From Jaapia argillacea MUCL 33604 (Eukaryota > Basidiomycota > Agaricomycetes > Jaapiales > Jaapiaceae), in assembly GCA_000697665.1 (NCBI GenBank), contig KL197723.1, forward strand, positions 532,765 through 582,652: 49,888 nucleotides of DNA, written 5' to 3'. Below, one piece after another: positions 1 to 49,888 of this stretch. The notes below the pieces were generated by a model, which was not told the origin of the DNA, ran no database searches, and saw nothing but the letters and a program-made list of their open reading frames with translations. Every line of letters begins with the position of its first letter. Positions within the stretch are counted from its first letter, which is position 1. The position numbers were made by a program, and so were the translations under genes.

Positions 1-525
1 AAGGGATAGCGTCGCCGACGTGCTGCTAAGAGATAACATCTTGTATTTCTTTGTGTTCGCTCTTTCATTCTATTCAGTCATTTATCTCGCTCATCTAATG
101 CTTCTCTAGCATTTTTACAAATTACTGCCTCACCGTCGTCGGCTGGTTCGCTCTGCCAGTACGTCTAACACAGCCTGCCTCTTTTCTAGATGTCGATGAT
201 TCCAGGACCCTAACCAAATCGACAGTTGGGCTGGGTAGATATCCTTGGCAGTTTCAACATCACTGTAACCTGCACACTGGGCTGTCGTCTCATCCTCAAC
301 ATCCGAGAAGTGTCATATCGACACCACCAGCGTGTGAACACGGCGGAGATTGAGTATCAGCTGAGGGAGTTGGTTGATGGACCTGTGTTGGCTTCGGGCA
401 TCGATCCAGCCGATAGTTCGGCCCATGGCGAACGGGTGGGGGGTGATGATGATGAGAGGGATGGGAGGGGATCGCGGCGAGAGGTAGATGTGGAAGCCCC
501 GAGCTTGCCTTCGCCGCCGTTGTAG
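1..525 (+). CDS. DUF6533-type membrane protein, copy A (3' part only; 5' end outside window)
   Basis: The last three exons of a DUF6533-family multi-pass membrane protein are present, cut by the window edge. Exons by comparison with copies B-F: 1-54 (ending in the conserved DVLLRDNILYFF segment), 110-158 (a hydrophobic segment with NYCLTVVGWFALP) and 226-525 (C-terminal tail with TCTLGCRLILNIREVSYRH, then an acidic, Gly/Asp-rich end, stop TAG at 523-525). Intron donors are GTTCGC at 55 and GTACGT at 159. The copy keeps an open frame over all that is visible. The function of DUF6533 proteins is unknown; they are integral membrane proteins expanded in Agaricomycetes. The family call is by motif recognition and comparison with the other copies here. 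Confidence 0.8.
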
Positions 526-1234
526 TCTTTCCTTGGCCACCATCCGGAGTCGATCACTCAATCGGGGGCGGGACCGCGGACTAGCATTTATTTCGATCGC
601 ACTTGTAACTATTATGGATACTTGACCAGTTTATGCATTAAGGGACGACCTGCCGATCCTTCTCTCCGTGAACTACCACGGACTTAGTAATTTCTAGGAG
701 AACTTTCGCCATTCGCCATTCATCCTCTTCAAGCCTACAATATCCCTCGGAGTCGAAACTGGGATTCCAACAGACAACACGGATTGAATTAACTATCTAA
801 AGTAACAACAGCAAGGTACTATAGCCAATGAATCTAGCATATCAATAATCTCAGACGCGATGGGACTCGTCAACAACAAAATACAACAACAGTGAGTACA
901 CACAGAAAAAGCATCAGGGGACAGAAGATAAACAGGAAGATAAAGATAAAGTAAAAGGCGTGGTCGAATACGGGTAGATAAAAGTGTGTGTGTATGTGCG
1001 TCAGAGGGCGACACATGAGTACGAAATGAACGTGTGGGGGGTGAGAAGAACTTCCCGTGAAGATGCGATGCGAAGGGTAGCTTTTGGGGGGTTGGTGGGG
1101 GTGTCGCAGGGGATACAACATGGTCGTGGGAGGTGTCGCCGAGGTGAAAAGATGTGGTAGAATGTAATCGCCAACCGCCCAAAAGATCACAAACCAGAAA
1201 GAAAAAGAGTGTCCGAAAGCCGCCACCAAAAGTG
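526..1234. other. 3' flank of copy A and 3' UTR-like segment of Gln/Pro-rich pseudogene 1
   Basis: No gene is seen here. The stretch aligns closely with 8254-9014 and, after the N gap, with 16387-17115. It is therefore part of the tandem segmental repeat between the convergent DUF6533 and Gln/Pro-rich genes. Runs of open frame on both strands are low-complexity shadows. Confidence 0.6.
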
Positions 1235-1985
1235 TCAATAACTCAACCTCCTAACCCTCCTCCCCTCTTTCGAACCTTCCTTCGATCCCCACCCTCCAAA
1301 CAGCCTCCTCAACAACGACTGCTGCTGCTGCGACCCATTCTTCTTCTGACTCTTCGGCGGAGTACGTTGATGCGAAGACTCTTGATACCACGAGCCCTTC
1401 TCCTTCACAACCCTCCTCGCCGAAGAATCAGAGTCATAATTATCATAGTCATGATGAGGGGTCGAGAGGTCATGTCGACTCCTCGAGGGCGAGTTTTGAT
1501 GGTGGCGCTGTTTGGTTGGAGGGGAGTTATAAACTAAGGAGGTTTTTGATGCAGATGCTGACTGTTGGTGATGAGGGTGGGCTTGGTGATGGTACGGAGG
1601 AGGAGGTGTGGTAGCGCAGTACGGCGACGTGTGGGCATCTTGGGGGTACGAATGAGGATGAGAACGGGGTTGGCTTTGATGACGGGATTGTGTCTGGTAA
1701 TAAAGATTCAAATTCAATTAGCGTTGGTATTCTCAAAACGAAAACGAAAAGACAGGGAAGGACTTACAGCAATGTTTCCCCGCTCCCTCCTCGCCACCAC
1801 TTGCTGACTCTTCGCACCCTCAGGCACAATTGAAGCTGTAGACCCATAGACCCGTCCCTCCCATACACCTGGCCCGTACCTCCCCACGCAGCATTCGCAG
1901 GGGCAGCCCTCGTCTGTACATCCATCGAAGCCGACCTCGGTTTCACAGCTGACTTTGCCTGCACCGCCGTCGTTTGAGGACTGTG
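1235..1985 (-). pseudogene. 5'-truncated copy 1 of the Gln/Pro-rich gene
   Basis: Exon 2 (1235-1693) is open and ends in the same GSQQQQ / LFGGWGSKEGSKEGRR / RRLSY tail as the complete gene at 17116-18900. An intron of about 74 nt (GTAAGT donor) separates it from a remnant of exon 1 (1768 to about 1985). At about 1985 similarity to the complete gene stops, and the sequence changes to one resembling the 3' flank of DUF6533 genes D and E. About 300 N-terminal codons, including the start, are missing. The copy therefore looks non-functional despite an intact last exon. Confidence 0.75.
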
Positions 1986-2230
1986 TAGTGCTAGTGGAGG
2001 TGCATTGGTGATTGACTGGTACCCTTTGCTGTCCCGACCAACATTGCGGGAGAAACATGATAAAGATGATGGTACCAGGGGGTTTTACTTGTCATAATGG
2101 TACTATCCACTGTAAGCTACGTGGATATTACTTATTGCTGTCTTCAGAATAGTTGGCACATGCATCTCTCATGTATTCTTGGGCTTGTTTTGACTGTCAA
2201 TATTGCTTGAATTTTATCTCGACAATACCA
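1986..2230. repeat. Segment similar to the 3' flank of DUF6533 genes D and E
   Basis: The stretch around 1975-2150 shares long near-identical blocks with 34497-34660 and 38420-38600, which lie directly after the stop codons of DUF6533 copies D and E. Shared blocks include GACTGGTACCCTTT, GCGGGAGAAACA and GGGGTTTTACTTGTCATAAT. The equivalent place in unit 2 is 9750-10000. It marks a recombination junction inside the duplicated unit. Confidence 0.6.
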
Positions 2231-2231
2231 C

Positions 2232-3140
2232 TTACTTGTTGTAGGTAGTGGCAAGAAACTTGAGAGGGAATGAAGAGGTCAGTGAACATCTTGAGGTTAA
2301 AGACAACAGTGGAGCACGGAACTGCCGAAGACTCTGAGTCAGCGCAAGAAGAATTGCACGCCATCGGAGAGACGTTTCAAAACGGAGGTGCAGATGAGGA
2401 CCCAGACCACAGAGCTTACACTGACCGAGGAGATGACCTCGGGAATCTTCTGCGACGCCTTCAAGACAACGTGTCACGGTCACAAGGTCACAACAGAAAC
2501 GCCCTTCAACTCGGATGACCAAGAAGCCTATCCCTCTGTCTCTCTACCACCCCGTCGAAACAACCTCCAACCGACGATCTCGAACCTTCCAACGGAAGAA
2601 AGAGGCGTAAGACCAAGATCAGCTGAAAGACCGTCAGATTATTCAATCCGAGTTGCCGGCGTTGGGCAATACTTACTCCCCAATCCCTTTTCGACATGTC
2701 CGCTCTCGTGAGTTTCTCCCTTTGCAGAGGTCTTTCAAAAACCTTCCCCATCAATTCACACTTTTTTCTTCCGGTGCACGGACCTCACAGCAAACTACTC
2801 GACAGAATGCCTGCATGCGTGAGCTCGGCGAAGCCGAATTGACTCTGTTTTGTGGCGATTTCAGGTGTGTCGCACTCACCAGACCACATTTCCATGCCAT
2901 TCACCATTGGACGTAGTTATCTCCAACGACGACCGATTTTTTCACATCACCTCTATCACGTTGAGCCTACCCTTGCGTCCTCGTGATGTCCTGAAACATC
3001 GGCGTCGACACGGACAATTGCGGCGCATCCTCGTGAAGTCGTCGCATCTCCAACATCGACCAACAACCAATATAAAACAGTGCCAACCTCGGATTCGCTG
3101 AGTGCGCACCTCGCTGGGAAGCTCTCCAGCTGACCGCGGT
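2232..3140. other. Duplicated segment with short decayed coding-like fragments, unassigned
   Basis: This aligns with 10000-10935 in unit 2. A short open stretch near 2270-2400 (SAQEELHAIGETFQNGG) recurs near 10040-10190 (SAQAELHAIGETFQNGG), which suggests a degraded exon. Frames around it are broken differently in the two copies. I cannot assign a function and see no intact gene. Confidence 0.35.
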
Positions 3141-4600
3141 ATGGCAGTCCTCAGTCGTGTCGACAGCGGTCTCTATCCTGAGCTCGCCGACAACTTGATC
3201 CAAATGGGCAAAGATGTGCTCCAATGTCAATTACCAGGTCGATTTTGAGAAGTCCGCCCCCTGCCAGGACTGGAAGGGGGTTGATTACCACGCCATACCT
3301 CCTCTCCAGCCTTTCCCTACCATCGTCTTCGGTGACATCTGCTGCGGTATTGACGGCACTTCGCTCTCTGCGAAGGGCAACTTTCACACTAACGGTGACC
3401 AGGTGTGTTCGCGTACTCCAGCCCGTCCACAACACATGCTGACAATACCCTCGTCTAGCCCATCATCGATGGTACAAAGGTCGAAGACATGTTCGTGTTC
3501 CGCAAGCCTTGCACTGCCACCAAGACGCTGTCCGCACACCATGTCAACCAAATTGCCACCCTGAACACCATCGTGGATGTCGACAATCTTGAAGAGGAGG
3601 CCGCCGGATGTGAAATAGGTGTTGTAAGTTCAAGCTCTTCTTTTACACCTGGCTGATGATCTCGTCAAGGACGTCTTTCCCATTAAGTGTGTTAAGCTGT
3701 CGAAGACCGGGGGAGGTTCCGACATCGCGGACCTCATTGCTATTCGCTCACCCAACAAGTATGAAGTACGTCGCTATCTTCTATTGTCGTTCCATCTCAT
3801 TTGTTCTTTTTGTTCTTGATATCCGGCTTTTAGGTCCTCAAGTCTGTGATTGGAGGACCCATGGGTGGTGAGAGGAGGATCCCGCTACAGACGCCATCGA
3901 GGAGGATGAGGGTCGGAAGGTGAATGATGTCGACGGTCAGTCTTTGCTTGTCCGTGCATTTTCACGACAACATCTGACAGTGAGAACTTAGTGCATATTG
4001 GCGCCTAATACGATCCTGCTGTCCTGGCTGACTGCTGTGGTGATTTCTTTCAATTCGAAAATGCCAAACTAGCATGATATTGATGGCAACCTCATCCCAC
4101 CCTGGGAGGCTTACGACAAGCTTCGCGCCGGCATACTCGTCCTCGCCAATGTCACTCTCAAATGTTGGATAATAAACGGACTGAAGAAACTCAAGAAACG
4201 TGAGCGACAAGGGTTGACCGTCCGAAAGAAGGTGCATTGTGCTGTGTTTTTATGCTTGCCTCCTTCCTCGATGCCGCCTTAGATCTACCAGCTCGAGCTT
4301 CGTTCGCTCAAGGTGGTTGCCAAGTCCAATCTCCCCATCGAGCAGCGAATGATTCCAACGCTGCCGTGTCTTCTTTGTCGAAGACTTCGGCCATGTCCGT
4401 GTTCGACCGGTTCGAATCCCCGAAGAAGAAAAAGACCATCCATGCTCAACGCACTTCCGGGACTTCCGTGACGGCAACTTTCTGGTGTTCTGAATTCCAT
4501 CCTGCCAGCAGCATCCCCGTGCCTTGTACTTGCATAGTGATTGCATGTGTGCTCCATCGTTTCTTTCCCTTTGTAATTATATCCTTGCTTTTCCGCACTG
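3141..4600 (+). pseudogene. Decayed unknown multi-exon gene, copy 1 (WEAYDKLR / LVLANVT protein)
   Basis: Coding-like blocks separated by short introns run in one direction. They include GLY/AELADN-like, QDWKGVDYHAIPPLQPF, TIVFGDICCGIDGTSL, DGTKVEDMFVFRKP, DNLEEEAAGCE, KTGGGSDIADLIAIRSPNKY, DIDGNLIPPWEAYDKLR and VLANVTLKCW. The type resembles uncharacterised basidiomycete proteins; I do not know a function. Compared with copy 2, about 300 bp around the start codon are missing near 3140, one extra A near 3212 breaks the frame, and frames shift again further on. It is a pseudogene by these changes. Confidence 0.55.
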
Positions 4601-6440
4601 TCTGAGCTCTTTGACTATTCCTGTACGAATCTGGAGATATAAATGTATGCTTGTTGATTACGACAAGCTCGAGTGCCACCTGGTTTCTCTTCAACTTGAA
4701 CTCTGGTGTCGCGCAAATAGTAGTGGGTTGTGCCGTGCATACGCCCTTGCACCTTATACATGAGCCGGGGAAACTACTTATTGAACGAAATCCACTATAC
4801 CTTGGCCTCGAGTTGTCCTTCCTTGTCGAAAAGCCTCCTCAAATCCGTTCAGAATTGTTTCGTGGTTTAAAGGTGGCCATTTATTTATAATTTAGCGCCA
4901 GAACTCCTCGAATCCACAAGGATTCGAAAATAGTTCGAATGCAGTGTGCATCCAACCCTGTGGAGTTTCTCCCGTGTTCTGATGCCTCGTCTCTCCAATG
5001 ACTAAATATTGTACCTATTTCAACTGCTCACTTCCCTGCAACGGTACCCCTTCCTAACATCTGAGCTCCGCGACTGCGATTATAATCGCTCCCACAAACC
5101 CCCTCGCGATTTCTCTCATTGGGTCCACACCATTCGATTATCTGCTCTGACCTCAACCGTCGCGAATCGATCTCCTGGACTGATTAAAACCGAGCTGATG
5201 AAAAATAGGGTTAGAACTCGTGTGGATATATGAGATTGTAGAACACGGGCGCCATGACTAGGTTGGGGACCTACGTTCAAGGGTGAGTCCCAGACGCTCG
5301 GCTACTTACCTACACTTCCAGTTCGGAGCTAATCTTTCATCTCGGTACTTCTACTGTAGTTCAGTAGTATGGCTTATATAGAACTCGTCGGGCTTATTCT
5401 TCTTTTGCCTACGGCATTCAACACCCTTTTACACAACTTTCTGCTCCGTTATTCAATGAGATCCCGCGAGGAGTTGGCGGGACACGAGTGTCACGACCAC
5501 TCTATCAACCTGTTTCCAGTCCAGCGTACGCTACTTGCCTTGTACGGTAACTCATCTGTGATCTGGCTGGCTTCGAGTTGCTTCGGAGTGGGCCTGGTAG
5601 GAAATCTGCGTCCGGCGGCAGTAAAGGTCCGGTTCTAGAATCGATCCATGGACTTGAATCACGAGCAGACAAATGAGCCTTTCCGCGGACCAAGGGACCA
5701 GTGCCACTTAGCAAGGACCTCAGAGGCCAAGGAATGGAAAGATTACAGCAGATTGCAAAACGAATAGTCAGGTTGCACAAGGATACGCAGACAGATAATT
5801 CAGCTTCCGCCGCCAGCAAGCGGCCCCTAAGGAGCAATTGCGATCAATTCCAGAGTCGCTTGAGTGCGAGAAGGTCTCCGACGACACTACTAAGTGTCGG
5901 GGATCAATATTTCATCTGTGAGCAGGTTTTCTCAGCCTGACTATCGTTTTGCAATTTGCTGTAATGACTGTTTGGTCCGGGTGGCTGGCACATTGCATCA
6001 GGAAAAATACCCAGTGGTGTATGGACCGGTCTATACCGTCGCATACCATGTCATACCACCTCGCGATTTCTCTGATGAACTTCCCACTGCGCGGGGCTCA
6101 TTACTGTCCGGACTATGGACTAACATAGACCACGATTATCGGGGGTCCTAGATCTGCGCAACTCGGGTTAGCCCATTACGTCCTGGCGTTGTCTGTCAGA
6201 TTCTATCATAACGCCAGCGTGACTGTCATGATTTCGTACTCAGCATCCATATCGCCGCTGTCGCTAAAAGTTCCTCATATTCTCGTGTCTACAGCGTTGT
6301 TGGTGATGTCAACTGTATTCACGCCTACCGGGCCCCATCCTAGTAAGGCTAACGGACAGGGGTAATTTTGAGCTACCACCGTCGTCTATTAGCTTTCGCT
6401 GGACCATACCACCATCCTTTGGCCCTCGACGCTTCTCCAT
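4601..6440. other. Intergenic part of repeat unit 1
   Basis: No gene is supported. 4601-5600 aligns with 12660-13860 of unit 2. Around 5520-5535 it preserves the empty site of the MITE present in unit 2. The stretch of roughly 5610-6145 has no counterpart in unit 2 and looks like an insertion in unit 1 or a deletion in unit 2. 6150-6440 is the 5' flank of copy B and matches 13880-14158. Confidence 0.5.
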
Positions 6441-8253
6441 ATGTCCAACATCAATCCTCTCGCTGTTCTTCAATATCTGCAACTCGTCCGTCTCATTCAA
6501 CGTGAGTTCACCTATACAAGTGGCAAACATGATCTCCGTCTAATTGTGCTCTTTTGCGATCTTTAGTATCCGCAACTTTTGCCCCCGTTTACGATCATCG
6601 TGAGTTTGATTCACCAAACTGACACCTTGATCTCAGTTATGGGAAATCTGAATGTTCTTTCTCTAGTAATTTCGTTCGACCAAGAGGTTAGGAGTGACGC
6701 GACTCTTTCATTGTGTTTATCTGAGAATTTTTGATGTGTATACTGGCTAGGTCGAGTTTATCTGGGTATGTGATCCAGCTGTTCCTTGTTATCAACCGCT
6801 GAATCGCCGAGTACGGCAGAAACACCCAGGCATTTCTGCAAAGATATTCTTCGTATTGGTGCGATTTATTTCCATTCGAACGTGAGCCACTGTTGATTCT
6901 GGTGTAGACGCGATATGGTGGCAATTGCATAGTCATGTGAGTCTCCGTTTCAGTGTGAGGGATCGTTGGTGGTATACTGATGCCCTTCCTCCCCCCCACC
7001 GCTTCGTTCAGCACAATTTGTATCCGTAGGTCTGCTTCCGTGTCGATCTGGTTAATATCCCTAATGATCAACGTCCCAGTTCTCTTCACGGAGGTAACAT
7101 CAGTTAGTGTGAGTTTGTGCCCCCATCGGTCAGGCTATCGTCATTTCATCTCATCCTACCGCCCCGTTCTTCGGGTTTCAGTCGTAAGTTGAGGCACCAT
7201 ATCATAACCTCCGATGTTCACCCACCTTTTGGTCAAACAGATGTCTGTGCTCATCCTCCCGATTTGAGTATATTTGCTAAACTATCGGTGTCTAGGTCAT
7301 AGTCGCGTCTTGCTCCAGGTATGGGCCACAGCGATACCTGCATGGATCGTGCAAGGTGCGGAGAAAGTCGCCCTTTCATTACCATCTCTTACCCTGTCAT
7401 TGCAACTCATCTCGCGCGTCGACCTCCCCCCTCCATAGTTATCATGCAATCTCGACTCTATGCAATGTACAACCGGTCGAAAAGAGTGCTAGTTTTCACC
7501 GGCACGTGTTTTGTGATTGAAATAATAGGTTCACTGGCCTTTGGTTTGTACCAGGATCTTCAAGGTATCACTTATCCTGAGCTTCATTGAGTTTGATCGA
7601 CTCATTGCTCCCTCGTCCACAGTCATCCCTGTTCGAGTATTTGACACCTGGACCGGCTGTATTGTGACCAAGATGCCTGAGTATAGGGTCGGCATGTGGC
7701 TAGCAATCATGGCTTATGAAGGGATCCTCTTCTTGCTCGCCCTCTACAAGACGTTGTTGCATTTGTTCCGGATGAACCACCCGTGGACAAGAAATAGTGT
7801 CGCCGACGTTCTGCTAAGGGATAATCTCTTGTATTTCTTTGTGTTCGTCCCTTCATTCTCCTCAGCCAATGTATCTCGCTCACCTAGTCTTTCTCTTAGC
7901 ATATTTTCGAATTATTGCCTCACCGTCGTCGCCTGGTTCGCTCTTCCAGTACGTCCAACACAGCCCGCCTCTTTTTTGGATGTCGATGATTCCAGAACCC
8001 TGACCAAAATCGACAGCTCGTCTGGGTAGAGATCCTCGGCAGTTTCAACATCACAGTAACCTGCACATTGGGCTGTCGTCTCATCCTCAACATCCGAGAA
8101 GTGTCATATCGACACCAGAAGTGCGTGAACACGGCGGAGATTGAGTATCAGCTGAGAGAGTTGGCTGATGGACCTGCGTTGGCTTCGAGCATTGATCCAG
8201 CCGATAGTTCGGTTCATGGTGAACGGGATGATGATGGGAGGGATGGGAGGTAG
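6441..8253 (+). CDS. DUF6533-type multi-pass membrane protein, copy B (15 exons)
   Basis: A complete 311-residue model in 15 exons: 6441-6501, 6567-6599, 6667-6686, 6751-6765, 6820-6858, 6908-6936, 7012-7025, 7080-7108, 7182-7183, 7241-7242, 7296-7355, 7439-7564, 7623-7842, 7900-7948, 8017-8253. All introns are GT-AG and all phases close. The DUF6533 signature is clear: YDH-LISF-DQEVELIW followed by K-PGISAKIFF and TRY. Later hydrophobic segments include VWATAIPAWIVQ, the VIMQSRLYAMYNRSKR region, YEGILFLLALYKTLLHL and LTVVAWFALP. The tail is soluble and acidic. Roughly seven membrane spans are likely. The ATG at 6441 gives MSNINPLAVLQYLQLVRLIQ, matching the start of copy C. The biochemical role is unknown. 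Two 2-nt exons are the oddity of this model. Confidence 0.85.
7182..7242 (+). other. Pair of 2-nt micro-exons (TC at 7182-7183, AT at 7241-7242) in copy B
   Basis: The exon ending at 7108 is in phase 0 and the exon starting at 7296 needs one extra nucleotide (mod 3) before it. The only sites that supply it and recur in all copies are AG-TC-GTAAGT at 7181-7189 and AG-AT-GTCTGT at 7239-7248. Together with the GT of exon 11 they spell TCA TGT (Ser-Cys). The flanking introns are 73, 57 and 53 nt, a normal size for this genome, and the third carries a CTAA branch-like site. Skipping both exons or either one leads to an in-frame stop soon after. Confidence 0.7.
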
Positions 8254-9014
8254 ATGTGGAACTCCCGAGCTTGCCATTGCCGCCGTCGTAGTCTTTCCTT
8301 GGCTACCCTCGAGTCGGTTACTCGATCGGAGGGCGTGGTGAGCGCGGACTATTAGCGTTTATGTGGATCTCACTGTAACTATCATGGATACCTGACCAGT
8401 TAATACATCAAGGGATGACCTACCGATCCTTCTCCACCGCGGACTTCAGAGTTTCGAGGGGAACTTTTGGTTCACTTCTCTCACCATCCCATTCTTCCTC
8501 TTCGAGCCCAGATCCCTCAGCGTCGAAATCGGGATTCCAACAGACAACACGGATTGAATTAACTATCTAAAGTCACAACAGCAAGGTACTATAGCTAATG
8601 AATCTAGCATATCAATAATCTCAGACACGATGGGACTCGTCAACAACAAAACACAATCATAACAGCGAGTACACACAAAAAAAGCATCAGGGGGAAGAAG
8701 ATGAACAGGAAGATAAAGATAAAGTAAAAGGCGTGGTCGAATACGGGTGGATAAGAGTATGTGTGTGTATGTGCGTGAGAGGGCGAAACATGAGTACGAA
8801 GTGAACGTGGGCGGGGGTGAGTAGAACTTCCAGAGTGCAAATTGTGAATGAAGATGAATATGCGAAGCATGGCTTTTTGGGTCGGTGGAGGTGTCGCAGG
8901 GGATACAACATGTCGTGGGGAGGTGCCGCTGAGGTGAAGAGATGTGAGTCGAATGTAATCGCCAACCGCCCAAAAGATCACAAATCGAAAAGAAAAATAG
9001 CGCCGCCAAAACTG
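8254..9014. other. 3' flank of copy B, repeat unit 2
   Basis: Counterpart of 526-1234. No gene is seen. Open frames on both strands are low-complexity shadows of the conserved 3' region of the Gln/Pro-rich gene. Confidence 0.5.
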
Positions 9015-9760
9015 TCAATAACTCAACCTCCTAACCCTCCTTCCCTCTTTCGAACTTTCCTTCGATCCCCATCCTCCAAACAACCTCTTCAACAACGGCT
9101 GTTGTTGCTGCGACCCACTCTTCGACGACGTATTTTGATGCGAAGACTCTTGATACCACGAGCCCTTCTCCTTCGCAAACTTCCTCGCCGAAGAATTAGA
9201 TTCACAACTATCATAGTCATGATGAGCAGTCGGGAGGTCGTGTCGACTCCTCGAGGACGAGTTTTGATGGTGGCGCTGTTTGGTAAGGGGGGGGGGAGGG
9301 TGGGAGTTATATGCTAAGGAGGTTTTTGAAGTAGACGCTAAATCTTGGGGGGAGGGTTGGCTTGGTGGTGGTACGAAGGAGGAGTGATTGCGTAATACGG
9401 CGACGTGTGGGCATCTTGCTGGTACGACTGAGGATGACAATGGGGTTGGCTTTGATGACGGATTGTGTCTGGTTAAAAAAATTCAAAGGAAATCAGCGTT
9501 GTTATTCTCAAAACGAAAACGAAAGGATACGGAAGGACTTACAGCAACGTCTCCCCGCTCCCTCCTCGCCACCACTTGGTGACTCTTCGCACCCACAGGC
9601 ACAATTGAAGCTGCTGACCCATAAACCTATCCCTCCCATACGCCTGGTCCGTACTTCCCCGCGCAGCACTCGTAGGCGTAACCCTCGTCTGTAGCTCCAT
9701 CGAAGCCGACCTCGGTTTCACCGCTGACTTTTCCTGCACCGCCGTCGTTCGAGGACTGTG
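9015..9760 (-). pseudogene. 5'-truncated, frameshifted copy 2 of the Gln/Pro-rich gene
   Basis: The 3' part of exon 2 is conserved, with the SGSQQQQPLLKRLFGGWGSK stretch and a final RRLSY. Upstream the frame changes: near 9300-9420 the frame that reads PQDAHTSPY in the full gene is replaced by the RCPHVAVLRNH frame, so at least one frameshift lies within exon 2. A run of ten G's with one A near 9286-9297 is a likely contributor. The exon 1 remnant ends near 9760 at the same breakpoint as copy 1 (about 1985). It is non-functional. Confidence 0.7.
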
Positions 9761-11227
9761 TAGTGCTAGTGGAGGTGCATTGGTGATTGACTGGTACCCT
9801 TTGCTGTCCGACCAACATTGTGGGAGAAACATGATAAAGACAATGGTCGCAGAGGGTGTTACTTGTCAAAATGGTATCCACTGTAAGCTACGTGAACATT
9901 ACCTTATTGGTGTTTTCAGAGTAGTTGGCAGTTGCGTCTCTCATGCGTTCTTGGGCTTGTTTTGACTGCAAATCTTGCTTGAATTTATCTCGACGAATAC
10001 CACTAATGTTGTAGGCAGTGGCAAGAAACTGGAAAGGAAATGAAGAAATTGAACATCTTGAGGTTAAAGACGACAGTGGAGCGCGGAACCGCCAAAGACC
10101 TTAAGTCAGCACAAGCAGAATTGCACGCCATCGGAGAGACGTTTCAAAACGGAGGTACAGAAGAGGACATAGACCACAGCACTTACGGTGACCCTCAGGA
10201 ATATTCTGCTTCGAGATAACGTGTCACAGTCACTAGGTCACAAGCAGAAACCCTTCAACCGCTCAGATCACGAAGGTCCCCCCATCTCTCAGTCCCCCTG
10301 CCACCAGCTTTTCCTCGTCGAAACAACCTCCAACCGACGAACTCGAACATTCCAACGGAAGAAAGGGGCGTAAGACCAAGATCAGCCAAAAAAACTGTCA
10401 GATAATTCAATCCGAGTCGTACACTTACTCCCCAATACCTTTTCGACATGTCCGCGGCGATCGACATCGTTGCCCTGCTATTATTTGATCTTACCACTCC
10501 CGTGAGTTTCTCCTTTGCAGAGATTCTCAAAAAGCTTGCCCATCGATTCACACTTTTTCTTCCAGTGCACGGACCTCACGGCAAACCACTCGACAGAATG
10601 CCCATATGCGTGAGCCCGGCGAAGCCGAATTGACTTGGTTTTGTGGCGGTTTCAGCTGTCTCACACTCACCAGACCACATTTCTATGTCATTCGCCGTTG
10701 GACGTAGTTATCTCCAACGACGACCGATTTTTTTACATCACCTCTATCAAGTTGAGCCTCCCCTTGTGTCCTCGTGAGGTTCTGAAACATCGGCGTCGAC
10801 ACGGACAATTGCGGCACATCCTCGTGAGCTCGCATCCCCAACATCGACCAACAACCAATACAAAGCAGTGCCAACCTCGAATGCGCTGAGTGCGCACCTC
10901 ATCGGGACGCTCTCAAGCTGACCGTGGTATGGCTGTCCTCAGACCCGACCCAGTCACCACGCCATGCAAAAGTTTCGGGTATCGTCCTTTGACCAACACT
11001 TGAATTTCCAACTCCCCAACAACTGACCTGCCTCGTGATAGCAATCTAATTGAGATGGATCAGTCGTTATCACCAAATTCCCACTAATTGCGGAACTCGC
11101 GCATTTTTGCGGTCCTCAAACGGCATATAACTTACAACATCTCGCCCTGCCGACAAATCCGGCGCCCCCAACTTCCCCCTTTCCAGTCCTGCGACAACAC
11201 ACACATCGTTTGATACGCCTGCCGACT
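9761..11227. other. Duplicated segment of unit 2: DUF6533 3'-flank-like sequence plus decayed fragments
   Basis: 9761-10000 repeats 1986-2230, and 10000-10935 repeats 2232-3130. About 10940-11225 has no counterpart in unit 1. It is probably the original upstream region of the unknown gene at 11228, lost from unit 1. No intact gene was found. Confidence 0.45.
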
Positions 11228-12660
11228 ATGTCTCTCCCTGTCGTCAACGTCGTCCAAGAACATGTCGACAGCGGTCTCTATGCTGAGCTCGCCGACAACT
11301 TGACCAAATGGGCAAGATGTGCTCCAATGTCGATTACCAGGTCGACAAGTCCACCCCCTACCAGGACTGGAAGTGGGTTGATTACCACGTCATACCTCCT
11401 CTCCAGCCTTTCTCTACCATCGTCTTCGGTGACATCTGCTACGGTATTGACGGCACTTCGCTCTCTGAAGGGTAACTTTCACGCTAACGGTGACCAGGTG
11501 TGTTCACGTAATCCAGCCCGTCCACAACACGTGCTGACATCGCCCTCGTCTAGCCTATCATCGATGGTACAAAAGTCAAATACATCTTCGTGCTCCGCAA
11601 GCCTTGTGTTGCCGCCAAGATGCTGTCTATACCATGACAACCAAATTGCCACATGAACACCGTTGTGGATGGCGACAATCTTGAAGAGGAGGCTGCCGGA
11701 TGTGAAATGGGTGTTGTAAGCTCAAGCTCTTCTTCTTTTACGCCTGGCTGATGATCTCGTCAAGGACGTATTCCCACTGAGTGTGCCAGGATGTCGAAGG
11801 CCGGGGGAGGTTCCGACATCGCGGACCTCATTGCTATTCACTCACCCAACAAATATGAAGTACGCCACTGTCTTCTACTGTCGTTCCACCTCATTTCTTC
11901 TTCTTATTCGTAATGTCTGGCATTTAGGTCCCTAAGTCTGTGATTGGAGGACCCACGGGTGGTAAGAGGAGGATCGTTGAAAAGGAGGATCCCGCTACAG
12001 ACGCCATCGAGGAGGATGAGGGTCGGAAGGTGAATGACGTCGACGGTCAGTCTTTGCTTGCCCGTACAATTTTCACGACAACATCTGACGGTGAGAACTT
12101 AGCGCATATTGGCGCCTATCACGAACCTGCTGTCCTGGCTGACTGCTTGGTGATTTCTTCCAACTCAACAAAGCCGATCTGGCGTGATATTGATGGCAAC
12201 CTCATCCCAGCCCGGGAGGCTTCCGACAAGCTTCGCACCGGCACACTCGTCCTCGCCAACGTCACTGTCAAATGTTGGACAACAAACGAAACGAAGAAAC
12301 CCAAGAAGGGCGAGCGACAAGGGTTGACCGTCCGAAAGAAGATCCATTGTGCTGTGTTTCTATGCTTGCCCCCCTCCTCAACGCTGCCTTAGATTCACCA
12401 GCTTGAGCTTCGTCCACTCGAGGTGGTTGCCGAGTCCAGCCTCCCCATCGAGCAGCGAATGATTCCAACACTGCGTCTTTGTCGAAGACCTCGGCCATGT
12501 CCGTGTTCGACCAGTTCGAATCCCCGAAGAAGAAGAAAAAGACCGAGACCGTCCATGCTCAACGCACTTCCGGGACGTCCGTGACGGCAACCTTCTATTG
12601 TTCTGAATTCCATCCTGCAAGCGGCATCCCCCATGCCTTGTACTTGTATAGTGATTGTAT
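11228..12660 (+). pseudogene. Decayed unknown multi-exon gene, copy 2
   Basis: The start is preserved: ATG at 11228 gives MSLPVVNVVQEHVDSGLYAE. One base is missing near 11310 (compare MGK in copy 1), two bases are missing near 11466 after GTSLS, and an in-frame TGA follows near 11635. The 3' half is the better copy, with one long open stretch around 11940-12330 containing DAIEEDEGRKVNDVDGQSLL, WRDIDGNLIPA and TGTLVLANVTVKCW. A later block near 12395-12470 reads QLELRPLEVV and LPIEQRMIPTL. The lesions are mostly different from those in copy 1, so decay went on after duplication. The function of the parent protein is unknown to me. Confidence 0.6.
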
Positions 12661-14158
12661 GTGTGTTCCATCGTTTCTTCCCCTTTCTAATTGTATCCTT
12701 GCTTTTCTACACTGTCTGAGCTTTCAGACTGCTGATATTTCTGTACGAATTTGTACGAATCTTGGTGCAATATATGTAAATGTATGCGTGTTGATCCTTC
12801 ATGTTCCGTGGCCATGTATTTATAATTTGGCACCAGACCTCCTCGAATCCACAAGGATTCAAAAATGGTTCCCATACATTGTGCGACCAACCCTAGTGTG
12901 GAGTTTCCCCGGTGTTCTGATGCCTCGTGTCCCCAAATATTGTACCCATTTCAGGTGCTCACTTGCCTGCAAGGGTACCTTTCCCTTCCTAACATCTGGG
13001 CTCCGCGGCTACCTCGCGATTTCTCTCATTGGGTCCACACCATTCGATTCGTCTGTTCTGACCTCAACCGTCTCGAATGGGTCTCCTGGACTGAGTAGAA
13101 CCCTGTAGAACCAAGCTGACGAAAAATAGGGTTAGAACCGTATGGATATATGAAATCGTAGAATCTGTGCCAACGAGTGAAGTCCCAGACGCTCGGCTAC
13201 TTACCTACACTTCCAGTTCGGAGCTAATCTTTCACATCGGTACTTCTAGTATACCGTAGTTCAATAGTGTATGGCTTAGAACTCTTCGGGCTTATTGTTC
13301 TTTTTTACCCACGGCATTCACCTTTGACACGGCTTTCTTCTCAGCTATTCAATTGAGATCCCGCGAGGCGTTGCGGGACATGACTCTCCATTAATCTCGT
13401 TCGGCTCAGTCTTGTTAGGCAAATCATGGTGATCGAACTATCGTGGTTCTTCCGAGTAACTTGCCAATACTTCTTCATGCCTATCCAAGGATGCCACTGC
13501 GTCCTGGGGAGTGTGATCTCTGGAGCACGCATCCATCGGAAGCCTACTACAAGAGGAGTGACATTCGTCCTCAACGGAGCTGGCCATCGGCGCCTATTAT
13601 ACTCTGTTTCTATTCCAGCGTACAGTACTGTACATTTTCGACCAACCCGGCGGGCACGTGACTTTTTTAATTTTCCGACAAATCCCCAAAATCCCGATAA
13701 ATCGAGAAAAAATCATTTCCGGGGTCAGCGAAAAACGGCTGTGACCTGTGACCGCCGGGTTGGTCGAAAATGTACAGTACTTGCCTTGTACGGTGACTAT
13801 CATCTGTGATCCAGCTCCGAGTCGCTTCGGAGTGGGTCTGGTACCATCCCTCAGGAATTTCCCTGCATGAGAAGATCCGCGCAACTCGGATTAGCCCATT
13901 TAGTAAGTCGCGGCGTTGTTATTCAATGCTGTCAGATTCCAACACCAGCGTGCCTGACATACTAACCTAGCATACATATCGCCGCTGTCGCCAAAAGCTC
14001 CTCATATTCTCGAGTCTACTTGGTGATGTCAACTCTACTCACTACCACCAGACCCCATCATAGCAAGGCTAACGGACGGGTAAATTTAAACTGCCACTAC
14101 CGACTACCAGCTTTCGCTGTACCATACCACCGTCCTTTGGCCCTCAACGCTTCTCCAT
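12661..14158. other. Intergenic part of repeat unit 2
   Basis: This aligns with 4601-6440 of unit 1 except for the MITE at 13628-13777, about 200 bp of divergent sequence before it, and a missing block matching 5610-6145. 13880-14158 is the 5' flank of copy C. No gene is seen. Confidence 0.5.
13628..13777. mobile_element. 150-bp MITE with 26-bp perfect terminal inverted repeats and TA target duplication
   Basis: The left end begins CTGTACATTTTCGACC and continues to ACCCGGCGG; the right end is its exact reverse complement over 26 bp. TA dinucleotides flank both ends (13626-13627 and 13778-13779). The duplicated locus in unit 1 (about 5522-5537) reads GCGTACGCTACTTGCC with a single TA and no insert, so it is an empty site. 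There is no coding capacity. TA target choice and terminal repeats fit a non-autonomous Tc1/mariner-type element. Confidence 0.85.
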
Positions 14159-15536
14159 ATGTCCAACATCGATCCTCTCGCCGTTATTCAATATCTGCAA
14201 CTCGTCCGTCTCATTCAACGTGAGTTCACATACACAAATGGCAAATTTGGTCTCCGTCTAATTGTGCTCTTTTGCGATCTTTAGTATCTGCAACTTTTGC
14301 CCCCATTTACGATCATCGTGAGTCTGATTCACCAAACTGACACCTTGATCTCAGTTATGGGGAATATGAATGTTCTTCCCCTAGTAATTTCTTTTGACCA
14401 AGAGGTTAGGAGTCACACGACTCGTTCATTATATTTATCTGAGAACTTTTGAACTTGTTAGGTCAAGTTTATCTGGGTATGTGATCCAACTGATCCTTGT
14501 TATCAACCGCTGAATCGCCGACTACGGCAGAAACAGCGAGGCATTTCTGCAAAGATATTCTTCCTAATGGTGCGATATATTTCCATTCGAACTTGAGCCA
14601 CTGCTGATTCTGGTGTAGACGCGATATGGTGGCAATTACATGCTCATGTGAGTCTCCATTTCAGTGTGAGCGATCATTGGTGGAGCACTGATGCCCTGCC
14701 CGGCCGCCCGCCCGTTCATTCAGCACAAATCTGATCTGTAGGTCTGCTTCTATGCCTATCCGGTTAATATCCCTAACGATCAGCGGCCTAGTTCACTTCG
14801 CAGAGGCAAATTCAGCTAGTGTGAGTTTGTGCCTCCATCCGTCAGGCTATCGTCATTTCATCTCATCCTACCGCCCCGTTCTTCGGGTTTCAGTCGTAAG
14901 TTGAGCCACCATATCACAACTTCTGATCTTCACCCACCTTTGGTCAAACAGATGTCTGTGCTCATCCTCCCGATTCGAGTATATTTGCTAAACTGTCGAT
15001 GTGTAGGTCATAGTCGCATCTTGCAGCAGGTATGGGCCACAGCGATACTCGCGTGGGTCGTGCAAGGTGCGGAGAAAGTCGCCCTTTCATTGCCATCTCT
15101 TATCCTGCCATTGCAACTCATCTCGCGTGTCGACCTCCCCCCCCCCCCCCATAGTTATCCTGCAATGTCGTCTCTATGCACTATACAACCGCTCGAAAAG
15201 GGTGCTAGTTTTCACCGGCACATGTTTTGTGATTGAAATCATAGCTTCACTGGCCTTTGGTTTGTACCGGGATCTCCAAGGTATCACTTATGCTCGGCTT
15301 CATTGAATTTGATTGATTCATTGCTCCGTCGTCCACAGCCCTCCCTTTTCGAGCGTTTGATACCTGGACCGGCTGTATTGTGACCAACATGCCTGAGTAT
15401 AGGGTCGGCATGTGGCTAGCAATTATGGCTTATGAAGGGATCCTCTTCTTGCTCGCTCTCTACAAGACATTTTTACATTTGTTACGGATGAACCAGCCGT
15501 GGACAAGGGATAGCGTCGCCGACGTGCTGCTCAGAG
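14159..15536 (+). CDS. DUF6533-type membrane protein, copy C (3' end lost in assembly gap)
   Basis: The start ATG at 14159 gives MSNIDPLAVIQYLQLVRLIQ. Exons equivalent to copy B exons 1-12 and most of 13 are present with open phases up to the N run. They include the EVELIW-type junction region, HSRILQQVWATAILAWVVQ, a CRLYALYNRSKRVLVFTGT region and YEGILFLLALYKTFLHLLRM. Micro-exons are TC at 14894-14895 and AT at 14952-14953. The intron before exon 12 ends in a run of about a dozen C's just ahead of the AG; copy B has a short mixed C/T tract there. The last exons lie in the gap, and the sequence after the gap (16387 on) is the 3' flank. It is probably an intact gene with missing sequence. Confidence 0.75.
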
Positions 15537-16386
15537 NNNNNNNNNNNNNNNNNNNNNNNNNNNNNNNNNNNNNNNNNNNNNNNNNNNNNNNNNNNNNNNN
15601 NNNNNNNNNNNNNNNNNNNNNNNNNNNNNNNNNNNNNNNNNNNNNNNNNNNNNNNNNNNNNNNNNNNNNNNNNNNNNNNNNNNNNNNNNNNNNNNNNNNN
15701 NNNNNNNNNNNNNNNNNNNNNNNNNNNNNNNNNNNNNNNNNNNNNNNNNNNNNNNNNNNNNNNNNNNNNNNNNNNNNNNNNNNNNNNNNNNNNNNNNNNN
15801 NNNNNNNNNNNNNNNNNNNNNNNNNNNNNNNNNNNNNNNNNNNNNNNNNNNNNNNNNNNNNNNNNNNNNNNNNNNNNNNNNNNNNNNNNNNNNNNNNNNN
15901 NNNNNNNNNNNNNNNNNNNNNNNNNNNNNNNNNNNNNNNNNNNNNNNNNNNNNNNNNNNNNNNNNNNNNNNNNNNNNNNNNNNNNNNNNNNNNNNNNNNN
16001 NNNNNNNNNNNNNNNNNNNNNNNNNNNNNNNNNNNNNNNNNNNNNNNNNNNNNNNNNNNNNNNNNNNNNNNNNNNNNNNNNNNNNNNNNNNNNNNNNNNN
16101 NNNNNNNNNNNNNNNNNNNNNNNNNNNNNNNNNNNNNNNNNNNNNNNNNNNNNNNNNNNNNNNNNNNNNNNNNNNNNNNNNNNNNNNNNNNNNNNNNNNN
16201 NNNNNNNNNNNNNNNNNNNNNNNNNNNNNNNNNNNNNNNNNNNNNNNNNNNNNNNNNNNNNNNNNNNNNNNNNNNNNNNNNNNNNNNNNNNNNNNNNNNN
16301 NNNNNNNNNNNNNNNNNNNNNNNNNNNNNNNNNNNNNNNNNNNNNNNNNNNNNNNNNNNNNNNNNNNNNNNNNNNNNNNNNNNNNN
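15537..16386. other. Assembly gap (850 N)
   Basis: All bases are N. The missing part should hold the last exons of DUF6533 copy C. By comparison with copies A and B only about 570 bp would be needed, so the gap size may be an estimate or extra sequence may lie here. Open frames drawn through it have no meaning. Confidence 0.95.
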
Positions 16387-17115
16387 TCCGGAGTCGATCA
16401 CGGAATGGGGGCGGGACCGCGGACTAGCATTTATTTCGATCTCACTTGTAACTATTATGGATACTTGACCAGTTTATACATTAATGGACGACATACCAAT
16501 CCTTCTCTCCTTGATCCACCGCGGACTTAACAAGGGAACTTTTGGTTCACTTCTCTCACCATCCCATTCATCTGCTTCAAGCCAAGATCCCTCAGCTCAG
16601 AGTGGAAACCGGGTTTCCAACAGACAACACGGATTGAATTAACCATCTAAAGTAACAACAGCTAGGTACTATAGCTAATGAATCTAGCATATCAATATTC
16701 TCAGACACGATGAGACTCGTCAACAACAAAACACAATCATAACAGTTGAGTACACACACAGAAAAAGCATCAGGGGGAAGAAGATGAACAGGAAGATAAA
16801 GATAAAGTAAAAGGCGTGGTCGAATACGGGTGGATAAGAGTATGTGTGTGTATGTGCGTGAGAGGGCGAAACATGTGTGCAAATGAACGTGCGGGGGTGA
16901 GTAGAACTTCCAGAGTGCAAATTGTGAATGAAGATGAATATGCGATGCGAAGGGGTGACTTTTGGTGTTGGTGGGGGTGTCGCAGGGGATATAACATGGT
17001 CGTAGGAGGTGTCGCTGAGGTGAAAAGATGTGGGTAAAATGTAATCGCCAACCGCCCAAAAGATCACAGAACCGAAAGAAAAAACAGTGTCCGAAAGACG
17101 CCACAGCCAAAACTG

Positions 17116-18900
17116 TCAATAACTCAACCTCCTAACCCTCCTTCCCTCTTTCGAACCTTCCTTCGATCCCCACCCTCCAAACAGCCTCTTCAACAACGGC
17201 TGCTGCTGCGACCCACTCTTCTTCTGACTCTTCGACGGCGTACGTTGATGCGAAGACTCTTGATACCACGAGCCCTTCTCCTTCGCAACCCTCCTCGCCG
17301 AAGAATCAGAATCATAATTATCATAGTCGTGATGAGGTGTCGTCGAGAGGTCATGTCGACTCCTCGAGGGCGAGTTTTGGTGGTGGCGATGTTTGGTAGG
17401 AGGGGAGTTATATGCTAAAGAGGTTTTTGAAGCTGACGCTGAATGTTGGTGGTGAGGGTGGGGTTGGTGATGATATGGAGGTGGAGGTGTGATAGCGTAG
17501 TAAGGCGACGTGTGCGCATCTTGTGGGTACGAATGGGGATGAGAACGAGGTTGACTTTGATGGCGGGAATGTGTCTGGTAAAAAACGATTCAAAATCAAT
17601 CAGCGTTGGTTTCCACAAAGCGAAAACGCAGAGATAGAAAAGGATTTACAGTAACATCTCCCCGCTCCTTCCTCACCACCACCTGCTGACTCTTCGCACC
17701 CGCAGGCACGATAGAAGCTGTGGACCCATAAACCTGCCCCTTTCCATATACCTGGCCCGTACCTCCCCGCGCAGGGTTCGTAGGTGCAGCCCTCGACTGC
17801 ACATCCATCGAAGCCGACCTCGGTTTCACACCCGACTTCGCCTGCACCGCCGTCGTTCTCGGTGGATCAATGGATCTCGACCGTATATCAACAGACGTCG
17901 AGCGCGGTTTGGTATCCACCGAGCGTCTCGGTTGCTGAGGCTGTTGTGGTTGTTGCGAGTAATACTGTGTGGCGGGTTGTGGCGGCGCGGGGTACTGAAC
18001 GTGTGGTTGAGTCGAGTATTGTGGCTGTGGTTGGGATGTATATTGCGGGGCGGGGTATTGGGCGGCTGGTTGCGGGACATACTGGATGCCACTGGGTTGA
18101 GGAGCGTATGGAGCATTATTCGGTTGTGGAGCTGGGAAGGAAGTGGGATATGGTATTGGGATCGCAGGTTGGGGCGGGTATAGAGCCTTTGGCTGTGCCG
18201 ACGGATATTGGCCGTTCGCTTGAGTAGCGGGATAACTAGTCGGCTGGGCGACTGGATATGAAACGTTTGGCTGTGCTGGTGGATACGACGCTTTTCGTTG
18301 CTGCGCAGCAGCATATTGAACCTGCCCCGAGTACGCACTCTGCTGCTGCGGAGGTTGACCGTACGCGACGGGCTGTTGTTGAGGTTGAAGTTGGAGAGCA
18401 GGATACATCCCGACTAGGGTTGGTTGGGATTGGGATTGGGAGGGTCGGGAAGAGGTTCGTGTGGATACGGTATGGGAACGGCGGGGTTGGGAGGTGGCAG
18501 GGACGGTGGCGGTGGCGGTTAGGGAAGTGGTAGAGGATGAGAAGGATTGGTTTTGGTTATAGTTGTACCCTTGAGACCTCGAAGGTGGAGGTCGGGAATC
18601 CATATCCATCCTCCCCGTTGGTGCCTCCCGTTGATGATGCAATGATCTTGACCTCTGTCTCTGTACCCTTTCCATCCCACCCGTAGGATATCTCTCGGGT
18701 TCCTTCCCTCTTCCATACTCTGCGGGATCATCGGAGTAAAACTCAACAGCCGCTCTGTCTTGTGCTTCGGAGGGAGTGAAAGAGAATGGACTGGAGTATT
18801 TCGGTGCGACGGTCGACTGGCCTTCGACCCAGTTCGAGACTCGGGTTTGAGAAGAGATGTACCGGTCGTACGCAGCTTGAGAGAATTCGTATTCTGTCAT
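17116..18900 (-). CDS. Gln/Pro/Tyr-rich low-complexity protein, full-length copy
   Basis: A two-exon gene: exon 1 is 17650-18900 (ATG at 18900), the intron is 17575-17649 (GTAAAT...CAG), and exon 2 is 17116-17574 with stop TGA at 17116-17118. It encodes about 570 residues. The N-terminus (MTEYEFSQAAYDRYISSQ, then SNWVEGQ) is the only ordered-looking part. The middle, residues about 120-330, is a repetitive Gln/Pro/Tyr/Ala region with many Y-P-A-Q-P-like repeats, followed by Arg/Ser-rich stretches. The C-terminus has His-rich and SKEGSKEGRR-like basic sequence. Such composition suggests an intrinsically disordered protein. No catalytic domain is visible and I do not recognise the family. Truncated copies are at 1235-1985 and 9015-9760. 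Confidence 0.8.
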
Positions 18901-20094
18901 CGGGGTGGCAAGTGGGGTGGCGAGAGGTGGATGACGAGTGGACGGTGGTGGGACGGAGTTGAAGGAGAGAGCGGATGCGATGGCGACAGAGCGAGTGTGT
19001 GTGGCGTCGATCGACTGCGCGACGGACCGAGTCAGTCGTTGTGGAGAGTTGATTCGATGGATTGTGAACCGTAGGGAGGTTCAGGTCCGATGTGATCTCT
19101 CCGAATCTCTCTAAAGGCGATGATGTCTGTCAGGGACAAAATCGGACCGAATTTGGCTGATCTTTTGTTTCGACTCTCGATGCGATGTCCGAGGGATTGG
19201 AAGGCCAAGGGGTGTCAAGGACAACGACAGAGGCTCTTTGTGCGTAGCGAGTGCGGAAAAGACGAGTTCTATTCCGAGGAGTGTAGAGTTAGGCTCGAAC
19301 TCTGCCCGAAGATTTCGGTGAACTAGTAGAGGTAGGAGGAGAAGTCTAGGGTATCCCTGAGAACGGGTATGGGTATCCACAGTGCCTGCACGACACTTTT
19401 GGGATTTTTATTAGAAGCCTCGAGGCGATATGCCAGCCAAGTCTGTAGGAGAAACGCACAAGTCAACGCAGCTCACGGTCCTGCGAAATTTACTTCCGAC
19501 TGCCCGTTTCCGTATTAGACTTTAAGTTTAGCTGACTCAGCGTCCCAACTGAGTTTACTCTCCGTCATGCCTCGTTGTATTCGCCTTTGTTCAACGCTTT
19601 CAGCCACCATTCTAGCTAGGATGTCTACATATAACCTCCTCAGGTATCCATGCTGACGGTCCCAAATACCCCTGCTTCATCCCCCAATGGCAATGGTTCC
19701 GCGTTCCTTACGGGTCACCCGATACCCTCTGTCGTCAACCCAACGTTGCTCCCATCTGGAAATAACTCTCTGCAGGCTCCTCTCACCCTCTGCTCAGTTT
19801 TTTCTGCCCTCGCTGCGCGTTCCACCGTCGGGCTCAGCGTACGATCCCGAAATTTTAAGCTCCGGGTATTCCTTCACCGTTCGTACTCTGCCCTCACCAT
19901 GCCGATAATAATCTCCTACTTATCCTGGGGGTCTCTCAACGTCATCCAGCTTGTCCACCGGTCACCTATTCATCTCAGTATCTCCACTTTGGTAACCTTA
20001 ATTTACCAGCCTCACTCGCGTGCTTGGTGGGACGGATTCTAGGCTCTGTCCTCGTGTATCACTGCCTTGTGGATCACTGCCTGCTCCGACAGCC
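18901..20094. other. Gene-poor stretch upstream of the Gln/Pro-rich gene
   Basis: The first few hundred bases should contain the promoter of the Gln/Pro-rich gene. An ATG-started open frame of 130 codons at 19650-20042 (+) has no recognisable motif, no clear intron context and Leu/Ser-rich composition. I do not call it a gene. Nothing else is supported. Confidence 0.4.
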
Positions 20095-20690
20095 CTCACT
20101 GGAGACGGGTGAGGATAACCCTCCCAGGCATATTGTCGGCACAGCGACTGGTATTTTATCAAAATATCCATGGCTGTGGCACGGGTACACAGCCAATTAT
20201 ATGGTTTAGTTATACCGTAGAGTATTGCTGAACGACACAGCCACATGGCGGAATTCAAACTATGTCTCAAAATATACGTCAAATGGACATATTATAAAAA
20301 TACCCCCAAGGATATGGCCCACGGACAAAGCCATGCGGTATTTTTTGAATATGCCAGGAGTGGTATAGGTAGCAGGACGATCAGCGAGCAGAGGGGAGAC
20401 TAATAGCATGCTGACTTATTCAAAAAATACCGCATGGCTTCACCCTTGGGCCATATCCTTAGTGGTATTTTTATAACATGTCCAATTGACACAGGCAAGT
20501 GGTATATTTTGAGATATAGTTTGAATTCCACCATGTGGCTGCGTCGCTCAGCAATACTCAATGGTATAAGTAAACTATATAATTGGCTTGGTTCCTGCGC
20601 CACAGGCACGGATATTTTGATAAAATACCAATGGCTTTGCCAACAATATGCCCGAGGGGGTTATCCTCACCTGTCTGCAGTGCCTCATGC
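20095..20690. mobile_element. Fold-back (large imperfect inverted repeat) element
   Basis: The left arm (about 20095-20355) and right arm (about 20408-20690) are imperfect reverse complements over about 260 bp with a spacer of about 55 bp. Matching blocks include GGTGAGGATAACC, GGTATTTTATCAAAATATCC, ACACAGCCACATGG / GCAGCCACATGG, GGATATGGCCCA and ATGCGGTATTTTTTGAATA on the left, each found reversed on the right. There is no coding potential. It could be a fold-back transposon or a hairpin-type MITE. A transcript through it would form a long double-stranded stem. Confidence 0.75.
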
Positions 20691-21286
20691 GCCAATTAGA
20701 TATCTATGGACATTGTTTCAGCTGTCTTGCACGACGTCACATTCTGAACGACGAGGTTCCGACAATGACATGCATCCTGTTTGATTTTTTTTGTCGCCCA
20801 GTTCTACAGCCTCAGATTTATTGCTTCATGCATGTTCACCAATTCAACCTTCTCAGACAGATAGCCGGCTTAACACAGCCAATTTGCTCTCTCCCACGGT
20901 TTCCCAAACTCTTGAGCACTTACTTCACCTCCCTGTCTTTCTCGCACCCTCTCACGCTCGAGCCTATTTGAGCTACTAGGTGGGTACGCGATTTCCCACT
21001 TGACCGGATCAATTTCCTCCCACATCTCGATCCCTCTTTCTCTAAACTTTGCTTCCCTGCAGGGTCTTCCCCACCACTAACAATCCCTCTTCTCAGGTCC
21101 TTCTGCTTCCCATGACATAGCACTCGTAACTGTAGTCTGGGGAATACTGAGCTGATACAGCGCTATTGTAATCCCTCACTGCTTGACGTTGCAAATTAAT
21201 GGTTCAACAACGGGACCGCTACTTGTCTACTTCGCTCCTGTACCCTAGTACAGTAAGTAGGTGCTATCTACGTTTACACTTGACTA
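20691..21286. other. Intergenic, 3' of the Ser/Thr-rich membrane gene
   Basis: No gene, RNA or repeat that I can support. Short frames are not coding-like. Confidence 0.4.
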
Positions 21287-23478
21287 CTACTTCTTGCATC
21301 TGGATTTCATCCGCGAAGTCACCGCTTTCAAAGTCCCAACTCTCCCTCTTCCAATCCCCATGCCCATAACCTTCCTCCTCCTCTCCCTCAACGCCTTCTG
21401 AGCCGCCTTCTCCTCATCGCTAAGCCTCTCAGACGAAGAAGTCGATACCTCAGACCCACAAGACCCACTCGAGCAATTCGAAGATGACAACCGCGTCATC
21501 ACTTTAGGTCTCCCATCCATCCGCTCTTCCTTCCTAAACTGACTCGTCCTTCTCATAGTCCCACCCTCCGCACTAGACATCCCATTCTTCGTACCGCCTA
21601 AAGACAGATTCCTCGACATGGGCGGGATACTGGGTAACCTCGGCGGAGGTTCGGTGTCAAATTCGGACGCGGAGGCGGTGGAGTAGATGCTGCTGGCTCG
21701 AGTGACAGAAGCAGATTGTGCGGGAACGAACAGTTGTCCCTTCTGATGCGATTTCAATAATACTGCAGCTGGTTTCGTCGCGATTTTCAGAGGGGGAGTT
21801 GGACCAACATCCTCATGAGATCCACGAATATGAACCACTCCCGCGCCTTCAGCCGTTTCTTCCAGAGTCCAGAGCTTTGACGCAGTGCTACGGGTGGTAG
21901 GGTCCCTCCCAAGAGGTTGGCGAGTAGCTTTGTTGCGCGTAGAAGTTCGTTTCGTGCGACGAGGGAGTGAAGTAAACTTGTCCTCCTCGATACCCTGCGA
22001 TGAGCCAGAGATGTAACCTCCTGAGACCGCGCTCAATGCGTTTGCGAGGTTCGATCTTAGCGAAGCAGTCCAGCCTTCAGAAGCCCGCCCTGAAGGAACT
22101 TCGCATGCGGTTCCCGCGTCCCTCGCTGAACTATCTCCCGGAAAGGGGAGGGGTTCCCAATTGCTTTCTCTAGAAACGCCGTCGTCTGAACCATGCTCGG
22201 TATCCTTCCCCCATGGAACTCGCAACCCCCCGTCATGAAGCCCTAAAAATCTGGGTTTTTCTCCTGGTACTAACTCCCTCGGAGTTCCCAGCACTCTATC
22301 CTGGGGTGCCATATCTAAAGCTGTGGCAGGACGACTGAATTCATCACCAGAGAGAACGACGTCGCCTGGGACCATATTAGCAATTTGCAACGAGCCGTGC
22401 TGAGCTCCAAAATCGGCGCTGACAACGCTCGGTGGAAGGGGACTTGTATTGGGGAATTGATTGTGGCTGTCCTCACCCCTTGATTCCACGTGGATCCCGG
22501 GAGGGAATTGAACCGAACCAAAAAGGTCTTGATGAAAGTCTCCATGCTCCGTTCGATAATAACTGTCAGCTGGCTCTGCAGCGTCCAGCACAGGTTCAGG
22601 CTCATGGTCCCAACCTCCGGTACCCGAACTATGGCCAACGCCGACCCCATATCCGAACCCAATATCCTTCTCTTCCATCCCTTGGTCGTCATTCCAAGGC
22701 CACTTAGAGCTTGCAGTCCTGCGGCGTTGGCGAGCTCGTCGGTGAGCGCGAAAGAAGAAAGCGACGAGGGCAGCTAAAAAGGCCACAGCGGTGATAGTTC
22801 CAAATGCGATGCCGATGCCAGAAGATGTCTTGTGTGAGGACGCTGCCGAAGCTGCCGTCGGTGATGGTGTTGTTGCCACCGCTGATTGGATAGGAGCAGC
22901 CGAAGAACTACCGGTGGCTGACGGTGCCGAAGTCACGGAAGTAGATGGGGGAATCGTCTCAGACGACTGAGGGGAGGATGTTTGTGACTTGTTTGTGGTT
23001 GTAGTAGCGGATGACGAAGTCGATGGTGACGATGACGTCGCACCAGAATCGACAGGAGAGCTTGACGATATTCCTGGAGCAGGAGATGGCAACGCCTGTA
23101 TCGAAACTGGGGTTGACGACACTGGGGTCGGGAGTAAGGGTTTGGTAGAGGCTACCGTAGAGTCACTACCATACACAAGATTCAGCCCTCTGAGAAGGAA
23201 GACATATAGACTGAATCGAACCTTGAAATCCCACCCGCCTGCAAACTGTTTGGATCTCCTGGTCCTGATGGCTGGATGGGGGGTGAATCGGGCGGTGTAT
23301 CCTCAACTTTCTCAGGCGCTAGGATGGAAGCTTGACCTCCAGGACCAAAAACAATGACATTTCCATTGAGAAACTGAAGATCACGAGCTGGAAGAGAACG
23401 TCGTAAACGAGAGGCATAGTGGAGACGAGGGACAAGCAGAATCATAGGAGGAGCAAGCAGAGCCATATTGAATCTCAA
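21287..23478 (-). CDS. Ser/Thr-rich single-pass membrane protein with long cytoplasmic tail (Mid2/Skg6-like topology)
   Basis: Exon 1 is 23222-23478 (ATG at 23478) and exon 2 is 21287-23165. The preferred intron is 23166-23221 (56 nt, donor GTTCGA, CTGAAT branch-like site 18 nt before the AG). An alternative 32-nt intron ending at 23190 keeps the frame and adds eight residues. The first about 25 residues are hydrophobic (MALLAPPMILLVPRLHY). An extracellular Ser/Thr/Pro region of about 130 residues follows, rich in likely O-glycosylation sites. Then comes one membrane span, GIAFGTITAVAFLAALVAFF, and a basic stop-transfer run RAHRRARQRRR. The tail of about 490 residues is polar and low-complexity. 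The layout matches fungal cell-wall sensor or budding-type proteins, but no family domain is certain, so this is a topology-based call. Confidence 0.8.
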
Positions 23479-23814
23479 TTGCGAATGTGATGAACGAAGG
23501 GCGCACCGGGCGCCAGAGCTGTCGAAGCGAGGAGGAAGAGAGAAAAGTGGTTGCCAAGATTTTCAAGAGGTCTTGATGACTGCCGCCAGAGAAACGGGGA
23601 AAATGGAAGATGACGAACCCGCGAAGTCTTATAGCCATGAGATTCGGTTTCTGACTGGCGCCGGGAATGTGTTGCCAGCCGCGAGCTGTGCAGGCCGAAT
23701 CGAAATGTCAAACGTCTGGTGGTCAGTTTCCACCTGAACAGGGCGAAGGCCAAGCGGTGCCCATTAATTAACAGGAGAGTAGTAGCGCACGATCATAGTC
23801 GCTGTTTGTCGAGG
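23479..23814. promoter_or_regulatory. Probable promoter region of the Ser/Thr-rich membrane gene
   Basis: The stretch of 336 bp between the stop of the upstream gene (23815) and the ATG at 23478, both on the minus strand. I see no clear TATA box or other motif I would name. Confidence 0.35.
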
Positions 23815-25781
23815 TCAGCGGCCCAAAGTGCCAACCAAACTCATCTCTCGAACGAGATTCTCCACATCAATCACCATTGAATCGCATCGCTGTACCTTCT
23901 CGATCTTTCTGGAAAGCAACGCGATAATCTTATTATCGACGTCGACCTCATCCTTTTGGAATCGTGCTGTTCGTCAATTGTGAGCCAGTGATACGCCAAC
24001 ATGTAATGTAAGCACGTACCAAGCGAGGCGTCTATAATTCTGGCATTGGCGAGGAAGGCACGCCGCTCGTGGGCTGTGTGTGTGGAGTCAGAATTCTTCA
24101 AAATTATGTCTACGCCTCACAATGACGCACCATCGCGTGTCGTGCGTTCAATATGCTGGAGCAAACTATCCAAATCCTTCGCGATTCGATAAGGTTCCAC
24201 TCTCGCGATATAAGAAAGATTAACTACCACTTGGCCAGCCAGGCCGCAGGTACTGGCAGCTTGTGTCAGAAGAGATGACTTCGACACCTGTTCTTGGGGT
24301 TCGGAAGACGAAATCGACCACTGGAATATGTCGACATATTGTTTGACACCTGCTGCCTCTGCTAACAACGCTTCTCGCAGTGGATTCGATGTGTTCTGCG
24401 TAAATGTCGACAGCTACATCATTGTGTCATTTATTTGTTCAGAAACATAGCATAACTGCGACTTGCCAATTGGATGTCTTGTTGACAGGCCATAATGAGA
24501 GCATTGGCTTCGTCGGAAATCGCTTGCACCGATTGCTCGTCTGCACGCTAGGGTAAAGACTTGTCAGATACAGGGACTTCGACGGCAATATCAAACTGAC
24601 CATCTGTTCAGCAATTTCCTTTGGGTCACTGACAACTTCGTTGGGAAGAGGACTATGATACCTCGTCTTCGTTCTTGCTCGTGTTTGGGCCACTGATCGG
24701 CAGTTTTCGCTGTTGAATCTCGCTTAGCTTTGGCATTAGCTTCGAAGAAGCGAGATCTTACAAGGCTGCGACGACTTTTGGATGGTCATGTGGTAGATGC
24801 ATAGCCCTTGCTAAAGCTTGTATGAGCTGCTGGTCAGCATCGGACCTTGTTATGGAGTGTTGCTTTTGTAATGATGCAAGACGGATGTGGTGTCCATGTA
24901 GGCTCTTCACAGGATGTCAGGGGAAGTTCAGGCAGACCTTGTTTATAACTTACTCCAAGCGTGTCTCTGGTATACGAATTGGAGAGACGATTTGCTTCGA
25001 ACTGTCGTGCTTCAATGGGAAGGTTAGGTGACCGGGTCGGACCCTACGTGCATTCAGCGATACGACTGTGACGGGAGAAGCTGCAGAATAACACAAACTA
25101 AAGCGTGATGATCCTCTATGGCACGACTGGACAAGAATGAGTGCGTCAATTTCGACGTAACTGCCGAACTGGTCCTGAGCTCACCATTGGCCCTGTAGAA
25201 GGCTGGCTATATGCGCGAACCTCTTCATTCTGATAACTTCTTTCTTCTGGAGGATATCGAGTAACATGTCGACAACTATCTTATTATCGAGGACTGATTG
25301 CAGATGCTCGATGTCGCCCCCTGATCCCCTCCGTCAGCAGTGTGTCACCATTAGCGATCTACAGACACTGATCAACGCACGCAAAATTTCAAGGGCCTTG
25401 ATTTTCCTTTCCAGAGCTTGCTGTACCTCGGTGTAGTTGATCTTCACCCCGTTCAGAGCAGAGCGAGTCGCGTTGGCCTGCAAGAAATCGTCATCTAACC
25501 CGCATTCAGTTGATCTGGAGATATGAGATCTGCTCTGTCGAAAGCTGTGGCGATGAGCTTCGTGAGCCATTATTGTCTCTATCGGTACAGAAATAAGCTT
25601 ACGATAGAATCTGTTGTCTAGCTGCCGCGGTCGCCGACCTTCCCTTTACATGCTCCACGAGAAACTTGAGGGCTTCAGCGAAAGGCCCCTTGTAGATTCT
25701 TTCCAGGTCTTTCAGAGTAATCTCGGGAGCTGACAGCGACGCCAAAGAGGCATGGATCTCGAGGATGTCAGAGGTTGACAT
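23815..25781 (-). CDS. Helix-rich coiled-coil-type protein, nine exons, with premature in-frame TGA
   Basis: ATG at 25781 (MSTSDILEIHASLASLSAPE). Exons: 25781-25603, 25544-25381, 25320-25185, 25097-24954, 24902-24762, 24709-24601, 24547-24467, 24413-24020, 23966-23815; the phases close. The fourth and fifth acceptors are less certain. The intron 24414-24466 uses a GCAAGT donor (GC-AG type). Visible segments include YKGPFAEALKFLVEHVKGR, LERKIKALEILR, LLDILQKKEVIRMKRFAHIA, DEANALIMACQQDIQ and DSLLQHIERTTRD, i.e. long amphipathic helices throughout. I do not recognise the family; a cytoskeletal or augmin-like role is only a guess. A TGA at 24117-24119 cuts the frame, while 83 further coding-like codons follow in phase to a final TGA at 23815 (VDNKIIALLSRKIEKVQR, REMSLVGTLGR). 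The product as read would be about 83 residues short. Confidence 0.7.
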
Positions 25782-26538
25782 TGATGCTGGCGGAAACGCT
25801 TGAATTGGTCTGGTGTTGGTGCGATGGTAGTTTAGTAAATGTGACAACTGGTCACGGGTGCGGTGACACACCGCGTAGACGCGCAGATTGACAGACTCGC
25901 GAGGAAGGCCCGATCCTGAAACGAAACGGAGGTTGGCTGAGGTCCCCCATTTGAATGAGATTCCATGGAATTTACCGAGGAGCATAAATTCACCCTTCAA
26001 GTAGCAAACCCAGGCTGATTTCGCTGACGCGTGCCAGAACCCGACCTCAAATACTGACTGGTAGATGCTGACCACTCCCTTTTCAACATCTAAAGCAAAA
26101 GCCTGCGATATCAAAGGGTTTTGACCTGTTTTTGCAATTCGAAGTCGTAGCCGGTCAGTCAGTCTTGACTTAGTTTTAAAGGAGGGTTCCTGGTGGTAAG
26201 GAGCAAACCCAAATCGGGAAGGATCAATTCCCGGAGCGGTCTCGGCTGCTTAAACGCGCTCATTTTACTTCGTGATAATCTACCACCTCCGCTTTCTCCT
26301 CCATACCTCGTCCCCACGCAAAGCTTTAAGTCTTTGAGGTTATTCCGCGTCTCGTCATTCATCCGTCGCGACGAAAACTTTCTATTCTCCTGTTTAGCAG
26401 TCCTACTTCACCGACAACCCTTTGATTTAAGAGGCTCTTTAGCACTTTCGTCCCCGAGATAACGTGAGCTTTGATATGCATTACTGTTTGATATGGATCT
26501 GAATCTGAGGCGCGAATAATGTAGCACTCATTACCATA
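25782..26538. promoter_or_regulatory. Divergent intergenic region between coiled-coil-type and MYND genes
   Basis: 757 bp lie between two divergent ATGs (25781 on minus, 26539 on plus), so both promoters must lie here. Open frames in it (for example the upstream extension to 26114 on minus) are not coding-like before the chosen ATG. No specific element can be named. Confidence 0.45.
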
Positions 26539-28920
26539 ATGCCTTCGGCTTCCGCCAATCGCAAACAGTCTACAAAGTTCAAGGGAGAAGCGGCCACAGG
26601 CAATGCACTCGCTCGACTGTTTACGGACGATCTCAGTGATGTTGAGTGGGTGGAGATTGCGAACCGTCTCTCTGAAGTTCTGGAGTTGCCAGGTCAGTTA
26701 GGAACTGTTTGTTCACGTTCACCCCACTGACTCGATGAATTTTAGATATGACGACCCGAAAAGGGCTCAAGAAACTTCATGCAAACTTCCCTGAAGTACA
26801 CCAGCGCTTAAACGAAGTTCTCCGGCATAGCAAGAAGACCCACGATGCCAAGGTTATGGGTGGTTTAGTTGGCATCTTTGCCAAGATGTGCAGCGTCGAC
26901 ACCATCCTCCAGGATCAGATCCTAGAAGCAGGTAAGCATGCTGCTCTTTGCGTTTCTCTAGAAACCCCTCGATGAATTCATCCTTCAAGGTTTTCTCAAG
27001 CAAGCTATGGAGTTCCTCGAAATTCCCGTTACTCGCACCCTGACCCTACGGGCGTTGGCTACGATCACAAACTATCCCGGGAAGCAATGCATGGGCGAAC
27101 TTCTTCGCTATCTCCCCACATTCCTCAGGATTATGAAAGAAGAACCCATCGAACCGAGTGTAGCAGGTCTCTGCACTGCCATCATCTCCCACACGGTTCG
27201 AGCATCACAATTTTCTGACGTGCAAAAGCATGTAGACGTCTCCACCATGACGACTCTGGTACTCTCCTGCCTTCGCAACCCCGAAATCACAGATTATACT
27301 GTTGATCACGCTATATCGCTCCTTGACCGTGTTGCCGACAATGATCCTAAAGGCCGGGACGTCGAAGCCCTCAAAACATTCTTCGTCGCTCTCCTCAGGA
27401 GTTCAGACCCTATGCGTCGCATCAAGGCCTTCCGATCAGTTTCCCACCTGAGTTTGTATCACACGCCTGTCGCCTCTCGCAAGTCCAAAGACGAACCCAA
27501 GGTCGAAAAGTCCACCGTTGGCGCATTCGCACTCGTTGCCCCCTTCCAGAAACGGGTGTTACCTCCCGATCTCCAGCAGGTAATCAACAACTACGGTAAA
27601 GATCGCTGCGAATGCGCCGTCACGAGTCGTTCCAGCTCCAATTTCGTGGCCGCGTATGTGCAACATAGCCTCCACCCCGATCACTTCGTCTTAGGCCGCA
27701 CCCTATCCAGGGAAATTCTCGAGTCGGAGTTTGCGCTCCCTGAACTTATGTGCGACTGTTGTGCTCGTCCGAGACATAGCAGTACCGCCGCGACCCAACA
27801 CTGGGAAGAGTCTTTGCCCGAGTGCGTTTCTGCATTGCGTTCCCGAGGGAATGGTGGACAGGGAGACCCCTCCGATCTTGATCTTGCCGACATCTTGGAG
27901 GCACAACAATTGCTCCTACAACGCAAATACGTCGATGCCACGAATCTCGCTCAGAAAGGCCTCGAACGTAACCCCGACTTGGCGTACTTATACTATGCGT
28001 CTGCATTCGATTCCAACTGGGCCGACAAACTCCGGTGTTCGAAGAAGGGTTTGAGGTGCCGGATCTTGTCGCCTTGGTTGAAGCGGAGGTTTTTGAGATC
28101 GGCCTGTATGGCCGCTATGGGGTTGGGCATGGATGAGACTAAGATTCCTGATCCGGATGAAAGAGCCGCTTTGTTTATGAGCGCGTACGAGGACTCCAAG
28201 GTGCTCCTCGTGGAAACGCCTCCGGATTCGATGCATTTGCACGAAGACGTCGGGCAGTACATTCTTCTCCGACTCTTGTTCGATGGTCCAGACATGCCTG
28301 TCGATTTGGGTCCCCTCGAGGTATGTTCACCCCACCTTCGTTTCGAGGAACGTCTTGCCAACCATGTGAATAGGATGCCCTGGAGAAACTGAGGATCAAC
28401 GACAAAATCATGACAATGCTGGGTCGACCCATCAGTAATCTCACGCAGGTCAACTGCACGCGAGATATCATCACCAGCCTCCACTCTCAAGCCGCGACGG
28501 AATGGAGCGAAGTCATCGAACGATTGGACAGAGTGTTTCAACCTTGGGAAGAGGATCGTATCACTCTCACCAAACCCACTGGCGATGATCACGAGCTGGC
28601 CAAGTGGCTCGTCCGGTTCGAAGAAGATCGGTTTATCAAAGATCATCCATGCAAAATTAGTCCGAGACGCAAGATATTGACTGTAGAGAAGCTGGAGATG
28701 TTCCAGTGCTCGTGGTGTCACCGCATTAGTGCTGTACTCAGGAAGTGCGGACGCTGTGGGACTACTAGGTACGATCCCCTTTCGTGACGTCTTCCTCGAC
28801 ATGAGCTAATCTAGGTCCAGATATTGCGACTCGGATTGTCAGAAGCGCGACTGGAAGGCCCGCCATAAACTCCAGTGCAATGATGATATCGCCCCTACTC
28901 TCATTCCTGTTGCTGATTAA
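26539..28920 (+). CDS. MYND-type zinc-finger protein with helical-repeat N-terminal region
   Basis: Five exons: 26539-26692, 26746-26931, 26990-28320, 28374-28768, 28821-28920 (stop TAA). It encodes about 720 residues. The C-terminal MYND finger has the expected pattern CSWCHRISAVLRKCGRCGTT followed by RYCDSDCQKRDW and HKLQC, i.e. C-x2-C, C-x2-C, YC-x3-C and H-x3-C, with the last intron splitting it at TTR/YC. The N-terminal about 450 residues are helix-rich (for example GGLVGIFAKMCSVDTILQDQ and TLRALATITNYPG), consistent with an armadillo/HEAT-like fold. A stretch around LLQRKYVDATNLAQKGLERN resembles a TPR helix pair. MYND fingers bind proteins, usually proline-rich ligands. No SET motif was seen, so methyltransferase activity is not indicated. 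Confidence 0.88.
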
Positions 28921-29269
28921 TTACAATCCCCATGTTACTAACATCTCCATTTCGTATACCCTAGATACCACTAGTCTTGTACGCAACTGCTCAACCTAGT
29001 CATACCATCTCATCCGACCTGCTAATAAGATCTCATTCATTCATTCCTCGTGCTGACCTGCGAAGTCCCATCACTCCACCCAGGTTTTGTCCGAACAAGA
29101 AGAACTCTGCAACGTCCACTTAACCAAAGGACCAAGTCTCATACGGTGTCAGTCAAGGTGCTGTGTTATTACATGCTGGACATCACGATCGCGATATCCG
29201 GCAGAGGCCTATTGTAATCCACGGACAGTCTACATGCTACACGGGTCTGCTCCACCGAGCTCTCCCAAA
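28921..29269. other. Intergenic between convergent MYND and RidA genes
   Basis: 349 bp between two stop codons of convergent genes. It must hold both 3' UTRs. No other feature is seen. Confidence 0.5.
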
Positions 29270-29849
29270 TCAGTATTTAGACTTGGACTCGGGAATCTCT
29301 GCCACACACTCTATCTCGACCTCAGCTCCCAATGGTAGTGCAACCACGCCAACGCATGTTCTTGCAGGTGGTGCCTGGGGGAAGTACTAAGTCGCAACAG
29401 GTAAGGGCATCGTTTTCACGAAGGAATCAATTACTAACCTCGCAATATGCCTCGTTCATGGGCATGAAGTTCTTTGGCATGTCGGTGATGTACACGTTTG
29501 CCTTGATTATATGTTGTAACCCTGACCCCGCGGCTTGTAGGACGTTTTCTAGGTTTTCCAATGCGGCACGCTGATTTACAGGGAATCTTTCCGTGAGTAC
29601 ATCATCCTCGAGCACGATCTATTCTGAAGTCAGCTTACCGTTTGGGCTTTGATCCCGCCTTTTACCAGTACGTAGTTTTTATCGCAACCGATGCTACCTG
29701 ATGCATACACCTTGCCTTCATGGATCGTCGCTTGCGCTTATACCCCGAAGACAATGGTATCAGCAGTGGCCGCCGGGGAGAGATAGAAGATCCTCACAGA
29801 AAGCGCGCAGAGGAGGCACGGCGTAAGGAGTTGACACGACTGACTTCAT
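29270..29849 (-). CDS. RidA (YjgF/YER057c/UK114) family protein
   Basis: A four-exon model of 130 residues, the usual RidA length: 29849-29798, 29730-29639, 29570-29439, 29386-29270 (stop TGA). Introns are 67, 68 and 52 nt. Typical RidA landmarks appear in order: VYASGSIG, GGIKAQT, RAALENLENVLQAAGSGLQH, IIKANVYITDM, MNEAYCE, PPARTCVGVVALPLGAEVEI and ECVAEI. The Arg of PARTCVGV is the family's conserved ligand-binding Arg. Known RidA proteins form trimers and hydrolyse reactive enamine/imine intermediates from PLP enzymes, preventing damage by 2-aminoacrylate. The N-terminus (MKSVVSTPYAVPPLRAF) replaces the common PxGPYSQA block with a divergent version, so substrate range could differ. Confidence 0.88.
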
Positions 29850-31439
29850 CTTTGGCTACAAATGGTGCGTATGAAGAGGACAGACAGATAGCTCTGTTTC
29901 CGGACCCCCAGGGATGTTAACTCGCCGTATATATAGGAAGAGTCGAGACGGGAGTCCTTCCACGGAATGCTGTCACTCCAAAGAAAGTTGCACGGTAAAT
30001 TTGGCTATGGGTTGCATCGTCGGACTGCTAAGGCGATATCGAAGATGATCCCCAGAAAATCATGGACACCAAAAGCCTCGCGGAAACCTGGATGGTTGTG
30101 TGGGAAGAGCGAGAATTTGCTTTGTGGGCGGAATTTGCGTGAGGTAAGTTTGAATGTGGCCTTCATGTGCGTGTATGTGGGTCAAGTCGGAGAACGCTCC
30201 CTCCGATTTAGCACTTGAAGTCCGAAGTAGTGACATACTCTACTCTGCTGACTCCCGGACTGAAGCAAAGCTCGCGTCAGTTGGGTTCATGGGAGGAACT
30301 TGAAGATTTATTCTCGTTCGACTCCGGACATCCGTCGAAAGAATGCGATCGTCATTCAGGTAGTCTGCGATGTAGGGCGCCTCGCGGAGTGTAGGTTGCC
30401 TCGAGACTGTTATCTTGCCACGGTACCACGTAATTCAAAGAGAGCGGAATAGATTCTCGGGGTTGTCCATTGCATATAGAGCCTCGAGATGGAACCCACT
30501 GCACCCGGAGTTTATCTCGGAACTATGGTGCCAGCCGCTGGATCCGCTCGAAACAAGTTGTAACGGCACAATCAACGTTTCAAGTGGGAGCGAAGAGAGA
30601 TATGGATGGTGTAGTTCCCCGATGTTAATAAACGTTGAACGTGGACCAGGGTCCCGTAGCTTCAGCAGCCTTACAAACAGAATGTGCACCATTCTCTGAC
30701 GCGGATCTCAGCATGCTTAACATCGAACACCCTCCACGCGCGATGGGGCCGGCTGGAGTGAAGGGAATGGAGATCCCTACGCAATCAGGAGCGTTCGTGG
30801 CCAAGATGAAAATGGACACCAGGAAACCGTAGACAGATGGCCTCAAGAAATTGAAACACGACACCTGCACTCTGAATTCAATCTGACATTTTGCACAGAC
30901 GAAAATATTTGCAATGAGTTACCTCGCATGACGCCAGATACACCAAGGAGGCGCCGAAATGAAACGAAAGTGCAATGGGTTCACTTGTATTCCGACTGAA
31001 TCGTGTGAGGGACTACGGACAAAACTGAGAAGATGGAGAAAATACCAAATAGACCCAACTCCATCCAAAAACCCATCACTCATGCAACCTCTCCCACTAG
31101 CATGTCAACGCCCATCGAACCAGGCAAGAGGCATACAACTCGATCATCTTCCACACCAACGAGAACGCCTCAGAGCAAAATTGCCCGTCCCTTTGTTTAA
31201 TAACAAGGTAGTGGTGCCGAACGAGCGATGTCAACGCCGACCCATCCCGGAGGAGGGTCGTGCTCATATCGCTGCACCGAGAGGTCTCTTCATGGGCGTT
31301 TTTGATTGTGGAAGAATCGATGAAAATAGTTTGGTGTTGCAGGAGGTTTATATAGGGTTCGTTGTCCGTGGGAACTTATTGTCAGTCCATGATGGACTTT
31401 CAAGACAGTTTCACCATTCGTAGGCCATCAATGTATCGA
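29850..31439. other. Gene-poor stretch
   Basis: Upstream of the RidA gene. An ATG-started frame of 154 codons at 30959-31423 (+) and an 81-codon frame at 30625-30870 (-, with a hydrophobic VSIFILATNAPD start) are the longest, but neither shows a motif or conservation I can use. Nothing is called. Confidence 0.35.
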
Positions 31440-32640
31440 GGTATGAACTCGAGCTCCTCCTTAACCGTCATGTCCGGCCCCTCTTTCTCTTCCACACACT
31501 GGGTGCAAGGCGACACCATCCGAATTTCAGAGCTACATCACTTCGATTTCCCTCTGAGTCCCTGCATTATCATTTCCTAACATTGAACTCAATTGAATGC
31601 CCTCCGCACGTCGATTGTGCATGTGGACGTCACGTACAATTCCGAGTCCACCTTGCGAAGCCTTGCAACCAACTTACGACGGTGCGATTTCCATCACTGA
31701 CATTGTTCTCGTTTCCTAGGTGTCACTTAACATCTCATTTGCCTCACGACCACGAAAACGTGCACCTTTCGTTTGATCAACCATCGAAGCCAGTGAAATA
31801 GGCAGAACATAACTTGAAAGGTATGCGATCTCACTTTTCGAGTCGCACCTGCGTGCCCAGACCCTCTTTCTCTTTCGTGCGGGTGCACACTGCGCACGCA
31901 AGTCAACACCCTCCGAATTCCAGAGCTAAATCACGTCGATTTCCCCTCTGGCTTCTATGTCATCATTTCCCACACACTAATCGAACATCCATAGGGTTAA
32001 GAAGATTCGGTGAAAGGAACTGCACCCTTCGGACCGAACCCTTCACGACGCCACCGCTCGCAATTCGCACTGGTCGGACCCAAGACGGGATCCACTTTTC
32101 ACATCACCATCTTATCAGACTACTGATAAGATTGAGGCGCTTCTAGCCTCGAGTAGCACGATGATGGTTCGTCGTTCAATGCCCTTCGTTCTGCAGAACC
32201 CCGTTGGCGCCGATCGCGAGCACGTCTGTCGTGGCTACTTGCTTGATGGTAACCATCTCGTGGACGTTTGTTCCGTTCCACCAACTTTCAGTGTTCTCTG
32301 AGTCCAACGATTATCCTTTAAGCTAACCTCGATTTCTCTTTGTGGCCTCTCTCTGCACTAATGATCGCATAGGGTTGAGATCATCCTTTCATCTCGGGGA
32401 TGGATGTATCGCCGCCTCAGTTCTCCCCATTCAATCTCAAGTATTAACGGCGCGAATGGCGACGAACATTTAGCCCCCACATATTACCGCTGTCGTCAAA
32501 ACGTCTCTTATCAACTGCTGCACTTGCTGGGCCGCCGTCGAATCCTGTCCCGCAAGCTTGGCGACCAAGAGTCGTTAAATTGACCCAGGCTCCTCATTCA
32601 AGTGGGATCATTCCCCCTCTTCTGGCATTTCTTTTCACTC
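31440..32640. repeat. Duplicated 5' flank of DUF6533 copy D
   Basis: The blocks at about 31440-31590, 31818-31985 and 35739-35900 share sequence such as CTCTTTCTCT, the TCCGAATTTCAGAG type and CGATTTCCCTCTG, so there are three diverged copies. The rest (about 31990-32640) parallels 35900-36593 upstream of copy E, including ACCGCTG/CCGTCGTC-type blocks near 32480 and 36460. These segments were duplicated together with the genes. Confidence 0.6.
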
Positions 32641-34492
32641 ATGCAAGACTTTGATCCGGTCGGCTTGGTCCAACACTTGCAGGTTCTCCGTCTTGTCCAA
32701 CGTGAGTTCGGAGGGGAAACGTGGTGATCGACATTTTGTGTCTAATAACCATCTTTTGTGGACACCAGTTTCGGCGACCTTTGCCACCATTTACGACCAC
32801 GGTGAGCATTCGCCATGTTCGTGCCCTCCCGAATCACCGGAAACCCCAGATTCTTTCGTTAGTGATCGTCTTTGACCAAGAGGTACCACAACAACGTCAT
32901 CTTTCCCCTGTAACTTTTGCTCATAATGTGTGACGTCGTTGGGTTAGGTCGAACTTATCTGGGTATGTTGCTTAGTCTCTTATCGCGTTATCAACCGCTG
33001 AACCTGAGTATTTGGTAGAAACGTCCGGGAATCTCGGCAAAGATATTCTTCCTACTGGTACGAGCGTCTTCACTCCGGCGTGATACCGCTGTTGATCTTG
33101 AAACAGACTCGATACTGTGGCGATGGTTTCGTCATGTAAGTCTCCGTTTTTGATAAATGATCGATTACTTCATGCCGATGCCTCATTTTTTGTGGTAGCG
33201 CCATTTTGATCCGTATGTTTGCCTTTCCGTCCCTCCGGCCCACCCATTGATAGTGAACTACCTAGTTGTGCTCACAGAGGCAACCTCAGATAGCGTGAGC
33301 ACCTAGTCTTACCTTTCATTCGTCTACTTATGATTGGCTTGCTCCCAATATTGTCAGTCGTGAGTCAAGAAACATTTGTTTACACTATGACATCTTTCAC
33401 CTACGTTGGTTACATAGATGTCGGTACACATCGTCTCGGTCGACAAAATGCTCAACTCTCATTTTCCAGGCCACGAACGTCTTCTGCTGCAAATATGGGC
33501 TACTTCAATACCTGCCTGGATAGTGCAAGGTATGCATAAAGTCGGCCTTCCAGGGCTATTCCGATTCCTGCCACTATTGTTGAATCTCATCTCCTAACCC
33601 TATCCTCCGGCTCCAAAGTTATCATGCAGTTCCGAGTCTATGCATTATACAACCGCGCGAAATGGGTTCTTGCTCTCACGTTTACGTGTTTCATGATTCA
33701 AATAGCAATTTCAATGACTTTGTTCGTCATGTATCAAGACGTCCGAGGTAATAATATCACTTTGCTCGCGCTCCTTCGTCATTTTTTATGATTTGCTGAT
33801 TTCACTCTTTTCGTGTCAGTTATCGTCGTCAAGTTCGGTATATGGACGAACTGCGTGGTGACCCAGATGCCAGCCCATTCAATTGGGACATACGTCTCGA
33901 TGATGGTGTTTGAAGGAATCTTGTTTTCTCTCGTACTCTATAAGACGGTAGTACATTTGCTCCGGCTCAGTTATCTTTGGACAAGGAATAGCGCCACTGA
34001 GGTTCTACTGAGAGACAACATCCTATATTTCTTGGTGTTCGTCTGTCCAATTTCCTTTCATCGTTGCAAATATCGCTCATCCCATAGTTTTTAGTATATT
34101 CTCGATTTATTGTCTCACGGTCATCGCTTGGTTCGCTTTACCCGTGCGTTCGGATACACACCCTTTTTCTGCATTCTTTTCCGAGTTGAAGCTGATCGGT
34201 TATTTCATACCAATAGATTATCTGGGTCGAGGTCTTAAGTAGCCTGAAGGTCACCGCAACCTGCACGCTTGGCTGTAGGCTGCTCCTCGATATTCGAGAC
34301 GCAGCTTATCGACACGAGGAGTGTGTAAACACGGAAGAGATCGATTTCCAGTTGAGGGAGTTGGCGGATGGTGAACTTCATCGCGGAGCCCTGTCTTCAA
34401 GCGGAGATCCAGCCGATAGCTCGGCTAGTGGTCGACGCAACGGTGAAGGGGACGAGAGGGCTGAAGTGCAATCACAACAGGGGACAGTGTAA
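32641..34492 (+). CDS. DUF6533-type multi-pass membrane protein, copy D
   Basis: The ATG at 32641 gives MQDFDPVGLVQHLQVLRLVQ; stop TAA at 34490-34492. The same 15-exon structure as copy B can be traced with open phases. Landmarks are ATFATIYDH-VIVFDQE-VELIW (the last five codons form their own 15-nt exon), KRPGISAKIFFLL, TRYCGDGF, LLLQIWATSIPAWIVQ, MQFRVYALYNRAKWVLALTF, EGILFSLVLYKTVVHLLRL, IFSIYCLTVIAWFALP and TCTLGCRLLLDIRDAAYRH. Micro-exons are TC at 33358-33359 and AT at 33418-33419. It is about 310 residues, membrane-located, of unknown role. It is closer to copies E and F than to A-C in its start and flanks. Confidence 0.83.
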
Positions 34493-34759
34493 TCGGAGGG
34501 TGGTGTAGTGTTGGTGGATGCACCTCAGTGATATACTGGTACCCTTTCCTGTCCTGACCGAGATTGCGGGAGAAACACGATGGTGCGAGGGGGTTTTACT
34601 TGTCATAATGATCCACTATCAGCTGCGTAGAGATTAAGCAGTTGCCTGATCTTCCTATCCGTACCCTTCGTTCGTCGTGAGAGGGACAAGGTAGCGAAGG
34701 AAGCCAAGGGCTCGTAGTCACGCCTCAAGGTATTCGCCCTATCTCACGCGTCCTCCGTG
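34493..34759. repeat. 3' flank of copy D, shared with copy E and with the breakpoints in units 1 and 2
   Basis: This resembles 38416-38620 after copy E, and 1975-2150 and 9750-9900 in the tandem units (see the segment at 1986-2230). No gene. Confidence 0.6.
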
Positions 34760-35616
34760 AATCTGACCATAGTCAAAGGACCAATGCAAACGGATTTTGG
34801 AGATTACTTCTCAGTGCCAACCGGCGTCGCGCACAGTTCAGTCCAACGGAGATGCTGCTTCAATAATCACATCTCTCCAGCCGATATGGTCCATGCCACC
34901 TTCCCCCGGAGCGCCGGTTTCAAAACTCGGCGCTCGAACGTTAAGGACTGGATCTCCTAGCATTCCAAGTAGCCCCAGGGTTCCCACAGGCGGAAGCTCC
35001 ATTTACGACATGGACGTTCGATCGTTGAAAACCTTATACGACAACCGAGTTGGAGCCCCCAGCTGACCCAATCTAGCAGCCTTTTCTGCCGAGGCATTCG
35101 TATCTGGGGTACAAGCCCTCATTCAAGACGATCGTGCGCTTGTGGAACGGCTGATCTACTTTGTTCAGGCTCATGATTTATTAAAGAAGAATGTCGAGAA
35201 GGTACAGATGTTGGCTCAGGACAGCAATGCTGCTCCGGAGACTTATCAGAAGCAAGTAAAAGTCTCCGAGGAGCACGATGTGACTATGGTTTTCAGGAAT
35301 ACCGCCTTGTCCGTGATCATTTTATCATTTATTGTTGTCTGGTTGTTAATGCTGGGTGCTGCGATACAGGCCGAACGAGGTCGAGCAGTTGCAAGGCAGT
35401 ATCGGCCTAATCTCAGCGGAGAAGCTAGAACGGGAGACTCATGCCGCTCAGCAAGCGGAAGCTTTGGATCAGCTCACCGATACCAATGATACTCTCAGAG
35501 CCAGGACACTATCCCTTGCGGATGAAGCACCGTCATCATCCGTGGCCCTGTTCCGACTTCATGATTGTTCGCCAAGTCCCAGTTATCTCTCAAATATCCG
35601 GATCACAAAGCTCTGA
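34760..35616 (+). pseudogene. Fragment of a coiled-coil protein gene, unassigned
   Basis: Coding-like blocks occur in different frames: IYDMDVRSLKTLYDNRVG near 34998-35060, then AFVSGVQALIQDDRALVERL, FVQAHDLLKKNVEKVQMLAQ and NAAPETYQKQVK at about 35094-35262. After a probable intron (about 35288-35370) comes EVEQLQGSIGLISAEKLERE ... QAEALDQLTDTNDTLRA up to a TGA at 35614-35616. The heptad-like, Glu/Gln/Leu-rich pattern indicates a coiled coil. There is no convincing start and the end is abrupt, so it is probably a partial duplicate of a gene elsewhere. It sits between DUF6533 copies D and E. Confidence 0.5.
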
Positions 35617-36593
35617 TGCCGAAACCCATCTGTACAAAATGTAAATATATTTCTCTGGGAGTATTTGGAGAGGTTCGCCTTCTTGAAGACCCCATTCCAT
35701 TATTGACCCCGGAGTCGGTGGATAAGCAGAACATGAAGGTATGATCTCTCACTTCTCCCTAACCGTCATGCCTAGACCCTCTTTCTCTCACACAGACTGG
35801 GTGCAAGTCGACACCTTCCGAATTTCAGAGCCACATGACTTCGATTTTCCCCTCTGAATCCCCGCATTGTCGTTTACCAACACAAAATCAATTGAACCCT
35901 CACGGGGTTATGAAGATACAGCGAATGGACTCGGGATCAAAATCAAAAGTCCTCGGACATTACGATTAAGACGTCACCGGCATCCTACTCACGTACTTTT
36001 TGAATTATACATGTATGTCTTATCAGACTACTGATAGGATCGTGATTGTTCCCCAGGCCCCGAATCGGTTAACGTCTATCATCCGTTCTGGCAAGAAGTC
36101 AAGGCCCCCGTTGGTGCCCATTACGAGCGTGTTCGAAAGCGGCCCAAAGCATTCTGCCCCAACACTACAAGTTCGTCGTGGCTACTGATTCTTGCATGAT
36201 AGCCTTGCTCATGGACGTTCGTTCCACCAATCAACCTCAATTATAATATGAGTCCGACGATTATCCTGCGATCTGACTTCGACTTCTTTTTGAAGCCTCT
36301 ATCCGGCCTACCTCGGTAATTAGCGTGCAAGGATGAGAATATCTGTGCCACCTGGTTATGTGCACCGCATTCCAGCACTTCCCTCGATTCATTCCCTTAG
36401 GTACGTGCGGCACCAATTGCAACGAACTGCCAGTGAATTGGCCCCGTCCATTACCGCCGTTGGCAAAACTTCCCATATCTTCCTGTGCTGACCGCCGTCG
36501 AGTACATCCTCGCGGGCTTGGGGATTAACCTGACCCCCCTCGGTTTAGTTGTGGCCCATTCCAACCCCTTTCCTTTGATATTTATTCTCACAC
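35617..36593. repeat. Duplicated 5' flank of DUF6533 copy E
   Basis: Parallels 31440-32640 upstream of copy D, starting with the repeat block at 35739-35900. No gene is seen. Confidence 0.55.
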
Positions 36594-38415
36594 ATGAAAG
36601 ACTTTGATCCCGTCGGTTTGGTTCAACACTTGCAGCTTCTCCGCCTCGTCCAACGTAAGTTCAGAGTGGAAAAATGTGAAAAATCGACACTTGGCGTCTA
36701 ACAGCCATCTTTTGTGTGTACTTACTCTAGTTTCGGCAACCTTTGCCACAATTTACGATCACCGTGAGCATCTACCACATTTCCGCCCCACCCAATTCAC
36801 TCGAGATCCTAATCCTTTGGTTAGTGATCCTCATTGACCAAGAGGTATGTAGTTTCAACGACTTCATCTTTTCCCCGGACCTGTTGCTAAGAATGTATGA
36901 TGTCCGCCGGGTTAGGTCGAACTTATCTGGGTGTGTTATTTAATCTCTTTTGCGTTCTCGACCACTGAACTGGAAAATGTGGGGTCGGTAGAAGCGTCCG
37001 GGAATCACAGCGAAGATATTCTTCTTACTGGTACAAGCATTTCTCACTCCTCTGCGAAGCTACCGTTGATCTTGGTACAGACTCGATACTGTGGCGATGG
37101 CGTCATTGTGTAAGCCAGATAGATGATCGATTATTTCATACTAAGCCTCCTTACTTGCGGCAGTGCCATTTTGATCCGTATGTTTCCCCTACCGTTCGTC
37201 CGGCCTACCCGTTGATTTGTAACTGCGTAGTTCTCCTCACCGAGGCAACCTCAGATAACGTGAGCTTCGTGACTCGTTCTTTATTCCTCTACTCATGATT
37301 GGCTTGCTCGCACTGTTGTCAGGCGTGAGTCAAGGATCATTTGTGTAAACTATATTCATCCATCACCAACGTTTGCTACATAGATGTTAGTCCACGTCCA
37401 TGCTATTGTCCAATTGCTAAATTATTATGCCCCAGGTCGCAGCCGTTTCCTTCTACAAATATGGGCGACCACAATACCTATCTTCGTAGTGCAAGGTATG
37501 TATTGAAGTCGCCCCTGCAGGGTTATACATGGCACTTCAATCGAATCTCATCGCACGTTCCTGCCTCTGCCTCCAAAGTTGTCATGCAATTCCGAGTCTA
37601 TGCATTGTATAACCGCGCAAAATGGGTTCTCGCTCTCACCTTCACGTTTTTCATCATCCAAATGGCAACTACCCTGGCTCTTTTAGCCGAGTATCAAGAG
37701 GTCCATGGTATTGCTTGCTCCTTCATCGGTTTTTTTGTGATTTGCTGATTTAACTCTTCTCGTCAGTCATCGCCATCAAGCTCGGCATCTGGACGAACTG
37801 TGTAGTGACCAATTTTCCAACGGATGTAGTCGGGACATGGATCTCGATGATGGGTTTTGAAGGAATTTTGTTCTTTCTCGCCCTCTACAAGACAGTGTTA
37901 CATTTACTCCGGCTCAATCATCCTTGGACAAGAAACGGCGCCGTTGAGGTCCTCGTGAGAGATAACATCCTATATTTCTTGATGTTCGTCCACCCGATTT
38001 CCGTATTGTTGATTTAGCTCATCCCACAGTTCCCAGTATGTTCTCGATTTATTGTCTCACAGTCATCGCCTGGTTCACTTTATCCGTGAGATCGCTCCTT
38101 TCGGTTCTTTTTTGGGTACCGAGGACCTAACTGTATCAACAGATAATCTGGATTGAGATCTTGACTACTTTGAATCTCACTGCGACCTGTACGCTAGGCT
38201 GCCGGCTCATCCTCAATATCCGGGAGGTATCATATCAACACGAGCAGTGCGTAAACACGGAGGAGATCGAATTCCAGTTGAGGCAGTTGGCAGATGGAAT
38301 ACATCGAGGAGAGTTGTCTTCGGGTGCTGATACTGCTGAAAGTTTGGCTCGTGGTAGACACGACGATTGTGGATACGAGAGGGGTGAGGGGGGATCACGA
38401 CAGAATGTAGCATAG
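36594..38415 (+). CDS. DUF6533-type multi-pass membrane protein, copy E
   Basis: The ATG at 36594 gives MKDFDPVGLVQHLQLLRLVQ; stop TAG at 38413-38415. All 15 exons of the copy B plan are found with GT-AG sites and closed phases. Landmarks are ATFATIYDH, LILIDQEVELIW, KRPGITAKIFFLL, TRYCGDGVIV, IAILILLLTEATSDN, FLLQIWATTIPIFVVQ, MQFRVYALYNRAKWVLALTF, EGILFFLALYKTVLHLLRL and TCTLGCRLILNIREVSYQH. Micro-exons are GC at 37323-37324 and AT at 37384-37385 (Ala-Cys at the junction). The 14-nt exon before the GTATGT donor near 37178 is also conserved. It is probably functional, with unknown role. Confidence 0.83.
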
Positions 38416-39640
38416 TCGGAGGACAGTGTAGTACTGGGGACAGGGGAAGGGCATCGACGGTTGACTGGTACGAATAACCGTCCCGACAGAGTGACATTGC
38501 GAGAGAAACATGATGAACTTGAACACGATGGTCCTGGGGTTTTATTGTCATAATGGATCCCTGTAAGCTACGTAGACATTAAGCAGTTACCTGATCTTTC
38601 CATCCACGCCTCATAATCATCTCCACATAAGTGCACCCTAATGGACCGCTAGCATGTCACCCACTCATCCCATCCCACTAAGTACGATCTTCTGCCAATA
38701 CCCGAATTCATCCAGCTTTCAACGCCAGCCAACCTCACGAGACTAGTACTGCCGCCAACATCAGGCACCTCTACCACCCAGGTAGTGAGACTCCAGTTCC
38801 CACAGGCCCAGATACAACTCGCACAAAGTTTCCCCCCAAAGCACGACTGTCAACGCCGTCAGAATTTCTACACCCACCTTCGTTCCCGCCCCCGCGCCTC
38901 TCATTCCATACTGTCACACCCTACGAGAGCCCATGTGATTGTTGCTTCTCGGGAAATCCCGGCATCAATCTCCGCTAACTAGAACCAAGGCACCGTCGGG
39001 GCCCTTCACCAGCTTCCGTTGAGTTGGCGGTTTCTCGCTAAACCCGGGTTTCAGCAGCAACTGGGATTTCCCAATAGCATCATCCCGTTGCAGGGTCCTC
39101 CGAGTCGGGAGGTGAACCTCGAAGACTCGGACACGCTAGAAACACATTTGTTCCGATTGAATGCGTCGAGATGTCTTCAAACCAGTCCGGCTGTCACTGT
39201 GTAGACAAGTAAGCACCCTCTTTATTGGGCTACTCAATGGCAAGGGACTCAAGAGCCGGAAATTGCTGCTGAGAGGCCCCATCCGAGTCGTTGGACCAAT
39301 ATCCTGATTGAATACATACAGTATCTACTACAGTAATGGGTCAAAAAGACATCCCTGCTCTTGGGGCATTTACGTGAATTGGGACTTCTGGTAGTCTTCG
39401 AATTCTGTGTATGAGACGTCGTAACAAGTCTAGATGTCGGCACCTGCCGCATCGAAACTAACCTGACAGTCCCAGAGTGGCTTTCGTCACTCAAGTTAAC
39501 CGGCCTAGTACAACCGCTTTCGGGGTAATAAGTAGCTTCGTACTCTTGGACAACATGTCGTGCTGGCTTGGTGACGGAGTTATCCACTTGATCTCCTCGT
39601 TCCAGCTGGACTATCACCAACATTCGTTATTTCTCCCGGT
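38416..39640. other. Spacer between DUF6533 copies E and F with a possible degraded coding fragment
   Basis: 38416-38620 is the shared DUF6533 3' flank. Around 38690-38980 a Pro/Ser-rich open stretch (LSTPSEFLHPPSFPPPRLSF, then HTVTPYESPC) looks partly coding, but has no start and no recognisable domain. It may be another piece of a duplicated gene. The rest is unremarkable. Confidence 0.35.
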
Positions 39641-41473
39641 ATGCAAGACTTTGATCCCGTCAGCTTCGTTCAGGACTTGCAGCTTCTCCACCTCTTCCAA
39701 CGTGAGTTCAATGTAGGAACGTTGGAAATTTACGCTGGCGCTCACGGAGTTGCAATTGTCTTTGCGAATGCCAGTCTCGGCAGCCGTTGTCACCATTTGG
39801 GATCACCGTGAGTAATTTTCACCTCACTTTTTCCTCCCCGAGCTACTGGAAATCCAACGGCTCTCCGGCAGTGATTCTCTTTGACCAAGAGGTCAGCAAC
39901 GATATCTGTTCTTTGGGACTGAACTGAGACTGACCGATGCCTAATGGGTTAGGTCGAACTTATCTGGGTATGCTATCACTCTCCCTCGAGTTATCGACCG
40001 CTGAAGCATAAAATTGGCAGAAACGTCCGGGAATCATTGCAAAGATTTTCTTCGTCCTGGTACAAGTGATTTCCACCCACCGTGAACCACCGCTGATCCC
40101 GGTGTAGACTCGATATTGCGGCCCTTGTTTCATCGTGTAAGTCTCCCATTTGCCACAGATGATCGATCTTATGCTGATGCCTTTCTCCTCTGTGTAGCTT
40201 CATTTTGATCTGTGTGTTTGACTTTGTGTCGAACTGACCCACCCAATTGACTAAATTGCCTAGTTAACTTTACTGGCGCAAACTCGGACAGCGTGAGTTC
40301 TCGTCTTATTGTTCTATCATCTGCTCACCTTGGGCGCTCTCCCACCATTGTCAGGTGTGAGTGGAAAATCAATCGTCTATACTATATAATCTTCCACCTA
40401 CACTTTTTGCACAGATGTTGGTCCACAGCTTCTCCGGTGAAAAGACTGCTGAACTCTTATGTTTCAGGTCGTAGCCATCTTCTCGTGCAAGCATGGGCTA
40501 GTATGTTACCAGGCTGGGTCGTGCAAGGTGTGCACGAACTCTCCCTTCGAGGGCAATCCCTACGAATCCAATGTCGTGTTTTGACCTCAACCATGAAGTT
40601 ATCATGCAGTTTCGAGTCTATGCAATGTATAACCGCCAGAAATGGGTCCTCGCATTCACATTCACATGTTTTATCGCTCAAGTTGTGGTTGTATCCGCTT
40701 TTTTTCTTTTGCACAACTATGTTCCAGGTATCGGCCATCTTGCAACCCACCTCCCCCTTGATCTTGGCTTGCTGATTATACCCTCCTAATCTAACCCTGT
40801 CAGTCATCTCCATCAAATTCGCTAATTGGACGGCCTGTGCAATTACCGAGCAGTCAGCAGATGCAATTGTGCCAGGGCTCTCAATTATGATCTTTGAAGG
40901 CATCTTGTTTTTCTTCGCCCTCTATAAGACGGTGATGCATGTGCTACGACTGAATTATCCTTGGACAAGTGATGGCGCCATTGAGGTTCTACTGAGGGAT
41001 AATATCCTATATTTCTTGATGTTCGTCCTTATGATTTCCGTTCGTTGTCGATCTGGCTTACCCCACGGTTTTCAGGATGTTCTTGTTTTACGGTCTGCTG
41101 GTCATTGGCTGGTTCACTGTTCCCGTGTGTTTTGAGACACACCCATCACTCTTTCCCACTCTCTTCGGTTATCGAGGACCTGACCCTCTGTCCATGTCAA
41201 CAGATGATCTGGATTGAGATCTTAAGCTACTTGAATATCGCAGCAACCTGCACGCTTGGATGTTGGCTCATGCTCAATATCCGAGAAGTATCATATCGAC
41301 ACGAGGAGTGTTTAAACACACAGGAAGTGTCCTTCCAGTTGAGGGAGTTGGGGAATGGAGTTCAACGAGGAGTTGTGTCTTTAGGTGCTGATCCTACCGA
41401 CAGCGTGGTTAGACGCGACGATAATGGGGTGGAGGGCGGCGGCGGTGGGCATGAATCGCGCGTGGTTGTGTAG
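39641..41473 (+). CDS. DUF6533-type multi-pass membrane protein, copy F
   Basis: The ATG at 39641 gives MQDFDPVSFVQDLQLLHLFQ; stop TAG at 41471-41473. The 15-exon plan is conserved: VVTIWDH-LILFDQE-VELIW, KRPGIIAKIFFVL, TRYCGPCFIV, HLLVQAWASMLPGWVVQ, MQFRVYAMYNRQKWVLAFTF, EGILFFFALYKTVMHVLRL, FYGLLVIGWFTVP and TCTLGCWLMLNIREVSYRH. Micro-exons are GT at 40355-40356 and AT at 40415-40416, giving Val-Cys. It is the most diverged copy, with a longer insert after the exon 13 start (ACAITEQSADAIVPG). It is probably functional. Confidence 0.82.
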
Positions 41474-42599
41474 TTGATCCGTCTTGCATACCCGGAATCT
41501 ATCAGACTGTGGCTTATGGACTGTGAAGCATTGCTTTGTAGGAACCTGTAACGACTAACTGCAAATATTTGATCCCTCAAAACCTGATGTCTATGATGCC
41601 GATACAGAACGCTGATCGAGTGGACAGCCCGATAGTCCCCCGCTTACTGATGGATGGGTATGAGTTATATCATGTATCCTACTCGCCAGAAAGTCCGCCA
41701 CAAAGCTACGCTCCGCGTGCCGTACCTCCATCATCTTTATACCATCAGTGCCAATTTGAAGTTGAGTCGACCGATCACGCGTTGTGAGACTTTGAATAGG
41801 GATACCATGTTGGAGACGAGCGATCACGAGCTCGCGCAGTGGAGAAGGGCCAAGAGAACGAGCAACAGCCAGGCGCCGCAGCGTCTTCAGGAAATGGTTC
41901 TCGAAGAAACGTCAAAAATGTGTTCACGTAGAGTGAGTCCGTTGGGATGTGGCAGTTCTTCAGCTTCAACAGGGTGCTCTGAGCCAGTTTAGGCGTGTGG
42001 CTTGCAGCTTTTTGTCGTCGAACTGCTTCATGCAGAGTGATTCGAGAGCCACTTGCGCTGCGAGGCAATGATTTTGACCGATCTCGGGATTGAATATCCG
42101 CTGAGGGAGAGGTGTTGAACTGCGAGTGAATACAGATGCGAGATGAAATCGGAGGAGTCCCCGGAAAGAGTGAGCGAAGTCAAGTGGCGGAGGTGGATGC
42201 ATGGCTCTTGATGTTCAAACGGTCGATTACGATGGCGGTCGCTTCAGACAATGGTGAGGGGCAATCGGGATGTCGGAAGAGTTGTTTGTGCGTGCTTGGT
42301 CTGGTGGCAGATTCAGTGTTTCGTGTCCATTATCTACTCCTCCTTCCCATCTGAATATACGGATGATCGGATTGTCCTCACATCTAAATCATGAACTGAA
42401 AAAACGATTGTTCAGAGGAAATTTGCCCATTTCCTAGAATGAGAAAAATATGGCCGAATCTCAGCTTGACATCATGACAGGTTGAGTAGAAAATTGTGTC
42501 TTGAGTATTGCTCTGAACAATTCGCAGAAATCAAGTCCCTGAACAGTCTCCACAATGAATCAAGGTGAGTCAGCACTATGGGAAGTGATAGCATTTATT

Positions 42600-42765
42600 A
42601 TGAGTGCTCCCGTCACTCTTCTGCTACAAATGAGTGCCGAGTCCACTGGTTTGGACGGCACGCGAAAAGAGTGCTTCGAGGTCAAGTGCTCGGGGCACTC
42701 GTGAAAAAGTGTCTCTAGCAAAACAAGTGCCTGGGGCACTTCTCATGAAAGTGGCGAAGGAACTC
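42600..42765. repeat. AGTGC/GCACT motif cluster with small hairpins
   Basis: At least four AGTGC and two GCACT pentamers lie within about 160 bp. Two pairs form short inverted repeats: AAGTGCC-TGG-GGCACTT at 42725-42741 (7-bp stem, 3-nt loop) and AGTGC-TCGGG-GCACT at 42685-42699. Confidence 0.6.
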
Positions 42766-45360
42766 ATTACAAGTCGAGGATTTACAGTGTTCGCGTGGCT
42801 GAAATCGATAACTGTTACCCCGATACCGTACATTCAATACCCGCTATGTTCGCAACAGGCGGTCGAGAATCACAAACAAGCAATTTAATGCGCGAATAGG
42901 TGGCCCCATACTAGAGGAGGAAAGGGTGGAACTCGAGACCTACGACGAGGTGGTAGATACGAGCGAGCGCCCGTAGATAGGATCTGCGAGGGATGAAGGT
43001 GATGAGACTTGTCAAGTGTGAATAGAGGCTAGAAGAAGCCAGATGGAGCATTTACATAAGGACGAGGGATGGCACACCCTCCCACAGTCAGCCCACAGTC
43101 GATGAATTCAAGGGGAAGTTATAGATGGGTCCGAACCAGATACCCTGGAGGAAGAACCGCCGTTTTCTATATGGAGCCCTGAGCAAAGACCGTCAACTAA
43201 CCAGCTCTGCTGCGCAGTTATGGAAGCAGGCGAGGTATATGATGCGGGAGACTCACCACCGCAATCCAGCATACCTTGTGCTGACACGAAAGTGCCCTTA
43301 CTCCTCACGTAGCTACTGTGTTGGGCAAACTCAAGCATGGTCACACCAAGTATCCGAGCCCAAGGCTTAGGTGCATATAGCGACATATTAGCCATGTGAT
43401 GCACATCGTGTGTCGCGAACTGCGTACCTTTTGCCTGGTATATCCATCCACAGATACAGAGGCCGGAGTGCTAACCAGAATGTTGCTCAGTTTATTGGAA
43501 GTTTCCCGAACCGAAGTCTCTGGAACTCGCAGCTGTTGCCTCATCAAATTGCGAGGACGCCCACCCTCCATCTATTTGCCATAGACCCAGGGTAGGAATC
43601 TGTAGGATCCACATTAGTCGAGGGGTTACTTGGTTGAAAAGATTTGAAACCAAACACACACCTCATACCTAGTCTCTGCTCGAAGTGTCAGTTCCACACA
43701 GCGAAGTTGTTGGTGGCCACAGGCAAAATGAATGCACAATCACTTGAATGCAGGGGGCTAATTACACCTATGTTGTGCGACTGAGAGTGAACGAGAGCTA
43801 GGGCTTACTGGTCTCCGCAGTTTCGAGGTTATATGTAAGCCAGGTCGTCAAGGCATTCAAGTTCGACTTGGAGTCGACTGTTGGGGTTTGGGAGGAGGCG
43901 TGGGACTTTCGACTTAATTGAATTCCGTCGCGTCGACGCGTCTGTGGTGCCTTCGTTGATTATGCGTCGGAGTTACAACTCAATTTAAACTCAGTCCGCT
44001 TGTCTCTTGCTCCTCTCCACAATGTTGCCGTCTCTCGGTCGCCCCCGCCGTCTACTACTGTCAGACAAATACTCTGTTAACTCTTGCAGGGAGGCATTAT
44101 ATGCAGGCTCTAGATCTCTTATGTTACAAGAAACAGGTACTCAGAAACGTTGATTTGCGGATCGTGGCCCTTGTTGTGGTGGGTCCATCTCGGCCAATCT
44201 CCATGGCCATTACACTCGTAACTCAACCAGTTCAGCAACTAACCTACGAGTTTGCACAGATGTTACATCAGGCCAGCACATACCTGATTTTAGGCGAATT
44301 CCATCTCCAGCAAGTGGGTGCATATATGCTCTTCCTATGTGCTGTATGTGAGTAGTCACTCACCTTGACACATCTGACGGCAGGCACAACAACTAGGCAT
44401 TTGATATGGAGGACCGTTCCATGGAGACCAAGTTTCGAAACGGTGCGCATATATCCCCCTAATCCCCCATTTTCCAGATATATGCGTTCGGAAACGACTC
44501 ATCTTATATCCAAGGACTTCGTCTCGTTATTGCCAATGTATGCCGATGTAAGGTATGTGCATTAGTTACAATTGTGTCAACTCACTGTCCCCGGGGAGGC
44601 GTTGCTGGCTCCCATTGCTGCTCATATGAGTGGCAGTCGATATATCCAGATCCCGGCTAACCCAATCAGGGTTATGCGAACCCCTTCAACAATGAAACAA
44701 GGTTAGATCCTTTGTCGCCTCATTGGAAATCCCCCATTCAGCTACTTGGATTTGTGTCGGGTTTAAGAAGAGCCCTCTTGCATGGTATGAGTTGCATCTG
44801 ATTCATCTTCCTGCATGTCGAGACTGATTTCCGACCACCCGCCCACAGTAAGGAGGAAGTCCTATAGACACCACCACACTCACCTGACAACACTTGCAAT
44901 ACACCATTGACTGTCGCTGTATTTCGCCATTGTTTCGCGATGCAGTCGCTGCCTCTCTTTTTGTACCGCCACCTTTTATTGAATTATTTCGCCGATACCC
45001 CTCCTAGCATCCTCCTCCATTTTTACTGCCCTCGCCATTGCGCTCTGACAATGCTTTCTTCAGCTATCATTGGCTCCATCTCCGAACAATCGAACTCAAG
45101 TAGACTCTCTTCCTTCACCCCTGATTTTAATCTCATACATTTTTGCTTCGGATGCCTTGATCCCGTTTGCCAGTGAGGATCTTGGAGGTGGAGGGGTTCA
45201 TCCAGTGCTCGTTGGTGTGATTGAATGGTGCTTATTAGGCTACTTTGTACCCCCCTAACCGAGCCCCCATATTAATATAATCCAGTTTATCCTCTGCAAA
45301 TGGTGCTTGGCGCTATGGATATGGGGTGTGTAGGGCTTGTATAGAAAAGTGGAAAAGGCT

Positions 45361-45610
45361 AGTCACATAGAGTGCCTGAGACACTTGCAACAAAGTGCTA
45401 TCGGTATATAAAAACAGTGACCATCTCCAGAAAACAAGTGCTCTTTGCTCTGGATGTTAAATAGCAATCATGTCCAGTCCAGAGCACAAAGCACTCATCG
45501 GAAAAGTGACCAAGGCACTGTTCCTGCGAGGGCTATGGGCACTCATGGGCACTCTTTTTGAGAGCGGTGGACACTGGATTCATAGAGCTTCCGCCACTCT
45601 TTTTGAGCGT
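45361..45610. repeat. AGTGC/GCACT fold-back cluster upstream of the transposase-like frame
   Basis: AGTGC occurs three times up to about 45445 and GCACT at least four times after about 45487, so the motif changes orientation around a centre near 45466. The centre itself is a hairpin: AGTGCTCTTTGCTCTGGA pairs imperfectly with TCCAGAGCACAAAGCACT about 25-30 nt downstream. It is similar in type to the cluster at 42600-42765. Confidence 0.6.
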
Positions 45611-45944
45611 ACTTACTTCCCACAGTGTCAGGGAGTGATGATTGTCACATTCCCATTTCTTCGAGGAGACCTTCAAGTCGCGTCCAAATTGCGTTACTCG
45701 TGATGTGACCCTTCGCGTTTCGACTCGTCGTCCTCGTCGACACGGAGAATATCTTTAAATGCTTCAGTGGTTTCAACATCTTCTCAATTGTCGGGCCTAC
45801 ACTAGTCACCCTGACTATTACATTTCTCATTACTGAGATCACTATCTCTTCAACAATCCCTGCTTTGACAATAAGAGCCCCTCTTTGCCCTCACCCTCTC
45901 AGTCCCCTGCCTGACGTGAAGACCACCCAATACAACCATATTCC

Positions 45945-48900
45945 ATGCCCAGGACAAAGCTACGATCCCTCAATCAACAAACTACTCTCCTTACTGCCCG
46001 CACTGCTCGATGGCTTGGCAAAGAGAACCAAGCTGTCCTTTCGTTGCCAAGGAACATCCACCCTCTGAAAACTCGACATTCGAGACAGCAGGTGTGTATG
46101 ATTTCACCTAAGATGAGCACAAATAGATGACCTACCACCTTCTTGAGTCAACAACCCAGCGACTGGTTGTAGTTACGAACCAGCTCCGAGAAACATGGAC
46201 GGACCTTGCCAATACCTGAGGTGCTCTCGTGAGTGCCGAATCTCGAGTGGACGCGTGGAAGCGAACCCTTCAGGATTCTTAAGACAAGCTCAGGCAGCTT
46301 CACAAGTGAGCTGTGGTGTACGAGCAGCGCTTTCAGAGCGAACGGCGCAAGTCCTCCTGTGCGACTCACGCAAGGGACGAGCTGAAGCACCGAATCAGCA
46401 CTATCGAATGCATTGAGCTCCCGGCAGCTCATGCAGCTCTCGAACGGGCCAAACAATTACTGACCTGTCTCTTTACGGAAAACAGTTTTCTTCGTGCCGA
46501 AAATCTCGCGTTGAAGGAGAAGCTGAGGTTGATGGGAAAGAAGGTTTGTTCGTTGAAGATGCAGTGTATGCAGGCAACTTGGGTGAGGGAGAGAGCTGTT
46601 GAGAGAGCACGTCGGGCTGCATTGAAGGAGTCCCGGAAGTTCCAGTTGAAGGATAAGGGTGTATATGTGGCGGAGACACGGGCATTGGTACGTGCCTTAG
46701 TGAATAGTGGATGCTTGCAGAGGAAAGTCAGGAAGGTTCTAAAGCTCGTTGGTAAGGCCATGGGTATGTCAGTTGATAAGGAGATCAGCCGACGAACTGT
46801 GGGTCGTATTGTTCTTGAGGGGGGCATTGCTGCCGAAATGCAGATTGGTTATGAAGTATCACAGGTCAAAGGTGTGTTTCCTTCCCTCTCAAATAGCTAT
46901 CATCTTATTGATATGAATGATGTTACCAGGGTTGGCAGTGAACGGTGACGGAACAATGATTCGTCAGGTTAATCAGGAATCACATCACCTCGTGTACCGT
47001 GCCCCCTCGTATTCTGATGAACCTTCTCAACACTGGTGTCGCTTTATCGGGGTTGATTCAGCACCTGACCATACAAGTAAGACACAGATGGAAGGCTGGG
47101 TAAAGAAATTTGATGGGATTGCTGCTGTGTTTTCCAACAGTCCTCTCGCAAAACGTTTACATCTCACGCTTAAGTGACATCACATTGCTGCGAAGATTGT
47201 AGGGATGAGTGGTGATCATGCGAGTGACCTTGGCTGCACAGCACATCATATGCATGGATTGAAAGATGAATCTGTGCTACAAGTTCTCGGGGAGCAGGTC
47301 CTCTCGCTGCGGCCTCCTCAGAATCTTGTGCTGCGTGTAGCTGAGGGTTTGTGTCAGAAGATGGTTGAGGTTGGTGGGGAAGAAGCTTGGAATGCACTCG
47401 CTATTGAGAAGCAGACGGAGCATGAGCTGTCAGTGATTTCGAGTTTGACAAAAGTGTTGGGTCATGATGAGCTTGCTCAGCTATCCCCTGCAGAGCGTCG
47501 TATCTATGAGATGTTCCTCAAGGTGGGGTGTTGCATGCATAAGGACCTCAATACTGTCAGATATGGGGCACTGGTGATGATGTTATGGTGGGCAGCACAC
47601 GGAGTGCCAGGTCCAACATTATTACCCAACAAGGATAATGCTGCCATCCTTGCAGGTCACTCAAGCCTTTCATCTTCCGCGACAGATGCTGAGTTATGAG
47701 CCCTCGAGGTCTCCACATGTGGTGGAGTAAAGACAACTGACCTTGCAGGGGCAATCTTTAATAATAAGGACGAGAAGAAAGGTCAGCATGACATGTATAT
47801 TTCGTGGTTCAAACATCACCTTGGGCACGTTGCACGCTTCCCAGACACCAGCAATACTCGTTTCCAGACCCATTGCACTGCAGCTGCAGAGCTTATCCTA
47901 CACCTCGAACTTTATCTCGAATTCCTTCTTCACATCCGAGACAAGAAGGACTCCATGACCTGGACAAATATGGAAGAAAATTTGTTCCAGGCATTGCAGG
48001 ACATTCCGACACTCACCAAGCTTGCCATCCTCGCGTTGTATGCCGAGACTATCAGCCATCCATACATGAGAGTTGTCCGCACACCTGGTGTTGAACAAGC
48101 CAATATTCTCGATCTCAGGCCATTCCATACCAAGGTCAAAACTTACACTCAGACTCTTATCCACCATCCAAACCTGATTCTAGCTCAAGACGCCAGCCAC
48201 CAAACTGGCTCATTGGACGGGCAGCCGTGGGAACACCCTGACGTTATCGAAAGTATCCACAGATGTGCAGCAGGGCTTCCATACCTGGAGCCAGTTTTTG
48301 TTGCATTCATGGAAGGGACTGCAAAGGGTTGGGAACACTTTACGTTGGAATTTCGTGATGATGGACCAATTACGAACCTATCCGTGGCCGATAAGGATGT
48401 GGCATGGATGCCAGCCACAAACAACATCAACGAGGGGAGTTTGGGGTGGAAGCGAGTGATATCGAGGCAGAAACCAGTCCAAACTGCACACCAGCAGAAT
48501 GCGATGGGGATGTACAGTTGAAATCAGACCCAGCTCTTCATGGACACAGTTCTTGAGGACGAAGACCAGGGATACATTATACAAGCAGCCCGAAAGCGAG
48601 ATGAGAGTGGCCTAGAGCAGAGAAGACTTGTGGAGTTGGCAGAGGCCCACCAACGGGAGGTTGAAGCGAATCGAATGAAGAAGGCAGAGCAGGAGAGAAA
48701 GATGGCCAAAAAGCTGAAGAAGCTCGAGGCAGTAACACTCATCCTCAATATCTCCAAGCTCCATGGGATCAATTGTACAAGACTTGATGAACAGTTGAAT
48801 GTGTACTGCCAGATTGACGAGATAGTGCAGAAGCAGAAGAAGAAAGATCGGAAAACCAAGGCAGTGAAGCTCCTCGCCCTCGAAGGGGCAATAACACAGT

Positions 48901-49046
48901 ACAAGGCCGTATTGGCTGAATTAGGGATTGATACCTCGTGTCTAACGCAGTGGAGTAACCCTCTGAGGACACAATCGGGTGCCATGGCCACACCAAGGCA
49001 AGCACAGGAGAGTTGGGCTGACAATCTTGACTCGGAAGAGGAGTGA
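45945..49046 (+). pseudogene. Transposase-like multi-copy protein gene with six internal nonsense codons
   Basis: One reading frame of 1003 codons in three exons: 45945-46091, 46127-46871, 46930-49046 (introns 35 and 58 nt, phases 0 and 1). Internal stops are TGA 46217, TAA 46280, TGA 46307, TGA 47175, TGA 47697 and TGA 48519; the final stop is TGA 49044-49046. The N-terminal third is coiled coil (ENSFLRAENLALKEKLRLMG, RRTVGRIVLEGG). The core has VNGDGTMIRQVN, RFIGVDSAPDHTSKTQMEGW, GMSGDHASDLG, VGCCMHKDLNTVRYG and NNINEGSLGWKR. The acidic residues in VNGDG, MSGDHA and NINEGS could form a DDE-like set, which is inference. The C-terminus is a second coiled coil, EAHQREVEANRMKKAEQERK. Proteins with the GCCMHK-LN motif recur in Agaricomycete genomes without a named function. 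This copy is broken. Confidence 0.65.
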
Positions 49047-49743
49047 TTCACACATATTCGTAAAGTACATATGTATAATCAGATCAACTGCACTATGATG
49101 TACAAAATCGTAGATAATATACAATAGTGTAGGTACCGTATTTTTACTGTATACGACGTGGCTGTAATCAACGAGGAAAGCGTCTGTTGGGACGTTTTAC
49201 GAGGAGGAGTGGCGCTGGACAGTTTTGCGCCACAATTCGCTTATGTAAGGCTCACGCAGCCATAACCGCGAATGCCACCTGACCTTCCCACACTTTCAGT
49301 CTTATAAGACTTGACGAACGAGCAGTTCATGAAGTCTTATTTGACTGGTTTGTACCAAGTGTCGACTCTGGCGGGAAAGCCAGCAATAGCTCCTCACCTC
49401 AGTGAGGCCCCAAGGCTCGAGTCGGAGTCTTCCGGTGGCCATGTGCTTTCACCCGATCATCGTTTTGATCAACGCCGGGAACTGTTGCCGGGCCCGCTTC
49501 CCGAAGCTCTCAGCAACATCAAACCTTCATGCTCACTGTTCACAACGACGACCACGAATGTATTGTCTATGGCCACGAAAAATACATATAAATTCGCGAT
49601 TTTTTGCTCATATCAAAGGAACTAATGTATACTATGCCCCCATGGAGCCAATGGCTCAATTTTACAGCTCTTTGCATGGTAAATGAGACCATAAAAGCGA
49701 AAAATGCGCATTAATTGAGACAAATATACACTACTACATCAGA
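49047..49743. other. Intergenic after the transposase-like frame
   Basis: No gene or terminal inverted repeat partner was found. AT-rich stretches (49060-49150 and 49560-49740) are present. The 3' boundary of the putative element is not visible. Confidence 0.4.
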
Positions 49744-49888
49744 ATGACAGAGAGAGTGGGGTGGGTGTGAATGGGAGAGAGGATGGGGGAGGAAAGAAAG
49801 CTGGGAGGGAGCTGGGAGATGGAAGAGGGGGGGAGGGATGAAGAGAGTAGGAGGGGAAAAGCAGAGGAGGAGAGAGGAGGGAGGAGGA
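49744..49888 (+). repeat. Purine-rich (GA/GGA) low-complexity tract
   Basis: About 145 bases to the window end are almost pure A/G on the plus strand, with GGGA, GAGAG and GGAGGA runs. It is a polypurine tract of unknown total length, because the window ends inside it. Confidence 0.85.

Follow-up and report, generated by a model that had tools for sequence, protein, structure and literature searches.

A predicted pair of consecutive 2-nt exons across a DUF6533 paralog family of Jaapia argillacea

Exons of a single nucleotide have been described in the plant genes APC11 and VPS55 (PMC8831610). For the 1-nt exon of Arabidopsis APC11, intron definition together with recursive splicing was suggested, with the flanking introns being removed in turn (Guo and Liu, 2015; PMC4674806). 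A fungal example is the 1-nt exon of the Fusarium P450 CYP621A, which completes a codon in a conserved motif and was first inferred from the reading frame, from orthologs and from an intronless relative (Nelson and Syed, 2026; PMC12940212). Adjoining microexons are also on record, namely an adjacent pair of 5 + 12 nt in plants and an alga (PMC8831610; PMC11096116), the algal case being described as gradual intronization (PMC11096116), and a trio of 3, 18 and 22 nt in human RPS24 (PMC11162997). In the stwintrons of fungi, adjoining short introns are removed by consecutive splicing reactions, with one intron interrupting another's splice element and no intervening sequence being retained (PMC5639578).

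The gene family considered here, from Jaapia argillacea MUCL 33604, resembles APC11 in that a constitutive ultra-small exon would be kept in the mRNA; the published description of APC11 concerns one exon in a single-copy gene, with transcription and translation assays in protoplasts (PMC4674806). That of CYP621A likewise concerns one 1-nt exon, with 20 orthologs and 18 SRA reads (PMC12940212), whereas the present family would have two 2-nt exons in more than 50 paralogs of one genome and is known from sequence alone. The plant and algal pair and the RPS24 trio share the adjoining arrangement but consist of longer exons, the present pair totalling four nucleotides, and in contrast to the stwintrons these four bases would be kept. 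The family has its Pfam domain, DUF6533, in common with SNB1 of Coprinopsis cinerea, a protein with seven predicted transmembrane helices; the domain is described as basidiomycete-specific, and the section on SNB1 is silent on 2-nt exons (PMC10949477). A search of the open-access literature, mostly at title and abstract level and thus short of proving absence, turned up neither a pair of consecutive 2-nt exons, nor a family of more than 50 genes needing them, nor a DUF6533 family gene structure of this kind. The pair would be an extreme form within the known class of ultra-small internal exons, of at most 15 nt, and one that recurs unusually often among paralogs.

The window, i.e. the whole stretch of DNA analyzed, comprises 49,888 nt of KL197723.1 from a genome of 43.7 Mb. 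A sequence-only reading of this window had claimed that in five paralogs, copies B to F, exons 8 and 11 are separated by two consecutive places at which an acceptor AG and a donor GT lie exactly 2 nt apart. When the letters were read directly, all ten sites were found exactly as given, each with AG before and GT after it. All of the following features lie on the forward strand. In copy B, exon 8 (7080–7108, 29 nt, with a phase 0 end) is followed by the first intron of the trio (7109–7181, 73 nt, GTGAGT..CAG), the first 2-nt exon TC (7182–7183), which supplies positions 1 and 2 of a Ser codon, the second intron (7184–7240, 57 nt, GTAAGT..CAG), the second 2-nt exon AT (7241–7242), which supplies the Ser wobble base and the first base of a Cys codon, and the third intron (7243–7295, 53 nt, GTCTGT..TAG, with GCTAAAC close to its 3' end). 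Exon 11 (7296–7355) starts with GT, the remainder of the Cys codon. These intron bounds agree with the span of 7109..7295 given earlier for this site, and the spliced junction of copy B reads LFTEVTSVS-SC-HSRVLLQVWA.

The same order is seen in copy C, with exon 8 at 14792–14820, TC at 14894–14895, AT at 14952–14953 and exon 11 at 15007–15066. Copies B and C are near-identical duplicates. An N run at 15537–16386 interrupts copy C 3' of its microexons, and because it cuts the gene the model of this copy cannot be completed. In copy D, exon 8 lies at 33266–33294, TC at 33358–33359, AT at 33418–33419 and exon 11, here starting with GC, at 33470–33529; exons 1 to 11 of this copy together span 32641–33529 and measure 61, 33, 20, 15, 39, 29, 14, 29, 2, 2 and 60 nt. 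Copy E has exon 8 at 37231–37259, GC at 37323–37324, AT at 37384–37385 and exon 11 at 37436–37495, while the corresponding positions in copy F are 40264–40292, 40355–40356 (GT), 40415–40416 (AT) and 40468–40527. The first-exon dinucleotides are TC, TC, TC, GC and GT in B to F and the second is AT five times, again as claimed. Exon 8 is 29 nt long with a phase 0 end in all five copies, and exon 11 is 60 nt long with a GT or GC start in each of them.

With the end of exon 8 in phase 0 and two codon bases opening exon 11, a number of extra bases equal to 1 mod 3 is needed between them, and a frame check agreed with the earlier statement to this effect. The 2+2 nt yield X-Cys in every copy, namely S-C in B, C and D, A-C in E and V-C in F. 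A lone copy is nevertheless weak proof, because single AG-NN-GT sites are common, with 5 to 11 present per window copy.

Placement of the copies in DUF6533 was based on copy D, which after splicing, with the downstream exons joined by hand, scored 47.2 bits over its first 225 residues against a Pfam PF20151 cut-off of 24.1; copies B, C, E and F were placed by alignment to D. A search of the genome with the spliced copy-D protein gave at least 146 exon matches (E up to 10), which were resolved into at least 58 distinct loci. Among these matches, 22 loci were placed on C15 (the window's five included), 13 on C8, six on C9, four on C6, three each on C75 and C47 and seven elsewhere. Two of the 58 (L089 and L091) belong to a class in which the site is uninterrupted, leaving 56 testable loci, and these were scanned for chains in which two in-frame 2-nt exons are enclosed by three introns, each 38 to 109 nt long.

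A chain of the form GT..AG-NN-GT..AG-NT-GT..AG was found between exons 8 and 11 in 53 of the 56 loci, in one case (L060) with GC as a donor. Each of the three loci with no chain is without one donor, that of intron 2 in L054, of intron 1 in L068 and of intron 3 in L082. In these the layout is kept, with the donor GT replaced by AT, AT and GG, respectively, and they are perhaps recent pseudogenes. A single chain was possible in 46 of the 53 loci and the donor score decided in the other seven (L039, L067, L077, L079, L081, L088 and L090), where four of the chains passed over would have lacked the Cys. The median lengths of the three introns are 61, 60 and 53 nt, with ranges of 38–85, 53–79 and 50–67 nt, the first range taking in some exon 8 donors that were misjudged. 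This donor was chosen by a simple score, and the choice is clearly wrong in L085 and in copy E, where the conserved donor GTGAGC was also among the candidates, and open to doubt in several distant loci. The statistics of intron 1 are blurred by these cases, while the microexons are unaffected.

All of these loci are paralogs of one genome, and introns can still be aligned within the C15 group and within the C8 group, so the 53 loci cannot be counted as independent of one another. What carries weight is the agreement between distant groups. Among 18 diverse loci, intron identity was 0.555, 0.578 and 0.588 for the three introns in order, against 0.554, 0.565 and 0.570 for shuffled sequences. The measure is blunt, since exon 11 itself scores 0.613 against 0.586 when shuffled, and it indicates divergence of the introns with no sharp contrast to the exon.

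The recurrence of the arrangement was compared with chance by means of 100 dinucleotide shuffles, in which the 2+2 layout occurred in a mean of 0.53 and a maximum of 3 regions, against 52 of the 53 real regions. The remaining region, L060, failed this layout test, in which a GC donor was disallowed. As the 53 had been preselected for the chain from the 56 loci tested, the fair count is 53 of 56. Among other frame-correct pairs of exons of 1 to 7 nt, none occurred in more than 10 of the 53 regions. It is the recurrence across loci, not the single sites, that exceeds chance.

The four bases behave as codons, with the first exon variable and the T of the Cys codon fixed. Ten dinucleotides occur as first exon across the 53 loci, namely TC (22), GC (11), AT and AG (4 each), TT and GG (3 each), CA and GT (2 each), and GA and AC (1 each). 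The second exon is AT in 41 loci, TT in six, CT in four and GT in two, which is the spectrum expected for a free wobble base ahead of a fixed T. Its last base is T, and the second residue Cys, in all 53 selected chains; the G of this Cys codon was built into the scan, which demanded G as the first base of exon 11, while the T and the Y were left free. Seven residues after the Cys, Gln is found in 49 of the 53 spliced chains, with Leu in L042 and Glu in L053; in L079 and L081 this residue would be Gln if an alternative acceptor were used.

Related genes were also examined. A genome-wide Pfam search gave 46 DUF6533 matches; none of the C15 copies is among these, even though copy D after splicing exceeds the cut-off, and the presumed reason is the fragmentation of the domain into exons of 15 to 39 nt. 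The related genes examined were 28 of the 46 matches (L091–L098, L099–L116, L006 and L007), of which L091 is also among the 58 loci, while L114 and L089 denote one gene. The codons for X-Cys are contiguous in the DNA in 17 of the 28, for example as ATA TGC (L092), CAA TGC (L098), GGA TGT (L097) and TCC TGT (L091 and L007). In this class the residue at Cys +7 is Gln in 12 of the 17, Lys in L091, L007 and L099, His in L103 and Tyr in L115. Exactly one 2-nt exon was read, by eye, in five of the 28: AT in L094, AA in L095, GG in L096 and TT in both L112 and L113. The next exon of these five starts N-TGY, meaning that the phase 0 and phase 2 introns are present and the intron in the Cys codon is absent, and they appear to be an intermediate state. 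The other six (L101, L106, L108, L109, L110 and L116) were left unassigned. Taken with the chain in 53 of the 56 paralogs, the 17 contiguous and five single-microexon loci support the earlier proposal that the pair is a real splice pattern, and two consecutive 2-nt exons are very probably the correct reading.

A phylogenetic tree was constructed from 45 columns and 69 rows, covering 50 of the 53 two-microexon loci, four of the five single-microexon loci and 15 of the 17 contiguous loci. Left off were L079 and L081, where the exon 11 acceptor is ambiguous, L075, where exon 12 was not found, L092 and L111, where the second part was not found, and L113. In the rows of the two-microexon loci V was entered as the first residue of exon 12, the codon of which is interrupted by an intron, and in the row of L112 the last three letters are wrong, the sequence reading WL and then stop. 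The tree placed the two-microexon loci in one group, needing one change, with modest support (80/78, 82 percent of bootstrap trees), while the single-microexon loci sit at two places on long branches. Stepwise intron gain would be the simplest account, although loss is also possible, and the present layout may have arisen by such steps around an earlier exon encoding X-Cys. The presence of states with zero, one and two microexons in one genome offers a rare ladder for the study of intron gain and loss.

The layout can be written as exon 8 / XX / NT / GY.., with three short U2-type introns at phases 0, 2 and 1 that would lie within four coding nucleotides; the first 2-nt exon would provide positions 1 and 2 of residue X and the second its wobble base together with the T of the conserved Cys codon. 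Both exons would be required in the mRNA because omitting either or both shifts the frame. The introns, mostly of about 50 to 75 nt and thus in the size range that intron definition handles, are probably recognized in this way, with exon definition across 2 nt being implausible. Since spliceosomes cannot sit at both ends of a 2-nt exon simultaneously, the introns would be removed one after another, and each removal would rebuild the flank of the next donor. Stepwise removal is thus likely on purely steric grounds. Overall, it is considered highly probable from the sequence that this DUF6533 paralog family carries two consecutive 2-nt exons between three U2-type introns which are removed sequentially by intron definition.

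The splice signals of the three introns are unequal. Donor 2 conforms to GTRNGT in 49 of the 53 loci and donor 3 in 20, with a pyrimidine at +3 in 31 loci at donor 3 versus two at donor 2; all five window copies have this pyrimidine in the donor that follows the second 2-nt exon (7243, 14954, 33420, 37386 and 40417). Such an intron 3 donor is unusual and probably weak, and the asymmetry between donors 2 and 3 may set the order of removal. A loose branch-like motif, CTNA, was present in intron 1 of 46 of the 53 loci (17 in shuffled sequences) and in intron 3 of 43 (20 in shuffled sequences), lying exactly 19 nt from the 3' end of intron 3 in 28 loci; in intron 2 it was not enriched (18 versus 19). 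This looser motif was chosen after the sequences had been viewed, because strict motifs were not clearly enriched in intron 3, where CTRAY was found in 5 of 53 loci against 6.2 in shuffled sequences, YTNAY in 24 against 26.6 and CTNAC in 11 against 8.0. In intron 1 all three strict motifs are enriched; in introns 2 and 3 each of them stays within its shuffle maximum. Tandem duplication was also considered as the source of one intron from another, for which the numbers of shared 6-mers, real and shuffled, give no good evidence (1.36 and 1.19 for introns 1 and 2, 1.58 and 1.04 for introns 1 and 3, and 0.89 and 0.95 for introns 2 and 3).

The consequences of skipping were examined on a stretch consisting of the end of exon 8, exon 11 and the start of exon 12 in 51 of the 53 loci, L075 (no exon 12 found) and L049 (no exon 11 donor found) being left out. 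With both microexons included this stretch is open in 50 of the 51, the exception being L071, which has an in-frame stop within exon 12 and is probably a pseudogene. With neither included a stop arises in 50, all except copy F, and with only one included a stop arises in 30, the other 21 being frameshifted with no stop in the stretch. In copy B, including none or just one leads to a stop, as the sequence-only reading had stated; this does not extend to every copy, as D with one microexon and F with none are frameshifted without a stop. Retention of intron 2 would lead to a stop or frameshift in 52 of the 53 loci and that of intron 3 in 46. These counts, and the +3 pyrimidine in 31 of the intron 3 donors, would fit a regulated switch, in which inclusion of both exons gives the protein while skipping, faulty or regulated, or intron retention gives a stop and mRNA decay, with a subset of copies being expressed at any one time. 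However, such effects are common to any intron retention and the sequence gives no sign of regulation, and a switch of this kind is regarded as unlikely.

It is highly improbable that a single intron of about 180 nt joins exons 8 and 11, with the AG-NN-GT sites being decoys and the frame being kept by another splice site or by ribosomal slippage. The frequency of AG-NN-GT sites and a summed length short enough for one intron agree with this explanation, but joining the two exons directly gives the wrong phase, and the frame would run into the stops just described for the omission of both exons. Decoys also would not hold AG-NN-GT twice in 53 of the 56 loci, including distant paralogs whose introns are near the shuffled level of identity, nor would they always complete a Cys which is found contiguous in related genes.

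A stwintron, in which an internal intron would split the donor of an external one with no bases kept between, has documented parallels in the consecutive excision of adjoining fungal introns of about 50 nt (PMC5639578), and sequential removal is likely here too. On the other hand, a split donor ([D1,2] or [D2,3]) is readable in only 1, 6, 2, 2, 0 and 2 of the 53 loci for the six types of split donor counted, and loss of the four bases would break the frame, so the trio is very unlikely to be a stwintron. The term stwintron-like, which had been applied to the site, therefore holds for the likely stepwise removal, argued on steric grounds, and not for an interrupted splice element, given split donors in at most six of 53 loci per type. 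Zero-length ratchet points of recursive splicing were rejected, as two frame-required bases separate each AG from the following GT.

The family arrays might also consist mostly of pseudogenes, the layout being inherited but idle, and the exon 12 stop of L071 and the lost donors of L054, L068 and L082 are what would be expected in that case. Against this, the chain is open in all but one of the 51 loci, the splice sites and the T of the Cys codon are kept in 53 of 56, and a second, downstream Cys is present in all 47 copies that can be aligned there, with six of the 53 not aligning. The open chain, the kept sites and the conservation of both Cys residues indicate selection, and an idle layout seems extremely doubtful. 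A single bridging microexon of 1, 4, 7, 10, 13 or 16 nt is scarcely credible, as candidates of these sizes occur in 7 to 22 of the 53 loci with none above its shuffle maximum, the 13-nt candidate found in 22 loci just equalling that maximum (mean 12.95).

With regard to the protein, the reading as two consecutive 2-nt exons suggests, with reasonable likelihood, that a seven-helix family of more than 50 genes needs both exons for its product and that the three introns have been under selection since before the expansion of the family. The Cys completed by the second exon may have a structural role. G-protein-coupled receptors contain a disulfide, and by analogy a similar bond between this Cys and the second conserved Cys is possible in DUF6533 proteins, in view of the seven-helix prediction for SNB1.

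The pair of exons bears on the minimum size of an exon and on whether exons of minimal size can be direct neighbors. As exon definition is implausible at 2 nt, the approximately 50 natural variants with their differing donors could serve as a test of intron definition and ordered splicing. The site would also represent a blind spot in annotation, with gene finders that bar tiny exons frameshifting the proteins at a conserved cysteine. It should also be noted that members of the family form large local arrays, one at 449–627 kb of C15 with genes on both strands and another at 40–75 kb of C8.
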